64,000 nt of DNA from Ruminococcus sp. Lineage in GTDB: Bacteria; Bacillota; Clostridia; Oscillospirales; Ruminococcaceae. The stretch lies in contig JAGAJO010000008.1 in NCBI GenBank assembly GCA_017626015.1, positions 1-64,000 of the forward strand, written 5' to 3'. The number at the start of each line of letters is the position of its first letter. The stretch's first letter is position 1. Below, in pieces: positions 1-64,000 of the stretch. Made by a program: the position numbers and the translations under genes. Under the pieces are notes generated by a model. That model was not told the DNA's origin, searched no databases, and saw only the letters and a program-made list of their open reading frames with translations.

Positions 1-362
1 ACGCTGAATAATTCCAACTGCGATGTCCTTGACTCTTCTTTTCTTATCATTTCTTTCTGCTCCTATTTATACCGTTTTTTTATTATACCATATTTATGTG
101 AAAAAGCCCAGCCTTTCGGCTGGACTTTTTCGACAGACTGACGGCTGAGCGTTTGCTCAACCGTTGTGTTATCTATTTTAAAAGGCTCGATCGCAGCTTA
201 CCGAGTGCCTTGAATTTTCAATAAAAAAGGACACCTAACTTTAATTGTTAAGTGTCTGATAAATTATATTTTTCTGCCATTTTGTGGACTATTTATACAT
301 AGCTGTGATTTAAGCTCCTTGTTCTTTTCTCTCAGCTCCTCATTTTCCTGTTCAAGTCGGCA
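1..362. other. Non-coding stretch with fragments of a mobile element
   Basis: No intact gene is seen here. A short minus-strand open stretch at about 268-362 reads as a Glu/Lys/Leu heptad-like peptide (LEQENEELREKNKELKSQL) and looks like the tail of a coiled-coil segment from a transposon protein, without a start codon. The string GGCTCGATCG occurs at 184-193 and again at 368-377, so the 175 bases between the two copies may be an insertion into the neighbouring IS66-type remnant. Assignment to an element is inference. Confidence 0.4.
101..130. terminator. Hairpin with A and T flanks, bidirectional terminator-like
   Basis: CCAGCC pairs with GGCTGG around a TTTC loop, with an A run on the left and a T run on the right, so it could stop transcription in either direction. 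The right arm runs into GGACTTTTTCGACAG, the same string that ends the dispersed repeat near 54.27 kb. Confidence 0.5.
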
Positions 363-578
363 CTAGAGGGCTCGATCGTCAACATGATCGCCATCGCCGC
401 CTCCTCTCACGAGCTCTGCAAACCGAATTTCGGTCCCTTCGGATAGTTCTTCTGTTCGCTCTAGCCAATATCTCAGCGTGCTTCGCTTTATTCCCTGCTC
501 AGCGCTCCATACTCGCTGGCTTTTTCCGCTTTCACGGAATTCTTTTACTCGTTCCGCCCATTTTTCTGATTCGCTCAT
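363..578 (-). pseudogene. Truncated IS66-family TnpA-like protein
   Basis: A 71-aa reading frame begins with a helix-turn-helix-type segment (KWAERVKEFRESGKSQRVW, then STLRYWLERTEEL) typical of the small accessory ORF of IS66-group insertion sequences, a DNA-binding protein encoded upstream of the large transposase. Family members are usually about 110-120 aa, so this one is cut short after residue 60 and ends in unrelated residues. No tnpB or tnpC follows in the window. A purine-rich ribosome site precedes the ATG at 578. I read it as the decayed 5' end of an insertion sequence. Confidence 0.6.
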
Positions 579-738
579 TTTTCTACCGCCTTTCGTGGTT
601 TTGGGGATGAGTATATTTTAGCATATGGGCGGGGTGTTTTCTAGGTGGGGCGGGTTGGACGGATACTTTTATTGAATTATCAAGTTTCAAATTGTTATGC
701 TCACCTTTGATGACAAATCAATAACATGGAGCGTAGCC

Positions 739-2274
739 TTAATACCAATCATGCTTCTCATTTCTGTCAAGTGCAGCAATATCCTCCATTTCCTTATCTG
801 TCAGTTCAAAATCAAAAACAGAGATATTTTCGAGAATGTGATCGGGGTTGCTTGAGCCGGGGATCGCAACGATACCACGCTGCAAATGCCAGCGCAAAAT
901 AACCTGTGCCGGGGAAACACCGTGTGCATCGGCAATAGAGCTGATCGTTTCATCTGCAAAGATTTCGCCTGTATGACCTCTGCCGCCAAAAGGATACCAT
1001 GCCTGCATGACAATACCGAGATCATGCATATACGGGACAACTTCTTTTTCCTGATAGTAAGGATGAATCTCATTTTGTATCAGGGCAGGCTTGATGTTGA
1101 CTTGTGCTATGAAATCGTCAATTTCCTCGATATACCAATTAGAAAGCCCAGCAGAGCGTATTTTTCCCTGCTCTACAAACTTTTCAATAGCAAGGTAGGC
1201 TTTCACATCGTTTTCGCCGGGATGGTGCAGGAGCATCATATCAATATAACCAATATCCAGCGTATCAAGGGCGTCCTGAATCGCCTTTTCGGGATTTTCG
1301 AACTGTTCTCCCGGATAGATTTTCGTGATCACAAAAATTTCTTCTCTCGGAACATCAGATGCTCTGATTGCCTCCCCAATTTCTTTTTCATTTCCGTACA
1401 TATAGGCAGTATCAATTAGGCGAACGCCGTGATTTAATGCAGCCGTAACAGAATCTTTTACAGTATCGCCATGTAAAGAATATGTCCCAAGCCCCAAGAT
1501 CGGCATTTCATATCCGCTATTTAGCATAACGGTAGGAGCGCTGCCATTTTTACCGGAAGCAAGATCAAAAGATGAAACGTCGCTATTTGCGTTAGTTGTC
1601 AGCTGAATATCAAGGTTCAACATTTTAACCCATTCCGTGATTTCGGATCGATCGGAACTGCTTGAAAATCTTTTGCCATCCATCCAAACAGCAGAGTCAG
1701 AAGTGAGGGAATGCAGATCGCTGTCGCTTGAACCGATTCCGCTGCTATGCGAAGTGCAGAACGGTATAATCGTCTTTCCCGAAAAATCATAGCTTTCAAG
1801 AAATGTGCTGATAATTCTCGGAGCTTGCCCATGCCAGATCGGATAACCGATAAATACAGTATCGTACGCTGACATATCGCTTACCGAACCCGAAATTGCC
1901 GGACGGCAAGAGGAATCTGCCTGCTCCTGATCAGCTCTGCCGTCGGTATAATATTTCAGATCGTCCTCTGTATATGGATCAGCCGCCACGATCTCATAGA
2001 GCGTACCGCCTGTTTCGTCTGCAATGATTTTTGCAATCCCTTCCGTTGTATTGGTGCAGGAAAAGTATACTACAAGCACATTACCACCTACTTCTGTCGG
2101 AATGTTTTCTTTCGAGCTGTTATCGTTTTCATTCGAGTTGTGATTGTTTGTATTTGTACTGCTTTCTGAATCTGTGCCGCTTGGTTTTCCTGCCGTATGT
2201 TCAGAACAGCCCGCAACAGGCATAAGCATAACAAACGCACACAAAGCACAAATCAGCTTTTTAACAAATTTCAT
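739..2274 (-). CDS. Lipoprotein fusion: flavodoxin domain plus aldo/keto reductase domain
   Basis: The 511-aa product starts with a lipoprotein signal peptide (lipobox VAGC, Cys23) and a Ser/Asn/Thr-rich linker. Residues about 65-215 form a flavodoxin-like domain (LVVYFSCTNTTEGIAKII is the FMN phosphate loop, FIGYPIWHGQAP the second FMN loop). Residues about 245-505 form an aldo/keto reductase barrel with a complete tetrad Asp288, Tyr293, Lys318, His350. It should be a membrane-anchored, extracytoplasmic-facing flavoprotein/oxidoreductase; the substrate is unknown, and an NADPH-dependent reductase outside the membrane is odd unless its cofactor is supplied there. It is the last gene of the operon that starts at 3430, 12 bases after the FMN reductase, with an AGAGGTGAG ribosome site. 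The LysR gene at 3571 is the likely regulator. Confidence 0.85.
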   Translation of the reverse strand: MKFVKKLICALCAFVMLMPVAGCSEHTAGKPSGTDSESSTNTNNHNSNENDNSSKENIPTEVGGNVLVVYFSCTNTTEGIAKIIADETGGTLYEIVAADPYTEDDLKYYTDGRADQEQADSSCRPAISGSVSDMSAYDTVFIGYPIWHGQAPRIISTFLESYDFSGKTIIPFCTSHSSGIGSSDSDLHSLTSDSAVWMDGKRFSSSSDRSEITEWVKMLNLDIQLTTNANSDVSSFDLASGKNGSAPTVMLNSGYEMPILGLGTYSLHGDTVKDSVTAALNHGVRLIDTAYMYGNEKEIGEAIRASDVPREEIFVITKIYPGEQFENPEKAIQDALDTLDIGYIDMMLLHHPGENDVKAYLAIEKFVEQGKIRSAGLSNWYIEEIDDFIAQVNIKPALIQNEIHPYYQEKEVVPYMHDLGIVMQAWYPFGGRGHTGEIFADETISSIADAHGVSPAQVILRWHLQRGIVAIPGSSNPDHILENISVFDFELTDKEMEDIAALDRNEKHDWY

Positions 2275-2286
2275 ATTCTCACCTCT

Positions 2287-2847
2287 TTATTTTTCCAATA
2301 ACCACATCATATTTTCTGCAAGATTGTCCATATTGGCAAGCGCTTCTTTGTCATTTGCAGCATCACCGGGCATTTGACCGTAAGCCATATTCCAATAGGT
2401 GCTTCCCACAACAAACATTTCGTGATTCAAGAAAAAGTGGTTCATCGAATCAATGGCATTTAATGCGCCGCCTCGTCTCGCTGCTGCAACAGAAGCGCCT
2501 ATTTTATGCTTCAGCAAACCGGGGTTCATATCGCAAGCGACTGCTGCACGCTCCAAAAACGCCTGCATATTTGCCGATATATTTGCGGAATAAACAGGTG
2601 AGCCAAGAATGATTCCATCTGCTTTGACCATCTTTTCAAAGGCCTCCTGAAAGACGTCTTTTTTATGAATGCAGTTTCCTTTGCCTCCACAGGCAAAACA
2701 AGCCTTGCAGGGTTCAATGACTTGTCCGTAAAACTCCACCTTTTCCGTTTCAATGCCTGCGGCTTCTAAACTTTCAAATATCCTGCTGATCAGAATATCT
2801 GTATTTCCGTCTTTTCTTGCGCTGCCGTTAATAGCTAATACTTTCAT
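2287..2847 (-). CDS. NADPH-dependent FMN reductase / flavodoxin-like protein
   Basis: A 186-aa soluble protein of the NAD(P)H-dependent FMN reductase family. It begins [16 protein letters not shown], the FMN phosphate-binding loop of this fold, and has [19 protein letters not shown] for the second flavin loop. A Cys cluster, [13 protein letters not shown] (about residues 47-59), matches iron-sulfur flavoprotein-like members and may bind a cluster or serve as redox cysteines. Its ATG lies inside the 3' end of the acetyltransferase gene (20-base overlap), so translation is coupled. With its flavodoxin-containing neighbour it suggests a small electron-transfer or quinone/nitro-reduction operon. 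Confidence 0.85.
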
Positions 2848-3430
2848 TCAGAATGCCTCCGTTCTCTACGGTTTTGATCACCTTCGCCGGAACACCGCCT
2901 ACTACCGTATAGGGAGGTACATCCTTCGTAACGACTGCACCTGCTGCAATGACCGCCCATTCTCCGATTGTAACGCCCGGAAGAACTGTTGCGTTTGAGC
3001 CTATCCATACATTGCTTGCGATATTGATGGGCGCATAGTGGTTTTTTCTGTTGTTTGACGGATTCAAATCGTGATTGATCGTGGCAAGTACCACATTATG
3101 ACCGATCAGCGTGTTGTCTCCGATGACAATACCGCCCTGATCCTGAAAGTGGCAGCCGGAGTTGATGAACACATTTTTCCCGATTGTAATATTTTTACCG
3201 AAATCGGTATAGAACGGAGGGAACAGACGAAAAGTATCATCGACCCTCTTTCCGGTCAGTCGGCTCATAATTTCCCGCAGTTCGTCCGGCGTATGGTACT
3301 GATTATTCATCTCCATAGTAATTTTTATTGCTTCCTGAAACAAATCGTTAGTGGTCAATTGCTTTTCTGTTTCAGGGTCAATGTTATCGGTAAAGCACTT
3401 GATTATTTTTTCCGCATTCAAAAATTGCAT
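2828..3430 (-). CDS. Sugar O-acetyltransferase, left-handed beta-helix (maltose/galactoside type)
   Basis: The 200-aa protein has the N-terminal mac-type helical segment followed by hexapeptide repeats ([38 protein letters not shown], then the [20 protein letters not shown] run) and the catalytic His in INHDLNP. It transfers acetyl from acetyl-CoA to a sugar hydroxyl; the acceptor is not predictable. The ATG at 3430 sits only one base after AAAGGAG, so initiation at the TTG nine bases further (3421) is also possible. An 8-codon ORF (MQKRRCNF, 3418-3444) with an ideal AAGGAGG site overlaps this start and may couple translation. First gene of the minus-strand operon. Confidence 0.85.
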
Positions 3431-3465
3431 CTCCTTTTCTGCATAAATTCGCCTCCTTGATTTTT

Positions 3466-3493
3466 ATTATACTCAGAAGCACAAAAATATCAA
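3466..3493 (-). promoter_or_regulatory. Promoter of the acetyltransferase-flavoprotein operon
   Basis: On the minus strand TTGATA (3493-3488) and TATAAT (3471-3466) are 16 bases apart. The predicted transcript would start only a few bases before an AAGGAGG site. It lies back to back with the LysR promoter. Confidence 0.65.
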
Positions 3494-3520
3494 ATACATA
3501 TATTATATCGAGTTGCATAC

Positions 3521-3549
3521 TTGAAAGGTATGAGAAAATATGCTATACT
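3521..3549 (+). promoter_or_regulatory. Promoter of the LysR-type regulator
   Basis: TTGAAA (3521-3526) and TATACT (3544-3549) with a 17-base spacer, about 20 bases upstream of the start. The short divergent gap with the operon promoter is the usual place for a LysR-type operator. Confidence 0.7.
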
Positions 3550-3570
3550 ATAAGCGATGGAGGTGCAAGT

Positions 3571-4452
3571 ATGGACATTCGTGTATTAGGATATTTCCTT
3601 GCTGTCGCCAGAGAGGAAAGTATAACAAAAGCGGCTGAAGTCCTGCATATGACTCAGCCGCCGCTGTCAAGGCAATTGAAGGATTTAGAAGAAGAACTCG
3701 GAAAGCAGCTTCTGATACGGGGGAGCAAAAAGGTCACCTTAACAGGGGACGGAATGCTCCTGCGTAAGCGGGCCGAAGAATTGGTTGACTTAATGGAAAA
3801 GACAAAAGCGGAGATTTCCGCTTCCGATGAAAATATAAGCGGAGACGTATATATCGGCAGCGGAGAAACAGATGCAATTTTTGTTATAGCACAGGCTGCA
3901 AAGGAATTACAGAATGAGCACCCTTTGATTCGCTATCATATTTACAGCGGCGATGCAGGTCATGTAACTGAACGTCTTGATAAAGGCTTGATTGATTTTG
4001 GATTATTAGTCGAGCCTGTGGATATTACAAAGTATGATTATATAAGACTGCCGCAAAAAGACACTTGGGGAGTCCTTATGCGAAAGGACAGCCCGCTTGC
4101 AGAAAAGGAAACGATCTGTGCAGAGAATTTGTGGGACAAGCCTTTGATCGTTTCTCATCAGATCGCTTCAAGCAGCGAGATGTCGGCTTGGATGAAACGG
4201 GACATCTCGAAGCTGAATATTGTTACAACATACGATTTGATTTACAACGCATCTCATTTTGTAAAAAAGGGATTTGGTTATGCGATCGCCTTAGATAAGC
4301 TTGTCAATACGACGGGAGAAAGTGAATTATGCTTCCGCCCGCTTTCTCCTACACTTGAAGCCGGTCTTTGCATCGTGTGGAAAAAGTATCAGGTGTTTTC
4401 AAGAGCGTCCGAACATTTTTTGCGTAAGCTGAAGGATTTATTATCTGTATAA
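3571..4452 (+). CDS. LysR-family transcriptional regulator
   Basis: A 293-aa regulator with the N-terminal winged helix-turn-helix (MDIRVLGYFLAVAREESITK, followed by HMTQPPLSRQLKDLEEELG) and a periplasmic-binding-fold effector domain from about residue 90. The start at 3571 is chosen because GGAGG lies eight bases upstream and the protein then begins as LysR proteins do; an upstream in-frame ATG at 3457 lies before the promoter. It is divergent from the acetyltransferase/flavoprotein operon and is probably its regulator. The effector is unknown. Confidence 0.9.
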   Translation: MDIRVLGYFLAVAREESITKAAEVLHMTQPPLSRQLKDLEEELGKQLLIRGSKKVTLTGDGMLLRKRAEELVDLMEKTKAEISASDENISGDVYIGSGETDAIFVIAQAAKELQNEHPLIRYHIYSGDAGHVTERLDKGLIDFGLLVEPVDITKYDYIRLPQKDTWGVLMRKDSPLAEKETICAENLWDKPLIVSHQIASSSEMSAWMKRDISKLNIVTTYDLIYNASHFVKKGFGYAIALDKLVNTTGESELCFRPLSPTLEAGLCIVWKKYQVFSRASEHFLRKLKDLLSV

Positions 4453-4496
4453 ATCATAGTATTTTACACAGTTCCATGATCTGATTTTTTGAACAA

Positions 4497-4686
4497 TTGG
4501 GGAATTAAAGCGCAGCGCTAGAGCGCTTGCAAGGGGTATCGTTCCCGCAGGAGCGAAATCCCCTATACGCAGGAGCTCCGCACAGGGTGAATTTTCAAAC
4601 AGTCCGGTGGACTGTTTGAAAAGGGGAGCAGTTCAAGATAGAGGGCTGCCCCTTACTTGCGCTGTGTGGACTTTTCGACAACCTGG
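4497..4686 (+). repeat. Dispersed intergenic repeat, copy A
   Basis: One of three copies of an intergenic element that begins GGGGAATTAAAGCGC and ends GTGTGGACTTTTCGACA. Internal landmarks are the GCGCTAGAGCGCTTGC palindrome, CCCGCAGGAGCGAAA, a hairpin with arms AAACAGTCC/GGACTGTTT at 4598-4617, and AGAGGGCTGCCCCTTA. The other copies are at 27729-27916 (inverted, without the internal hairpin) and 54054-54282. No coding potential is seen. Confidence 0.85.
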
Positions 4687-4714
4687 GTGCTGCTGCAAAC
4701 ACAACAGCCCCATA

Positions 4715-5392
4715 TTATATACTACTCATACACCAAGCAAACCCCTTTGCCACTCTGATCTCCGGCTTGGTAAAGTGATTCCCCTCATTCCATTCAAGGT
4801 CGCAGTTGATACCATTTTCTTTGAGCATCTCATACTGTCTGCGGATATTGTCCCCAACAACAGCCATAGTTCGGTTACGAGTCTTTTCTTCCTTTTTCCC
4901 TAAACTAAGGTAAATGCTTTTTGCACAAGGGGAGTGGCTATCAATAAAGTCAAGCCAACCGGGGAACCATACCGACGGTGAAACGGCAGCAACAGCATTG
5001 AAACGATCTGACATATATGCTGCCCAAATAGAGAAAAGTCCCGCAAGAGAATACCCGCCGAGTATTATCGGAATGTCTCTGCCAAATCTGCTCATCAGTT
5101 CCGGAATAAGAGCATTTTCAATGTGATCAAGTGTTTCATCTGCACCGTTGCCGAAAGGCTCTGTCCCGAAAACAGGCGGAGCGTTCCAAGGGGATAATTC
5201 GCTGTCCCAATCGGTTATCTCAAATGCCGCAAGGACGAAAGGCGAGTGGGTCAGACTTTTTATATGCTCTATTTCCTTATCAAGTGATTCGAGTTCACGC
5301 TGATCGGTAGGCTGAATAAGCATAAATCTGGGTTTGTCATCGGAATAAATGGTGCATACCTTATTTCCTATGGATAGTTCTGTTTTATTCAT
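4715..5392 (-). CDS. Putative alpha/beta-hydrolase esterase
   Basis: A 225-aa protein with an esterase-D/Fes-like alpha/beta hydrolase pattern: the nucleophile elbow GGYSLAG near the middle and a late NEGNHF that would carry the catalytic His. No signal peptide, so it is likely cytoplasmic. I chose the ATG at 5392 because GGAGAG stands eight bases upstream; a GTG at 5428 that overlaps the stop of the MATE gene would add 12 residues. It follows the MATE exporter in the same direction and is probably co-transcribed. The substrate is unknown. Confidence 0.75.
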   Translation of the reverse strand: MNKTELSIGNKVCTIYSDDKPRFMLIQPTDQRELESLDKEIEHIKSLTHSPFVLAAFEITDWDSELSPWNAPPVFGTEPFGNGADETLDHIENALIPELMSRFGRDIPIILGGYSLAGLFSIWAAYMSDRFNAVAAVSPSVWFPGWLDFIDSHSPCAKSIYLSLGKKEEKTRNRTMAVVGDNIRRQYEMLKENGINCDLEWNEGNHFTKPEIRVAKGFAWCMSSI

Positions 5393-5424
5393 TATCGGTT
5401 CTCTCCGTAACAGTAATATTTTCA

Positions 5425-6780
5425 TCACATATTAATACCGTTCTGAACATTCAATTTGTTGTATACGGTTTTACGCATAGTGATATAACTGGCAAGACCG
5501 CCGATTGCATTTGAAACAGGTTCTGCAATAAACACTCCGTTCACACCCATGCCCAGACGGGGAAGGATAAGCGTCAGAGGAATAACGATTATGGCCTTGC
5601 GCAGCAATGAGAAAAAAATTGCGTGTCTCGCATCGCCTAAAGCCTGAAATACAGATTGTCCGCTGAACTGGAATGACATGAAAATAAATCCGAAAAAGTA
5701 TATCTTTATGGCATGGATCCCCGGTGCGATCAGCGCTGCATCATCCGAGAAGATCCTGAACCAGAAAGAGGGGAAAATCACAATCAGAAGCCATGCCAAA
5801 ACGGTATATGCCGCTCCCACAAGTGTATTGAAACGGATAGACTGCTTTACCCGTTCATATTTCTTTGCACCGTAATTGAAGCTCATGACCGGCTGTGCGC
5901 CGTTTACAAGTCCGCTTATGGGCAGAAAGAACACGTCTCTTACAGAATTCAGGACAGTCATTATCCCGACATAGATGTCTCCGCCGAAGGTTTGCAGCGT
6001 GGAATTGCAGGCGATCTGAACAAAGCAAGTCGTGCCCTGCATAACAAAATTAGACGTGCCAAGCTTGCAGATGTTCTTTGTAAGGTCGGTATCAACAAGA
6101 ATATTTTTAAGCCTGAGCGCAAGGGGAGCTTTTCTTATTAGAAAGCTGATGATCCACGCTGCGGAAACTATCTGACTTATGACAGTCGCAATAGCTGCTC
6201 CCGAGATACCCAGTCCGAACACGAAAATAAACAGTGGATCAAGCAGTATGTTGAGTATAGCACCGATAATTGTTGTAAGCATACTCGTTTTTGGGAAGCC
6301 CTGTGCGCTTATATAGCTGTTAAGACCCGTTGTCAGCATAGAGAACAACGTGCCTGCAAGATAGAACTTCAGATAATCGTAAGCATACACATATGAACTG
6401 TCGCTCGCACCCAGCAGATAAAGTATAGGCTTGCAGAAAATATACCCTGTCAACATAAGCACACCGGAGCTGATTAAGATCAGACAGCATGAGTTACCCA
6501 TGATACGTTCCGCCCTGTTTTTATCGCCTGCGCCATTTGCTATGGAGAACAGCGGCACTCCGCCATTTCCGAACAAGGCGGCGAATGCAACGATAAATGT
6601 TATTATCGGAAATGTCAGTCCCACTCCGGTCAAGGCAGTGCTGTTTCCACCGTCCATGTGACCAATATAGATCCTGTCGACTATGTTATACAATAATTGT
6701 ACCAGCTGCGCCAGCATAAGAGGGATACTCTGAGAGAGTGTTATCTTCCAGATCGCTCCTTTAGAAAAGTCCTTGTCCAT
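5425..6780 (-). CDS. MATE-family multidrug/cation exporter
   Basis: A 451-aa polytopic membrane protein with about 12 predicted hydrophobic segments and the two-repeat MATE layout. The N-terminus (KITLSQSIPLMLAQLVQLLY, then NIVDRIYIGHMDG) and the mid-protein GLVNGAQPVMSFNYGAKKYERVK are typical of the NorM/DinF-like group. It would export cationic drugs or metabolites using a Na+ or H+ gradient. It has its own promoter and is followed by the esterase. Confidence 0.9.
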   Translation of the reverse strand: MDKDFSKGAIWKITLSQSIPLMLAQLVQLLYNIVDRIYIGHMDGGNSTALTGVGLTFPIITFIVAFAALFGNGGVPLFSIANGAGDKNRAERIMGNSCCLILISSGVLMLTGYIFCKPILYLLGASDSSYVYAYDYLKFYLAGTLFSMLTTGLNSYISAQGFPKTSMLTTIIGAILNILLDPLFIFVFGLGISGAAIATVISQIVSAAWIISFLIRKAPLALRLKNILVDTDLTKNICKLGTSNFVMQGTTCFVQIACNSTLQTFGGDIYVGIMTVLNSVRDVFFLPISGLVNGAQPVMSFNYGAKKYERVKQSIRFNTLVGAAYTVLAWLLIVIFPSFWFRIFSDDAALIAPGIHAIKIYFFGFIFMSFQFSGQSVFQALGDARHAIFFSLLRKAIIVIPLTLILPRLGMGVNGVFIAEPVSNAIGGLASYITMRKTVYNKLNVQNGINM

Positions 6781-6855
6781 ATAATACCTCTTTATTTATA
6801 GAAACAACCTCCGATAAATTCCCTTTTGTCATAGTAAGAGTTTATCATCAAAATA

Positions 6856-6884
6856 ATTATACCACACCATTTATGATCAGTCAA
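6856..6884 (-). promoter_or_regulatory. Promoter of the MATE gene
   Basis: Minus-strand TTGACT (6884-6879) and TATAAT (6861-6856), 17 bases apart, about 75 bases upstream of the MATE start. Confidence 0.7.
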
Positions 6885-6899
6885 TCTGCAAATTCCTTA

Positions 6900-7180
6900 T
6901 TTGTTAATTTCTTTAATAAATATTAAACAGAACGCAGGAGATTCCATAACAGGTAGCAGTCGCAAGCGAAGAACGCCATAGTGCTGCATTCACACATTTG
7001 CGGGGGTTCGTCTGCGTTACAGGTGCGGACAAATCATGCAGGCACAGGACTTTCCACAGCGGCAGGCTTTACCTGTTCTGGTGCAGGATATGAAAAGTAT
7101 TTTTCAGATCTTATAGACAAATATCACTTAGAGGATATTGCTTGCCGCCTCTGCGATCATGGAATGCGTAAAATATATTA
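6900..7180. other. Non-coding gap with a possible gene remnant
   Basis: No complete gene is seen. A plus-strand stretch at about 7087-7181 reads YEKYFSDLIDKYHLEDIACR then LCDHGMRKIY and stops just before the terminator hairpin. It has no convincing start or ribosome site and may be the 3' end of a lost gene. I do not recognise the family. Confidence 0.3.
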
Positions 7181-7214
7181 AGGCACTGCCTGAAATTTCA
7201 AGCAGTGCCTTGTA
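7181..7214. terminator. Intrinsic terminator hairpin
   Basis: AAGGCACTGC pairs with GCAGTGCCTT around a short loop, with A and T flanks. It lies downstream of the GH32 gene (minus strand) and after the remnant on the plus strand. Confidence 0.65.
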
Positions 7215-7243
7215 ATGCTTACGATCATAATGAAATTAAGGAA

Positions 7244-8815
7244 TTATAGATTGTTGTCAGCAAAAAACGTTCCCATTTCCGAAACCCTCAGACCTTCGAT
7301 AACGGCATTGTCCGACTCGATTATCAGCTTGTTTAAATTGCTGTCCTGAATATAAGTCATACCCATAAATACGCTGCCGCTGTCTGCAAAAATTTCGGCG
7401 TAAACCGTGTCTATCACTATGCGAAGATCGATCGTACCGTTCACACTCTTAACAGGAGCGTTTTTGTCAAGGCATTTAAGCGTACTGCTCTGTGCGTCAT
7501 ATTCAATGCTAAGCCCGAAAAGCGAAAGCCTAAACGATGAGCCGCATTTAACTTTCAGGGATATATCACAGCACTTGCTGTTAACTTCACAGCGGAACGG
7601 ATCTTCACTGCCAGCTGTGATATTGTCAAATGCGCTTGTACCGATATAGAGCTTTTCGATCTCCTTTACCGGCTCTGCACACAGGCATATTTCTCCGTTT
7701 ACGGTTTTAAGGGACATTTCCTGCGGTATGTTCATCACGCTGCCGAACGGCTGTCCGGGGATCACTACCGTTGCAAATGCCGTGCGTATCCTTCTGTCGG
7801 GAATGTCCGACCACGATTGCGCCGCATAGGAATTGTTGCCGTAATTAAGCCTTTTCAGCTCTGTTTCGGGTGTGAATTTTTCTCCGTTGAAGCTGCCGAT
7901 ATAATATCTGTCCGATGCGGCAATAAACACCCATTTTGTGTTGTCCCTGCAGCCGTCAACTGCAAGAGGATAGAAGTCGGGACATTCGGCGTCTTCTGAC
8001 AGAGTAAGCCTTTGCAGCTCCGTCCAGTCAAGAAGATTTTTCGACTTGAATATCACAAACTCATGCTCCTCTAAGAAAAGCACCATAATATAGCTGTCGT
8101 CAGGCTCATAATAAATCACCTTCGGATCACGGTTGCCGCCGACGATCTGACCGATAAGCGGATTTTTAGCATATTTCACAAAGGTCTCTCCGCCGTCTGT
8201 GCTGTAAGCAAGGTTCTGCGTAAAAGGCTTTCCCTTGGAGGCTTCCGAGGTACTGCCTGCACAAGTGTAAAACAGCAGTATCACATCATTATCGTTCTCT
8301 TTCAATCCTGTAACGTTTTTTCTGTCAATTACAGCAGAGCCTGAAAACATTGTTCCGTCCTCGTCTGCAAAGAGGGCGATCTCTTTTTCCTGCCAATGAA
8401 TGAGGTCATCGCTGACGGCATATCCCCAGTGCATATTTTCCCATGTGCAGGCAACCGGATTATGCTGGTAGAACATCAGATATTTATCATTGTAATATGT
8501 CAGACCGTTTGGATCGTTGAGCCAGCCCCTTTTAGCGGTATAGTGAGCATAGGGACGGTACTTGCCCTCATATCCGTCCTTTTTCACGTCGGACCTTCTG
8601 ATCTTAATATCCATATCGCAGTCGCACTCAACACGGATATTCTTTCCCTTGAAACGCTCAACATTGAGATGAAACTCATAATCGGGACTATCATAATCAA
8701 GAGCCATAACAAGATCGTATACAAGCTTATCATCGATATAGAAGTAAATTCTTTTGTTCTGTGCATGATGACTTGCCGGGAAAACAAGATACTTGCTGTC
8801 GCATAAAAATTCCAT
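7244..8815 (-). CDS. GH32 beta-fructosidase (fructanase/invertase type)
   Basis: A 523-aa cytoplasmic glycoside hydrolase family 32 enzyme. Residues 1-75 form a small beta-rich module; the five-blade propeller starts near 90 with WLNDPNG (nucleophile Asp101), GGNRDPKV (transition-state Asp230) and ECPD (acid/base Glu278), and a C-terminal beta-sandwich follows. It would hydrolyse beta-fructosidic bonds in sucrose or short fructo-oligosaccharides after uptake, as no signal peptide is present. Start 8815 is preferred (AAGGAAC eight bases upstream). Last gene of the fructokinase-GH26-GH32 operon, so released fructose would feed the fructokinase. Confidence 0.9.
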   Translation of the reverse strand: MEFLCDSKYLVFPASHHAQNKRIYFYIDDKLVYDLVMALDYDSPDYEFHLNVERFKGKNIRVECDCDMDIKIRRSDVKKDGYEGKYRPYAHYTAKRGWLNDPNGLTYYNDKYLMFYQHNPVACTWENMHWGYAVSDDLIHWQEKEIALFADEDGTMFSGSAVIDRKNVTGLKENDNDVILLFYTCAGSTSEASKGKPFTQNLAYSTDGGETFVKYAKNPLIGQIVGGNRDPKVIYYEPDDSYIMVLFLEEHEFVIFKSKNLLDWTELQRLTLSEDAECPDFYPLAVDGCRDNTKWVFIAASDRYYIGSFNGEKFTPETELKRLNYGNNSYAAQSWSDIPDRRIRTAFATVVIPGQPFGSVMNIPQEMSLKTVNGEICLCAEPVKEIEKLYIGTSAFDNITAGSEDPFRCEVNSKCCDISLKVKCGSSFRLSLFGLSIEYDAQSSTLKCLDKNAPVKSVNGTIDLRIVIDTVYAEIFADSGSVFMGMTYIQDSNLNKLIIESDNAVIEGLRVSEMGTFFADNNL

Positions 8816-8834
8816 AGCATTCAGTTCCTTTCTG

Positions 8835-9872
8835 TCAGAATTCCGGGAGTTCATCTAAAGTAATTACCTTGTCGCTGTTGTAAACTTCTTTAAGGTTATC
8901 GGCGTTATTTTCCGTAAGTACGTCGGTATGCCAGATCATAAACCACGACCACATTGCGCCGTCCTTTTCGAATTGCTCAACAGACGGAATGTTTCCGCAT
9001 TCGTGGAAAGCCATAGGCTTGTCGGCAATTTCAGTGAGCTGCTGCCATGTTTTGACGTTTGTAGTGCCGTCGTAGGTATCCGAACCGATGATGTCGCAGT
9101 ATTCGTCTCCGGGATACCAGCCGTCCATGATCGAGTCGGTGTAGCCGAGGACCCATATAAGATTGTTGAGCCCATATTCGTTTGTAAATTTATCATACAT
9201 AAGACGCCACAGCTTTACAAAGTTATCCGAGCCGCCCTTGCCCCACCAGAACCAGCTTCCGTACTGATTTCCGTTAAACTCATGGAAAGGTCTCCAGAAT
9301 ACCGTTACGCCCGCTTCCTGAAGCTCCTGTAAGGACTTTGCCGCTTTATCCCAGCTTTTCATAAGAGTATTGTATTCGTCCGTACCCTCGGTCAAAAGCT
9401 TTTCAAAATCGGGATCGTCGTCAAGGCTGTCCTGATATCCGCTGCTTTTTACACCCGTGTGCCAGCATATCGTAACAAGTCCGCCCTTTTCGTCCCATTC
9501 CTTTGCCCGGCTGACAACTCCGTCAAAATCGTTGTTCATAAAGTCCAGACCGCGCATTGCTGGAATTTTCCCCGTGGTCTCTTCAATATAATTCATTTCA
9601 TAATCCGGCGAACCCATCCATGTGGATTCCTGTTGACAGGAGATAATATTAGTTCCGTAATTATCGCAGATGTAGTCGTAAATTTTCTGCGTTTTAACAT
9701 TGGAATTTGGATTTGACAACTGATTTTTAGCCGTATATTCTTCGGCTTGCGAATAAGATGATGTCGGCTCGGAATTTCCGCCCGACGAATTATCATTGCC
9801 TTTACAACCCGAAAATACCAATGCTGAAATTATTACCGCACATACAAATGCAGCTGTTTTATTCTTGTTCAT
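8835..9872 (-). CDS. GH26 mannanase-type lipoprotein
   Basis: A 345-aa protein with a lipoprotein signal (lipobox VFSGC, Cys23), a Ser/Asn/Gly linker to about 45, and a glycoside hydrolase family 26 barrel. The GH26 signature FWRPFHEFNG places the acid/base at Glu198 and AFHECG the nucleophile at Glu291; WFWWG and Trp-rich loops line the glycan cleft. GH26 is mainly endo-beta-mannanase, anchored outside the cell. The ATG at 9872 is chosen since the upstream ATGGAGGGA is its ribosome site. It overlaps the fructokinase gene by 14 bases, so the two are translated together, which is an unexpected pairing of a mannan enzyme with fructose metabolism. Confidence 0.9.
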   Translation of the reverse strand: MNKNKTAAFVCAVIISALVFSGCKGNDNSSGGNSEPTSSYSQAEEYTAKNQLSNPNSNVKTQKIYDYICDNYGTNIISCQQESTWMGSPDYEMNYIEETTGKIPAMRGLDFMNNDFDGVVSRAKEWDEKGGLVTICWHTGVKSSGYQDSLDDDPDFEKLLTEGTDEYNTLMKSWDKAAKSLQELQEAGVTVFWRPFHEFNGNQYGSWFWWGKGGSDNFVKLWRLMYDKFTNEYGLNNLIWVLGYTDSIMDGWYPGDEYCDIIGSDTYDGTTNVKTWQQLTEIADKPMAFHECGNIPSVEQFEKDGAMWSWFMIWHTDVLTENNADNLKEVYNSDKVITLDELPEF

Positions 9873-10851
9873 AATGTTTCCCTCCATGATTCTGTTGACC
9901 GTTCATAAGTTTAATGATCTCTTCCCTTGACGGCATGACCGCCAGAGCGCCCTTTCTTGTGGTGACTATTGCTGCGGCGGCGTTTGCAAAGGTAAGCATT
10001 TGCTCAAGCTCACTTTCGGAATAGTCTCTTGATCCGTTTTCAAGTACGAAATTCAAAATGCAGGCGCAGAAAGTATCTCCCGCACCGGTAGTTTCGATCG
10101 TGTCTACATTAAAGCCATTTATATGCGCAAAGCTGCTGCCTGAAAAAGCCATACTGCCGTTCTTGCCCAGCGACACAAGCAAAAGCGGGATATCGTATTC
10201 GGCTTTCAGCTTTTGTGCCGCCTTGAAATGATCCTCCTCGCCCGTAAGCCATACTATTTCATTATCCGATATTTTCAGAATATCACATTGTTTTATTCCG
10301 TAGAGAATTCTTTCTTTCGCCTCGTCAAGACTTGCCCACAGCGGTTCTCTCAGATTAGGGTCAAAGGAAATTACCGCTCCCGAATTTTTTGCGATACTTA
10401 CCGCCTTCTCGGTAGCTTTACGGCACGTTTCATTTGTCATAGAAAGACTTCCGAAATGGAATATCCTGCTGTTTTCTATAATTTCTCCGTCAACATCATC
10501 TTCGCAAAGCATCATATCAGCACCGGGATCCCGGTAAAAGGAAAACTCTCTGTCTCCGTCCTCAAGAGTATGTACAAAAGCAAGAGTTGTGTTTACAGTA
10601 TCGTCTGCAACAAGACCGCTTGTGTCAATACCTGCGGAAGAAACCACATTTTTTAGTCTTTTGCCAAACATATCGGAGCCTACCTTGCCTATAAAAGCAG
10701 TCTTTTTGTCAAGCTTGCCCAGCATAGCAAGAACATTGCAGGGAGCTCCGCCCGGGTTAGCCTCCATAAGAGGATTGCCTTGTTCGCTCAGACCGCTTTC
10801 GGTAAAATCTATCAGCAGTTCTCCAAGAGCCGTTACGTCAAACCGTTTCAT
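9859..10851 (-). CDS. PfkB-family fructokinase
   Basis: A 330-aa ribokinase/PfkB-fold kinase. The N-terminal PfkB signature is seen at about 33-60 (NPGGAPCNVLAMLGKL) and the C-terminal one as ETTGAGDTFCACIL, with the catalytic base Asp259. Similarity is closest to bacterial fructokinases, which make fructose 6-phosphate from fructose and ATP. First gene of the operon; its promoter carries a perfect LacI-type palindrome just downstream of the -10 box. Confidence 0.88.
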   Translation of the reverse strand: MKRFDVTALGELLIDFTESGLSEQGNPLMEANPGGAPCNVLAMLGKLDKKTAFIGKVGSDMFGKRLKNVVSSAGIDTSGLVADDTVNTTLAFVHTLEDGDREFSFYRDPGADMMLCEDDVDGEIIENSRIFHFGSLSMTNETCRKATEKAVSIAKNSGAVISFDPNLREPLWASLDEAKERILYGIKQCDILKISDNEIVWLTGEEDHFKAAQKLKAEYDIPLLLVSLGKNGSMAFSGSSFAHINGFNVDTIETTGAGDTFCACILNFVLENGSRDYSESELEQMLTFANAAAAIVTTRKGALAVMPSREEIIKLMNGQQNHGGKHYEQE

Positions 10852-10884
10852 ATTTACACCTCGTTTCCTTGTAATGAGTAATCG

Positions 10885-10906
10885 GTAAAGTAACCGGTTA
10901 CTTTAC
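10885..10906. promoter_or_regulatory. LacI-family operator O1, perfect palindrome
   Basis: A 22-base perfect palindrome whose left half is GTAAAGTAACC. It sits immediately downstream of the -10 box of the fructokinase operon promoter, where a bound repressor would block transcription. Central CCGG with flanking TAA/TTA fits LacI-family operators. The divergent LacI gene at 11096 is the obvious ligand. Confidence 0.85.
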
Positions 10907-10913
10907 TGAGTAC

Positions 10914-10942
10914 AGTATATATAATTTTGAATTGTTTGTCAA
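10914..10942 (-). promoter_or_regulatory. Promoter of the fructokinase-GH26-GH32 operon
   Basis: Minus-strand TTGACA (10942-10937) and TATACT (10919-10914) with a 17-base spacer. Operator O1 begins seven bases downstream. Confidence 0.85.
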
Positions 10943-11013
10943 GGGCTTTTTTTATTTTTGTTAAGTTCATACAATGGAAAGCGTCTGATTTGTGCACCTT
11001 TTACATAACCGAT

Positions 11014-11031
11014 AAAGTTACCGGTTACTTT
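11014..11031. promoter_or_regulatory. LacI-family operator O2
   Basis: AAAGTTACCGGTTACTTT is the same palindrome as O1 with one broken pair. It lies upstream of the regulator promoter. Its centre is about 127 bases from that of O1, close to 12 helical turns, which would allow one repressor to loop the DNA and also autoregulate. Confidence 0.75.
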
Positions 11032-11047
11032 TTGTTGTAAATCCGAA

Positions 11048-11076
11048 TTGAAAATTGCAGAATAGTATGCTAAAAT
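11048..11076 (+). promoter_or_regulatory. Promoter of the LacI-family regulator
   Basis: TTGAAA (11048-11053) and TAAAAT (11071-11076), 17 bases apart. Operator O2 is 17 bases upstream of the -35 box. Confidence 0.65.
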
Positions 11077-11095
11077 AGTCAAAAGAGGTGTTAAT

Positions 11096-12145
11096 ATGAG
11101 AAAGAAGGAAGTCACTTTCAAAGAGATATCAGAGTACACGGGATTTTCAAAGACCACCGTGTCAAGGTATTTTAATGACCCCGATTCTCTTACGCTTGAA
11201 AATCAGCAGAAGATCGCGGACGCTCTGGAAGTCCTCGGTTATAAGGAAAACAAGGTCGCCAGAATGCTTGCAAGCGGAAAAACGGAGTTTATAGGCGTTA
11301 TTGTTCCGAACCTATTTTTGAATTATTATTCGGAAATACTGAATAAACTGCTTTCGACCTATGAAAAATACGGCTACAAGTTTCTTGTATTTGCAGGCAA
11401 CGAACAGCCTGAAACCGAGCGGAAATATATCTCCGAGCTGCTTGCATACAAGATCGAGGGAATGATAATATTAAGTCACACAATATCCTCAGAGGAGCTT
11501 GCATCATACGGTGTCCCCGTTGTTTCCATAGAGCGTGAGGACAAATACATTTGCAGCGTCAATTCGGACAATTTTAACGGGGGAGAGCAGGCGGCTCAAA
11601 TGCTTTCCGACTGCGGCTGCGATGTCCTTATTCACATAAACTCAGATGTTCCTCCGGAGATCCCTGCACATAAAAGAATTACCGGATTTAAGGAATTTTG
11701 CCGGCAAAACAATATTGCAAATGAAGTGCTTCTGGTTGACTGGAGCGGCGTTTTTTCCGAGAATGTGGTCAAGACAGAGGAAACAATAAACTATCTTGAC
11801 GAAAAATATCCCGATAAACGCAAAGGAATATTTCTCTCCAACGACAATACTGCGGCAAATTTTCTTAATTGTTTGGTCAGGAAACACAGCTGTCTTCCCG
11901 ATGATTACCGTATGGTGGGATTTGATAATTCCTCCGTTTCAGCGGAGGCGATAATTCCCATAAGTACCATAGAACAGCAGATAGATAAGATCGCCGGGGA
12001 AGCAATGGAGATACTGGTAATGCAGATGAATGAACAGAAAAAACGCAGACCCGTTCCATTGAAGGAGCCGGTCCATAAGATCGTGCCGACCGTGGCTATT
12101 CCCCGTGATACAACAAAAAATCGGGAAATTACTAAGCAGAAGTAA
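11096..12145 (+). CDS. LacI-family transcriptional regulator
   Basis: A 349-aa repressor with the LacI headpiece at residues 5-60 (TFKEISEYTGFSKTTVSRYF, then the hinge-helix region KENKVARMLASGKTEFIG) and a sugar-binding periplasmic-fold domain (IGVIVPNLFLNYYSEILNKL, SNDNTAANFLNC, VGFDNSSVS). It is divergent from the fructokinase operon and two matching palindromes lie between, so it probably controls that operon in response to fructose or a fructo-oligosaccharide. RBS AGAGGTG precedes the ATG. Confidence 0.92.
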   Translation: MRKKEVTFKEISEYTGFSKTTVSRYFNDPDSLTLENQQKIADALEVLGYKENKVARMLASGKTEFIGVIVPNLFLNYYSEILNKLLSTYEKYGYKFLVFAGNEQPETERKYISELLAYKIEGMIILSHTISSEELASYGVPVVSIEREDKYICSVNSDNFNGGEQAAQMLSDCGCDVLIHINSDVPPEIPAHKRITGFKEFCRQNNIANEVLLVDWSGVFSENVVKTEETINYLDEKYPDKRKGIFLSNDNTAANFLNCLVRKHSCLPDDYRMVGFDNSSVSAEAIIPISTIEQQIDKIAGEAMEILVMQMNEQKKRRPVPLKEPVHKIVPTVAIPRDTTKNREITKQK

Positions 12146-12335
12146 GTGATTGGTTACTGCATTGCAAACTATAGACCGCTAACAAGGAACGCACGGTCAT
12201 TTGTAGAAGAAAAGCGATATATTGTGATTCAAAACAATTTTGAATGCATAAAATCTAACTGCGGCAGCCCATTTCCGATATACTTTCCCTGCTTTCTCAC
12301 GGGAGCTTTTATTTGCCCAAGCTGCTCCCGGGGAC

Positions 12336-12365
12336 TTGACAAACATACTATTTGTGTGCTATAAT
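12336..12365 (+). promoter_or_regulatory. Promoter upstream of the decayed ORF and flavodoxin
   Basis: TTGACA (12336-12341) and TATAAT (12360-12365), 18 bases apart. The transcript would run through the decayed ORF into the flavodoxin gene. Confidence 0.65.
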
Positions 12366-12372
12366 GTTATAG

Positions 12373-12500
12373 GTTAGCTACAACTAACTGAAGCGGGACA
12401 AAAATAAGCGCAGTCGTGACAGGCGAAAATGACAGTATTAAAAAGCGTTTCAGATCAGTGCTGCGTATAATTTTCTGCAAATAAGTTAGTAATAACTAAC
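12373..12500. promoter_or_regulatory. Pair of GTTAG-N6-CTAAC inverted repeats
   Basis: GTTAG-N6-CTAAC occurs at 12373-12388, just after the -10 box and preceded by ATAG, and at 12485-12500, directly before the decayed ORF. The half-site resembles the DtxR/IdeR/MntR box (TTAGGTTAG...), and flavodoxins are often iron-regulated, so a metal-responsive operator is possible. This is inference from motif resemblance only. Confidence 0.4.
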
Positions 12501-12786
12501 CGAAAAGGGCGATTTTTATGTCAAAATCGGAGTATAATAATTTCGGACAGCGCTGCCGGATTTATTCTGACGGAGTACGGATATCCCGTTGAAGATGTTT
12601 TGGGATCTATCAAAAACAAGGGTGAAAATTTCAAGCTCTGCGGAGCGTGAAAGGTCTGTGGCAGCGTGGAAAATGCAAAAAAGCATTTGCAAATTATGCT
12701 AAGTGCAGAAAATTTCTGTGCAATAAATTAAACGAGGGTAATGATATTAATCATGCTCTTAAAATTTCATAACAGGAGGTTTTTTT

Positions 12787-13194
12787 ATGAAAAAAGCAGT
12801 TATTTACTGGAGCGGCACGGGCAACACCGAAGCAATGGCAAAGGCAGTTGCGGAGGGAGCAGGAGCGGAGCTTTTTACCGTTTCCGACTTTTCGGGAAGT
12901 ATCGGTGATTATGATTCCGTCGCATTCGGCTGCCCAGCAATGGGTGCAGAAGTGCTTGAAGAGGACGAGTTTGAGCCTTTCTTTACAGCGGCTGAGGATA
13001 AGCTTGACGGAAAGAAGGTTGCCCTTTTCGGCTCATACGGCTGGGGCGACGGAGAATGGATGAGAAACTGGGAGGAGCGTGTAAAAAACAGCGGAGCGGT
13101 CCTTGTAAACGGAGAGGGCGTTATTGCAAACGAGACTCCAGGTGACGACGATCTTGAAAAATGCAGGGAGCTGGGAAAAGCCCTTTCGGAGTAA
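12787..13194 (+). CDS. Short-chain flavodoxin
   Basis: A 135-aa flavodoxin of the clostridial type. The FMN phosphate loop is WSGTGNTEAMA at 9-19, the 60s loop is GCPAMGAEVLEE, and the 90s loop is FGSYGWGDGEWM. It carries single electrons in place of ferredoxin between pyruvate- or NADPH-linked enzymes in the cytoplasm. AGGAGG lies eight bases before the ATG. The inverted repeats upstream hint at control by iron or another metal. Confidence 0.93.
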   Translation: MKKAVIYWSGTGNTEAMAKAVAEGAGAELFTVSDFSGSIGDYDSVAFGCPAMGAEVLEEDEFEPFFTAAEDKLDGKKVALFGSYGWGDGEWMRNWEERVKNSGAVLVNGEGVIANETPGDDDLEKCRELGKALSE

Positions 13195-13229
13195 AAGTGT
13201 ATTTTTAACAGATAGCTGCTGTTAGTTAA

Positions 13230-13367
13230 CAGAAGGATCTGCGCAAATATGCGAAGATGGCCGGAATCCTCATATCCCACAAGCATTCCGATCACATCCG
13301 TCATTTCAGGAACTGCGTGGTTACGGCTCACTGCTTCAAGCAACTTGAGGTTGCGAGGAGAAAATAA
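13230..13367 (+). pseudogene. Possible remnant of a metallo-beta-lactamase-fold hydrolase
   Basis: A start-less frame reads QKDLRKYAKMAGILISHKHSDHIR and continues CVVTAHCFKQLEVARRK before a stop. ISHKHSDH is close to the HxHxDH zinc motif of the metallo-beta-lactamase fold, with the first two positions spaced as in that motif. There is no initiation site and the remainder of such a protein (over 200 aa) is absent, so at most a fragment survives. Confidence 0.4.
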
Positions 13368-13457
13368 ATAGCTAATGTCAGGTGGTTGCGGTAAGTAAAG
13401 TCTTATGCTATACTAAAAACGTAAGCTTACACTATTGATTTGAAAGGATGTATGATC

Positions 13458-14126
13458 ATGAGCTTTGGAAAAAACCTTCAGCATTTGCGGAGACTTAACG
13501 GTGCTATGACGCAGGAGGCAATTGCTGAAAAACTGAATGTAAGCCGTCAGACGGTTTCCAAGTGGGAGCTGGACGAGTGCAAGCCTGAAATAGAAAAAGC
13601 TATAGAAATTTGCGGACTTTTTAACTGCTCTCTTGATAATTTGTTCAGGGAGGAGCTGGGTTCTTACGATGATGCATATTCCGATCTGCGTGTTGAGACC
13701 GTTCCGGCTTTTCGCTATGTTAAGCATACGGTTATCAGTACCGACCCGGAAGGAGACGCTATCAACCATGCATTTGGGTTAGCACGTCAGAACGGAATAG
13801 AAAATCCGCAGGTCATAGGCTGGGATTTCTCTTGTCTGTCGCAGGAGCAGATCAATGTGTTCAATATGCACGGCTATACTGCTGCATGGATCCTGCCAAA
13901 AGATATTGCTCCGAAGGATCTGGAGATATGTGAACAAAAAGCGCACAGATATGCTGCTATACACATTGAAAAGCCCTTTGAAAATCCGTTTGTGATAATT
14001 CCGAACGGGTACAAAACACTGATGGAGTATATGAAGGTCAACGGTCTGAAGCAATCAGCCAAAGACGTTATTCCCTGCTTTGAAACAGACGGTGACAGCA
14101 TGGATATCTATATAGCCTGCGAATAA
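13458..14126 (+). CDS. XRE-type regulator with a GyrI-like effector domain
   Basis: A 222-aa protein. Residues 3-60 are a Cro/CI helix-turn-helix (GKNLQHLRRLNGAMTQEAIA, VSRQTVSKWELDECKPEIEK), linked to a C-terminal domain from about 75 that resembles GyrI-like/AraC effector-binding domains (FRYVKHTVISTDPEGDAI, AAIHIEKPFENPF). This architecture occurs in clostridial regulators that sense small hydrophobic molecules. The ATG at 13458 is chosen from the GAAAGGA spacing; an ATG at 13452 is too close to it. A TATACT -10 box lies at about 13410. Target genes are unknown. Confidence 0.8.
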   Translation: MSFGKNLQHLRRLNGAMTQEAIAEKLNVSRQTVSKWELDECKPEIEKAIEICGLFNCSLDNLFREELGSYDDAYSDLRVETVPAFRYVKHTVISTDPEGDAINHAFGLARQNGIENPQVIGWDFSCLSQEQINVFNMHGYTAAWILPKDIAPKDLEICEQKAHRYAAIHIEKPFENPFVIIPNGYKTLMEYMKVNGLKQSAKDVIPCFETDGDSMDIYIACE

Positions 14127-14145
14127 GAAACACATAAATCTCAAT

Positions 14146-14187
14146 AAAGGTACCGACCCGGATAAAATATTGGGTCGGTACCTTTTG
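14146..14187 (+). terminator. Intrinsic terminator after the XRE regulator
   Basis: AAAGGTACCGACCC pairs with GGGTCGGTACCTTT around a 12-base loop and is followed by T residues. Confidence 0.85.
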
Positions 14188-14247
14188 TCAATAGGGCGTC
14201 TGGCACGCTTGCTTACACCGCTCCCGCCAAAATTAAATTTTCCTCTC

Positions 14248-14276
14248 TTGAAAAAAAGCGGCATATGTGTTATAAT
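14248..14276 (+). promoter_or_regulatory. Promoter of pheA-ispF
   Basis: TTGAAA (14248-14253) and TATAAT (14271-14276) with a 17-base spacer, about 30 bases before the start. Confidence 0.8.
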
Positions 14277-14306
14277 ATATCGTAATTTATTTTAAGGAGT
14301 ATGATT

Positions 14307-15419
14307 ATGGAACTGGACGAGCTTCGCAAGGGGATAAATGAGATAGATGAACAGCTTCAGAAGCTTTTTACCGAGCGTATGGAGCTTTGCTGCGGCGTTG
14401 CACAGTATAAGATAGAAAACGGTCTTCCCGTTTTTCAGAGCGCAAGGGAGGAGGAGATCCTTAAGCGTGTGAAGGACAAGGCGCCCGACGATCTTAAAGG
14501 AGGCTCGGCAGTGCTTTTTCAGACGGTAATGGATATTTCAAAATGTCTGCAATACCGCCGTTTTTTTGCCGGCAGCGATCGCATAGAATATAAAAAGCTT
14601 GATCTGTCAGGCAGACATAGGGTAGCCGTCCCGGGTACAAACGGTTCCTATTCGCATATAGCCTGTTCTCAGGTCTTTAAGGATTATGAGCCTGTTTTTT
14701 TCGAGGATTTCGACGAGGTATTTTCGGCGGTGGAAAGCGGCGAGGCGGAGTTCGGCATACTACCTATCGCAAATTCCACAGCCGGTACTGTTGGCAGGAC
14801 CTACGAGCTGATGAAAAAGCATGACTTTAAGATATGCGCAGCCACAAGGGTCAAGGTCTCTCACTGCCTTGCGGTGAAAAGGGGAGTTAAGCTGGAGGAC
14901 GTGAAAAGCGTCTATTCTCACGAGCAGGGACTTCACCAATGCTCCGATTTTATAGAAGCTATGGGCTTTAAGACCCATAAGTATGCCAACACCGCCCTTG
15001 CGGCGTGCTATATAAAGGAAAGCGACAAGCCGCTGGGGGCTATCTGCTCTGAGCAGTGCGCAAACGAACTGGGACTGGATATCGTCAGACGGGATATCGC
15101 AAATGCGGCCTATAATTTTACTAAATTTATTCTGATCTCCAAGGAGACCCTTAAGTCTGAAAACGCCGATACAATCACCGTTTCCCTTGCTCTGCCCCAT
15201 ACCTCCTCAGCGCTGTACAGACTGCTTACAAAGTTCTCGGTAGCGGGTCTTAATCTTACCATGATAGAAAGTATGCCTATCGCCAATACGGATTTCGACG
15301 TTGTTTTCTATCTGGATTTTCAGGGCTCGGTGGAATCTCCCGACGTTGCAAGGCTTATGAGCGAGCTTAAGTCGGAGCTTTCGTATTTTAAATTTCTTGG
15401 AAACTATGAGGAGATGTAG
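14307..15419 (+). CDS. Bifunctional chorismate mutase / prephenate dehydratase (P-protein)
   Basis: A 370-aa enzyme of phenylalanine synthesis. Residues 1-85 are an AroQ chorismate mutase (MELDELRKGINEIDEQLQKL). The dehydratase domain at about 105-285 has VAVPGTNGSYSHIA, ILPIANSTAGTVG and NFTKF (usually TRF). A C-terminal ACT domain (SSALYRLLTKFSVAGLNL, then ESMP in place of the common ESRP) would bind phenylalanine for feedback inhibition; the altered ESRP site may weaken it. The ATG at 14307 is favoured because AAGGAG sits seven bases upstream. Stop and next start are three bases apart, so it forms an operon with ispF. Confidence 0.93.
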   Translation: MELDELRKGINEIDEQLQKLFTERMELCCGVAQYKIENGLPVFQSAREEEILKRVKDKAPDDLKGGSAVLFQTVMDISKCLQYRRFFAGSDRIEYKKLDLSGRHRVAVPGTNGSYSHIACSQVFKDYEPVFFEDFDEVFSAVESGEAEFGILPIANSTAGTVGRTYELMKKHDFKICAATRVKVSHCLAVKRGVKLEDVKSVYSHEQGLHQCSDFIEAMGFKTHKYANTALAACYIKESDKPLGAICSEQCANELGLDIVRRDIANAAYNFTKFILISKETLKSENADTITVSLALPHTSSALYRLLTKFSVAGLNLTMIESMPIANTDFDVVFYLDFQGSVESPDVARLMSELKSELSYFKFLGNYEEM

Positions 15420-15422
15420 ATC

Positions 15423-15902
15423 ATGCGGATAGGACACGGCTACGACGTACACAGACTGGCGGAGGGACGCAGACTTGTTCTCGGAGGAGTTGAGATCCCG
15501 TTTGAAAAGGGACTTCTCGGGCATTCCGACGCCGATGTGCTGGTACACGCTTTAATGGATTCGATGCTGGGCGCTCTCGCCCTTGGAGATATCGGAAAGC
15601 TTTTTCCCGATACGGATGAAAAATACAGCGGAGCGGACAGTATGAAGCTTCTTGCTGAGGTAGTCCGGCTGATCGGCTCGCAGGGATATCGGATAGTCAA
15701 TGCCGACGTTACCGTATGCGCTCAGAGACCGAAGCTTTCTCCGTATATTTCTCAGATGCGTGAGAATATCGCCGGGGTGTGCGGCTGCGAGGTGTCGCAG
15801 ATCTCCGTAAAGGCGACTACCGAGGAAGGACTTGGCTTTACCGGAGACGGATCGGGGATATCCGCAGCGGCGGTATGTCTGCTGGAAAATAAAACAAGCT
15901 GA
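15423..15902 (+). CDS. 2-C-methyl-D-erythritol 2,4-cyclodiphosphate synthase
   Basis: A 159-aa IspF, the fifth step of the non-mevalonate isoprenoid pathway, cyclising CDP-ME 2-phosphate with release of CMP. The family signature is clear: [11 protein letters not shown] (zinc ligands Asp and His), [31 protein letters not shown], and the CDP-binding [12 protein letters not shown] near the C-terminus. Length matches the family. Immediately downstream of pheA. Confidence 0.96.
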
Positions 15903-15932
15903 TTTTTGTATTTTTTTAAAATAAATATCCAG

Positions 15933-15967
15933 ACGGTTCTGCGGCCTGCCCTGCGGAGCCGTTTTTT
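15933..15967 (+). terminator. Intrinsic terminator after ispF
   Basis: ACGGTTCTGCGG pairs with CTGCGGAGCCGT through G-U-tolerant pairing and is followed by six T residues. Confidence 0.8.
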
Positions 15968-15978
15968 GCATAATCTGA

Positions 15979-17349
<1,371 letters not shown>

Positions 17350-17416
17350 ATGTGCGGCGAAAAAACCGTCGGGTAAAAGAATTTTTTTGCGGACAAAAGA
17401 AAATTTTGGCTTATGC

Positions 17417-17445
17417 TTGACAATCATGACTAAATATGTTATCAT
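17417..17445 (+). promoter_or_regulatory. Promoter of the pyruvate formate-lyase locus
   Basis: TTGACA (17417-17422) and TATCAT (17440-17445) with a 17-base spacer. An inverted repeat, CAACCA-N7-TGGTTG at 17459-17477, follows near the expected start of transcription and could be an operator or a 5' leader hairpin. Confidence 0.7.
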
Positions 17446-17510
17446 AAGCAGTACAGAACAACCATATATTGTGGTTGCTGTAATTTATGTTATTTCAGGG
17501 AGAGTATCGA

Positions 17511-19589
17511 ATGGAAAGAATTTTTTATGAGGAGTGGGACGGCTTCAGACCCGGAAGATGGTCAAGCACATCCGTTAATCTCAGAGATTTTATTCAGAAG
17601 AATTTTACGCCCTATGACGGCGACGAGAGCTTTCTTGCAGGACCTACCGAGGCTACCAAAAAGCTTTGGGAGCAGGTGACAGAGCTTTCCGAAAAGGAAA
17701 GGGAAGCGGGAGGAGTTCTTGATATGGATACCAAGATAGTATCCACCATAACCTCTCACGGTGCAGGCTATCTGGACAAGGAGCTTGAAAAGATCGTAGG
17801 CTTCCAGACGGATAAGCCCTTTAAGCGTTCTCTCCAGCCCTTCGGAGGCATAAGAATGGCTGTCAACGCCTGCGAACAGAACGGCTATCATGTAGATCCC
17901 GAGGTCATCAAGATCTTTACCGAGTACAGAAAGACTCATAATCAGGGCGTTTTTGACGCATATACTCCGGAAATGAGACTGGCGAGAAAATCAGCGATCA
18001 TTACCGGACTTCCCGACGCTTACGGCAGAGGAAGGATAATAGGCGACTACAGAAGAGTAGCTCTTTACGGCGTGGATTACCTTGTTGAGGATAAAAAGGA
18101 GCAGCTTGCCACCTCTCTTATGAGAATGACCTCAAAGAATATACGTCTGAGAGAGGAGCTTGCCGAGCAGATAAGGGCGCTGGGCGATCTCAAAAAGCTG
18201 GGAGAGATCTACGGCTATGATATTTCCCGCCCTGCAAAGAACGCCCGTGAGGCTATCCAGTGGCTGTATTTCGGATATCTTGCAGCAGTAAAGGAGCAGA
18301 ACGGTGCCGCAATGTCTCTCGGCAGGACCTCCACCTTTGTGGATATTTATATCAAAAGGGATATGGATAAGGGTATCCTCACAGAGGAGCAGGCGCAGGA
18401 GCTTGTGGATCACTTCATTATGAAGCTGAGACTTGTCAAGTTTGCAAGGACACCCGAATACAACGCCCTTTTCTCAGGCGACCCCACATGGGTGACAGAG
18501 TCTATAGGAGGAGTTTCGATAGACGGCGTTCCTATGGTGACCAAAACGTCCTTCAGATATATCAATACTCTCAACAATCTGGGACCTGCGCCCGAGCCTA
18601 ATATGACTGTCCTGTGGTCTCAGAGACTTCCTGTGAACTTCAAGAAGTTCTGCGCTAAAATGTCTATAAAGACCTCTGCTATCCAGTATGAAAACGACGA
18701 TATGATGAGAGTTACACACGGCGACGATTACGCTATCGCCTGCTGCGTATCTTCCATGAGGATAGGTAAGGAAATGCAGTTCTTCGGAGCGAGGGCGAAC
18801 CTTGCCAAGTGCCTGCTTTACGCTATAAACGGCGGAGTGGACGAGCGTCTGAAGATACAGGTAGGACCTAAGTACAGACCCGTTGAGGGCGATTATCTTG
18901 ACTACGACGACGTAATGGAAAAGTACGACGATATGATGGAGTGGCTGGCAGGACTGTATGTCAACACTCTCAACGTCATACACTATATGCACGATAAGTA
19001 TTCCTACGAGAAGATACAGATGGCTCTCCACGACAGAGACGTAAAGCGTTACTTTGCAACGGGTATTGCGGGACTTTCCGTTGTGGCGGATTCTCTCTCG
19101 GCTATCAAATATGCAAAGGTAAAGTGTATAAGGGACGAAGACGGCATCGTTACCGACTACGAGGTGGAGGGCGACTTCCCCAAATACGGAAACAATGACG
19201 ACAGGGTGGACAGCATAGCAGTCCGCATAGTAAGGACATTTATGGACAAGATCAGGAAGCATCACACCTACCGTGACGGCGTGCCTACAATGTCTATCCT
19301 CACCATAACATCAAATGTTGTGTACGGAAAGAAAACAGGCAATACCCCCGACGGAAGAAAAATGGGAGTACCTCTCGCTCCGGGAGCAAACCCGATGCAC
19401 GGCAGAGATACTCACGGTGCGGCGGCTTCGCTGTCCTCGGTGGCAAAGCTTCCTTTCAGACACGCTCAGGACGGTATATCAAACACATTCTCTATTATCC
19501 CCGGGGCGCTGGGCAAGGACGATCAGGTATTTATGGGCGACCTTGATATAGAGAGCATCGCACAGGAGCTTGCCAATGGAGAGATTTGA
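17511..19589 (+). CDS. Pyruvate formate-lyase core subunit lacking its glycyl-radical domain
   Basis: A 692-aa protein matching pyruvate formate-lyase over the whole ten-stranded barrel: WDGFRPGRW at the N-terminus, [35 protein letters not shown], and the catalytic pair Cys411-Cys412 in [20 protein letters not shown]. It ends at [13 protein letters not shown] plus 20 novel residues, exactly where family members (740-760 aa) continue into the glycyl-radical domain. That domain is encoded separately at 19828-20079. The enzyme converts pyruvate and CoA to acetyl-CoA and formate. Start 17511 is preferred because GGGAGAG is six bases upstream. The stop overlaps the next gene. Function probably requires assembly with the separate radical subunit (inference). 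Confidence 0.92.
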
Positions 19590-19794
19590 TCCCGATGAGG
19601 AAAACAGAAGAATAGACGAGTTGGTGGAGATGATCGACAGACTTATGGCAGGAGGAGACGGTCATATCAATGTGAGCGCTGACGAGCTTGCCGAAGGTCT
19701 AAAGGTACAGACCTGCCGCTCTTCCGACTGCGGCACGGGAAGATCAGCCTGCTGCCAGCCTACAGAGGACGCAATAGACAGGGACGAGGATTGA
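19576..19794 (+). CDS. Small protein resembling the start of a glycyl-radical domain, with a Cys-rich tail
   Basis: A 72-aa protein beginning [20 protein letters not shown]. Residues 9-36 ([20 protein letters not shown], then INVSADEL) align by eye with the first part of the glycyl-radical domain encoded next ([27 protein letters not shown]). It lacks the RVSGY radical site. The tail holds four Cys ([14 protein letters not shown]) and then acidic residues. Its ATG overlaps the stop of the core gene by 14 bases in another frame, with AGGAG seven bases upstream, so it is translationally coupled. Its role is unknown; a placeholder, assembly or protective subunit of the enzyme, or a metal-binding partner, are guesses. 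Confidence 0.75.
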
Positions 19795-19827
19795 AGATCT
19801 TATTAATTAAGGAAAGGTAGTGTTGAT

Positions 19828-20079
19828 ATGGCAAATTTTGAACCAACAGACGCACAGGTGGATAACCTTGTAGGTCTGCTTGACGGATATGTTGAAAAGG
19901 GAGGACATCATCTTAACGTAAACGTCCTTAACAGAGAAATGCTTCTTGACGCACAGAAGCACCCCGAGAAGTACCCTCAGCTTACTGTCAGGGTATCGGG
20001 ATATGCGGTAAATTTTGTAAAGCTCACCAAGGAGCAGCAGGACGACGTTATCTCCAGAACATTCCACGAAAAGCTTTGA
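19828..20079 (+). CDS. Stand-alone glycyl-radical domain of pyruvate formate-lyase (GrcA/YfiD-like)
   Basis: An 83-aa protein. After a short leader ([10 protein letters not shown]) it matches the C-terminal domain of pyruvate formate-lyase: [20 protein letters not shown], the [15 protein letters not shown] radical loop with the radical Gly58, and [16 protein letters not shown]. In E. coli a similar stand-alone protein (YfiD/GrcA) repairs oxygen-cleaved enzyme; here it appears to be the only source of the radical, because the core subunit upstream has none. It has its own ribosome site (GGAAAGG) and ATG, 33 bases after the small Cys-rich gene. The activating enzyme downstream would install the radical. 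Confidence 0.9.
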
Positions 20080-20095
20080 TAAGCGTATTTAACGG

Positions 20096-20133
20096 CGCAG
20101 GGGCGGATAATATCCGCCGCTGCCTGTTTTTTT
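20096..20133 (+). terminator. Intrinsic terminator after the split pyruvate formate-lyase genes
   Basis: GCAGGGGCGGAT pairs with ATCCGCCGCTGC with one mismatch, then a run of T residues. The activating enzyme is therefore at least partly in a separate transcript. Confidence 0.8.
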
Positions 20134-20350
20134 GCGGAATTTGTTGCACAAAAACGTGCAACAATTACAGAAATCTGTCCAAATTAAAATATAAATCATT
20201 TTCCTGCACAATTCATGAGGACGGAAACTGTGCAGTATGCACATGATCCGAAGCAGGATATGTGAATAAGTAAGATCATTTTATCAGGGGAATGCTGATC
20301 AATGTATCTGCACGCTCTAAAACAGCGGTCGGATAAACATATTTAAAGAG
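20134..20350. other. Leader region of pflA with two inverted repeats
   Basis: TTGTTGCAC-N6-GTGCAACAA at 20141-20164 is a perfect inverted repeat; its TTGTT...AACAA ends recall Rex (NADH-sensing) operators but the core differs. A second hairpin has CTGCACA/TGTGCAG arms at 20204-20235. No gene is seen here. The role is probably regulatory for the activating enzyme. Confidence 0.4.
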
Positions 20351-20360
20351 GAGATTTTCT

Positions 20361-21116
20361 ATGACTGGATATATACATTCCACCGAAAGCTTCGGGACTG
20401 TGGACGGTCCCGGAATAAGATTCGTCATTTTCTTTCAGGGCTGTCCCATGAGATGCCTGTACTGTCACAACCCCGATACATGGTCTGTTAAGGGCGGAAC
20501 TCCCAGAACTGCCGAAAGTCTGCTGGAGGAGTACGACTCGGTCAAGGAGTTTATGAAAAACGGAGGCTTGACCTGCACCGGAGGCGAACCCATGCTTCAG
20601 CTGGATTTCCTTACGGAGCTTTTTGAAAAGGCTAAAGAAAAAGGTATCCACACCTGCCTTGACACCTCGGGAGTGACATTCATTCCCGGTAAGCCGGAAA
20701 AATTTCTTCGGCTTGCACAATGTACCGATCTGGTCATGCTGGACATAAAGCATATCGACCGTGAGGAGCATAAAAAGCTTGTGGGTCATTACAACGACAA
20801 CATTCTCGCCTTTGCGGAATTTCTCAGCGAAAACGGCGTGCCGATATGGATAAGGCACGTTGTAGTCCCGGGGATAACCGATAAGGAGGAGTATCTTTAC
20901 AGGCTGGGGGAGTTCCTCTCACGGCTGAAAACCCTTAAGGCTCTGGACGTTCTGCCATATCACACTATGGGAAAGTCCAAGTATGAGCAGCTGGGTATGG
21001 AATATCCGCTGGGAGATACTCCGCCGCTGGAAAAGGAAAAAGCGGTCATGGCAAGGGAGATAATAATGAAGGGTCTTAAGGACGGACTGCGCAGGCGTAT
21101 CGGTCAGTGGAAATAG
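20361..21116 (+). CDS. Pyruvate formate-lyase activating enzyme (radical SAM)
   Basis: A 251-aa radical S-adenosylmethionine enzyme. ESFGTVDGPGIRFVIFFQGC leads into the cluster motif CPMRCLYC (CxxxCxxC), with TCTGGEPMLQ as the SAM-binding GGE motif and DVLPYHTMGKSKYEQLG near the end. It abstracts a hydrogen from the glycine of the radical domain, here expected to be Gly58 of the 83-aa protein rather than a residue of the core enzyme. It lies 281 bases after that gene, beyond a terminator. AGAGGAG precedes the ATG. Confidence 0.95.
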   Translation: MTGYIHSTESFGTVDGPGIRFVIFFQGCPMRCLYCHNPDTWSVKGGTPRTAESLLEEYDSVKEFMKNGGLTCTGGEPMLQLDFLTELFEKAKEKGIHTCLDTSGVTFIPGKPEKFLRLAQCTDLVMLDIKHIDREEHKKLVGHYNDNILAFAEFLSENGVPIWIRHVVVPGITDKEEYLYRLGEFLSRLKTLKALDVLPYHTMGKSKYEQLGMEYPLGDTPPLEKEKAVMAREIIMKGLKDGLRRRIGQWK

Positions 21117-21128
21117 GAAAATCCTTAA

Positions 21129-21163
21129 TGTATCACTCCCCGCCAAAGGCGGGGAGTGATACA
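21129..21163 (+). terminator. Strong hairpin after pflA
   Basis: A 16-base perfect stem (TGTATCACTCCCCGCC with its complement) around an AAA loop. No T run follows, so it may act as an mRNA 3' stabiliser or a factor-assisted terminator. A weaker, similar hairpin occurs at about 59273-59303. Confidence 0.65.
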
Positions 21164-21280
21164 CCTATAATACGTTACTGCTAGGCAGTAAATTTTAAAA
21201 AAGTGATCTGATCGGTACTTTCTCGGATTTACAAATGTTAATTTTATGAAAACTTTTGTGTAAAATATTGTGAACGGCTA

Positions 21281-21309
21281 TTGACAATACAGAACCGATA
21301 GTTTATAAT
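21281..21309 (+). promoter_or_regulatory. Promoter of the str operon
   Basis: TTGACA (21281-21286) and TATAAT (21304-21309), consensus boxes with a 17-base spacer, as expected for ribosomal protein genes. Confidence 0.88.
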
Positions 21310-21364
21310 AGTCTAGTACGCTGTAAATTTGCTGGCGTATAATTTTTGTGAAAGGAGAGAAAAT

Positions 21365-21790
21365 ATGCCAACCTTTAATCAGTTAGTAAGAAAGGGAAGA
21401 AACGTACTTGCGGACAAGTCCACTGCCCCTGCTCTTCAGAAGGGATTCAACTCCAAGAAGAAGGTAGTTATCGATCAGAGCTGTCCTCAGAAGCGTGGTG
21501 TCTGCACGGTCGTAAGAACCGCTACTCCTAAGAAGCCTAACTCGGCTATGAGAAAGGTTGCCAGAGTTAAGCTGACAAACGGAAACGAAGTAACGGCTTA
21601 TATCCCCGGCATCGGTCACAATCTTCAGGAGCACTCTGTTGTTCTTATCAGAGGCGGACGTGTAAAGGATCTCCCTGGTGTGAGATATCACATCATCCGT
21701 GGAACTCTTGACGCTCAGGGCGTTGCAAAGAGAATGCAGGCAAGATCCAAGTACGGCGCAAAGAGACCTAAGGCAGGAGCAGCCAAGTAA
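21365..21790 (+). CDS. 30S ribosomal protein S12
   Basis: A 141-aa S12, the decoding-centre protein. It begins [11 protein letters not shown] and has [18 protein letters not shown] and [20 protein letters not shown], conserved loops that contact helix 44 and are the site of streptomycin resistance changes. The start at 21365 follows AAAGGAG and gives the canonical N-terminus. First gene of rpsL-rpsG-fusA. Confidence 0.98.
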
Positions 21791-21983
21791 TTTACTGAAG
21801 GCTCAACCAATATCAAGGAATAACTCATTGCCGCATTTAGCGGAGACCACAGTTTGCGTGGAGTGATTGACATAGATTTTTATTTATGCAGCTCTGCCGG
21901 GAACTGACGGGGCTGCAGCGTGATCCGTCATGGCTGCAGAGCGAGTACCTATGAATTCATTATTTGTGAAGGAGGGAATTAAA

Positions 21984-22454
21984 GTGCCAAGAAGAGGTAG
22001 AGTTACAAAGAGAGACGTTTTGCAGGATCCTGTATACAATTCAAAGCTTGTAACACGTCTTGTAAACAACATCATGCTCGACGGTAAGAAGGGAGTTGCC
22101 CAGAAGATCGTATACGGAGCATTTGAGATCGTTGAAGAAAAGACCGGACGTCCCGCTCTGGAGGTTTTTGAAGAGGCTATGAACAACATCATGCCTGAGC
22201 TGGAGGTAAAGGCTCGCCGTGTGGGCGGTGCCACCTACCAGGTACCTATGGAGGTAAGACCTGACAGACGTCAGACTCTGGGTCTGAGATGGATAACAAA
22301 GTACTCCCGTGAGAGACACGAGGATACAATGAAGGAGAAGCTCGCAGCTGAGATCCTCGACGCTCTCAACGGCGTCGGCGGTTCATGCAAGAAGCGTGAC
22401 GACACTCACAAAATGGCTGAAGCCAACAAGGCTTTCGCACACTACAGATGGTAA
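21984..22454 (+). CDS. 30S ribosomal protein S7
   Basis: A 156-aa S7, a primary assembly protein of the 30S head. It starts from GTG at 21984 (GGAGGG eight bases upstream), giving [20 protein letters not shown]; an upstream in-frame ATG has no ribosome site and would add unrelated residues. [20 protein letters not shown] and the C-terminal [15 protein letters not shown] are diagnostic. The 193-base gap from rpsL holds no gene. Confidence 0.97.
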
Positions 22455-22475
22455 TAGTATAAAAGGAGGATATAT

Positions 22476-24557
22476 ATGGCAAGAGAATGTAAATTGCAGG
22501 ATTACCGTAACATCGGTATCATGGCACACATCGATGCCGGTAAGACAACTACCACAGAACGTATCCTGTTTTATACGGGTGTAAACTACAAGATCGGTGA
22601 GACGCACGACGGAGCTTCCACAATGGACTGGATGGCACAGGAGAAGGAGAGAGGAATCACTATCACTTCTGCTGCGACCACCTGCTACTGGAAGGGTCAC
22701 AGACTCAACATCATCGACACCCCCGGCCACGTTGACTTTACAGTAGAAGTAGAGAGATCTCTGAGAGTTCTCGACGGCTCCGTAACTGTACTCTGCGCCA
22801 AGGGCGGAGTTGAGCCTCAGACTGAAACCGTATGGAGACAGGCTGACAATTATAAGGTCCCCAGAATGGTATACGTCAACAAGATGGATATTATGGGAGC
22901 CGATTTCTATAACGTACTGAATATGCTTCATGAAAGACTTCAGTGCAACGCCGTTCCGATCCAGCTGCCTATCGGCTCTGAGGACGACTTCAAGGGCATT
23001 ATCGATCTGCTCGAGATGAAGGCTTACGTTTACTACGATGACCTCGGAAAGGATATCCGTCAGGAGGAGATCCCCGAGGATATGATGGAAAAGGCTGAGC
23101 AGTACCGTGCTGACCTTATCGAGCATCTTGCCGAGGTAGATGACGATATCGCCGAAAAGTATTTTGCCGACGAGGAGATCACTATCGAGGAAATGAAGAA
23201 GGTCATCAGAAAATCCACTATCGATAACACGATGGTACCTGTGACCTGCGGTACTTCATACAGAAACAAGGGCGTTCAGAAGCTTCTTGACGCTATTGTT
23301 GATTATATGCCTTCTCCTATCGACGTACCCCACATCAAGGGTACAAACCCCGACACAGGGGAGGAGTGCGAGAGAATTTCCGGCGACGATCAGCCGTTTG
23401 CCGCTCTGGCATTCAAGATCGCTACCGACCCGTTCGTTGGTAAGCTCTGCTATTTCAGAGTTTACTCCGGAGTTCTTACGGCAGGTTCTACCGTTTACAA
23501 CTCCACTAAGGACAAGGACGAGAGGATCGGAAGGATCGTACAGATGCACTCCAACGACAGAAAGGATATCGATACGATCTACGCAGGAGATATCGGAGCC
23601 GCTATCGGTCTTAAGAATACGACTACCGGCGATACGCTCTGCGACGAAAAGAATCCTGTAATACTTGAGTCTATGGAATTCCCGGAGCCTGTTATCCAGC
23701 TGGCTATCGAGCCTAAGACCAAGGCAGGTCAGGAGAAAATGGGTATCGCTCTTTCCAAGCTTGCTGAGGAGGATCCTACCTTCAGGACATATACCTCCGA
23801 AGAGACCGGTCAGACTATCATCGCCGGAATGGGAGAGCTGCACCTGGAGATCATCGTTGACAGACTTCTCCGTGAGTTCAAGGTAGAAGCAAATGTCGGC
23901 GCACCTCAGGTTTCTTACAAGGAGACCATTACTAAGGAAGCTAATGTTGACTGCAAGTACGCCAAGCAGTCCGGAGGTAAGGGACAGTACGGTCACGTTA
24001 AGATCAACGTATATCCCAACGAGTCGGGTGCAGGCTACGAGTTTATCAATAAGGTTGTCGGCGGATCTATTCCTAAGGAGTATATCCCTGCTGTTGACGC
24101 AGGTATCAAGGGCGCAATGGAAAGCGGCGTTCTCGCCGGATTCCAGGTAGTAGACTGCAAGGTCGAGCTTTACGACGGATCCTACCACGAGGTAGACTCT
24201 TCGGAAATGGCATTCAAGATCGCAGGTTCTATGGCGTTCAAGGAGGCTATGAGAAAGGCTTCTCCTATTATCCTTGAGCCTATCATGAAGGTTTCCGTTA
24301 TCGCTCCGGACGATTATCTGGGCACTGTTATCGGCGACCTCAACTCCCGCCGCGGACAGATCCTCGGTCAGGAAAACAGAACAGGAGCAGTTCAGGTAGA
24401 CGCTCTCGTTCCTCTGTCTGAGATGTTCGGTTATTCTAACGATCTGCGTTCCAAGACACAGGGTCGTGGACAGTATACAATGGAGCCTCACAGCTATACT
24501 CAGGTTCCTAAGTCTATCTCCGAGAAGATCATGGCTTCCAGAAGCAAGGGAGAATAA
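22476..24557 (+). CDS. Elongation factor G
   Basis: A 693-aa translational GTPase that drives ribosomal translocation. G1 is [16 protein letters not shown]2/switch I has [13 protein letters not shown]3 is DTPGHVDF, G4 is NKMD. Domains II-V follow, with [12 protein letters not shown] in domain IV and a C-terminal domain V ending near [17 protein letters not shown] precedes the ATG, 21 bases after rpsG, consistent with one operon. Confidence 0.98.
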
Positions 24558-24582
24558 TTTTGCAAAAAGTTGCAAAAAACTA

Positions 24583-24611
24583 TTGCAAATACTACAAAAG
24601 TCTGATATAAT
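24583..24611 (+). promoter_or_regulatory. Promoter of tuf
   Basis: TTGCAA (24583-24588) and TATAAT (24606-24611) with a 17-base spacer in the fusA-tuf gap, so EF-Tu can be made independently of the str operon. Confidence 0.7.
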
Positions 24612-24665
24612 TATACTACGGTATGTTAATCGGAACCAAAATCATTATTAAGGAGGAAAATTCCT

Positions 24666-25865
24666 ATGGCAAAGGCACATTTTGAAAGAACCAAACCCCA
24701 TGTAAACATTGGTACCATCGGTCACGTTGACCATGGTAAGACAACTCTTACAGCAGCTATCACAAAGACTCTCGCTATGCAGGGTCTTGCTGAGAAGAAG
24801 GATTATGCAAACATCGACTCTGCTCCCGAGGAGAGAGAGAGAGGAATTACGATCAACACAGCTCACGTTGAGTATGAGACAAAGAACCGTCACTACGCTC
24901 ACGTTGACTGCCCGGGCCACGCTGACTATGTAAAGAACATGATCACCGGTGCTGCTCAGATGGACGGCGCTATCCTCGTTGTTGCCGCTTCTGACGGTCC
25001 TATGGCTCAGACAAGAGAGCACATCCTGCTCGCTCGTCAGGTTGGCGTTCCTGCGATAGTTGTTTTCATGAACAAGGCTGACCAGGTTGACGACCCTGAG
25101 CTTCTTGAGCTTGTTGAGATGGATATCAGAGACCTTCTGTCTTCTTATGATTTCCCCGGCGACGATACTCCTATCATCGTTGGCTCCGCTCTTGCTGCTC
25201 TTGAGGCAGGCGAGGATCTTAACGATCCTGCTTACAAGCCGATCCTTGATCTTATGGACGCTGTTGACGAGTTCATTCCTACTCCTGAGAGAGACGACGC
25301 TAAGCCTTTCCTTATGCCTGTTGAGGATACCATGACTATTTCCGGACGTGGTACCGTTGTTACAGGTAGAGTTGAAAGAGGTGTTCTTAACACCGGTGAG
25401 GCTGTTGAGATCGTTGGTCTTAAGGAAGAGAAGATGAACACTGTTGTTACAGGTATCGAAATGTTCAGAAAGACCCTTGACAGCGCTATGGCAGGCGACA
25501 ACATCGGCGCACTGCTCCGTGGTATCACAAGAGACCAGGTTGAAAGAGGACAGGTTCTCTGCAAGCCCGGCTCCATTCACCCCCACACTAAGTTCTCAGG
25601 ACAGGTTTACGTTCTGAAGAAGGACGAGGGCGGCCGTCATACTCCTTTCTTCAACAACTACAGACCTCAGTTCTATTTCAGAACAACAGACGTTACAGGT
25701 ATCATCACACTTCCTGCTGACAAGGAAATGTGCATGCCCGGAGATAACGTAACAATGGACGTTGAGCTTATCACTCCTATCGCTATCGAAGAGGGACTTC
25801 GTTTTGCTATCCGTGAGGGCGGCAGAACTGTTGGTTCCGGCGTTGTAACCGCTATCAACGAATAA
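24666..25865 (+). CDS. Elongation factor Tu
   Basis: A 399-aa EF-Tu, the GTPase that delivers aminoacyl-tRNA. [14 protein letters not shown] is the P-loop, [20 protein letters not shown] the G3 region and NKAD the G4 motif; domains II and III follow with [12 protein letters not shown] and [19 protein letters not shown] precedes the ATG. Codon use is strongly biased, as expected for one of the most abundant proteins. Confidence 0.98.
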
Positions 25866-25877
25866 TTTTCGCTTTTT

Positions 25878-25909
25878 AAAGCCGGGCTCGTTTGAGTCCG
25901 GCTTTTTTG
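25878..25909 (+). terminator. Intrinsic terminator after tuf
   Basis: AAAGCCGGGCTC and GAGTCCGGCTTT pair around a short loop, followed by T residues. Confidence 0.85.
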
Positions 25910-26030
25910 TAATTTGTTTCCGATTGTTAATAAAAATAACTTTAATATTGTCGGGATATGTGTTATAATGATTAAGGCAATACAGCACAGCCATTGTGGC
26001 GGTATTGCCTTAAGAAAGGAGGGGGATCTT

Positions 26031-27191
26031 TTGGGAGATGACAGCAATAAATTCGTGATAAATGTGGCAAAGGACCGTACCTATCAAAATCAGAACAAGC
26101 TGTACAGCGAGGCTTACCTGAAATGGCGGACTGATGAGAAAAATCCCTACGCCTTTTCCTTTGTGCATGATACGAGAGAGCATTCCTACATTGCCGGAGA
26201 AGGCTTTGTGAAGCGAAATTCAAGCGTTGCGGAGCATATCGCTCTTTATAAATGTCTGGGACTGCTTGGAGTCATAATGCTGGTAATGCTTATATTTGAC
26301 ATGATAAATTACTTACTTTGCAGCTTTGCTTTTCCCAACTCCGGCGCTAATATGGTTTATTATTCTCAGCGGCATGATGTGCAAAGCGATATTTCCGTTG
26401 GATTTGCAGCTCTTTTTTCTGCCTTAAGCGTACTAAGGTACGTTGCTGCGATCATCATTTTTAAAGCCGTTACAAAGATACCTCTCAAGGTGGCTATGCC
26501 GGATACGAAGGTAAAGACGTCTCAGGTGTGCAATTCTACAGTTATGATGCTGCTTGTCATGGTTATTGGAAAGATCTCCGGCTTTGTAATTTCAAATATA
26601 CTGTCGGCGGTCAACCTTGACAGTGTTTACACCTATATGTTCGTAAGCGACAATCAATATGTTCAGGGTATATCATTTCTGCTCAATTGTCTGCTCCTGC
26701 CAATATTATGTGAGATATTTTACCGTGGTTTTGTACTTCAGACCTTCAGGCAGTTCGGCGATTCGTATGCGATATTGGTTTCCAGCATTATTTGCGGATT
26801 TTCCTTTTATGATCTGTCATATGTGGGATACGCTATCTGCTGCTCGGCAATTCTGGGACTTTTCACCATAAGGACCGGTTCGGTGAACACAGCCATTGTA
26901 ATGCATATAGTTTCCACGTCGTGCAGCTATTTTATTACCTCTATGGAGATAAAAAATACGTTCTCTGCGAAAATTGCGGAGCTGGTGGTATGTACGCTGA
27001 TAACCGCTGCGGCGTTGGTGGCTTATTCCAGACTTAATGACGTTCGCAGCTGGAGCTTTAACATATCCTCAGATCCTTCGGAAATTCCGTTTGGCAAAAA
27101 AATACGGGTAATGCTTTCCTCCAATACTATTGCCCTGTGGATGGTCTGCTCTATAATTCTTACGATACTGAGCGCAAGGGTGATGCGATGA
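26031..27191 (+). CDS. CPBP-family intramembrane protease-like protein with altered active site
   Basis: A 386-aa protein with a soluble N-terminus (about 80 residues) and about eight hydrophobic segments. The CPBP/Abi region lies at about 225-330, but the key motifs are changed: the EExxxR motif reads CEIFYR (first Glu replaced by Cys), the second motif FxxxH reads FSFYD, while a later His (MHIVS) remains. It may be inactive or have shifted chemistry. The start is taken as TTG 26031 with AGGAGGGGG just upstream; no ATG fits. tadA overlaps its stop, so they are co-translated. Function unknown. Confidence 0.75.
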   Translation: MGDDSNKFVINVAKDRTYQNQNKLYSEAYLKWRTDEKNPYAFSFVHDTREHSYIAGEGFVKRNSSVAEHIALYKCLGLLGVIMLVMLIFDMINYLLCSFAFPNSGANMVYYSQRHDVQSDISVGFAALFSALSVLRYVAAIIIFKAVTKIPLKVAMPDTKVKTSQVCNSTVMMLLVMVIGKISGFVISNILSAVNLDSVYTYMFVSDNQYVQGISFLLNCLLLPILCEIFYRGFVLQTFRQFGDSYAILVSSIICGFSFYDLSYVGYAICCSAILGLFTIRTGSVNTAIVMHIVSTSCSYFITSMEIKNTFSAKIAELVVCTLITAAALVAYSRLNDVRSWSFNISSDPSEIPFGKKIRVMLSSNTIALWMVCSIILTILSARVMR

Positions 27192-27688
27192 CAGATCACG
27201 ATAAGACTTACATGAAAAAGGCGTTGGAGCTTGCAGCGCTGGCAGGGGAGCAGGGCGAGGTACCTGTGGGAGCCGTCGTGGTGAAGAGATCGACGGGAGA
27301 GATCATCGGAAGGGGATTCAACCGGCGTGAATACGGAAAATCTCCGCTGACTCATGCCGAGATCATTGCGATAGACGAGGCAAGCAGGAGGCTGGGCGGC
27401 TGGCGGCTGATAGACTGTGAGCTTTTTGTTACACTGGAGCCTTGTCCCATGTGTGCGGGCGCATTGATAAATTCAAGGATAGAACGGGTGGTTTTCGGAG
27501 CATACGACCCAAAAGCCGGCTCCTGCGGTTCGGTGATAAATCTGTTTGAGCTGCCTTACAATCACAAGCCGGAGGTTTCCGGAGGAGTTCTTGCTGACGA
27601 ATGCGCAGGCATTTTGTCGGGATTTTTCAGGTCGTTAAGAAAAAGCAAGGGCGGAAAAAAATCGGGACTAAATGACAATGATAAGTAA
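27188..27688 (+). CDS. tRNA-specific adenosine deaminase
   Basis: A 166-aa TadA that deaminates the wobble adenosine of tRNA-Arg(ACG) to inosine. It has the cytidine-deaminase-fold zinc site: THAEIIAID (His and catalytic Glu) and EPCPMCAGALINSRIERVVF (two Cys ligands), plus DPKAGSCGSV. The ATG at 27188 overlaps the stop of the CPBP gene. Confidence 0.95.
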   Translation: MTDHDKTYMKKALELAALAGEQGEVPVGAVVVKRSTGEIIGRGFNRREYGKSPLTHAEIIAIDEASRRLGGWRLIDCELFVTLEPCPMCAGALINSRIERVVFGAYDPKAGSCGSVINLFELPYNHKPEVSGGVLADECAGILSGFFRSLRKSKGGKKSGLNDNDK

Positions 27689-27722
27689 AAAGGACTGCCG
27701 TGATTTATAAACGGCAGTCCTT
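27689..27722 (+). terminator. Intrinsic terminator after tadA
   Basis: AGGACTGCCGT pairs with ACGGCAGTCCT, followed by T residues. The same stem (GGACTGCCG/CGGCAGTCC) recurs at 27938-27969, so repeat copy B is bracketed by near-duplicate terminators. Confidence 0.85.
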
Positions 27723-27728
27723 TCAGTT

Positions 27729-27916
27729 TGTAGAAAAACTCCACACGATGCAAACAAGGGGCAGCCCTCTATCGCAGGGCAAATGCCCAAATTCACCCTG
27801 TGCGGAGCTCCTGCGTAGGGGAGTTTCGCTCCTGCGGGAGCGACGAAGGGGCGCTGCCCCCTCGACCCCTGCAAGCGCTCTAGCGCCGCGCTTGAGCCTG
27901 CGCTTTAATTTCCCAA
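27729..27916 (-). repeat. Dispersed intergenic repeat, copy B (inverted)
   Basis: Reads on the minus strand from GGGAAATTAAAGCGCAGGCT to GTGTGGAGTTTTTCTACA. It matches copies A and C along its length, but the internal AAACAGTCC/GGACTGTTT hairpin is replaced by a short GGGCATTTG segment. It separates tadA from recR. Confidence 0.85.
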
Positions 27917-27937
27917 AGGACTTTCCCTATATATTGA

Positions 27938-27969
27938 AAGGACTGCCGCATTAACACGGCAGTCCTTTA
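27938..27969 (-). terminator. Intrinsic terminator after recR
   Basis: AAAGGACTGCCG pairs with CGGCAGTCCTTT around a short AT-rich loop, with T residues in the recR direction. Confidence 0.8.
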
Positions 27970-27971
27970 TT

Positions 27972-28574
27972 TCATATCTCGTTTCTGTTTTCCAAGGCTT
28001 TGTAGAGGGTTATCTCGTCTGCGTATTCAAGCATTCCGCCGATGGGCAGTCCGAAAGCAAGCCTTGTTACCTTTACTCCCAGCGGCTTGAGCAGCTTTGA
28101 AATGTACATTGCCGTTGCTTCGCCCTCAACGGTGGGGTTTGTCGCCATAATGACCTCCTCTACACTGTCACGGGAGATCCTCGACAGAAGCTCCTTTATT
28201 TTGAGCTTATCGGGAGAGACCCCGTCGATAGGAGAAATAAGACCGTGGAGAACATGGTAAACTCCCTTATATTCCTTGGTGCGCTCAAATGCGGAAATAT
28301 CCTTGGGGCTTTCCACCACGCAGACCGTTTTATGATCCCGCCTGTTATCCGCACATACGGGGCAAAGCTCACGGTCGGTGTAGTTCTGACAGCAGGAACA
28401 CAAGTGTACAGTTTTATGTACATTTATTATTGCATGGGCAAATTCCTGCGCCTCGCTGTCGCTCATGGACATAACGTGGTATGCAAGACGCTGAGCTGAT
28501 TTCATGCCTATTCCGGGCAGTCTGGCAAACTGCTCTGCAAGAAGCACAAGGGGGAGAGCATTGGATTCAGCCAT
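27972..28574 (-). CDS. Recombination mediator RecR
   Basis: A 200-aa RecR that loads RecA at gaps with RecF and RecO. Order of parts: helix-hairpin-helix (QFARLPGIGMKSAQRLAYHV), a four-Cys zinc finger (CSCCQNYTDRELCPVC), a Toprim domain (VVESPKDISAFERT, MATNPTVEGEATAMYI) and a C-terminal Walker-B-like segment (VTRLAFGLPIGGMLEYAD). It abuts the ybaB gene with no gap, as is common in Firmicutes. Confidence 0.97.
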   Translation of the reverse strand: MAESNALPLVLLAEQFARLPGIGMKSAQRLAYHVMSMSDSEAQEFAHAIINVHKTVHLCSCCQNYTDRELCPVCADNRRDHKTVCVVESPKDISAFERTKEYKGVYHVLHGLISPIDGVSPDKLKIKELLSRISRDSVEEVIMATNPTVEGEATAMYISKLLKPLGVKVTRLAFGLPIGGMLEYADEITLYKALENRNEI

Positions 28575-28925
28575 TTAGAAAAGTCCCGGGAAGGAAACTC
28601 CGCCTGTGAGCTTCTGCATTTCGGCGTCGCTTACCTCGTCAAGATTTGCAACGGCGGCATTGAATGCGCTCATTATAACGTCCTGGAGAGTCTCAACGTC
28701 TTCGGGATCGACGATCTCGGGCTTGATGTCCAGCTTAAGAACGTTTCTCTTGCCGTTTATGGTGACCTCGACTACTCCGCCGCCTGCTGTGCCGGTGAAC
28801 TCTCTCTGTTCAAGATCAGCCTGGAGAGCCGTGATCTCGTCCTGCATTTTCTGAGCCTGCTTAAGCATCTGATTCATATTGTTTGAGGGGCCTTTGCCCA
28901 TGCCGTTTGGTACTCTTGCTTTCAT
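28575..28925 (-). CDS. YbaB/EbfC nucleoid-associated protein
   Basis: A 116-aa DNA-binding protein of the YbaB/EbfC family. It has the Gly/Asn/Met-rich N-terminus (MGKGPSNNMNQMLKQAQKMQ), a long coiled segment, and the core FTGTAGGGVVEVTINGKRNV followed by IKPEIVDPEDVETLQDVIM. It forms dimers that coat or bend DNA. It lies between dnaX and recR, its usual place. Confidence 0.93.
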   Translation of the reverse strand: MKARVPNGMGKGPSNNMNQMLKQAQKMQDEITALQADLEQREFTGTAGGGVVEVTINGKRNVLKLDIKPEIVDPEDVETLQDVIMSAFNAAVANLDEVSDAEMQKLTGGVSFPGLF

Positions 28926-28943
28926 TGCTATAACTCCTTAAAA

Positions 28944-30569
28944 TTATTTTTTTATTTCAACCTCAATATCAAGCTTTTTAGCCTTTTGCAGCAGCTGATT
29001 GACAGGGTTTTCCGTATCGTCAGGAGGCACGTTTCTGGCTGACTTTACCTTGATAGTGAAGGTTTGTCCGTAATTTTCCTTAAGAACCTCGTTTATGGAC
29101 GCCGCCGCATTTGATTCCTTAAAAAGCTTAAGGAAAAAGTCGTTGTCCACGATGAGGAACAGGGCGTTATTGTGTCTGAACGCCTTGGATCTTTTTAAAA
29201 ATCCGCTTATGGACGGTTCTCTCTGGGAGATCTGCGTCACTACAGAATCCCATTCCTCCATAGGCTTTACATTGCCCGGATCGACCTTATTGAAATCCGG
29301 GTCAGGCTCTCTTAAAGGCTTAGCCGGTTTAGCCTGTCCGGCGGCAGGAGCTGTGTTTTTCGGAGCGGCGGTAGGCTGCGCGCCGTTTTTTAATGCGTTT
29401 TCCAGCTGCTCCAGCCTGCTTCGCAGCGAATTAAGCTCCGCCTCCGACGCTGTGTTCCCTTTGGAAGCGGCCATGCTGCGCCGTGAGATCTTTTCGCTGC
29501 ACAGCTTTATCACGCATATCTCCAGCTCTATCCTTTTAGATGTGCATTTTGCAAACCTTTCGGAGCATTCCTGAAGGATAGATATATTGTCGAGGATCTC
29601 ATCGAGCGTGAGCTTTTCGGATATTGCGCACAGTCTGTCATATTCCTCCGGCAGGCAGGTGATAAGATCTCTGCCCTTGTCAACGGTAGAAACCAGCATA
29701 ACGTTACGCATCTGCTCCAGCAATTCTCCTGCAAGTACCTTAAGATCCTTTGACATTTCATACAGCCTGTTGACTATCTGCAAAGCCGCCGCAGCGTTTT
29801 TATCTGAGATCGCTTCGAGGATATCGAAAAGATAATCTCTTCCTGCGATCCCTGAAGCCTGAGAAACGGTGGCAACGGTAATATCGTTATTGAAAGCCAC
29901 GCACTGATCCATAAGCGAGAGAGCGTCACGCATACCTCCGTCGGAGAGACGGGCGATAAGACCTGCGGCGTCCTCATGGAGCGTAAAGCCCTCCTTATCG
30001 GCGATATACATAAGCCTGGCGACGATGTCCTCGGTTTTTATGCGGTTGAAATCAAAGTGCTGGCATCGGGAAACTATAGTGGCGGGGACCTTGTGTATCT
30101 CCGTAGTGGCAAGTATGAACTTGACATGGGGAGGAGGCTCCTCCATAGTTTTGAGCAGCGCATTGAACGCTCCCACAGAAAGCATATGGACCTCGTCTAT
30201 GATATAGATCTTATATCTGCACATCTCAGGGGTGAACATAACGCCCTCCCGAAGCTCTCTTATATCGTTGACGCTGGCGTTGGAGGCGGCGTCTATCTCG
30301 ATTATATCAGCAAGAGAGCCGTTATCCGCAGCCTTACAGATATCGCATTCGAGGCACGGCTCGCCGTCATGAGGGTTGCGGCAGTTGACAGCCTTTGCGA
30401 AAATTCTTGCACAGGTGGTTTTACCTGTACCTCTTGAACCTGTAAAAAGATAGGCATGAGCGGTTTTCCCGCTTACGATCTGATTCTTCAGCGTAGTGGT
30501 GATGTGCGGCTGAGAAACGACGTCGTCAAAGGATCTTGGACGCCACTTTCTGTATAATGCCTGATACAA
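28944..30569 (-). CDS. DNA polymerase III subunit gamma/tau
   Basis: A 541-aa clamp-loader ATPase. After YQALYRKWRPRSFDDVVSQP come Walker A (FTGSRGTGKTTCARIFAKA), a four-Cys zinc site (CRNPHDGEPCLECDIC), Walker B (IIDEVHMLS), and the SRC box (ATIVSRCQHFDF). The C-terminal part from about 365 is the tau-like extension, with a Pro/Ala linker. The start is taken as TTG at 30569, with AAGGGGTGAT just upstream; longer readings would run into the SRP RNA gene. Confidence 0.95.
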   Translation of the reverse strand: MYQALYRKWRPRSFDDVVSQPHITTTLKNQIVSGKTAHAYLFTGSRGTGKTTCARIFAKAVNCRNPHDGEPCLECDICKAADNGSLADIIEIDAASNASVNDIRELREGVMFTPEMCRYKIYIIDEVHMLSVGAFNALLKTMEEPPPHVKFILATTEIHKVPATIVSRCQHFDFNRIKTEDIVARLMYIADKEGFTLHEDAAGLIARLSDGGMRDALSLMDQCVAFNNDITVATVSQASGIAGRDYLFDILEAISDKNAAAALQIVNRLYEMSKDLKVLAGELLEQMRNVMLVSTVDKGRDLITCLPEEYDRLCAISEKLTLDEILDNISILQECSERFAKCTSKRIELEICVIKLCSEKISRRSMAASKGNTASEAELNSLRSRLEQLENALKNGAQPTAAPKNTAPAAGQAKPAKPLREPDPDFNKVDPGNVKPMEEWDSVVTQISQREPSISGFLKRSKAFRHNNALFLIVDNDFFLKLFKESNAAASINEVLKENYGQTFTIKVKSARNVPPDDTENPVNQLLQKAKKLDIEVEIKK

Positions 30570-30592
30570 CTGATCACCCCTTAAAATAAAAT

Positions 30593-30725
30593 CAATCCGA
30601 CATATAGGCGTGCAGGCGAAACTGTAACACACGAAACAGACCGCTTAATGCTGCTCGGTTCCCCGCCTGACATGGTTCACAGCGTTTCATTGTACAGGAC
30701 CCGCACACCTATATCTCGGATTGAT
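30593..30725 (-). ncRNA. Signal recognition particle RNA
   Basis: Read on the minus strand. The ends pair over about 22 bases (AATCCGAGATATAGG... with CCTATATGTCGGATT). The apical domain carries the universal SRP signature: TGAACCATGTCAGG, then GGGGAACCGAGCAGCATTAAG. It is immediately upstream of dnaX, a frequent arrangement in clostridia. It guides Ffh to signal peptides on ribosomes. Ends are approximate. Confidence 0.92.
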
Positions 30726-30885
30726 GAGGAACATATTCCGAAACATACTTTTACTGTACTTTGGATTACCAAGGTACTTAATCATTATACCACACTTTGT
30801 TCAGGATTTCAAGTATTTTTTTGAAAAAAATTAAAAAACGCACAAAAAACTGCGGACGTCAGCCGGCGTCCGCAGAAAAATAAAC

Positions 30886-31770
30886 TTAGTTGATCGAAAA
30901 CAGAAAATCGATCTCTCCGAAATTGAATGCAACGGGAATGCAGAAAGCAGCTTTGTCAAATGTGATCTTATTATTGATGATCGACCTCTGGGGAGTCATT
31001 GAAAGCTCTACGCCCTGCTCGTTGGATTCGTTTACTGCAAACAGACCGTTGGTAACGTTAAGGAACTCTCCGACAGTTTCGTTTACGAAATCATCGATAT
31101 TTCCGAATGTCTCGCCTGCAAATTTCCTTGCAAATTCTATGTACTCGTCTTTATCTGCGGCAATACAGGTAACAGCGGACAGATCTCCGATAATTTTCTG
31201 TTCTATAAGATATTTTGCGTCGAACTCACGCACCATAAAGGATTCCAGCGGAGTAAAATCGCTGCCGATAAACCTGATTATATTTTTAAACAGCATGGTG
31301 ACATAGTTTGTGAGTACCCGTGCGTTTTCAGCCTTTTCAAGATGATAGAAGTCGGAAACCACCTTAACGGCATTTTCAGATCTGCCGCCGTTGAGATCAT
31401 TTTCCGAAAGCTGATAGCTTTTCTTATAGTCATTGATAGCCTTTTCAAATTCCGCATTGGAAAGAGCGCCGTTATTTACCAGAGTCTGCCCCAGAATAAG
31501 ATATTCCGTAGGCTGCTGTGCGAGAAGCTTGTCGACCTGAGCGGCGGTGATATAGCCAAGCTCTACCGCCAAGTCGCCGAAACGCTTATCCACGCTTTGC
31601 TGGGTCACGTTTACGTGCTCTACCTGTTCCGCCGTCATAAGTCCGGCATTTATGGCAAGCACGCCGAGCCTCATCCTTGTGTTGCTTTTATCCTCGAATG
31701 CCTGAGTAAGATCTGCGGCGGAAACAAGCTTTTTATTAAGAAGATATCCTCCGAAAAACTGTGCAAACAT
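30886..31770 (-). CDS. MshEN-like domain fused to a CheX-type phosphatase domain
   Basis: A 294-aa protein. Residues about 1-100 contain two MshEN/GspE-N-type repeats (MRLGVLAINAGLMTAEQVEH, FGDLAVELGYITAAQVDKLL), a fold that in other proteins binds cyclic di-GMP or mediates assembly. From about 150 the protein resembles CheX/CheC phosphatases (GNIDDFVNETVGEFLNVTNG), with the Glu and Asn expected on the active helix. CheX removes phosphate from CheY-like regulators, and the gene directly follows one. A phosphatase for that regulator is likely. No chemotaxis or kinase genes are in the window. Confidence 0.75.
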   Translation of the reverse strand: MFAQFFGGYLLNKKLVSAADLTQAFEDKSNTRMRLGVLAINAGLMTAEQVEHVNVTQQSVDKRFGDLAVELGYITAAQVDKLLAQQPTEYLILGQTLVNNGALSNAEFEKAINDYKKSYQLSENDLNGGRSENAVKVVSDFYHLEKAENARVLTNYVTMLFKNIIRFIGSDFTPLESFMVREFDAKYLIEQKIIGDLSAVTCIAADKDEYIEFARKFAGETFGNIDDFVNETVGEFLNVTNGLFAVNESNEQGVELSMTPQRSIINNKITFDKAAFCIPVAFNFGEIDFLFSIN

Positions 31771-32151
31771 TTACAGTACCCCCTTAGCGGCGTTTTCAAG
31801 AATAGTTTTTGCGTCGTCATCGGCGATCGGTTTCTGAAGAAAATCGGCAGCGCCCGCCTTGAGAGCCTCCTTAAGATGTCCCTGAGTACCTACCGACGAA
31901 GCCATAACTATCTTGGCATCAGGGTTGATAGCCATTATTTCCTTAAGAGCGTCTATTCCCGTGATCTTTGGCATGATGATATCCATAAACACAACATCCG
32001 GCTGATGCTCCTTATATTTTTCAACAGCCTCCTCGCCGTCTGCCGCTTCAAATATATCCTTTACCCCAAACGAAGAAAGCGTCATATTAAGCTTTTTTCT
32101 TGCAAACATAGAGTCATCGCAAATCAAAACCTTTAAATCCTGAACAACCAT
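31771..32151 (-). CDS. Single-domain CheY-like response regulator
   Basis: A 126-aa receiver domain without an output domain. Acidic pair Asp12-Asp13 (LICDDSMFARK), phospho-acceptor Asp57 (VVFMDIIMPKITG), the switch Ser in VMASSVG and Lys in FLQKPI are all present. The start at 32151 follows AGGGAGG. The next gene, a CheX-like phosphatase, begins at the base after its stop. The partner kinase is not in the window. Confidence 0.92.
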   Translation of the reverse strand: MVVQDLKVLICDDSMFARKKLNMTLSSFGVKDIFEAADGEEAVEKYKEHQPDVVFMDIIMPKITGIDALKEIMAINPDAKIVMASSVGTQGHLKEALKAGAADFLQKPIADDDAKTILENAAKGVL

Positions 32152-32201
32152 TATGAAATCCTCCCTTTCACAAAGAGCCGAGAGCAACTTTGTCTTTATC
32201 T

Positions 32202-32230
32202 ATTTTATCATATTTCAGCTGAGAAATCAA
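32202..32230 (-). promoter_or_regulatory. Promoter of the CheY-CheX pair
   Basis: Minus-strand TTGATT (32230-32225) and TAAAAT (32207-32202) with a 17-base spacer. Confidence 0.6.
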
Positions 32231-32299
32231 CAGCTATTTGTGTATTTTTTATAGTGATTATGCATAAATTTTTGCAAGAAAATTTTTGACAGTTCAATC

Positions 32300-32328
32300 T
32301 TGACAATTAATAGGTAATGTGATATAAT
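32300..32328 (+). promoter_or_regulatory. Promoter of tRNA-Leu
   Basis: TTGACA (32300-32305) and TATAAT (32323-32328), perfect boxes with a 17-base spacer, 13 bases before the tRNA. Confidence 0.88.
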
Positions 32329-32341
32329 ATTTAAGATAATT

Positions 32342-32428
32342 GCCGGTGTGGTGGAATTGGCAGACGCGCGGGACTCAAAATCCCGTTCTGGCAACAGAGT
32401 GCGGGTTCGACCCCCGCCACCGGCACCA
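32342..32428 (+). tRNA. tRNA-Leu (anticodon CAA)
   Basis: The acceptor stem GCCGGTG/CACCGGC, a long variable arm of the leucine type, T arm GCGGG-TTCGACC-CCCGC and an encoded CCA are visible. The anticodon stem-loop CGGGA-CTCAAAA-TCCCG gives CAA, which reads UUG. Confidence 0.96.
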
Positions 32429-32460
32429 TATTGGCGGTATCAAATGGATATTTACTGTGA

Positions 32461-32487
32461 ATGCCCGTATTTACGGGCGTTTTTTAT
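32461..32487 (+). terminator. Intrinsic terminator after tRNA-Leu
   Basis: TGCCCGTA pairs with TACGGGCG around TT, followed by six T residues. Confidence 0.85.
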
Positions 32488-32621
32488 GCTAGTGATAAAT
32501 ATGCAGATGTTTTATGGGGTATGAAACAGAATGAAAAGAATAGCGGCTATGATTTGTGTACGGAAAATGCGGTCGTACCGCAGTGAATTTCTTTGGAGGA
32601 AAAGATTTTTTGATTTACCTA

Positions 32622-32650
32622 TTGCATTTTCGGAAAAAGTATGATATAAT
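32622..32650 (+). promoter_or_regulatory. Promoter of secG
   Basis: TTGCAT (32622-32627) and TATAAT (32645-32650) with a 17-base spacer. Confidence 0.75.
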
Positions 32651-32688
32651 GATTTAAAATGTTTATTTTATGCTTTGGAGGGTAAACT

Positions 32689-32943
32689 ATGTCAGGTATT
32701 GAAATTGCTGCGGGCGTTCTGCTTGCTGTTGCGAGTATCATAATCATTCTCGTTGTGTTGGTTCAGGAATCAAAGGATCAGGGTCTTACTTCTGCTATCG
32801 GCGGAGGATATAACGATTCGTTTTACGGCAAAAACACGGGAAATACCCGTGACGCCAAGCTGAACAGACTTACAAAGATCTGTGCGGTCATTCTTTTTGT
32901 GATAACGCTGGCTGTAAGTATTCTGCATCAGGTCATGAATTAA
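32689..32943 (+). CDS. Preprotein translocase subunit SecG
   Basis: An 84-aa protein with two hydrophobic segments (about 5-27 and 60-80) joined by a polar loop with QESKDQGLTSAIGG, the conserved SecG hallmark. It assists SecYE in protein export. GGAGGG precedes the ATG. The order tRNA-Leu, secG, rnr is common in Firmicutes, here with a GNAT gene inserted before rnr. Confidence 0.93.
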   Translation: MSGIEIAAGVLLAVASIIIILVVLVQESKDQGLTSAIGGGYNDSFYGKNTGNTRDAKLNRLTKICAVILFVITLAVSILHQVMN

Positions 32944-32955
32944 ATGCAATAACGT

Positions 32956-32986
32956 TTAGCCCTGCGGTTTCAGCAGGGCTTTTTCA
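32956..32986 (+). terminator. Intrinsic terminator after secG
   Basis: AGCCCTGC pairs with GCAGGGCT, followed by five T residues. Confidence 0.85.
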
Positions 32987-33045
32987 TTAGCCGCCGGACA
33001 GCGTTTAAGGCGTATCGGCTTGAAATTCTATGCGGGGTGTGTAAA

Positions 33046-33822
33046 ATGTTTTGTGCTGACGGTATTGCGGACAAGCTGTATCCGTTTTTTGAGAATTTTG
33101 AGGACTCGGTGCTGAATTCCTTTTTCGAGGGTCTGTACGGCAGCGCTTATTGTGACGATCCTGTATCTCCGTCGGCGGCTGTGATCGTTTCGGGGGATTT
33201 TTATTTCTGTGCGGGAGACGTTTCCTTTGCGGAAAGCGCAGTTAAGCTGGCACAGGGCAACAGGTACGCTACCTTTATGCCTGAAAATGAGAAATGGGCG
33301 AAGGCTCTTGCGGAGGCTGACGGACGGCTTTTTATCACAAAGCGTTTTCGCACAAGGCTCCCCGGGAGAGGCTTTGATCCGGAGGTCCTTAAAGGCTATG
33401 CAGGAGGAATTTTACAGTATCCCGGATATAAGCTTGAACCGATAAACGAGGTATACTATAATAAAGCGAAGGAGCAGGACTGGTCTGCGGCGTTTACGTC
33501 AAATTTCAGAAGCTGGGAGGAATTTGACCGCAGGGCGTTCGGCTTTGTGATAACCCATAACGGGGAGATAATCAGCGGAATGTCCTGCTATACTGTGTAC
33601 AGCAGGGGAGTGGAGATAGAGGTCGCAACAGATGAAAGATACAGGCTTAAAGGTCTTGCAAAGATCTGCGGCGGGGCTTTTCTTACGGAATGCCTGCATA
33701 GAGGACTTATTCCCCATTGGGACGCACGAAATGAAACGTCCCTTGCCATAGCGGAGAAAATGGGATTTGAATTTAAGGAAAGCTATACTGCGCTGGAATA
33801 TGATCAGAAATATTTTGTATAA
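33046..33822 (+). CDS. GNAT-family N-acetyltransferase
   Basis: A 258-aa protein with an N-terminal domain of about 130 residues and a C-terminal GNAT fold: IISGMSCYTVYSRGVEIEVA (strand pair), TDERYRLKGLAKICGGAFLT for the acetyl-CoA loop, HWDARNETSLAIAEKMGFEF for the last motif. It resembles the two-domain GNAT proteins of Firmicutes whose substrates are unknown. The ATG at 33046 fits the GGGG site better than the GTG at 33037. It lies 22 bases before rnr and is probably co-transcribed. Confidence 0.8.
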   Translation: MFCADGIADKLYPFFENFEDSVLNSFFEGLYGSAYCDDPVSPSAAVIVSGDFYFCAGDVSFAESAVKLAQGNRYATFMPENEKWAKALAEADGRLFITKRFRTRLPGRGFDPEVLKGYAGGILQYPGYKLEPINEVYYNKAKEQDWSAAFTSNFRSWEEFDRRAFGFVITHNGEIISGMSCYTVYSRGVEIEVATDERYRLKGLAKICGGAFLTECLHRGLIPHWDARNETSLAIAEKMGFEFKESYTALEYDQKYFV

Positions 33823-33844
33823 AAGGCATTAAGAAAGGACTAAT

Positions 33845-35968
33845 ATGAAAACAGATTACAGAAAAATGATATACGAAAAGCTCAAAAGATCGGGTAAAAA
33901 GCCCGTTACCTTCAAGGAGCTTACAAAGGCGTGCAGGAAAAAGAAATTCGATTTTGAAAAATTCGTGCAGACCGTGGATAAAATGAAGGAGGACGGCAGT
34001 ATCTCGGAGGGGAAGTACGGCTTTACTCTTACGGATATGAAAAAGCTGAAAAAATGCGAGGTCACAAGGCTGCACAAAAGCTTCGGCTTTGTAAAAAATG
34101 TCTATACCGGAGAGGAGATCTTTATACCGGGGAAAAGGCTTATGGGCGCAATGCCGAAGGATACGGTGCTTGTAAGGATAACCGAAGGCAGTGGAGAATC
34201 CCCCGAGGGAGAGGTAGTGAGGATCGTCAGCGAGGGCTTTAACAGGTTCACAGGCGAGATCGTAAGCGAATTCGGGAAGCTTAAAATAGTGCCGGATACA
34301 CTGTCAAAGTATGCTCTTGCCTTTGACAATCCGTTTATGCTGGAGCTGCATGAGGGGGACAAGGCGGTAGCGGAGATCACCGAAAGGGGAGAGCGGCACT
34401 CCGAGTACAGGTGCAGCATAGTTTCCTGCTGCGGAAGCTCCTTAAAAGCCGCTTCCTGCGCTATGAGCGTGCTGGAGCTGTACGGACTTACCCCGGTTTT
34501 TCCCGCAGAGGTCATTTTTGAGGCAAAGTCGGTGTCGGAGCAAAAGGTCTCCGCTGAAATATCAAAGCGTCTGGATCTCAGGGACAAGCCTGTTTTCACC
34601 ATAGACGGCGCTGACACAAAGGATATAGACGATGCGATATCGGTTGAAAAAACCAATGACGGATATTTGCTGGGAGTTCACATTGCAGACGTTTCCCATT
34701 ACGTTAAGCCCAAGTCTGCGCTGGACAACGAAGCATTTAAAAGAGGCACCAGCGTTTACTATGCAAACCGTGTTATACCCATGCTGCCTAAGGAGCTTTC
34801 CAACGGTATTTGCTCCCTTAATCCCCAGGAGGACAGGCTTGCGTTTTCCTGTTTGTGCGATCTGGACAGGGACGGTAATATAACGTCATACAGGTTTGCA
34901 AAATCAGTGATACGCTCTCGTGTCAAAGGAGTTTATTCGGAGATAAACGATCTGCTTGACGGATACAATTCAAAGGAGAGCTGTGAAAAGTACGCCGATG
35001 TCCTTGAATGCCTTCCGCTGATGAAGGAGCTGGCGGATATCCTTGCACGCAAAAAGCTTGCCAGAGGAGCTCCTCAGCTGGAGACTGCCGAGAGCAAGCT
35101 TATCATTGACGAGCGTGACGTATGCGTGGGGGTGGTTCCAAGAAAGCGGGGATACAGCGAGGAAATGATAGAGGATTTTATGCTTACCGCCAACGAATGC
35201 GCAGCGAGATTCGGTTTGGAAAACGGTCTGCCTTTTGTGTACAGGGTCCACGAGCCGCCATCTCCGGAAAAGCTGGAGGGGCTTAAGGAGATACTTGCCA
35301 AGCTTGACGTTCAGTATGTTCTTGGGGATTCCGCAAAGCCTGCGGACATGGCTGAGATACTGAAGCGTACCAAGGGCACCGATATTGAGATGATAATGAA
35401 CAGCGTTGTTCTGCGGAGTATGTCAAAGGCAAGGTACGACAGCGAACCGCTGGGACATTTCGGACTGGTTCTGGACGACTATGCGCATTTCACCTCACCT
35501 ATAAGACGATATCCGGATCTTGCGATACACCGCATCATGTCGGATTTTCTGGAGGGCGTATCAGCGGAGGAATGCCGCACCAGATTCAATAAATTCGTGT
35601 ATGCCGCAGCTAAGCAGTCATCTGAAACGGAGCTGACCGCCATGCAGGTGGAGCGCAGCTGTGAGGACTGCTACAAGGCTGAGTATATGAGCGGAAAAAC
35701 AGGGGAGATATTTACCGGCAGAATAACCTCGGTAACGGATTTCGGTATGTTTGTACAGCTCCCCGACACCTGCGAGGGACTTGTCCACACTGACAGTCTG
35801 GGGGAGGGCTATTACGAATCCGACGGCATGACATATCTTAAAAATTTCAGCACGGGGGACGAATACCGTGTGGGCGACGAGATCGCAGTAAGGGTGATAA
35901 ACGCCAACGTCAACTCTGGCAAGATAGATTTCGAGCCTGCCGAAAGGGATCTGTACGAGGGACTGTAG
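33845..35968 (+). CDS. Ribonuclease R
   Basis: A 707-aa 3'-5' exoribonuclease. Domains: N-terminal winged helix (about 5-60), two cold-shock-like domains, the RNB catalytic domain from about 250 with FTIDGADTKDIDDAISVE (Mg2+-binding Asp cluster), HFTSPIRRYPDLAIHRIM, and a C-terminal S1 domain (GEIFTGRITSVTDFGMFVQL). It degrades structured RNA and acts in rRNA and tmRNA quality control. AAAGGAC precedes the ATG. Confidence 0.95.
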   Translation: MKTDYRKMIYEKLKRSGKKPVTFKELTKACRKKKFDFEKFVQTVDKMKEDGSISEGKYGFTLTDMKKLKKCEVTRLHKSFGFVKNVYTGEEIFIPGKRLMGAMPKDTVLVRITEGSGESPEGEVVRIVSEGFNRFTGEIVSEFGKLKIVPDTLSKYALAFDNPFMLELHEGDKAVAEITERGERHSEYRCSIVSCCGSSLKAASCAMSVLELYGLTPVFPAEVIFEAKSVSEQKVSAEISKRLDLRDKPVFTIDGADTKDIDDAISVEKTNDGYLLGVHIADVSHYVKPKSALDNEAFKRGTSVYYANRVIPMLPKELSNGICSLNPQEDRLAFSCLCDLDRDGNITSYRFAKSVIRSRVKGVYSEINDLLDGYNSKESCEKYADVLECLPLMKELADILARKKLARGAPQLETAESKLIIDERDVCVGVVPRKRGYSEEMIEDFMLTANECAARFGLENGLPFVYRVHEPPSPEKLEGLKEILAKLDVQYVLGDSAKPADMAEILKRTKGTDIEMIMNSVVLRSMSKARYDSEPLGHFGLVLDDYAHFTSPIRRYPDLAIHRIMSDFLEGVSAEECRTRFNKFVYAAAKQSSETELTAMQVERSCEDCYKAEYMSGKTGEIFTGRITSVTDFGMFVQLPDTCEGLVHTDSLGEGYYESDGMTYLKNFSTGDEYRVGDEIAVRVINANVNSGKIDFEPAERDLYEGL

Positions 35969-35975
35969 AGTAAAA

Positions 35976-36053
35976 GCAACAGACCTCCTCGGGAGTTTCC
36001 GAGAAGGTCTGATATAAAAACGAACCCTGTTTTAAGGACAAGGTTCGTTTTTT
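35976..36053 (+). terminator. Double hairpin terminator after rnr
   Basis: First an imperfect stem (CAGACCTCCTCGG/CCGAGAAGGTCTG, 35980-36012), then AACGAACC/GGTTCGTT at 36020-36047 followed by six T residues. The second is the likely terminator. Confidence 0.8.
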
Positions 36054-36056
36054 ATG

Positions 36057-36110
36057 CTACTGTTGTGATGAGTCGGAGGAAGCCTTTGACGGCTGGGTGG
36101 AGCTTTTCCT
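36057..36110 (-). pseudogene. Orphan C-terminal remnant of the lipoprotein gene
   Basis: The minus strand reads STQPSKASSDSSQQ and a stop at 36057. The intact lipoprotein at 37137-38465 contains ATQPSKASS at the point where its sequence changes character. The shared 28 bases (36073-36100 and 37600-37627) differ at two positions. It looks like the original 3' end of that gene, displaced by the insertion of about 1.5 kb between the two copies. Confidence 0.65.
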
Positions 36111-36148
36111 ATGAAATAGGGAAATAATTGTTTGATTGTTTACTATAG

Positions 36149-37123
36149 TTATTGATTATCTATAAAATAATTAAATAGCCATTCAGAAATTCTTACGGCA
36201 CTGTTTTTCCCATTAATTGTACCACGATGAATTCCTATGGCTGTCCAACCGGAATCCTGATAATATTCCACAACGGGAGCACCGCTTTCTCCACCAGAAG
36301 TATCTATGTCCTTATAAGTTAGCACAGAAGAAGTATTGCTTGAAATTTTTCCGGAATGTTTATACATATATTTGCCGTTTGGGGTTTTTGATTTGTATGT
36401 TACGGGATATCCTGCTATAGAGACATAATCGTCAACATATGTTCCGCTTTGCCATCTAAGTCCGAGACTTCCACATTTACCACACAAATTACTAGATGAA
36501 TTAATTCTTATGAGACCCCAATCCTGTGAAGTATTACCGCTGTTTTTCCATGCTGAACCGCACGAAAAACTTGTACCAGTTGCATATCCATAAGGATTAG
36601 TACTTCCATATTTTGCAGGATATACTTTTATAGATGTAGCCCACTCACCGTCATCATAAACACAATGTCCTGCAGTTATAACAGCATTATTGCTAAGTAT
36701 AAAACCGGTACCTATATATGTTACACCGTCTGGTCTTTTAATTTCAAGACTACAAGTATTTCTGTAGCGACCACTCAAATCCGGTCTGTCAATTGGTGAT
36801 CTATCGTCTTTTCCTACTATGACCTGTGGATCATAAGTAGAATCGGAAACTAAATCACTATCAGCTGGTTGTTCATCGGAAACAATTATAGGTGCAGTTT
36901 CTGGAATATCTCCGTAAATATTATCATCTGGTGCATTATTACAAACATCATAAGTAACTGCTGAATATGATTCACTTTGGTCTTCAACATTGTATGTGTA
37001 AACGCCCTCCGTAACTTCATCAGAAATGTTTGATTCCTCTGCATACACTCCAATTGTAGGTGTACTTGAAATTAAAACTAGTGCAAATACTGTACTAATT
37101 GTAACTCCTAGAAATCTTTTCAT
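36149..37123 (-). CDS. Secreted V8/glutamyl-endopeptidase-type serine protease
   Basis: A 324-aa protein with a signal peptide (MKRFLGVTISTVFALVLISS), an acidic pro-region to about 110 and a chymotrypsin-fold protease domain. The catalytic triad is visible as His153 (ITAGHC), Asp201 (DWGLIRI) and Ser280 (GGESGAPV). The pattern matches S1B/V8-like enzymes that are secreted as zymogens. The ATG at 37123 is chosen because TAAGGAGG is nine bases upstream; a longer reading overlaps the lipoprotein. Base composition is AT-richer than its neighbours, and the gene lies inside the presumed insertion between duplicated lipoprotein ends. Confidence 0.88.
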   Translation of the reverse strand: MKRFLGVTISTVFALVLISSTPTIGVYAEESNISDEVTEGVYTYNVEDQSESYSAVTYDVCNNAPDDNIYGDIPETAPIIVSDEQPADSDLVSDSTYDPQVIVGKDDRSPIDRPDLSGRYRNTCSLEIKRPDGVTYIGTGFILSNNAVITAGHCVYDDGEWATSIKVYPAKYGSTNPYGYATGTSFSCGSAWKNSGNTSQDWGLIRINSSSNLCGKCGSLGLRWQSGTYVDDYVSIAGYPVTYKSKTPNGKYMYKHSGKISSNTSSVLTYKDIDTSGGESGAPVVEYYQDSGWTAIGIHRGTINGKNSAVRISEWLFNYFIDNQ

Positions 37124-37136
37124 AATGAAAACCTCC

Positions 37137-38465
37137 TTATAAATCGAAATAATAAACAACCAGACAATCCCCATTATATTTGTCAATACTAATTTTTCTG
37201 ATAAGCCTATATTTCCCTTCCTTGAAATCATAGTTGATATCGGAAAGTTTATAATTGACGTTATATGCACCTTTGGGATAAATTACTGCCATCTCATTAA
37301 AAAAATAATCAGTCGGCGGAACAGAATACCATTTATCATCAGAACTATAATATTCAAGCTCGAAAAAGAAATCACCCGATACATCATATTCGGTAGTATT
37401 GTTAAATAAGAGATTAAAATTCAATTTATCCTCTTTGTCAATTTTTTCATTATTTTCAGAGAAATACAAGGAATTATAAATATACAGATCATCACTCAAA
37501 TATACCGGTTCTTCTGCATTTTGATCCAGATCATAATCGTTATATGGTGATAAGGTTAAGTCAATGCTGACAGAATTGCTTTCATCCTTTTTAGCATTGC
37601 CGGAGGACGCCTTTGACGGCTGGGTGGCTCTTATGGTATCCATAAGCTCGTCAAGCTTATCCTGAGGGATCTCATAGTATTTTTCATCGAAATTGATATT
37701 GTATACGTTTCCGCACACGGAACGTATATACAGCTCACTGCCGTTTTCAAAGAAAACGTCCGCAAAATTCGGACCTGCCTTCACTGTTCCGATTTCGGTT
37801 ATTTCCTCGCAGTCAGACAGATAATTCTGGGTAAAATCATCGAGGTATCCCATAACAGCCGGGTCGGTTATGTACCAGCTGTTGTCGGGGTTATGAATGT
37901 CATATAAAAGCCGTACTCTGTACCCGGAGGTGTCGGGATCGTCCTGCCCGGCTTGAGTATCGGCAGCGGGAAGCTTTTGCGTTAAGATATCGAGTATGGG
38001 TTTTAAATATTCATCGGGAATATTGTAATTTGTTTGGTCTGCACTGAAATTATATCCGTCTATGTTGTCTACAGTAATGAACACCCATTTTCCGCTTTCG
38101 CTGCCGCTGCCGTTGATCGCATAGCTTTCAAGATCGGAGTGAGCGTCGTTGGTCGGAACCTCGACCTTGTACTCATCAGTCAGCATTGTTTCTATTTTAT
38201 CAAGGTTTTCGGTTATCACGGCGCATTCTCCGGCATCTTCTATTACCGTGCTGTGTTCATCATTCTGCTTGTAATACGGGAAATGCCTTACCATGTATGT
38301 GACCGTATCAGCATCTGTTTCGGTCTGAGATACCACGCTGTCTGTCAGTGAGGTCTGAACGTCAGTCTTATCGGTGGAGCTTTTATCTGAACTGCTATCC
38401 GCCGTCTGACTGCATGAGGTCAGGAGCACTGCGGCACATAGTATTGTAAATAGTTGTTTTTTCAT
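37137..38465 (-). CDS. Lipoprotein with a replaced C-terminal Ig-like domain
   Basis: A 442-aa lipoprotein (lipobox LLTSC, Cys18) followed by a Ser/Thr/Asp linker. Residues 50-280 form a repeated region of unknown fold (two similar segments end IPDEYLKPILDILTQ and IPQDKLDELMDTIRA). After ATQPSKASS at about 283-291 the AT content rises and a beta-rich segment begins (LTLSPYNDYDLDQNAEEPVY, FEGKYRLIRKISIDKYNG-like end), resembling bacterial Ig-like domains. The protease gene starts 13 bases downstream and is co-transcribed. I do not recognise a function. The junction coincides with a duplicated 28-base string, which suggests that the C-terminus was exchanged. Confidence 0.75.
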   Translation of the reverse strand: MKKQLFTILCAAVLLTSCSQTADSSSDKSSTDKTDVQTSLTDSVVSQTETDADTVTYMVRHFPYYKQNDEHSTVIEDAGECAVITENLDKIETMLTDEYKVEVPTNDAHSDLESYAINGSGSESGKWVFITVDNIDGYNFSADQTNYNIPDEYLKPILDILTQKLPAADTQAGQDDPDTSGYRVRLLYDIHNPDNSWYITDPAVMGYLDDFTQNYLSDCEEITEIGTVKAGPNFADVFFENGSELYIRSVCGNVYNINFDEKYYEIPQDKLDELMDTIRATQPSKASSGNAKKDESNSVSIDLTLSPYNDYDLDQNAEEPVYLSDDLYIYNSLYFSENNEKIDKEDKLNFNLLFNNTTEYDVSGDFFFELEYYSSDDKWYSVPPTDYFFNEMAVIYPKGAYNVNYKLSDINYDFKEGKYRLIRKISIDKYNGDCLVVYYFDL

Positions 38466-38514
38466 ATTATCACCTCGTTTGTGTTAATGACAACTGACTT
38501 TACGTATTACATAC

Positions 38515-38543
38515 AGTATACAGCATTTTGTAAAATTTTTCAA
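38515..38543 (-). promoter_or_regulatory. Promoter of the lipoprotein-protease operon
   Basis: Minus-strand TTGAAA (38543-38538) and TATACT (38520-38515) with a 17-base spacer. Confidence 0.75.
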
Positions 38544-38625
38544 TAGTATTTTTTTACAAACTACATAATGGAAATTTGGCTATAAACAACAAAGCCGTTA
38601 TTTGATTACAAATAGGGATATTATT

Positions 38626-38640
38626 TTCAAACGTTTAAGT
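38626..38640. promoter_or_regulatory. Cre/LacI-type operator upstream of the cellobiose phosphorylase
   Basis: TTCAAACGTTTAAG is palindromic around the central CG, like cre and LacI-family operators. It lies about 65 bases upstream of the -35 box. Confidence 0.45.
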
Positions 38641-38704
38641 TTCAAAACCTCATATGAGATTAAAAAGTTTTGTGAAAAAACCTGTTTTTTTCGCTTTTAC
38701 CCCC

Positions 38705-38733
38705 TTGTCAAAAAATATTTTGTATGGTACAAT
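38705..38733 (+). promoter_or_regulatory. Promoter of the cellobiose phosphorylase
   Basis: TTGTCA (38705-38710) and TACAAT (38728-38733) with a 17-base spacer, about 95 bases before the start. Confidence 0.65.
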
Positions 38734-38768
38734 TAGTGTAATCGTTATGAAAGTAATGAGAATAATTA

Positions 38769-38782
38769 TGGGAACGTTTCCA
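38769..38782. promoter_or_regulatory. Cre/LacI-type operator downstream of the promoter
   Basis: TGGGAACGTTTCCA is a near-perfect palindrome around CG, located in the leader of the cellobiose phosphorylase gene, a road-block position. It fits a LacI-family or CcpA site. Confidence 0.6.
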
Positions 38783-38827
38783 CCGAAAAATTCCCTGAGA
38801 TCATTATAAAAAGGAGCGTAATAAATT

Positions 38828-41236
38828 ATGCAGTACGGTTATTTTGACCTGAAAAACAAAGAATATGTTATTACCAGACCCGACACCCCCGCACCCTGGG
38901 CGAACTACTTAGGCTCTCCCGAGTACGGCGCTATCGTTTCAAACAACGGCGGAGGCTACAGCTTTGTAAAGAGCGGCGCCAACGGTCGTATCGCAAGATA
39001 CCGCTTTAATTCCAATATCGGACTTCCCGGAAGATACGTTTATATCCGTGATAATGATTCCAAGGATTACTGGTCCTGCACATGGCAGCCGGTTGGCAAG
39101 CCGCTGGATAAGTACAAGACCGAGTGCCACCATGGTACGGCTTATACGACTATTAAGTCCGAGTATGCCGATATCCGTTCGGAGCTTACTTATTACGTTC
39201 CCCTTGACAAGACATACGAGGTTTGGAGAGTCAAGGTGACAAATACATCGGACAGATACAGAAACCTGTCCGCATTCGGATTTATCGAGTTCACAAACGA
39301 GAACAACTATGAGCAGGATCAGGTAAATCTCCAGTACACGCTGTTTATTACAAGGACTTCCTTTGAGGGAAACAAGATCGTTCAGCACATCAACGAAAAC
39401 AGCGGCAAGGACGAAAACGGCTCCAACTGGAGAGAGAGATTCTTCGGCTGCGTAGGCGCTCCCATTTCCGCTTACAACGGCAACCTTGACAGCTTTATCG
39501 GATCTTACAGAGACTACGGCAATCCGGTAGCGGTGGAAAGAGGCTTCTGCGACAACAAGTGCAACTATAACTCCAACGCCTGCGGCGCTCTCCAGTCGGA
39601 GATTATGCTTGCTCCCGGCGAGACTAAGGAGCTTATTTATGTTCTGGGTCAGAAGAATCCCAAGGTCGCAGACGAGATCCTTGCTCAGTACAATGAGGCG
39701 GGCAGGGTAGACGCCGAGCTTAAGGAGCTTATCGATTACTGGCACGGTCAGCTCAATAACTTCCAGGTTGAAACTCCTTCTGAGGAATTCAACAACATGG
39801 TGGATGTATGGAACGCTTATCAGTGCTTTATTACGTTTATCTGGTCCAGAGCGGCTTCGTTTATCTACTGCGGTCTGAGAAACGGCTACGGCTACAGAGA
39901 TACTGTTCAGGATATCCAGGGTATTATCCATATCAATCCGGAGCTTGCAAGGGAAAAGATCGAGTTTATGATCTCCGCACAGGTAGACAACGGCGGAGGA
40001 CTTCCGCTGGTCAAGTTTGACCACAATGCGGGTCATGAGACCTGTCCGGACGAGAACGACGAAAATTCCGTTTATGCCAAGGAGACGGGACACCCCTGCT
40101 ACAGAGCCGACGATGCTCTCTGGCTGTTCCCCACGGTCAATAAGTATATCGGCGAAAGCGGAAACAAGGAGTTCCTCGATAAGGTCATCGTTTACGCCAA
40201 CGGCGGAGAGGACACGGTTTACGATCACTTGAAAAAGGCGATCGAATTCTCTATGAACAGACTTGGCGCTCACACAATGCCCGCAGGTTTGTATGCGGAC
40301 TGGAACGACTGCCTGAGACTTGGCAAGAAGGGCGAATCCTCCTTTGTTGCATTCCAGCTTTACTATGCAATGAGCGTTATCAAGGGTTACGCTGAGGACA
40401 GAAACGATACGGAATATGTTGAGTACATCAACAAGGTACAGGCGGAGCTTGGCAAGAGCCTTGCAGCCTGCTGGGACGAGGACAGATTTATCAGAGGCTA
40501 CCGTGAGAACGGCGAGGTCGTAGGCGCCAAGAAGGATCCCGAGGCTTCAATGTGGCTGAATCCTCAGTCGTGGTCGGTAATTTCAGGCTTTGCTTCCAAG
40601 GAGCAGGCTGAGACCGCTATGGAAAGCGTTCATGAGATACTCAATACTCCTTACGGTGTAAAGATCATGGAGCCGCCTTATGTTGACCACTATTTTGACG
40701 GTGCGCTTATGCATATATTCAATCCTGACACCAAGGAAAACGGCGGTATCTTCTCTCAGACACAGGGCTGGGCTATCCTTGCGGAATCTCTGCTGGGACA
40801 CGGCGACAGGGCTTTTGAATACTTCTTAGAGTCGGCTCCTGCAAGCATGAACGACAAGGCTGAGATAAGAATTCTTGAGCCGTACGTTCACGGACAGTTT
40901 ACAGAGTCAACACGTTCTCCTTATGCCGGACGTTCGCACGTTCACTGGCTTACGGGAACAGGTTCAACGGTAATGGTAGGCTGCGTAGAGGGTATCTGCG
41001 GTATGAGACCAAACGCTGAGGGACTTGTTATCAGTCCGTCTATCCCTGCGGCTTGGGACGGCTTTAAGATCGAGAAGAATTTCAGAGGAAAGCATCTCTC
41101 TATCGACATTCAGAACCCCGATCACGTACAGAGCGGCGTTAAGTCGATGACAGTCAACGGCGAGGCGGTAGAAGGCAACTTCGTATGCGCTTGCAAGATG
41201 ACTGAGCAGACTGATATTGTGGTTGTTATGGGATAA
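38828..41236 (+). CDS. GH94 cellobiose phosphorylase
   Basis: An 802-aa cytoplasmic glycoside hydrolase family 94 phosphorylase. It cleaves cellobiose with phosphate to glucose 1-phosphate and glucose, saving ATP. N-terminal beta-sandwich (YGYFDLKNKEYVITRPDTPA, PWANYLGSPEYGAIVSNNGG), helical linker, then an (alpha/alpha)6 barrel with GYGYRDTVQDIQG and GLYADWNDCLRLGKKGES, where Asp491 is the general acid. Length is close to well-studied clostridial cellobiose phosphorylases (about 810 aa). AAAAGGAGCG precedes the ATG. Palindromic operators suggest sugar-dependent control; no cellobiose transporter lies nearby. Confidence 0.93.
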   Translation: MQYGYFDLKNKEYVITRPDTPAPWANYLGSPEYGAIVSNNGGGYSFVKSGANGRIARYRFNSNIGLPGRYVYIRDNDSKDYWSCTWQPVGKPLDKYKTECHHGTAYTTIKSEYADIRSELTYYVPLDKTYEVWRVKVTNTSDRYRNLSAFGFIEFTNENNYEQDQVNLQYTLFITRTSFEGNKIVQHINENSGKDENGSNWRERFFGCVGAPISAYNGNLDSFIGSYRDYGNPVAVERGFCDNKCNYNSNACGALQSEIMLAPGETKELIYVLGQKNPKVADEILAQYNEAGRVDAELKELIDYWHGQLNNFQVETPSEEFNNMVDVWNAYQCFITFIWSRAASFIYCGLRNGYGYRDTVQDIQGIIHINPELAREKIEFMISAQVDNGGGLPLVKFDHNAGHETCPDENDENSVYAKETGHPCYRADDALWLFPTVNKYIGESGNKEFLDKVIVYANGGEDTVYDHLKKAIEFSMNRLGAHTMPAGLYADWNDCLRLGKKGESSFVAFQLYYAMSVIKGYAEDRNDTEYVEYINKVQAELGKSLAACWDEDRFIRGYRENGEVVGAKKDPEASMWLNPQSWSVISGFASKEQAETAMESVHEILNTPYGVKIMEPPYVDHYFDGALMHIFNPDTKENGGIFSQTQGWAILAESLLGHGDRAFEYFLESAPASMNDKAEIRILEPYVHGQFTESTRSPYAGRSHVHWLTGTGSTVMVGCVEGICGMRPNAEGLVISPSIPAAWDGFKIEKNFRGKHLSIDIQNPDHVQSGVKSMTVNGEAVEGNFVCACKMTEQTDIVVVMG

Positions 41237-41256
41237 GATGATAGCTATATAAATAT

Positions 41257-41290
41257 AAAAGGAGCGGTTCGGTTGAGCCGCTCCTTTTGG
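41257..41290 (+). terminator. Intrinsic terminator after the cellobiose phosphorylase
   Basis: AAAAGGAGCGG pairs with CCGCTCCTTTT around a TTCGGTTGAG loop. Confidence 0.85.
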
Positions 41291-41302
41291 TATTGTAAAA
41301 AA

Positions 41303-41701
41303 TTAATCATCTACATCTTCATATGCTTTTAGAATTCCTTTTTTTGTTCGTTTGTTTTCTTTCCGTCTCACTTTTAGGTCTTTTTTAGTATCAATAGTAC
41401 TATCTCTCTTAGATCTATTACAATGTTTACAGATGCATTGTAGGTTATCTCTTGAGTCATCACCTCCACGGCTTTTGGGTAGAATGTGGTCTATGTCCAT
41501 ATCGCCTTTTCTGAATTTTTTGCCACATTTAGTGCACGTATACCAGCCATGATTACTTGTTACGTTTTCAAATCCACGATTTCTATAACCATATCCTCCA
41601 TGTTTACCTTTACCCTCGTTTTCCCAATCCTCAGCCATCATTTTACAGATTTTTTTTAACTCTCTTTTACTGTAAGTATCTTTCTTTGAGAAAAGTCCCA
41701 T
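41303..41701 (-). CDS. HNH endonuclease-type protein
   Basis: A 132-aa protein with a compact HNH nuclease domain: zinc Cys pair C56-C59 (CTKC), catalytic Asp71-His72 (MDIDHILPKSRGG), Asn86 in RDNLQC and second Cys pair C91-C94 (CKHCNRSK), followed by a Lys/Arg-rich tail. The N-terminal 50 residues are basic and Gly-rich. Such proteins include McrA-like restriction and mobile-element nucleases. It follows the acidic glycine-zipper gene by 25 bases on the same strand. Both are AT-rich compared with the surroundings, suggesting recent acquisition. Confidence 0.85.
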   Translation of the reverse strand: MGLFSKKDTYSKRELKKICKMMAEDWENEGKGKHGGYGYRNRGFENVTSNHGWYTCTKCGKKFRKGDMDIDHILPKSRGGDDSRDNLQCICKHCNRSKRDSTIDTKKDLKVRRKENKRTKKGILKAYEDVDD

Positions 41702-41726
41702 TAATAATTACCTCACTTTATTTTTA

Positions 41727-42836
41727 TTATACATCAAAATCCATTTCATAAAGGAAATTTATTAAGCTGTCAAACTGGTTCATAGTATCTTGGACTTTTG
41801 ATTTGAACTCTTGTAATGCTCTTTTACATATACTTAAGTAATTATCCATGTTACACATATCTGCTAAATCAATATTATCGGAATCAAACTCGTAATATTC
41901 ATCATACATATTTTCAAATGTTGAGATTATAGTATTGGATAGGATTTTTAATGAGTTTTTCAGATGAGGAATTTTAAAATTATTATCGTTATCATCGGGG
42001 TCAGATATATCTATAAATAACTTGTCAATCTCATCAAACAATTCAAAAATCTGATCAGTAGAAACAGCAGGCATATCAATGGCTTCTATTTGTTCTTCAC
42101 TAAAGTTATTATTAAGCCAATCAATATCTGCGAATGAAGCAATAAAAAAAGACAATCTCTGTATAGCCATATATTTATTATCAAAACTTTCATTGTCATT
42201 ATTATTGATAAAATAATTTACACTAGATATCAGTGTCTTTATAGTTGAGTTTAATTCTCGTAATTGTGATTTTGTATCTCGTAGACCTTCAATTATTTCG
42301 TCATTTTCCTGATTTGTTTTATTTGTAATATATTCGCCTACTTTATTATTTATTTTTTCTCCTATGTATTCTCCGAGTGCTTCACCAAGTGCTTCACCGA
42401 GTAAAGTGGCAAGATTTGTTCCACTTTCGTTGGTGTCATCATCATCGTCATCATCATAATCATCATCGTCGTCATCATTATAGTCACTAAAAAATAGTTT
42501 AGTGGCTAATTCGGTTATTGAATATGCGTTAAAATATACGTCATCGGCAACCATAGGAGATGTGACATAATCGCTATATGTACATCCGCAAGGTTTTAAT
42601 AATATATCTTTAAAGTAGATGCCATTATTAGTAAAAGCTAAACCACGCTCACCAGAATTGAAAACAGTAGTGTCAATTAAAGCAATAATTTCTTCGTAAC
42701 TTGGCACAAATTTTCTTCTTGCACCATTGATAATGTTTTGAGGAATATTAGGATAAATATATATTACAGCAGAATTTGATTTTACACAGTTCCTAATATT
42801 ATTATTAATAATTGACAGTTTTTTTTCGTCAACCAT
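41727..42836 (-). CDS. Unrecognised acidic protein with a glycine zipper
   Basis: A 369-aa protein of unknown family. Residues about 20-115 form a mixed fold with VFNSGERGLAFTNNGIYFKD, a pattern seen in small PH-like sensor or adaptor domains. Residues 119-134 are almost all Asp. Residues 147-167 are a glycine zipper (LLGEALGEALGEYIGEKI), which in other proteins inserts into or oligomerises at membranes. From 180 on it is helical and acidic. Start 42836 follows AAGGAGA. The strong promoter, the HNH neighbour and AT-rich composition fit an accessory or defence pair, but no function can be assigned. Confidence 0.8.
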   Translation of the reverse strand: MVDEKKLSIINNNIRNCVKSNSAVIYIYPNIPQNIINGARRKFVPSYEEIIALIDTTVFNSGERGLAFTNNGIYFKDILLKPCGCTYSDYVTSPMVADDVYFNAYSITELATKLFFSDYNDDDDDDYDDDDDDDTNESGTNLATLLGEALGEALGEYIGEKINNKVGEYITNKTNQENDEIIEGLRDTKSQLRELNSTIKTLISSVNYFINNNDNESFDNKYMAIQRLSFFIASFADIDWLNNNFSEEQIEAIDMPAVSTDQIFELFDEIDKLFIDISDPDDNDNNFKIPHLKNSLKILSNTIISTFENMYDEYYEFDSDNIDLADMCNMDNYLSICKRALQEFKSKVQDTMNQFDSLINFLYEMDFDV

Positions 42837-42928
42837 AGTAAATAATCTCCTTTTTTGGCATTTATTTAAAAAAATAAACATATGTATAAAGAATTATGTA
42901 TCATTATAATGTTTTTTTGTTTAATATT

Positions 42929-42957
42929 ACTATATCATAACATTTAAATTTTGTCAA
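42929..42957 (-). promoter_or_regulatory. Promoter of the glycine-zipper/HNH pair
   Basis: Minus-strand TTGACA (42957-42952) and TATAGT (42934-42929) with a 17-base spacer. Confidence 0.8.
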
Positions 42958-43128
42958 GGGAAAATTATATTGAGTTGATATCATGAAAATCAGTGAAAAA
43001 ATAATGAATTTAAGATAGCGCAAAGACTTGGTGTTTTTTGTAATGCAGTAAATCTTTGACCGCCGGTCGGCATGAGATGTCGATCCGGTTTTTTTATGTC
43101 CTGAAAACAGAAAAATTTTTTTACCCTC
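42958..43128. other. Gap with a short ORF remnant and a terminator
   Basis: ATG at 42983 reads MKISEKIMNLR and stops, like the first residues of a Cro/CI-type regulator that has been lost. A hairpin CCGGTCGGCAT/ATGTCGATCCGG at 43063-43088 with seven T residues after it is a good terminator for whatever once lay here. Confidence 0.4.
43063..43095 (+). terminator. Terminator in the gap before the first GntR-ABC module
   Basis: CCGGTCGGCAT pairs with ATGTCGATCCGG around GAG, followed by a T run. No intact gene precedes it. Confidence 0.7.
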
Positions 43129-43157
43129 TTGACAAATACGCCCGTTTGTGTTATAGT
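43129..43157 (+). promoter_or_regulatory. Promoter of the first GntR-ABC module
   Basis: TTGACA (43129-43134) and TATAGT (43152-43157) with a 17-base spacer. The inverted repeat at 43156-43177 overlaps the -10 box. Confidence 0.78.
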
Positions 43158-43177
43158 TAGTTACGGAAGTAATTAAC
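43156..43177. promoter_or_regulatory. Inverted repeat, probable GntR/YtrA operator
   Basis: GTTAGTTAC-GGAA-GTAATTAAC has one mismatch in nine pairs and begins in the -10 box. A bound YtrA-type repressor would block the operon that encodes it. Confidence 0.6.
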
Positions 43178-43281
43178 CGATAAACTAAATAACCAACGGT
43201 ATACTTCCGAACAAAAGAGATGAGACAACATTGGCGGAGTCCGTGAGAGCAAAGCGGCGCTCCGCCGGAAAGGAGCGAACT

Positions 43282-43650
43282 ATGGATTTTTTAACAGACA
43301 GCGACAGACCTATATATATCCAGCTTTCCGACTGGATAGCGGATATGATCATACAGGGGGCGGTAAAGGAAGGCGAGCAGGTGCCTTCAACAACGGAGAT
43401 TTCCGTTACCTGTAAGGTAAATCCCGCAACAGCGTTAAAGGGAATAAATATGCTGGTGGATAAAAATGTGCTGTACAAAAAAAGAGGCGTGGGTATGTTT
43501 GTGAGCGAGGGAGCTGTGAAGATCCTTAAGGAAGAAAGGAAAAGGGATTTTCAGGAGGCTTACGTTAAAACCATGGCTGACGAGGCGAAAAAGCTTGGCA
43601 TAGGTAAAAAAGAGATAATTGCCATGATAGAAAGGAGTTTTGAGGAATGA
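43282..43650 (+). CDS. GntR-family regulator, YtrA type
   Basis: A 122-aa protein with a GntR winged helix (RPIYIQLSDWIADMIIQGAV, PSTTEISVTCKVNPATALKG) and only a short C-terminal helical tail, as in YtrA regulators of ABC exporters. Start 43282 follows AAAGGAG; upstream readings have no ribosome site. The stop overlaps the ATPase start (ATGA). It probably represses this operon through the inverted repeat at the promoter and responds to an envelope-active compound. Confidence 0.9.
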   Translation: MDFLTDSDRPIYIQLSDWIADMIIQGAVKEGEQVPSTTEISVTCKVNPATALKGINMLVDKNVLYKKRGVGMFVSEGAVKILKEERKRDFQEAYVKTMADEAKKLGIGKKEIIAMIERSFEE

Positions 43651-44516
43651 GCGTTATAAGGCTTGACGGGGTGACAAAATATTTCGGAAAAAAGGCGGCT
43701 CTAGACGGCGTTTCGGCAGAGTTTGAAACGGGCAGGATCTACGGTCTGCTGGGACGCAACGGCGCAGGCAAATCTACGCTTATAAATTCCGTGTGCAACA
43801 GGGTGAGGATAAATAAAGGAGAGATATCCCTTGACGGGGAAAGGCTTCAGGAAAACGATAAGGCTCTGGGGCATATCTACGCTATGTCGGAGGGCGTTAA
43901 TCTTCCCGGAGATATGAGGATATCCTCAGCCTTTAAGGTCACGGGGGATTTCTATCCGAACTTTGATAACGAATATGCCGGGGAGCTTGCAAAGCGTTTC
44001 GGTCTGGATGTGAAAAAACGTCTGGGCAGACTTTCTACCGGTTACAGGACTATTGCCAAGATAATTATAGCTCTCAGCTCGGGTGCGGAATTTATTTTTC
44101 TTGACGAGCCTGTGCTGGGTCTTGACGCCAATCACAGAGAGCTTTTTTACAGGCTGCTTGTGGAAAGGTTTATTGACTCCGGCTGCTGTATGGTAGTTTC
44201 TACTCACCTGATAGACGAGTGCGCAAATCTTTTTGAGCACGTTATTATCATTGACAAGGGAAAGGTCATATGCAGTGAGAGCGCCGAAACGCTCCTTAAC
44301 GAGGGTTGCGCCATAACCGGCTCGGCGGCTGCAGTGGACAGATTCTGCAAGGATATGGATATCCTTTCCCAAAGCTCAATGGGCGGTATCAAGTCGGTTT
44401 ATGTAAGGGGCAGACCCGAAAGTGTCCCCAACGGACTGGAGATCTCAAAGCCGGATATGCAGCAGATATTTGTAAGCATCACCGGCGGACAGGAGGGAGA
44501 GGGTGATACAAAATGA
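43647..44516 (+). CDS. ABC transporter ATP-binding protein (first GntR-ABC module)
   Basis: A 289-aa ATPase. Walker A is GRNGAGKST, the signature is RLSTGYRTIAKI (a variant of LSGGQ), Walker B is FIFLDEP and the switch His is in VVSTHLIDE. The last 80 residues form a small C-terminal domain. It energises the membrane proteins encoded next. Starts four bases before the regulator gene ends. Confidence 0.92.
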   Translation: MSVIRLDGVTKYFGKKAALDGVSAEFETGRIYGLLGRNGAGKSTLINSVCNRVRINKGEISLDGERLQENDKALGHIYAMSEGVNLPGDMRISSAFKVTGDFYPNFDNEYAGELAKRFGLDVKKRLGRLSTGYRTIAKIIIALSSGAEFIFLDEPVLGLDANHRELFYRLLVERFIDSGCCMVVSTHLIDECANLFEHVIIIDKGKVICSESAETLLNEGCAITGSAAAVDRFCKDMDILSQSSMGGIKSVYVRGRPESVPNGLEISKPDMQQIFVSITGGQEGEGDTK

Positions 44517-45310
44517 GATTCAGGGCATTACTGAAAAATTCGCTCAGATACATCATTCTTCCTGTGGGGATAGTGACCGCTGCGGTCATGACGGTCCTCC
44601 GATGCTTTTATTTGCACAGAGATCGGTTGTTCATGGGAGAAACGGGGGAAATTCTTGATATATATAATACCGCAACATTTTTCGACAGCCTTTTTGTGCT
44701 TGTGCCTCTGGCGGCTGTAATAGGCTTTGTAGGCTTCCGCAGGATATGCAAGACCGCTTTTCAGAATAATATTTCAAGGCGTTGTGCATACCGTGCTGTA
44801 CTTATAACGGGATCGCTTTTTGCGCTGCTGCTTGCGGCGATAAAGCTTATTTCCATTTCTATGCCGGTTTTTATGAAAGACACAGGGGTATACGTATCAA
44901 TGTCATTAATATGTGAATCCTATTCACCCTTTGATGCGGTTGCTGATAACTTTGATTTTCAGGCTTTTATGCCGGGTATCATGGATAATGTAGCCTACAG
45001 CAGCGCCGGTTTTGCATTTGCGCAGTATTACGCATATATTTCGCTGCTGATCTTCATAAGATTTTTTGAAGCTTATCTTTTGGGTGCGTCCATGAGCGCA
45101 CTTATGTACAACAGAGAACGGGTCGTCAAGCTGACAGTCATAGGAGCCTATGCGGCAGTGCTTCTGAGCGTCTGTATATATTCGGACAAATGGCACAGAC
45201 TCATTGAGAATCCGGAGCTTATTGCACCTGTGATCGGAATAGTCGTTTTCGGAGCGGCAGCGCTGATATTTATCCGCATATCCAATGCCGCCGGAATGGA
45301 GGGAGATTGA
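44513..45310 (+). CDS. ABC transporter membrane subunit
   Basis: A 265-aa protein with about six hydrophobic segments and no recognisable enzymatic motif. It starts inside the end of the ATPase gene (ATGA-type overlap) and is followed directly by a second membrane protein, so it is most likely a permease subunit of the exporter. The substrate is unknown; related YtrA-controlled systems respond to cell-wall-active peptides. Confidence 0.78.
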   Translation: MRFRALLKNSLRYIILPVGIVTAAVMTVLRCFYLHRDRLFMGETGEILDIYNTATFFDSLFVLVPLAAVIGFVGFRRICKTAFQNNISRRCAYRAVLITGSLFALLLAAIKLISISMPVFMKDTGVYVSMSLICESYSPFDAVADNFDFQAFMPGIMDNVAYSSAGFAFAQYYAYISLLIFIRFFEAYLLGASMSALMYNRERVVKLTVIGAYAAVLLSVCIYSDKWHRLIENPELIAPVIGIVVFGAAALIFIRISNAAGMEGD

Positions 45311-45976
45311 ATGAAGCTTGCAGTGTTTGTGAAAAACATTCAGAAATATATATGTATACCTTATTATCTGCTCTGCATTGTTATGACAGCGGTTATAGCC
45401 GGATTTACGCTGTCTTACCTTACGGCTGAAAGTATATCGGCTGTTATGGGAATAGATATTTTCATGGTCTGCATTGCAGTGTTTTTTTCGGCGGGAGTAT
45501 TTCGCAGCGGGATAAAAATAGCGTCTGCAAACAATATTTCACGGGGGATCGCTTCTTTGGGAGTGATCTTATCCCTTGCGGTCATGAGCTTTTTTATGTC
45601 GGGACTTACAGTGCTGTCGGGTCATATTTTCTTTCATGATTTTGCCGAATTTGAAATGGGTATCTCCTGGGAAACCTCTTTTGTCTACGTTGTATACCGG
45701 GCTATGCCGGGCGGCAGCTACGGGGATATCTTTCTGTCCTTTGCGGCTTTTCTGATGCTTGTAATGCTTATTGTCTGCTTTATATCGGGAGCTTTTTCGG
45801 CGTTCGGAGGAACAGGAAGAGTCATTTCGTCCGTCTCGGCAGCAGCATTAGCGATGACCCTTATCATAAGGTACGACGACAACTTTTTGTGGACTCCGAT
45901 AATTTACATCATGATAGCCTGCGTTATTGCAGCAACGGCATTTTCGGTTTACTATACCGATAAATACGGCGTATGA
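45311..45976 (+). CDS. ABC transporter membrane subunit
   Basis: A 221-aa protein with about six hydrophobic segments. Its ATG immediately follows the stop of the preceding gene, with GGAGGGAG as ribosome site. It probably pairs with the 265-aa protein to form the membrane part of the exporter. No motifs beyond the membrane segments are recognisable. Confidence 0.75.
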   Translation: MKLAVFVKNIQKYICIPYYLLCIVMTAVIAGFTLSYLTAESISAVMGIDIFMVCIAVFFSAGVFRSGIKIASANNISRGIASLGVILSLAVMSFFMSGLTVLSGHIFFHDFAEFEMGISWETSFVYVVYRAMPGGSYGDIFLSFAAFLMLVMLIVCFISGAFSAFGGTGRVISSVSAAALAMTLIIRYDDNFLWTPIIYIMIACVIAATAFSVYYTDKYGV

Positions 45977-46163
45977 CTGCTGTAAGCAAGCTGTATTTTT
46001 GTGGGAAATGTAAAATTATACATGAAAAAACTGTCAGTAATGCCAATTGACATATTTAAGTATATGTGTTAATATAACGGCAGAATCAATTTATATGGGT
46101 ATTTTCCGGATATTTTTACACAATGTCATGTTTTACGTTTCTTATATTGAGGAGGGGTGGTTT

Positions 46164-46694
46164 ATGAATAGTCCGGGTAATTTGCAGGCGGTAAAAAACA
46201 GCAGGATCATAAAGATACTTCTGTGTGTTCTGATCGTTACTGTTTTCGCTTTGATCGGTATAGAGCTTGTCGATCATATTTCTGACGCCTCCGCTGAAAA
46301 GGAAAAGCTGGAGGGTGTTGATTACAGCCGTCCGGATATTTATGATATCCCTGAGCTTAAGACGGGAAAATATTATCTTAACGGCGATACGGACAGCTAT
46401 TATTTTGAGATATACGGGGACAGCACTCTGGAGCTTTGCTGTGACGATATGTATTCCCTTTTTGAAAAGTGGAATCCCGGAAAGGAAGATATTATCCGTG
46501 AGGACGTTGAGAAGTGGAGCGGGAGAAAGCCGTACAATATTGTGGTGACGGAGCTTGGCACAGTTATTCTCTCGGTAGAATGGGAATATGACAGCAGCGG
46601 AGATTTTTTACGTCTTTCCGGAGGTCCTTGTCTGATAGCCGATAATACTCTTGGCAAGTGGGGTAGCGAGGGAGATTTTATACTGGTTGAATAA
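46164..46694 (+). CDS. Hypothetical membrane-anchored protein
   Basis: A 176-aa protein with a short basic start, one hydrophobic segment (IIKILLCVLIVTVFALIGIE, about 15-37) and an extracytoplasmic domain of about 135 residues rich in beta-strand patterns. No lipobox Cys. The start is taken at 46164 with GAGGAGGGG upstream. I do not recognise the family. It follows the ABC module by 187 bases and may or may not belong to it. Confidence 0.65.
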   Translation: MNSPGNLQAVKNSRIIKILLCVLIVTVFALIGIELVDHISDASAEKEKLEGVDYSRPDIYDIPELKTGKYYLNGDTDSYYFEIYGDSTLELCCDDMYSLFEKWNPGKEDIIREDVEKWSGRKPYNIVVTELGTVILSVEWEYDSSGDFLRLSGGPCLIADNTLGKWGSEGDFILVE

Positions 46695-46707
46695 TGATCC
46701 ATATTTA

Positions 46708-46742
46708 AATAGTAAGGGAGCGGACGAATATCCGCTCCCTTA
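46708..46742. terminator. Bidirectional terminator between converging genes
   Basis: TAAGGGAGCGGA pairs with TCCGCTCCCTTA, with A and T flanks. It serves the hypothetical protein on the plus strand and the DUF4173-type gene on the minus strand. Confidence 0.85.
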
Positions 46743-46743
46743 T

Positions 46744-48381
46744 TTATTTTGGTTCACCGTTTGCTCTTATCATCAGTGCGGAGATATTGAAGCCGTTATA
46801 GGGGTCATGATCCAGCTTTTCAAGAATATGCTGTCTGAAGCCATATACCGTTTCAGGCGTGAAGCTGTCGGTGTAATCGTCGCCCATGATATCTTCCCTG
46901 AGCTGTTCGGAACCGTAACGGATCTGATTGTAGCGTTCAAATATGCTTTCCAGTACGGCGTCGTATTTTTCCTCCATAAGTACTGCGGCAGCATCGTCTG
47001 AAAGCTCGCTCATTTCAACAATGTCGTTATAGGAAAGTCTGTATGCGCAGTATTCAAGATTATAGCGTGCGATAAGAGCGTCCGGACGGGAAAAGCACAG
47101 CAGAGCGAACATAGCGGTAAATGCTGCACAGCCTGCCGATGTAAAGCGGAAGCTTTTGCGGAACTGTTTTACGATAAGGAAGATAAATATTACAGCCGTA
47201 AGAAGCATGAACCATGTCGTGTAGATGCGTTTGCGTGTGAGCCCGTAATTGTCAACGTACATTATCATCTTGCTTACTGCGGAGGCTGTTATAACCAGCG
47301 TAAATATACAGATCGCAGAGGTGTAAAGCCTGAGTCCCAGCGGTTTTTCCCCGCCGTTTCGCTTTGTGAAAAGGTTGATGAAGGCGATGATACCTATGTT
47401 GATGACAGTAAGGGCGAAAAGCTCGAAAAAGCCTTTTCTTGCGTACTCGGAATAGCTGTATGCTCCTGGCAGCTTTCCGGCAAAGGCGGAAAGGAGGTAG
47501 CCGGTCTGTGAGATAAAGAAGACGGCGTAAAGTATACAGACAGGCGTTACCGAAGCGTATATCATGGTACTGTTGATCCGTCCGCAGCTTTTGCACGCAG
47601 CCTCGCAGCTGTCCTCGTCAAGCTCCTTCACCTTTTCCTTATGGGTGTTGGAATAGAGCATTCCGAAAAGATATCCGCCCGCAGGGATCGATAGACCTAT
47701 CTCAATTAGTATTGTCCAGATATTCTGAGCCTTGATAAAACCGCCTAATGTGTTAAGGATCTTTTCTACCCCGCTGTCTGCGGACATAAGCAGCAGACCT
47801 ACGACGTATGTCAGGGGCAGGGCGATAACAAGTCCTAAAACTGAATACTTTATGCTTTTTCCCCGTTCCGAGCTTTTTAATGTGCTGTTTATTGCGGTGT
47901 ATTCCTTGGATATATGGGAAAACGGGTACTCAAAAATGCATTTTGCAAGCTGAAAGGGAAGAAAACGTCCGAAGTCCTTTCTCTGAGTGCATACTGAATA
48001 AACAAAGTAGGCTCCGCCCACAAACAGGAATACGGCGTCGAGATTTTTGATAAGGCTGTTGGAGGTAAGGGAAAATACAAGGCTGAAAATATACAGTATC
48101 ACAGCGGATAATTTATGAAAGCCGTTGAGGGTAAAGCCGCTTTTTGCTGTAAAGATCATTGTCATGGTTATGACTGTGAAGTAAAACAGCGTTGTGAAAA
48201 ATCCCGACGTGTTCCATAAAACGAAATGTACAAAGAAAAACGCCAGAAGCGCAGTACAAAACGCCATGATATGCTCAGACCGTGAGAACTGTATTTCCTC
48301 CTTCGGGGGGACAACATAGCATGGTGGATCAAAGAATGCTCCGGTGGTCACGCCGCAGTCGGGAATATCGTTTTTGTTCAT
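46744..48381 (-). CDS. Polytopic membrane protein, DUF4153/DUF4173 type
   Basis: A 545-aa protein with about 12 hydrophobic segments in the first 420 residues and a soluble C-terminal part. Features such as KCIFEYPFSHISKEYTAINS, LGLRLYTSAICIFTLVI and NYGLTRKRIYTTWFMLLTAV resemble the DUF4153/DUF4173 family, whose function is unknown. AAAGGAG precedes the ATG. A pair of Cys motifs (CEAACKSCGR) lies in a cytoplasmic loop. Confidence 0.75.
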   Translation of the reverse strand: MNKNDIPDCGVTTGAFFDPPCYVVPPKEEIQFSRSEHIMAFCTALLAFFFVHFVLWNTSGFFTTLFYFTVITMTMIFTAKSGFTLNGFHKLSAVILYIFSLVFSLTSNSLIKNLDAVFLFVGGAYFVYSVCTQRKDFGRFLPFQLAKCIFEYPFSHISKEYTAINSTLKSSERGKSIKYSVLGLVIALPLTYVVGLLLMSADSGVEKILNTLGGFIKAQNIWTILIEIGLSIPAGGYLFGMLYSNTHKEKVKELDEDSCEAACKSCGRINSTMIYASVTPVCILYAVFFISQTGYLLSAFAGKLPGAYSYSEYARKGFFELFALTVINIGIIAFINLFTKRNGGEKPLGLRLYTSAICIFTLVITASAVSKMIMYVDNYGLTRKRIYTTWFMLLTAVIFIFLIVKQFRKSFRFTSAGCAAFTAMFALLCFSRPDALIARYNLEYCAYRLSYNDIVEMSELSDDAAAVLMEEKYDAVLESIFERYNQIRYGSEQLREDIMGDDYTDSFTPETVYGFRQHILEKLDHDPYNGFNISALMIRANGEPK

Positions 48382-48507
48382 TTTAATTTCTCCTTTCTTT
48401 AAATGCAGTTAATTGAATATAAGTAATTTTATTACATATAAATTGCAAAAAAATATATCCGTTTTGTTGTCACGCTCTTTTTTGTTTTTATTTCTGTTGC
48501 GGCTCTG

Positions 48508-48708
48508 TCAGACGTGTTCAAGTATGTCTCCCGGCTGGCAGTCGAGAGCCTCGCATATTTTATCCAGTGTGGAGAACCTGACTGCCTTTGCCTTGCCCGT
48601 TTTGAGTATGGAAAGGTTAGCCGGCGTTATCCCTACCTTTTCGGCAAGCTCGTTAGAGGATATTTTGCGCTTCGCCATCATTACGTCAAGGTTTACCATA
48701 ATAGCCAT
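48508..48708 (-). CDS. Small XRE-type HTH regulator
   Basis: A 66-aa protein that is a single Cro/CI helix-turn-helix (MMAKRKISSNELAEKVGITP, then FSTLDKICEALDCQPGDIL). Such proteins (YozG-like) pair with DUF2975 membrane proteins, as here: the start lies 12 bases after the stop of the DUF2975 gene. GGAGG lies six bases upstream. It probably controls its own operon. Confidence 0.88.
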   Translation of the reverse strand: MAIMVNLDVMMAKRKISSNELAEKVGITPANLSILKTGKAKAVRFSTLDKICEALDCQPGDILEHV

Positions 48709-48720
48709 TTCGCACCTCCG

Positions 48721-49179
48721 TTATATTGTAAAGTCGTTCTCGGACTTGATCTCAACAGCCTTTTCAAAGACGTTTTTCAGCACTCTCATAACAAGTCCCA
48801 GAAAGCAGGCGAAAAATGCGGCGAAAAGGAACTCGAACCGCCATACCGAAAATACGGCGAAGGTAATGCCCGCAAAAACGCATGACCATGAGATTATCCT
48901 CAGACATCTGGTATTTTCCTCCGTAAAAACGCTGTCACGGTTTATGTTGCCGAGAAGTCTGTTCAGGGATATGACCGCCGCAAATGCGAATATATCGCAA
49001 ATGTAAAGCATTATGCACACAGGTACGGTCACGCTGCCTTTGATCAGTCCCTTGCCCACTGAGATAGCATCAAACCATTTCGCAATGAACGGTATGCATA
49101 TCACCAGCACACACAGCAGGAAAAAAAGTCCCGCCACAAGTATTCTTGACAGCATTAAGGATCTTGTTTTTGTCCACAT
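48721..49179 (-). CDS. DUF2975-family membrane protein
   Basis: A 152-aa protein with four hydrophobic segments, of the DUF2975 type, found with small HTH regulators throughout Firmicutes. SLNRLLGNINRDSVFTEENT is the conserved loop of the family. The function is unknown; it may act as a membrane sensor that keeps the HTH partner in check. AAAGGGGC precedes the ATG. Confidence 0.85.
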   Translation of the reverse strand: MWTKTRSLMLSRILVAGLFFLLCVLVICIPFIAKWFDAISVGKGLIKGSVTVPVCIMLYICDIFAFAAVISLNRLLGNINRDSVFTEENTRCLRIISWSCVFAGITFAVFSVWRFEFLFAAFFACFLGLVMRVLKNVFEKAVEIKSENDFTI

Positions 49180-49492
49180 AAGAAAAGTTGCCCCTTTCGT
49201 TTCATGTTGTTGATATTATAGCATGATTATTTTTATTTGTCAATACTTTTTTATCGAAAAACAGAAAATATTTTTTGAAAAACATTTTGGTAGGCTAAGC
49301 TTCTGCTGAAAAGGTATTTGTGCAATATTTTGCAGCTGCTGCAATATAGTGCTGATTTATCAACATTGTACAAAACGCAGGGCTTAAATTCTACCTTTCG
49401 CCGATATAAAATTTGCAGACAAATCCTGATAAATATGATATAATATACGCATAAGATATTGACCGTTCAAAAAGATTACAGGAGGTTTTATT
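49180..49492. other. Fucose operon upstream region
   Basis: No gene is seen. TTGCAGC-T-GCTGCAA at 49330-49344 is a perfect inverted repeat extended by ATAT-rich flanks and may be an operator. TATAAT at 49439-49444 is a likely -10 box for fucI with a weak -35. AGGAGG stands just before the fucI ATG. Confidence 0.5.
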
Positions 49493-51286
49493 ATGGCAAA
49501 AAACAGATATGTGGGAGATTATCCGGTTATCGGTATCAGACCGACCATTGACGGCAGAAGAGGAGCATTGGGAGTAAGAGAGTCCCTTGAGGAGCAGACG
49601 ATGAATATGGCAAAGTCCGCAGCCGAGCTTTTTGAGAAAAATCTCAGATATTCCAACGGAGAGCCTGTTAAGGTCATCATTGCGGATACTACCATAGGCA
49701 GGGTCGCAGAGGCGGCTGCCTGTGCGGATAAGTTCAGAAAAGCCGGTGTGGATATCACCCTTACGGTAACGCCCTGCTGGTGCTACGGTGCAGAAACTAT
49801 GGATATGGACAAAAACACGATAAAAGCGGTATGGGGCTTTAACGGCACCGAACGTCCCGGAGCAGTTTATCTGGCTTCTGTGCTTGCGACCCACGCTCAG
49901 AAGGGTCTGCCTGCATTCGGTATCTACGGTCATGATGTGTGCGAGGCTGACGATACTGAAATTCCCGCAGATGTAAAGGAAAAGCTTCTGCGTTTCGGAC
50001 GTGCCGCAGTTGCCGCCGCTACCATGAGAGGAAAATCCTATTTGCAGATCGGCTCTATATGTATGGGCATAGGCGGATCTATAATAGACCCTGCGTTTAT
50101 CGAGGATTATCTCGGCATGAGAGTCGAGTCGGTTGACGAGGTGGAGATAATCAGACGAATGACGGAGGAGATCTACGATAAGGAGGAGTTTGAAAAGGCT
50201 CTTGCATGGACAAAGGCAAACTGTAAGGAGGGCTTTGACAAGAATCCGGACTTTCTCCGCAAAACTCCCGAGGAAAAGGAAAAGGACTGGGAATTTGTCG
50301 TTAAGATGATGTGTATCATAAAGGATCTGATGAACGGCAATGATAAGCTCCCCAAGGGCAGAGAGGAAGAAATGGTTGGACACAACGCTATAGCAGCGGG
50401 CTTTCAGGGACAGAGACAGTGGACGGACTTTTATCCCAACTGTGATTTTGCCGAGGCTATGCTCAACACTACCTTTGACTGGAACGGAGCGAGAGAGCCG
50501 TATGTGCTTGCGACTGAAAACGACGTTCTCAACGGTCTTGGAATGCTGTTTATGAAGCTTCTCACAGGCAGGGCGCAGATCTTTGCGGACGTGCGTACCT
50601 ACTGGTCTCCCGATGCTGTCAGAAAGGCGGCAGGCTATGAGCTGGAGGGTAAGGCTAAGGAAGCGGGCGGATTTATCCACCTTATAAATTCCGGAGCGGC
50701 TTGTCTTGACGCAAACGGTCAGGCTAAGGACGAAAACGGCGCTCACGTAATGAAGGAGTGGTTCAACGTTACCGAGGAGGATCAGAAGAACATTCTGGCG
50801 GCTACCACATGGAACTACGCTGACTGCGGATATTTCAGGGGAGGCGGATTTTCCTCACGTTTTGTCACCGACGCAGAAATGCCTGTTACAATGATAAGGC
50901 TTAATCTTGTAAAGGGCTTGGGACCGATGCTCCAGATCGCAGAGGGTTGGACTGTCAAGCTGCCCGAGGAGGTAAACGACATTCTCTGGAAGAGGACAGA
51001 CTACACATGGCCCTGCACATGGTTTACTCCGAGAGTTACGGGCAAGGGCGCATTCAAGACGGCTTACGACGTAATGAACAACTGGGGTGCAAACCACGGA
51101 GCGATAAGCTACGGTCATGTCGGAGCGGACCTTATCACATTCTGTTCAATTCTGAGGATCCCTGTTGCTATGCATAACGTTCCAGAGGAGGAGATTTTCA
51201 GACCTGCCGCTTGGAATGCTTTCGGTATGGACAAGGAGGGCGCAGATTTCAGAGCGTGCGCTAATTACGGTCCTATGTATAAATAA
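49493..51286 (+). CDS. L-fucose isomerase
   Basis: A 597-aa enzyme converting L-fucose to L-fuculose, Mn2+-dependent. It aligns by eye with the E. coli enzyme throughout; metal and catalytic residues are Glu342 (ATENDVLNG), Asp366 (QIFADVR) and His535 (WGANHG). [20 protein letters not shown] and [11 protein letters not shown] are strongly conserved. First gene of an isomerase-kinase-mutarotase-aldolase operon. Confidence 0.97.
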
Positions 51287-51327
51287 CTAAATAACAAGTA
51301 AATATCTTCACGATCGGAGATGAAAAC

Positions 51328-52797
51328 ATGAACAAAAAAGTTCTGGCAATAGATTTCGGCGCATCAAGCGGACGTGCCATAGTCGGTACTTTTGACGGGG
51401 AGAAAATAACGCTTCAGGAGATACACCGATTTTCCAACGATCCCGTAATTTTAAACGGCACGATGTACTGGGACGTTCTTCGGCTTTTCCACGAGATAAA
51501 GCAGAGCCTTATAAAGTCTAAAGCCTGCGGGGAGATACGCAGTCTTGGAATTGATACATGGGGCGTGGATTTCGGGCTTATCGACAAGGACGGCAGACTG
51601 CTTGAAAACCCCGTACATTACCGTGACGGACGCACAAATGGAATGCTTGAGGAAAGCTTTAAGCTGATTCCGAAAAGCGCCTTTTACACTGTCACTGGCA
51701 ATCAGTTTATGGAGATAAACACGGCGTTTCAGCTTATGTCCGTAGTCAAAAACCGTCCTGAGCTTATGGAACGCTCCGACAAAATGCTGATGATGCCAAA
51801 TCTGTTCACGTATTTTCTCACGGGGGAAAAGGTGACGGAGCAGTCCATAGCCTCAACTACACAGCTGTACGACCAGACGGGAAGAAACTGGGCTTACAGG
51901 CTTGCGGATAAGCTGGGCATCAAGGAAAGCCTTTTTACCAATATTGTTCCTGCGGGAACTAAGATCGGTACTCTGACTGCTGAAATAAGAAAAGAGCTGG
52001 ACATTCCCGATATGGACGTTATCGCTGTGTGCGGACACGATACTCAGGCGGCAATGGCGGCTGTTCCTGCGGAAGAGAAGGATTTTGCTTTTCTTTCCTG
52101 CGGAACATGGAGCCTGCTGGGTACTGAGCTTGACGAGCCTGTTCTTGATGAAAATTCTCTGAGACTGAATGTCACCAACGAGGTGGGATATAACGGTAAG
52201 ACCTCGTTTTTAAAGAATATAATCGGTCTGTGGCTTATTCAGGAAAGCCGCCGTCAATGGCAGAGAGAGGGCAAGGACTACTCCTTTGCGGAGCTTGAAA
52301 AAATGGCTGTACAAAGCGAGCCGTTCAGATGCTTTATCGACCCCGACGACGAAAGCTTTGTGCCTGCGGGAAATATTCCCGAGCGTATAAGAGATTACTG
52401 TTCAAGGACAGGTCAGTATATCCCGCAGAATGACGGAGAGATCATGCGGTGCATTTACGAAAGCCTCGCGCTTAAATACCGCTGCGCCATTTCAGAGCTG
52501 GAGGCTTGCACGGGCAAAAAGTATTCCACGCTATATATGATAGGCGGAGGAACTAAAGACAGATTTTTGTCAAGGCTTACGGCAAGCGCCTGCAAAATAA
52601 AAGTTTCCGGCGGACCTGTGGAGGCTACCGCTCTTGGAAATATTGCGGTCCAGCTTATTGCAAGCGGAGACATTGCAAATATTGACGAGGCAAGAAAAAT
52701 CATAAGAAGCTCCGAGGATATTTTCCTGTTTGAGGGAGAAAACTCAGAAGACTGGGATATGGCTTATGAGAGATTTCTTGAAGTGACTGTAAAATAA
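51328..52797 (+). CDS. FGGY-family kinase (L-fuculokinase role; rhamnulokinase-like)
   Basis: A 489-aa sugar kinase with IDFGASSGRAIVG at the N-terminus, DTWGVDFGLID, CGHDTQAAMAAVPA, CGTWSLLG and the ATP-binding GGGTKDRFLSRLTASA. By sequence it is nearest the rhamnulokinase branch of FGGY kinases, but its position between fucI and fucU/fucA suggests that it phosphorylates L-fuculose at O-1. Replacement of the classical FucK by a RhaB-like enzyme is known in some gut bacteria; here it is inference. Confidence 0.88.
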   Translation: MNKKVLAIDFGASSGRAIVGTFDGEKITLQEIHRFSNDPVILNGTMYWDVLRLFHEIKQSLIKSKACGEIRSLGIDTWGVDFGLIDKDGRLLENPVHYRDGRTNGMLEESFKLIPKSAFYTVTGNQFMEINTAFQLMSVVKNRPELMERSDKMLMMPNLFTYFLTGEKVTEQSIASTTQLYDQTGRNWAYRLADKLGIKESLFTNIVPAGTKIGTLTAEIRKELDIPDMDVIAVCGHDTQAAMAAVPAEEKDFAFLSCGTWSLLGTELDEPVLDENSLRLNVTNEVGYNGKTSFLKNIIGLWLIQESRRQWQREGKDYSFAELEKMAVQSEPFRCFIDPDDESFVPAGNIPERIRDYCSRTGQYIPQNDGEIMRCIYESLALKYRCAISELEACTGKKYSTLYMIGGGTKDRFLSRLTASACKIKVSGGPVEATALGNIAVQLIASGDIANIDEARKIIRSSEDIFLFEGENSEDWDMAYERFLEVTVK

Positions 52798-52818
52798 TGA
52801 CCGAAAGGAATGAATAAA

Positions 52819-53253
52819 ATGCTGAAAAATATACCCGCAATTCTTTCTCCGGAGCTGTTGAAAACCCTTTGCGAAATGGGACATTCCGACAGAATTGTAA
52901 TATCGGACGGAAACTTCCCTGCCGAAAGCATGGGGAAAAACGCAAAGGTCATCCGCTGTGACGGACACGGTGTTCCCGAACTTCTGGACGCTATATTGCA
53001 GCTGTTCCCGCTGGATACTTATGTGGAAAAGCCTGTTAATTTAATGCAGGTAATGCCGGGAGACAACGTTGAAACTCCTATCTGGGAGGAGTACAAGGTT
53101 ATTGTGAAAAAGTACGACGAACGTGGCGAAAACGCTATCGGAGAGATCGAGCGTTTTGCATTCTACGAGGAAGCAAAAAAAGCCTATGCGATCATTGCAA
53201 CGGGAGAGAAGGCGCTTTATGCCAATATAATGCTCCAGAAGGGCGTAGTTTAA
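52819..53253 (+). CDS. L-fucose mutarotase (RbsD/FucU family)
   Basis: A 144-aa protein beginning MLKNIPAILSPELLKTLCEM, with GHSDRIVISDGNFPAES, close to FucU of E. coli, which interconverts the alpha and beta anomers of L-fucose. The start at 52819 is preferred over 52810 because of spacing from AAAGGA and the family's N-terminus. It is 21 bases after the kinase gene. Confidence 0.93.
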   Translation: MLKNIPAILSPELLKTLCEMGHSDRIVISDGNFPAESMGKNAKVIRCDGHGVPELLDAILQLFPLDTYVEKPVNLMQVMPGDNVETPIWEEYKVIVKKYDERGENAIGEIERFAFYEEAKKAYAIIATGEKALYANIMLQKGVV

Positions 53254-53271
53254 TTGAAAGGACAGAAAATT

Positions 53272-53973
53272 ATGTACGAAGATATTAAAGAAAAAATAGT
53301 TGAGGTTTGTCATAAAATGTGGCAAAAGGGCTGGGTAGCGGCTAATGACGGAAACGTTACCGTAAAGGTCGCAGAGGGCAGATACCTTGCCACTCAGACA
53401 GGAGTTTCAAAGGCTGAGATAACGGTTGACAAGATCGGACTTATCGACGATGATTTCAATATTATCGAGGCGGCAGAGGGCTGGAGACCTTCCTCCGAGG
53501 TAAAAATGCACCTTAAATGCTACCATGACAGGCCCGATGTAGGAGCTGTCGTTCACGCTCACCCCCCTGTATCAACAGGGTTTGCCTGCGCACACGTTCC
53601 GCTGGACGACTACTGTATGATAGAGACTGTTATTGCAGTCGGTTCTGTTCCTCTTACTCCTTACGGAACGCCCTCGACCTATGAGGTGCCTGAGGCTATC
53701 GAGCCGTATCTTCCTTATCATGATGTAATGCTGCTTACAAACCACGGCGCACTTACCGTAGGCGCCGATCTTACCACGGCATATTACAGAATGGAAACGC
53801 TGGAGCTTCAGGCTCAGATATCCCTTGTGGCAAGACTTCTGGGAGGAGTAAAGGATATCGACCGTGAAAATATCGACCGTCTTATAGGCATGAGACCCCA
53901 GTACGGAGTTACCGGAAAGCACCCCGGATATAAAAAATACTCTCAGGAAAAAGCACCGGAAGCAGACGATTGA
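53272..53973 (+). CDS. L-fuculose-phosphate aldolase
   Basis: A 233-aa class II aldolase of the AraD/FucA family. The zinc site is visible in VVHAHPPVSTGFA and the later LLTNHGALTVG; NDGNVTVKVAEGRYLATQTG is the conserved phosphate-binding part. It splits L-fuculose 1-phosphate into dihydroxyacetone phosphate and L-lactaldehyde. ATG 53272 follows AAAGGAC. No lactaldehyde or propanediol genes lie in the window. Confidence 0.94.
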   Translation: MYEDIKEKIVEVCHKMWQKGWVAANDGNVTVKVAEGRYLATQTGVSKAEITVDKIGLIDDDFNIIEAAEGWRPSSEVKMHLKCYHDRPDVGAVVHAHPPVSTGFACAHVPLDDYCMIETVIAVGSVPLTPYGTPSTYEVPEAIEPYLPYHDVMLLTNHGALTVGADLTTAYYRMETLELQAQISLVARLLGGVKDIDRENIDRLIGMRPQYGVTGKHPGYKKYSQEKAPEADD

Positions 53974-54053
53974 GAAATACGGCGTTGTCTGCATAAAAAA
54001 TACATAAAAAGAGGGGACTGTTGAGGTCCACTTCAGGTTGTCGAGAAACCCCA

Positions 54054-54282
54054 TTGGGAAATTAAAGCGCAGGCTCAAGCGCGGCGCTAGAGCGCTTGCG
54101 GGGGTCGAGGGAGCAGCGCCACCTCGTCGCTCCCGCAGGAGCGAAACTCCCTTACACGCAGGATCTCCGCACAGGGTGAATTTTCAAACAGTCCGGTGGA
54201 CTGTTTGAAAAGAGGGGCATGCCCTGCGATAGAGGGCTGCCCCTTAATTGCGCTGTGTGGACTTTTTCGACAGGCTGAGGGG
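54054..54282 (+). repeat. Dispersed intergenic repeat, copy C
   Basis: The longest copy of the element, from TTGGGAAATTAAAGCGCAGG to GTGTGGACTTTTTCGACAGG. It carries both the GCGCTAGAGCGCTTGC palindrome and the AAACAGTCC/GGACTGTTT hairpin. The extreme ends form an imperfect inverted repeat (GGTTGTCGAGAAA at 54036-54048 against TTTTTCGACAGG at 54263-54274), as in non-autonomous transposable elements. It occupies most of the 356-base gap after fucA. Confidence 0.85.
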
Positions 54283-54306
54283 ACTGTCGAAGTCCCCTTT
54301 TTTTGT
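54276..54306 (+). terminator. Intrinsic terminator downstream of repeat copy C
   Basis: GGGGACT pairs with AGTCCCC around GTCGA and is followed by seven T residues. A similar but broken string, GAGGGGACTGTTGAGGTCC, lies on the other side of the repeat at 54011-54029. Confidence 0.8.
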
Positions 54307-54329
54307 AAAGCTATGTAACATTACACGAA

Positions 54330-54965
54330 CTATTTCACTTTCCTGATCGGATGCCTTACAACTGTTTTCAGCTTTTCCGGTGCGACCCTGCGGGCGTCGC
54401 TGAGATAGATCTCATGGTGCAGGCGTTTCTGTGAAATATCAAGAGTATAGCCATGCTGCTCCATATATTCATGCATCAGTGCAACTGTTGCAGGCTCATC
54501 GTCATAGGGACCGATATGCATACACTGTACGCATATGCCTTCGTCTACAGTCAGAAACTCTACTTTGGAAAAGTCGGCGTTCTTTTTTGCCGACGCTTCG
54601 GCAACCGCCCAGCCGAAATCCTCTTTTGTTACAAAATCAGGGAGACGAATGACGGAAATAAACCGGAAATTCTCCTTATGCGCATAGTCGATCCCCTCGG
54701 AGCCGTCCTGCTGCCAGAAGCCCTCCAGCGGAGGCACTACATAGTCGAAATAGCCCTCGATCTGACGGTTTCCTTTTTTGCTCATTTTGATCGTAAAGGC
54801 TATTACGTAAAGCAAACCGATGGATCTCTTGTATTCGCTGTCTTCCGCATTGGGATCGCCTTTTCCTCTTACTGCAATATAATTCATTTTGGGAATTTCC
54901 ACGATGCACGGCTTGTTCTTCGGCATATAAAATTCCTTATATTCTTTTTTATAATCAAACGCCAC
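54330..54965 (-). CDS. GyrI-like small-molecule-binding protein
   Basis: A 211-aa protein of the GyrI-like/SOUL-type effector-binding family, without a DNA-binding domain. Conserved parts are IPKMNYIAVRGKGDPN, SIGLLYVIAFTIKMSKKG, FEGYFDYVVPPLEGFW-like QIEGYFDYVVPPLEGFW, and VQCMHIGPYDDEPATVALM. Such proteins may sequester or hydrolyse hydrophobic compounds. The start is GTG 54965, seven bases after AAAGGAGG; longer readings would translate through the tRNA-Ala gene. Confidence 0.85.
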   Translation of the reverse strand: MAFDYKKEYKEFYMPKNKPCIVEIPKMNYIAVRGKGDPNAEDSEYKRSIGLLYVIAFTIKMSKKGNRQIEGYFDYVVPPLEGFWQQDGSEGIDYAHKENFRFISVIRLPDFVTKEDFGWAVAEASAKKNADFSKVEFLTVDEGICVQCMHIGPYDDEPATVALMHEYMEQHGYTLDISQKRLHHEIYLSDARRVAPEKLKTVVRHPIRKVK

Positions 54966-55036
54966 CTGAAACCCTCCTTTATGATCGATGGGAATAAAAA
55001 AGCCGCAGCGGGGAATGCCCGTTACGGCGAGTGATC

Positions 55037-55112
55037 TGGTGGAGCATAGGGGATTTGAACCCCTGACCCCCACACTGCCAGTGTGATGCGCTACCAACTG
55101 CGCTAATGCCCC
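55037..55112 (-). tRNA. tRNA-Ala (anticodon GGC)
   Basis: Read on the minus strand: acceptor GGGGCAT/ATGCTCC, D arm with AGCGCAGTTGGTAGCGC, anticodon stem-loop TCACA-CTGGCAG-TGTGG giving GGC, T arm AGGGG-TTCAAAT-CCCCT, and encoded CCA. Reads GCC and GCU. Confidence 0.96.
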
Positions 55113-55319
55113 ATAAAATGTTTTGTTTTGTAAACAGCTGGACACTTACATATCCCGAATGTTATAACATGAATTTTTGCTGAATTTATTTTATCACATA
55201 TAATAAAAAATGTCAAGGGCTTTTGTGATAAATTCATGCAAACCGATTTTTACGATAAAATTCCGGAGCGCAGCGGAATATTTATATCCTGCGCACAGGC
55301 TTCTGCGGAAGGTATAAAG

Positions 55320-55488
55320 CTTAGGGTGCGTTGACACTACCGCTCAACGCCTGTCTTGCGGTCATATTTTCTGCATTTCTGCGTTGATTTTCCTTGGAAT
55401 ACGACATTATGCCTGCGAAGAATCTCCTTGAACTGCAAAAAATCTGTCCGCAATCCAAGCATTTCGGATAGTGTCAACACACCCTAAG
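55320..55488. mobile_element. MITE-like element with terminal inverted repeats
   Basis: The left end TTAGGGTGCGTTGACACTA and the right end TAGTGTCAACACACCCTAA are inverted repeats with one difference over 19 bases; the similarity continues a few bases inward (CCG/CGG). Between them are 120-130 bases without an intact gene. No clear target-site duplication is visible. It is probably a non-autonomous transposable element mobilised by a related transposase elsewhere. Confidence 0.8.
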
Positions 55489-55542
55489 GCAATATGCATA
55501 CAATGGCTGTGTGTTTTTTAGTAAAAAATTTGTTAAAAGCTA

Positions 55543-55571
55543 TTGACAAATGTATAATAGGTTGATATAAT
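55543..55571 (+). promoter_or_regulatory. Promoter of the second GntR-ABC module
   Basis: TTGACA (55543-55548) and TATAAT (55566-55571) with a 17-base spacer, both perfect consensus. Confidence 0.88.
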
Positions 55572-55599
55572 GTATATATCCGATATGCACATTATATCA
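55563..55599. promoter_or_regulatory. Inverted repeat, probable operator of the second GntR regulator
   Basis: TGATATAATGT (55563-55573) and ACATTATATCA (55589-55599) are perfect 11-base inverted repeats 15 bases apart. The left arm contains the -10 box, so a bound regulator would block transcription. Confidence 0.75.
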
Positions 55600-55624
55600 G
55601 CTTTAGAGCGAAAGGATCGAATCA

Positions 55625-56008
55625 ATGGACATTATTATAAGCAATTCATCGGGTGAACCGATCTATGAGCAGATATATTCTCAGATAAAGGGAATGATCA
55701 TGACAGGCGCATTAAAGGAGGGGGACGCCCTTCCGTCGATGCGTGCGCTTGCTCTTGCACTGAGAATAAGCGTTATTACTACAAAGCGTGCTTATGAGGA
55801 GCTTGAACGGGATGGATTTATAGAATCCTTCACCGGAAAGGGGAGCTTCGTAAAGGGTCAGAATGCCGAATTACTAAGGGAGGAGAACCTCCGGCAGACG
55901 GAGGAGCTGCTCTCGCAGGCGTGCTCAAAGGCGAAAATGTGCGGGATATCTCTTGAGGAAATGACGGAAATTCTTGAAATGATCTATGGGGGTTATGAAG
56001 ATGAGTGA
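55625..56008 (+). CDS. GntR-family regulator, YtrA type
   Basis: A 127-aa protein with a GntR winged helix (EPIYEQIYSQIKGMIMTGAL, PSMRALALALRISVITTKRA) and a short helical tail. The tail carries C-K-A-K-M-C-G, typical of this branch. It overlaps the ATPase start by eight bases. It probably binds the inverted repeat over its own promoter and senses envelope stress. Confidence 0.92.
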   Translation: MDIIISNSSGEPIYEQIYSQIKGMIMTGALKEGDALPSMRALALALRISVITTKRAYEELERDGFIESFTGKGSFVKGQNAELLREENLRQTEELLSQACSKAKMCGISLEEMTEILEMIYGGYEDE

Positions 56009-56894
56009 TTATGAAAATGCGATCGAGATAAAGGAGCTTACAAAAAGGTACGACGGCTTCACGATGGAGAACATTTCCTTTAATGTCAGGAAGGGGAGCA
56101 TTATGGGATTTATCGGGCAGAACGGAGCCGGAAAGACTACGACGATAAAATCTATACTGAATATTATTTCTCCCGACGAGGGCAGCATTAAGATCTTCGG
56201 GCTTGATAGCGTCAAGGACGAGCTTGCCGCAAAGCAGCGTTTATCCGCCGTGTTTGACGAGCTGCCCGTTCACGATATGCTCAACGCCAGACATATAGAC
56301 AGGATATTCAGAGATATTTACCCGCAGTGGGACAGTCAGACATTTTTCAATTATACCGACAGGTTTTCACTTCCTCAGAAGAAAAAGGTGGGGGAATTTT
56401 CAAAGGGTATGAAAATGAAGCTCCAGATAGCCGCAGCTCTTTCCCACAATGCCGAGCTGCTGGTCATGGACGAGGCTACTACAGGTCTTGACCCTGTGGT
56501 AAGAAACGAGGTGCTGGATATTTTCCTTGAATATCTTCAGGACGAAAATCACAGCATTTTAATGTCGTCTCATATCACAACGGATCTTGAAAAGATCGCA
56601 GACAGCGTTTCCTTTATCGACAGGGGAAGGCTTCTGCTCACAGGCTTCAAGGACGATATACTTGACAGTCACAGAGTGATAAAATGCTCAAAATCAGACT
56701 ATAAGGATATCGACAGCGAGGATATCGTAAGCGCAAGGCTTACCGATTTCGGAGCGGAGGTCATGATATCCGACAGAAAAAAATGTGAGAAAAAATATTC
56801 GGGAGCGGTCATGGATCATACCACTCTTGAGGAGATCATGATGTTTTACGTCCGCCAAAACAGCTCAAACGGCAAGACAAAGGAGTGGTCGTGA
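56001..56894 (+). CDS. ABC transporter ATP-binding protein (second GntR-ABC module)
   Basis: A 297-aa ATPase. Walker A is GQNGAGKTT, the signature region is EFSKGMKMKLQIAAAL, Walker B is LLVMDEATTGLD, the switch His is in MSSHITTD. Start 56001 lies inside the 3' end of the regulator gene; ATGs at 55986 and 55995 are less well placed. The C-terminal 90 residues form a small accessory domain. Confidence 0.93.
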   Translation: MSDYENAIEIKELTKRYDGFTMENISFNVRKGSIMGFIGQNGAGKTTTIKSILNIISPDEGSIKIFGLDSVKDELAAKQRLSAVFDELPVHDMLNARHIDRIFRDIYPQWDSQTFFNYTDRFSLPQKKKVGEFSKGMKMKLQIAAALSHNAELLVMDEATTGLDPVVRNEVLDIFLEYLQDENHSILMSSHITTDLEKIADSVSFIDRGRLLLTGFKDDILDSHRVIKCSKSDYKDIDSEDIVSARLTDFGAEVMISDRKKCEKKYSGAVMDHTTLEEIMMFYVRQNSSNGKTKEWS

Positions 56895-57652
56895 TGAAGG
56901 GACTTATTTTCAGGGAGATGTATCTGGCGAAAAAGAACTACATAATATGTGCATTTTCCCTTTTGCTGGTTGTGATACTGGAGGTCATGGTAAGGCTCAG
57001 CATTAATTTCGGCAATCTTTCAAAGCTTGAACCCGGGAGCCTGAATGATACGGATAATATTACATTTTACCTCTTTATATTCGGCATAGCCGCTGCTTCA
57101 TACGCTGTTTTTCTGAACGACGGAGCGATCGTAATGTCGGATATAAAATGCGGCTGGCAAACCTTTTCTTTCACCATTCCGGTCAGTGAGACAAGACTTG
57201 TGTTGGTGAAATACGTCATAAAGCTCTTCTGGCTTGTGCTTATATTTGTTTTTAGCGTGCTTAACGCCCTTATGGTCTGCGGGATCAGCGGAAGACCCTT
57301 TGACGATCTTCTGGTAAAAGTCCTTCTGGGGATATTTGCTCTGGCGTCGGCTATCACGTTTGTCTATACCCCTCTTATGCTGAAATTCAGATCAAGCGGA
57401 GTAGTTTCGGGAATTTTCATGGCATTATTCGCCCTGGTGTATTTCGGATTAATGTCAAGGGTCATGGCGTTTCTTGAAGAGCATGGATCTGAGGACGAAG
57501 ATGCTGCCGCAGAGGCTCTGACAGCATGGCTTAAGGATATCGCAAACACTGTAAAGCCATATGTTGTACCTGCGGGGATCCTGCTGGTCATCTGCACGTT
57601 TGCTGCGGGCTTTTTCGCAAGCGTAAGGCTTCTTAAAAGGAGGGAGAAATAA
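56894..57652 (+). CDS. ABC-2-type transporter membrane subunit
   Basis: A 252-aa protein with about six hydrophobic segments. Its ATG overlaps the stop of the ATPase gene. It resembles ABC-2 permeases of YtrA-controlled exporters and should pair with the following membrane protein. Confidence 0.82.
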   Translation: MKGLIFREMYLAKKNYIICAFSLLLVVILEVMVRLSINFGNLSKLEPGSLNDTDNITFYLFIFGIAAASYAVFLNDGAIVMSDIKCGWQTFSFTIPVSETRLVLVKYVIKLFWLVLIFVFSVLNALMVCGISGRPFDDLLVKVLLGIFALASAITFVYTPLMLKFRSSGVVSGIFMALFALVYFGLMSRVMAFLEEHGSEDEDAAAEALTAWLKDIANTVKPYVVPAGILLVICTFAAGFFASVRLLKRREK

Positions 57653-58365
57653 TGAGCGGGCTTATTTACAAGGAGATCGTGACGAACAGAAAAACGCTTA
57701 TTTTAATGGCTCTCGTCTCATCCGTTTTTTCCTTGATATTTTTTTTGCAGCCCGAGGAGGCTGATATACCCTCAACGATCTATTCTCTGCTGGGAATGAT
57801 GACGTTTGTATTTATATTCTTTATTATAGGAATGATGCAGCCGATGATCTTCGAGGCGGATGAGACCAAGCGCTGGGCTTATTTTATCTCATCGTCTCCT
57901 AAAGCGGCAAGGGGACAGGTCGAGTCCAAGTACATATTCATTCTTATGATATCCTTCGGTACGATGATACTGTGTATGGTGATAAACGATCTTGCGGAGC
58001 TTATAAACGGCGTTCCCGATATGTTCCTGCTTATATACAATCTGCTTATCATTCAGATATTTCTCAGGGCGCTGGAGCTGCCTTTTATTTTCCGTTTCGG
58101 GAGCAAGGCGGGAGGCTCCTACAAGGCTGCGGTATTTATAATAGCCTTTCTTGCGGTCATAGCTTATCTGCTTTTCGGCGATATTTCCATGTTTAATAAC
58201 ATCGATGCGCTTTACGAAAAAATTATTGCTTTTTTTAACGGGGAGATCCCCGACGGTCTGTATATTTTCATGGCTGTATCGCCCTACGCCGTTGGCGTTA
58301 TTTATTACATTTCGTACAGGATATCGGTGAAATTATACCTGAAGGGAGCTGAAAATTATGACTGA
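57652..58365 (+). CDS. ABC-2-type transporter membrane subunit
   Basis: A 237-aa protein with about six hydrophobic segments. It starts on the last base of the preceding stop codon and is followed by the CPBP protease with an eight-base overlap. EADETKRWAYFISSSPKAAR is a cytoplasmic loop conserved in this permease group. Confidence 0.82.
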   Translation: MSGLIYKEIVTNRKTLILMALVSSVFSLIFFLQPEEADIPSTIYSLLGMMTFVFIFFIIGMMQPMIFEADETKRWAYFISSSPKAARGQVESKYIFILMISFGTMILCMVINDLAELINGVPDMFLLIYNLLIIQIFLRALELPFIFRFGSKAGGSYKAAVFIIAFLAVIAYLLFGDISMFNNIDALYEKIIAFFNGEIPDGLYIFMAVSPYAVGVIYYISYRISVKLYLKGAENYD

Positions 58366-59218
58366 TGAAAAAAAGTCTGCGCTGAAAAGGATCGTGATCT
58401 TCACATTCCTCGCATTCCTGCCCGCATATGTCATTCAGCTTTGCCTGTTCAAAGACGGAGGAGCAGAGCACAGGTTCATATCCAACCTTGTTATGATGAC
58501 GCCTGCCGCTGCCAATATTTTAACACGTCTTATCACAAAAGACGGCAGCGATACTCTGCTCAGGATCAATTTCAGGGGCAACGGGAAATATTACATTGCC
58601 GCACTGCTTTATCCTCTGATATTAAGTGCGCTGAATGCCGCTGCCGGGATACTGTTTCTGGTAAAGGATCACAGCTTTGAAAATTCGGTCCTGAATAACA
58701 ATATTCCTCAGAGCATATATATGCTGCTTTTCCCTACAGCAGCGGGAGCGGTGACCTTTTTTATCTGCTGGGGAGAGGAGTTCGGCTGGAGGGGTTATCT
58801 CACTCCGCAGCTGGAAAAGCTTATGAGCAAGCCTGCGGCGATGTGCGTAAGCGGTGTTATCTGGGGACTATGGCACGCTCCTGCGGTGTCTCAGGGACTG
58901 AACTTCGGAAAGGATTATCCGCTGGAACCCTTTTCCGGCATTGCGGTGATGTGCGTAAGCTGTATATTTTACGGAATACTGCTGTCATGGCTTACGGAAA
59001 AAACAGGCTCTATCCTCCCTGCGGCGATCTGCCACTCATGCGTTGATATGGCGTCAAACACGTTTTCAAACCTTCTGATCCCACCCGGCTCAGAGTATAA
59101 GTACAATGATTTTTATTCGGGCTTGGTTTACGTCTGCATTGCCGCCGCAGTAGTTTCCGTCTGGATGGCTGTAATAGTCATAAGAAGAAAGCAGCACGGC
59201 GGCCAAATTGAGGTTTAG
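58358..59218 (+). CDS. CPBP-family intramembrane glutamic protease
   Basis: A 286-aa protein with about eight membrane segments and an intact CPBP (Abi) active site: EEFGWRGYL (EExxxR), VIWGLWHAPAV (second His motif) and AICHSCVDMASN (third). Such proteases process prenylated or short membrane peptides and often serve in bacteriocin self-immunity. Overlap with the ABC permease gene suggests joint function, for example in tolerance to a membrane-active peptide. Confidence 0.9.
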   Translation: MTDEKKSALKRIVIFTFLAFLPAYVIQLCLFKDGGAEHRFISNLVMMTPAAANILTRLITKDGSDTLLRINFRGNGKYYIAALLYPLILSALNAAAGILFLVKDHSFENSVLNNNIPQSIYMLLFPTAAGAVTFFICWGEEFGWRGYLTPQLEKLMSKPAAMCVSGVIWGLWHAPAVSQGLNFGKDYPLEPFSGIAVMCVSCIFYGILLSWLTEKTGSILPAAICHSCVDMASNTFSNLLIPPGSEYKYNDFYSGLVYVCIAAAVVSVWMAVIVIRRKQHGGQIEV

Positions 59219-59517
59219 ATCTTCTCCTAAATCGCTGTATTAGAGCGTGTTCACAGGTAACGTATTCATGTGTATCTCTCTCTGCCGAAGTCGGGGAGAG
59301 ATATATTAATTATATATCATAATCAGATGCAGCTTTCATACTGAAATTATTTTATATTGCATATTGCATTTTGCAGTAAAATATTGCTGGAATTTGTACA
59401 GCTTTAACAAAGAATAATTTTTATGAATATAATAATTGACTTATTCCTTAAAATGTAGTAAACTATATGTAGAAAATCTGGATTTTTGAAGAAAATAGTA
59501 TGAAGGGAATGTTCTGT
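59219..59517. other. Intergenic region with a hairpin and a promoter
   Basis: An imperfect hairpin at about 59273-59303 (TATCTCTC.../...GAGAGATA) resembles the stronger one after pflA. TTGACT (59436-59441) and TAAACT (59459-59464), 17 bases apart, form the probable promoter of the zinc-ribbon gene. No gene is seen. Confidence 0.5.
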
Positions 59518-60063
59518 ATGATGTTTTGTCCTAATTGCGGAGCACAGCTGAACGATGGAGTTGCCAATTGTCCGAATTGCGGAATGGTAATGAACAACAC
59601 AGCATATAATCCCGCAGCACAGCCTGTAGGTTATAACAACGGTTATGTTATGAATCAGCCGCCTATTATGCAGCTTAATACCAGCAGAGGTCTGGCAAAG
59701 TATATTCTTTTGTCATTGATCACTTTTGGTATCTATGGACTTGTGTGTATGTCCGGTATTTCCAGTGATATTAATACAATTGCGTCAAGATACGACGGAA
59801 AGCGCACAATGCATTTCTGTCTTCTGGCTTTTATTGTTACTCCTCTGACACTGGGTATAGGTGCGATCGTATGGTACCATAATATCTCGGCAAGGATCGG
59901 AAATGAACTGCGCAGAAGAGGTATAGCTTACGGCTTTGATGCAGCTTCTTTCTGGCTTTGGAATGTACTGGGTTCACTGATAATCATCGGACCTTTTGTG
60001 TATTGCCACAAAATGTTTAAAGCAATGAATCTTCTGGCTGAAAATTATAATGTTTATGGTTAA
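59518..60063 (+). CDS. Zinc-ribbon DUF4234-type membrane protein
   Basis: A 181-aa protein with an N-terminal zinc ribbon (FCPNCGAQLNDGVANCPNCG), a Tyr/Asn/Pro linker and a membrane domain from about 60 with three or four hydrophobic segments (LAKYILLSLITFGIYGLVCM, then IVTPLTLGIGAIVWYHNISA), matching DUF4234. Function unknown. The start is 59518 or 59521 by spacing from AAGGGA. Confidence 0.8.
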   Translation: MMFCPNCGAQLNDGVANCPNCGMVMNNTAYNPAAQPVGYNNGYVMNQPPIMQLNTSRGLAKYILLSLITFGIYGLVCMSGISSDINTIASRYDGKRTMHFCLLAFIVTPLTLGIGAIVWYHNISARIGNELRRRGIAYGFDAASFWLWNVLGSLIIIGPFVYCHKMFKAMNLLAENYNVYG

Positions 60064-60076
60064 TCAATAATGCACA

Positions 60077-60108
60077 GGACAGGCACATCTGAGTGTCTGT
60101 CCTTTTTT
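60077..60108 (+). terminator. Intrinsic terminator after the zinc-ribbon gene
   Basis: AGGACAGGCAC pairs with GTGTCTGTCCT, followed by T residues. Confidence 0.82.
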
Positions 60109-60256
60109 CTTACCCTATAAAACGGAGCGAATGGGGCGTTGTTTGTATGTATCGTACAAAAATAGGAATGAAATTTTGTATAATATTTTCCCATAAAAAG
60201 AGCCGGGGTCATACGTATATAAAATAAGATCTGTTTATATTACAGGAGGAGATATT

Positions 60257-61666
60257 ATGAAAAAGACGATAATCAAGCTGTTATGCATTGCATCTGTTTT
60301 TTCCGCCTTTTCGCTGGTCTCGTGCGGTGAGGTAGTGAGCGATACTTCTCAGGGCGGAAAGCCGGGCGTTCAGGCGGACAGCTCAGCGGATGATACATCT
60401 GCGGATGACACATCCGTTGGCAGCACTTTAGCAGACGATACAAAAAGCGATGTGAAGGATCAGCCGGGAAAAGCGGATGACAGCAGCTCTGCGGCGGATA
60501 TGCCCGAAAAGACCCACGGAGATCCGTCCATTGAGGAATGCGGTGAGGATTTCAAGAAAGGCTATAATGATTTCGCCGCGGAGCTGTTCAGACGGACGGC
60601 AGCCTCCGACGCAGCGGACGGAAAAAACGTGCTGGTCTCTCCGGAATCGGTGATCATGGCGCTGGGCATGACTGCAAACGGAGCTAACGGCGAAACGCTT
60701 TCCCAGATGAGGAACGTTCTTTGCAAGGACGTGGACGGACAGAGCTTTAACGACAATATGCTTTTCCTTCTCGATAAGTCGGAAAGCTCTGAGGACGTGA
60801 CGTTCAGCATTGCAAACTCGCTGTGGGCAAGAAGCAGCGGCTTCACGCTCGGTCAGGATTTTGCGGATATGGCGGCTGAATACTTCGGAGCAAGTGTGTA
60901 TTCAGAGCCGTTTGACGGAACAACGGTGGGCAAAATAAACGACTGGGTAAACGAAAAGACAGACGGAATGATACCGTCTATTATCAACCAGCTTTCGCCC
61001 ACTGACGTTACGGTGCTGTTAAACGCTATTGCATTTCAGGGCAGCTGGGCAAAGCCCTACGAGGACTTCAATGTAGACGAAAAGGGAGTATTTAATGCGT
61101 ACGGCGGTGAAAAGCAGGATTGCGCTATGCTTCACAGCACGGAGGACGTATACATAAGCGACAGCTCCGCAAAGGGCTTTCTGAAATATTACAAGGGGTT
61201 CGACTACGCTTTTATGGCGATACTGCCAAACGAGGGAGTTTCCGTTGAGGATTATATTTCCTCTATGACGGGAGAAGGATTTTCTTCGCTGTTAAACTCC
61301 GCAGAGCGGGGCGTTAATGTTATAGCCCAGATACCTGAATTTTCATACGACTACGGTGCGCATCTGGCTAGTCCGCTGAACGATATGGGAATGGAGCTTC
61401 CCTTTACAGCGGATGCGGATTTTACGGCTATGGGTGAGACGGAAACGGGGATCTTGTGTATAAGCGACGTTATACATAAAACTCACATCGAGCTTGACCG
61501 CACCGGAACAAAGGCTGCTGCCGCTACTGCCGTAATTATGAAGGATTCAGCAGAGGCGGTCACGGAGGTTTACGAGGTAAAGCTTGACAGACCGTTTGTG
61601 TATGCGATAGTTGATGTTCAGAACAGTATACCCGTTTTCATAGGCGCAGTTAATTCGGTAAAATAG
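60257..61666 (+). CDS. Serpin lipoprotein
   Basis: A 469-aa protease inhibitor. It has a lipoprotein signal (LVSC, Cys23) and a Ser/Asp/Thr linker repeated as DDTSADDTS to about 90. The serpin fold then begins; NVLVSPESVIMALGMTANGA, NSLWARS, NDWVNEKTDGMIPSIINQL and ILPNEGVSVEDY are family marks. The hinge TGTKAAAATAVIM precedes the reactive loop, so inhibition by the usual suicide mechanism is likely. By hinge counting the scissile bond would lie near Ser-Ala in MKDSAEAV (inference). It would protect the surface or extracellular enzymes against serine proteases. Confidence 0.93.
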   Translation: MKKTIIKLLCIASVFSAFSLVSCGEVVSDTSQGGKPGVQADSSADDTSADDTSVGSTLADDTKSDVKDQPGKADDSSSAADMPEKTHGDPSIEECGEDFKKGYNDFAAELFRRTAASDAADGKNVLVSPESVIMALGMTANGANGETLSQMRNVLCKDVDGQSFNDNMLFLLDKSESSEDVTFSIANSLWARSSGFTLGQDFADMAAEYFGASVYSEPFDGTTVGKINDWVNEKTDGMIPSIINQLSPTDVTVLLNAIAFQGSWAKPYEDFNVDEKGVFNAYGGEKQDCAMLHSTEDVYISDSSAKGFLKYYKGFDYAFMAILPNEGVSVEDYISSMTGEGFSSLLNSAERGVNVIAQIPEFSYDYGAHLASPLNDMGMELPFTADADFTAMGETETGILCISDVIHKTHIELDRTGTKAAAATAVIMKDSAEAVTEVYEVKLDRPFVYAIVDVQNSIPVFIGAVNSVK

Positions 61667-61705
61667 ACCTTTTTAATGTATTTAGATATATCTCATAAGG
61701 CAAAT

Positions 61706-61741
61706 ATCCCGCACGGAAAAGGCTCCGTGCGGGATAAGCTT
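61706..61741. terminator. Bidirectional terminator between serpin and isomerase-like gene
   Basis: ATCCCGCACGGA pairs with TCCGTGCGGGAT around AAAGGC, with A/T flanks on both sides. Confidence 0.85.
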
Positions 61742-61751
61742 TTACAGAATA

Positions 61752-63236
61752 TCATGCAAAGGGATTTTCGGTGGGATACATCATGCCCTTTGGGCGGTTG
61801 AAGCCGATGTCGGTCATTCCCAGATATGTCATTACCGAGTGAATAGCCTTTCCGCAGTGACCGAAGGCTACAGCTCCGTGATGGGGATAATTCTTTTCGA
61901 TAAGCACATGGCGGTAAAATCTTCCCATTTCGTTTATAGCGAAAATTCCGATAGAGCCGAATGAACAGGTGGAAACAGGGAGAACCTCGCCCTCTGCGAT
62001 ATATCCCTTGAGAAGTGCGTCGGCTGTGGACTGGAATCTGAAGAAGGTGATCTCTCCGGGCTTGATGTCGCCCTCGATGGTTCCTCTGGAAATGTTCGGC
62101 TCGCTGTCCGGCTCGAGATTCCTTTTCATTATCCTCTGGAATTTCATTTCAGGCTGTTGAATAAAGCAGGAAGGGGTATTTCCGCAGTGGAAGCCCATAA
62201 AGGTATCCTTAATGGTATAGGGGAATTTGCCTTCGATATGCTCGCTGTAAATATCGGACGGAACTGAATTGTTGATATCAAGCAGAGTTACCGGCTTTCC
62301 GGAAACGCAAATGCCCACATATTCGCTTACTGCGCCGTAGATATCCACCTCGCAGGCAACGGGTATGCCCATACCTGTAAGACGTGAATTTACATAGCAC
62401 GGAACAAATCCGAACTGGGTCTGGAATGCCGGCCAGCACTTGTTTGCAAAGGCGACATATTCACGGCTGCCCTTGTGAGCCTCCGCCCAATCAAGGAGGG
62501 TAAGCTCGTACTGGGCAAGACGGGGAAGGATCCCAGCCATTTTATTTCCGTCGCCAAGCTCCTTTTCCATATCGGCAACGACGGAGGGTATCCTTTCGTC
62601 CCCTGCATGAGCGTTAAAGGCTTCAAAGAGGTCAAGCTCGGAATTTTCCTCGATCTCGATACCCATATTATAAAGCTGCTTTATGGGCGCATTGCAGGCA
62701 AGAAAATCCTGCGGGCGGGGACCGAAGCTGATGACCTTAAGGTTATTAAGACCGATCACCGCTCTTGCAACGGGGATAAACTCGCTTATCATTTTTGCCA
62801 CCTCTGCGGGAGTTCCTATGGGGTATTCGGGTATGTAAGCTTTTACTCCCCTCAAAGCAAGGTTATAGCTTGCGTTGAGCATTCCGCAGTATGCGTCTCC
62901 TCTGCTGTCGATAAGCTCTCCGCAGCAAGGCTCCTCGGCGGCAGCGACGAACATTACGGGGCCGTCAAACTTTTTGGCGAGAAGCGTTTCGGAGCTTTCG
63001 GGTCCGAAGTTTCCGAGATAGACCACAAGGGCATTGCAGCCTGCGGAGTTTATCTCGTCCAGCGCTTTCAGCATATCCTTTTCGTTTTCCACTACGGTGG
63101 GACACTCATATATCTCGCCGTAGCTTTTCCTGTACTCCTCGCAGACCTTTATTCTTCTCGACTCGGAAAGGGACATTGGGAAGCAGTCTCTTGAAACGGC
63201 TGCGATACCGATTTTAACTGACGGAATATTTTTCAT
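61752..63236 (-). CDS. L-fucose/L-arabinose isomerase-family protein
   Basis: A 494-aa protein of the fucose/arabinose isomerase superfamily: an N-terminal Rossmann-like part (LVVYLGNFGPESSETLLAKK), a middle part (VISFGPRPQDFLACNAPIKQ) and a C-terminal beta-barrel part with EVDIYGAVSEYVG and HHGAVAFGHCG. It is shorter than and only distantly similar to the fucose isomerase at 49493, so the substrate may be another sugar. It stands alone on the minus strand. AGGTTG precedes the ATG weakly. Confidence 0.82.
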   Translation of the reverse strand: MKNIPSVKIGIAAVSRDCFPMSLSESRRIKVCEEYRKSYGEIYECPTVVENEKDMLKALDEINSAGCNALVVYLGNFGPESSETLLAKKFDGPVMFVAAAEEPCCGELIDSRGDAYCGMLNASYNLALRGVKAYIPEYPIGTPAEVAKMISEFIPVARAVIGLNNLKVISFGPRPQDFLACNAPIKQLYNMGIEIEENSELDLFEAFNAHAGDERIPSVVADMEKELGDGNKMAGILPRLAQYELTLLDWAEAHKGSREYVAFANKCWPAFQTQFGFVPCYVNSRLTGMGIPVACEVDIYGAVSEYVGICVSGKPVTLLDINNSVPSDIYSEHIEGKFPYTIKDTFMGFHCGNTPSCFIQQPEMKFQRIMKRNLEPDSEPNISRGTIEGDIKPGEITFFRFQSTADALLKGYIAEGEVLPVSTCSFGSIGIFAINEMGRFYRHVLIEKNYPHHGAVAFGHCGKAIHSVMTYLGMTDIGFNRPKGMMYPTENPFA

Positions 63237-63548
63237 AATACAACCTCCGGTTTATTTTCCGGCATTTTGCTTGCCGGAGCAATTTATTATATTCTAGCAC
63301 ATTATGTGTGATTTTGCAATAGTTTTTTTGAATCTGCCGCAGAAATCAAAACGTCGTATTTTTGTACGGAATATATACAAAGTAGGGGCGGCTGATAGCC
63401 GCCCCTACAAAATCGCCGGATTTTGACATTGTAATTTTATAAATTGATTTCCGTGTGCATATGCCGAAACGTTCCGGAATTGATGCGGCGGCAAACAATA
63501 ACAAGTATGCGTCAGGCAGTCATACATTTTTTGTTATAATATCTCATA
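63237..63548. other. Intergenic region with a REP-like palindrome
   Basis: No gene is seen. TAGGGGCGGCT-GAT-AGCCGCCCCTA at 63384-63408 is a perfect hairpin of the kind dispersed between genes in many gut Firmicutes. It is not followed by a T run. Confidence 0.6.
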
Positions 63549-63549
63549 A

Positions 63550-63575
63550 CAAAAAGCAGCCCGAAGGCTGCTTTG
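63550..63575 (-). terminator. Intrinsic terminator of the partial membrane protein gene
   Basis: AAAGCAGCC pairs with GGCTGCTTT around CGAA and continues into a T run on the minus strand. Confidence 0.85.
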
Positions 63576-63579
63576 TATA

Positions 63580-64000
63580 TCAGTAGAATCTGTTCTTAGC
63601 ACGTTTTATAATGATTATGATACCGACGATCACGGCGACTCCTAGAATGCCGAAGCCAATATACATGATAACTACCTTTGCGCTTGTTTTTTCCTCTTTG
63701 TTTTCGTCAAGGCTTACCGTATTGTCCTTTTTCTTTACCTTGAGTCCCTGAACGATCTCCTGCGGCTTGGCATTTGCGTTATATCCGTCAAGGTTTGCTA
63801 CCTGCTTGCCTGTCTGGGTCGTAACTGTAAAATTATCAATGTAAAGTATGTCGATCTCCTTGGTCTTTTTTATCAGAGGAACAACCACAACGAGCTTTTC
63901 TGCGCCGATCTCCTGTGCAATGCTCATTACGCCCTTTGCATACTGGGTCGTATTGTTTGCGTCCGTATCATTGTACTGGAGTCTCAGCTCGGTGCTGTCA
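63580..64000 (-). CDS. Membrane-anchored extracellular protein, 3' part only
   Basis: The reading frame is open to the edge of the window, so the start lies beyond 64000. The visible 140 residues begin STELRLQYNDTDANNTTQYA, have a beta-rich domain (EKLVVVVPLIKKTKEIDILY, DNFTVTTQTGKQVANLDGYN), a polar linker and a C-terminal membrane segment (VIMYIGFGILGVAVIVGIII) with a basic tail, KRAKNRFY. It is therefore a C-terminally anchored surface protein. I do not recognise the family. Confidence 0.75.
   Translation of the reverse strand, partial: DSTELRLQYNDTDANNTTQYAKGVMSIAQEIGAEKLVVVVPLIKKTKEIDILYIDNFTVTTQTGKQVANLDGYNANAKPQEIVQGLKVKKKDNTVSLDENKEEKTSAKVVIMYIGFGILGVAVIVGIIIIIKRAKNRFY

Follow-up and report, generated by a model that had tools for sequence, protein, structure and literature searches.

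In many anaerobes of gut and rumen, pyruvate formate-lyase (PFL) has a central place in fermentation, and it is the textbook example of an enzyme killed by oxygen. Another glycyl radical enzyme, 4-hydroxyphenylacetate decarboxylase, has a small cysteine-bearing iron-sulfur subunit, and, unlike the PFL core analysed here, the large subunit of this enzyme has retained its radical domain (seen as a match to the profile of the radical subunit described below). According to PMC8683613, oxygen cleaves E. coli PFL at Gly734, after which the missing end is supplied by YfiD (GrcA), also a stand-alone radical domain; YfiD binding and activation depend on residues 696-733 of the cut PFL, and an enzyme artificially cut at 695 (core 1-695) showed no detectable YfiD binding and 32-fold less radical. 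The name of a further family, GrcA3 (NF038360), suggests a spare cofactor, while in 32 of 34 sampled genomes its gene adjoins a PFL without radical domain. The closest solved relatives of the present core are two PDB chains labelled 'Formate acetyltransferase', 38la (687 aa, ending SLGKED) and 38lb (739 aa, with another tail), either of which could be an engineered truncation. Neither was among the radical-domain matches in the PDB, and profile searches found no radical-subunit or middle-protein chain there. PFL cores without radical domain have already been solved and, given GrcA3 and these two chains, the split is not wholly unknown. Among the open-licence literature matches listed, we recognised no description of a PFL or class III reductase that is split in nature; an excerpt of one review reports no autonomous radical cofactor homolog in F. 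nucleatum (PMC12288474), and the excerpt of PMC11528403 deals with enzymes in which another residue replaces the glycine, a different matter.

Layout of the locus and its gene products

The window is a stretch of 64,000 nucleotides from a Ruminococcus genome. On its plus strand it carries, 5' to 3', a promoter-like site, a PFL core gene, a middle gene, a glycyl-radical gene, a terminator-like hairpin and pflA:

17417..17445, plus strand: promoter-like site TTGACA-17-TATCAT with TG before the second hexamer (consensus scan, 11/12)
17511..19589, plus strand: PFL core, 692 aa, ATG to TGA, without radical domain (ORF, Pfam, NCBIfam, alignment to E. coli PFL)
18741..18746, plus strand: codons of Cys411-Cys412 (sequence, alignment to PDB chain)
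19527..19586, plus strand: core tail of 20 residues, absent from full-length PFL (sequence, locus comparison)
19564..19568, plus strand: AGGAG, ribosome-site-like sequence for the middle gene, within the core gene (sequence; same in genus loci)
19576..19794, plus strand: middle gene, 72 aa, overlapping the core by 14 nt (ORF, genus alignment, profile comparison, dN/dS)
19828..20079, plus strand: glycyl-radical subunit, 83 aa, ATG to TGA, NCBIfam GrcA3 (NF038360, 165.6 bits, cut-off 158)
19999..20001, plus strand: codon of Gly58, the predicted radical glycine (sequence, alignments)
about 20091..20133, plus strand: terminator-like hairpin and T run 3' of the radical gene (fold of 20076-20140: -30.3 kcal/mol, z -4.19)
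20361..21116, plus strand: pflA, activating enzyme (TIGR02493, 298 bits, cut-off 231.75)

The core matched the PFL barrel domain PF02901 over its whole profile (739 bits, cut-off 24.3, profile 7-647 of 647) and exceeded the cut-off of the PFL equivalog TIGR01255 (1131 bits against 994.2), covering positions 1-667 of 744. Adjacent active-site cysteines, Cys411-Cys412, are present, and the chain ends in GALGKDDQ followed by the 20-residue tail, whose F-x-G-[DE] was found again in most split cores. Only columns 2-51 of the 106 in PF01228 were matched, and both Pfam and NCBIfam place the end of the core ahead of the loop, so that the radical glycine is not in the same chain. Residues 8-675 of the core align with residues 10-682 of E. 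coli PFL (1h16) and residues 9-81 of the radical subunit with 680-757; the two pieces thus tile the whole enzyme, with the cut just ahead of the radical domain. The coordinates and residues given for the core and the radical gene in an earlier note on this DNA, including the cysteine pair and the novel tail, were confirmed by sequence, profiles and alignment. That note had described a two-part PFL: the split held, while a third conserved gene at 19576-19794 had been overlooked.

The 83-aa subunit carries the loop RVSGYAVNF with Gly58 and belongs to GrcA3 by its NF038360 score, whereas it stayed below the cut-off of the YfiD/GrcA model TIGR04365 (98.2 bits against 170) and lacks the long disordered N-terminus of YfiD. 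Its gene had a median dN/dS of 0.033 (32 unsaturated pairs of 325). Compared with PFL 1 (PflB, TIGR01255; E. coli 1h16), the locus is alike in core sequence, cysteine pair, loop RVSGYA and adjoining PflA, but here the radical domain is on another chain and a third protein lies between.

Overall, the core, middle and radical genes are likely on one transcript. The consensus scan returned 7 promoter sites on both strands versus 5.6 expected, which makes the promoter-like call weak; it gave no further plus-strand site from 17445 to 21281, and the terminator-like hairpin, absent from its listing, was found by folding only. The earlier note had given the radical gene its own leader, start and ribosome site. 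The start and the ribosome site (AGGAAAGG, 19810-19817) were found again, but no transcription start of its own was seen in the consensus scan. An inverted repeat (CAACCATATATTGTGGTTG) at 17459-17477, between the promoter-like site and the core start, is possibly an operator or a leader hairpin.

Relatives of the split locus and the middle protein

Where the earlier note had suggested looking in Ruminococcus and its relatives for truncated PFL genes beside a small radical gene, such pairs were found. Among 29 Ruminococcus genomes, the source genome included, 27 had a PF02901 match (none in G008 and G013), and truncated core, middle gene and a radical gene of 82-83 aa were present in 24/24 loci readable to the cluster end; in the three left out (G001, G011, G026) the core was matched in parts only. 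Searching named bacterial genomes with the middle-protein profile gave 38 loci, a set that shares several records with the genus genomes and is not independent of them. All 38 had a truncated core end, and 37 had the radical gene and a complete middle gene, neither of which was present in a short contig labelled Anaerovibrio (L058). The remaining labels were Ruminococcus (including R. albus 8, AR67 and KH2T6) or uncultured Clostridia/Clostridiales, the Anaerovibrio record being a MAG.

The split PFL arrangement extends well beyond Ruminococcus. Counting the source genome each time, the NF038360 cut-off was exceeded in 9/197 genomes of the order (frames of 82-152 aa; the next match, below the cut-off, scored 144 bits in a 744-aa frame), in 19/392 sampled from the class and in 4/398 sampled from the phylum. 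From these searches 34 genomes (33 at E <= 1e-43 with NF038360, plus G047) were searched with TIGR01255, and in 32 of them the core was truncated (match end between 663 and 682 of 744) and was followed on the same strand by the radical gene; in G934 the core was in two pieces on two contigs. The exceptions were G904, which has a full-length PFL, and G796, in which the radical gene lies near a contig start and no PFL match was found. In-frame stops were seen in two split cores (TAG in G021, locus L021; TAA in G798, locus L132), by error or decay.

Layouts were read in 29 of the 32 split genomes (G840, G929 and G934 were left out). Nine have a middle gene (G000, G113, G192, G198, G444, G668, G830, G846, G860), whereas in 13 a cysteine tail is fused to the core, mostly like DCSNGACSTPTLFEGLD, with G928 deviating. 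Four have a reduced tail, with CC in G789 and G914 and a single cysteine in G606 and G622. The other three (G751, G786, G956) have neither the cysteine element nor the N-half of the radical domain, and in G786 and G956 the core stops at SLGKDD with the radical gene directly after. The stretch PTL-x-x-G-x-D of the fused tails also ends 5 of the 9 middle proteins (G113, G444, G830, G846, G860), which ties the two layouts together.

The middle gene starts 1 to 17 nt before the core end in genus loci and at +12 to +159 nt elsewhere, and its relative frame changes with this offset. The overlap in the genus, together with AGGAG-like sequences inside the core frame ahead of the middle-gene starts, suggests translational coupling. 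A median dN/dS of 0.098 (19 unsaturated pairs of 275) was measured, and the gene is under purifying selection. In 24 genus proteins M1, E15, L16, V17, D21, G27, G29, V44, D51, C52, A58, C59, Q61, P62 and E64 were invariant; across 17 diverse middle proteins M1, D21, G29, C52, A58, C59 and P62 remained so, and in all 17 a cysteine element, C-x(n)-A-C-x-x-P, replaces the radical glycine loop, with variable spacing between its two cysteines, the only invariant ones.

For the 24 middle proteins Pfam gave nothing below E 0.01, and NCBIfam gave no model over its cut-off, only chance-level matches and weak ones to GrcA3 (17 of the 24, best E 1.2e-4). Among solved structures the best matches (E 0.025 and 0.018) were both designed proteins and were taken as chance. 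Profile-profile comparison (hhalign) aligned columns 7-34 of the middle-protein profile with columns 7-34 of the radical-subunit profile at a probability of 94.3, an E value of 9.9e-8 and a score of 41.5, compared with a maximum score of 11.9 in 100 column shuffles and 10.0 for the reversed profile; a genus-only profile gave 78.5 and 1.7e-5. By this comparison, the N-halves of middle protein and radical domain are homologous.

Proposed mechanism and alternative explanations

We consider it likely that the locus encodes a working PFL made from a separately translated core, the middle protein and an obligate, docking radical subunit activated by PflA, and our confidence in the obligate split as such is slightly higher still. 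The radical subunit would dock into the barrel of the core, which carries Cys411-Cys412, and PflA, encoded next door, would activate it, placing the radical on Gly58. Oxygen cleavage at the radical glycine would then destroy the 83-aa part and spare the 692-aa core, so that damage might cost only the cheap part. The natural split would correspond to the cut state made permanent, with the core comparable to the cut E. coli enzyme and the radical subunit to YfiD. R. albus produces formate, a trait that would show the split enzyme to be functional.

The middle protein is most likely a remnant of the enzyme's own radical domain, which would have lost the glycine loop after the stand-alone copy took over, and gained the cysteine element. 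Its first half, corresponding by the alignments to about E. coli 680-709, may stand for part of the recognition stretch. Tentatively, we suggest a role for the middle protein in docking the radical subunit or in covering the empty site. Such a docking element is not always needed, because the 13 fused tails of the 29 layouts keep the cysteine element and not the radical-domain N-half and three layouts have neither part. Since the fused tails keep the cysteine element alone, this element must matter by itself, and the main alternative we would propose for it is a thiol or metal role.

An alternative explanation, which we regard as rather unlikely, is that middle protein and fused tails serve mainly as a cysteine device for sensing oxygen or redox state (a thiol switch, or a metal or iron-sulfur site), their resemblance to the radical domain being purely historical. 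The cysteine element is indeed the part common to middle proteins and fused tails, it recurs in 9 plus 13 of the 29 layouts and in reduced form in four, and the first cysteine, A-C and P are invariant in the 17 diverse proteins; however, the variable spacing and the presence of only two invariant cysteines are unlike usual metal sites, and three layouts do without the element.

It appears very improbable that the radical gene is a YfiD-type spare part beside a PFL core that has decayed or become redundant, even though the family is named for an autonomous glycyl radical cofactor and two split genomes (G840 and G929) have a full-length PFL besides. The source genome (99.48% complete) has a single PF02901 match, the truncated core, so that, unlike with YfiD/GrcA, there is no intact enzyme to repair; a spare part beside an intact enzyme was therefore rejected for this genome. 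The four PF01228 matches in this genome fall on the core end and the radical gene and on two class III reductases. Of the 32 split genomes mentioned above, 30 lack a full-length PFL, and the core, over the PFL cut-off (1131 against 994 bits), is open and conserved in the genus. The obligate radical subunit expected in the earlier note agrees with both counts, and the second, full-length PFL that it named as a possible refutation was not found in the source genome. Within the genus, a second PF02901 protein was present in G003 and G027 (frames of 837 and 828 aa).

The chance that the core has ceased to convert pyruvate to formate, with the radical subunit serving another enzyme, is smaller again, as the core exceeds the PFL equivalog cut-off and keeps the cysteine pair, and the radical gene lies directly downstream of the core in 32/32 split genomes. 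Almost certainly wrong is the reading of the three frames as one chain broken by a sequencing error, which the earlier note had also raised, or joined by a programmed frameshift: the frames follow in close succession with the core overlapping the middle frame, and the cores of G021 and G798 contain in-frame stops, but the gene order is the same in 24/24 genus loci, the start offsets of the middle gene and hence its relative frame vary, and ribosome-site-like sequences precede the middle starts.

Origin of the split and the class III ribonucleotide reductase

The split of PFL probably arose more than once. A careful tree of 62 core C-terminal parts, 37 of them split, was built after three long-branch full-length rows (L006, L011, L033) had been dropped from a quick 65-row tree. 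In it 35/37 split rows fell into one 48-row group with 13 full-length rows (support 81/99), and the f211 split pair was placed outside; this placement and the rejection of all 37 rows as one clade (p-AU 0.006) point to repeated splitting, and a single origin of all splits was rejected. The 35 split rows without the f211 pair, apart from nested full-length rows, gave a borderline result (p-AU 0.0435); in both tests the groups were named after the quick tree had been seen. Two full-length rows, L082 (G220) and L118 (G904), are nested in a 19-row group of otherwise split rows (support 98/99), and among the full-length PFLs in these searches none has a radical domain nearer to GrcA3 than theirs (144 and 152 bits). 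In this one tree they are apparent re-fusions of core and radical subunit.

A comparable split was found in the class III ribonucleotide reductase. The source genome encodes an NrdD with radical loop on contig C18 and, on contig C4 (L005:1387-3150, minus strand; also L147), an NrdD that ends ahead of the loop and adjoins an nrdG-like gene. Contig C5 (L164:1318-1620, plus strand) encodes a stand-alone 100-aa protein with an NrdD-type radical loop (RRITGYLVGTLDRFN), the single TGYLVGT match in this genome (DNA pattern, one mismatch allowed). A second NrdD was present in 12/13 genus genomes searched, and the loop was absent in 11/11 C-termini inspected (L155 left out); relatives of the 100-aa protein were found in 27/29 genus genomes (not in G001 and G020), with up to five copies in G021. 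Stand-alone radical proteins of NrdD type also occur in L203, L204 and L205 (G021, G010 and G012), with no NrdD seen in the stretch; these may be of phage or other mobile origin. Two unannotated fecal phage contigs, MT837046.1 and MT838827.1, encode relatives of the NrdD radical protein with 76% and 64% identity over 80 and 88 residues.

The split class III reductase also occurs outside the genus. In six genomes, G032, G034 and G036 of the same family and G048, G052 and G059 of other families, a loop-less NrdD is followed by a short stand-alone loop gene and this by a radical-SAM gene; in G039 such a loop gene comes directly after a loop-less NrdD; radical-loop frames of 61-77 aa (one of 120 aa) were read after the loop-less NrdD in L195-L200 and L202. 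Other relatives keep the loop in a full-length NrdD with frames of 774-852 aa. A shared driver of both splits was considered and rejected, as they do not co-occur outside the genus among 61 relatives; the two split-PFL genomes among these (G047 and G056) had no match to the NrdD radical protein.

It is conceivable, at somewhat less than even chances, that in Ruminococcus both kinds of glycyl radical enzyme are durable cores with detachable, replaceable radical subunits, the PFL with a holder that bears cysteines and descends from the enzyme's own dead radical domain, and one loop-less class III reductase served by the unlinked 100-aa protein. If true, strict anaerobes would generally deal with oxygen by placing the glycyl radical on a removable subunit, which would then be more than a repair trick of E. 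coli. These genomes are misread by annotation that looks for one full-length PFL or labels the small protein a spare part. The middle protein represents an undescribed family and is a candidate control point. With a natural core-plus-cartridge PFL the exchange idea can be tested directly, and ready-made parts become available for oxygen-tolerant radical enzymes.
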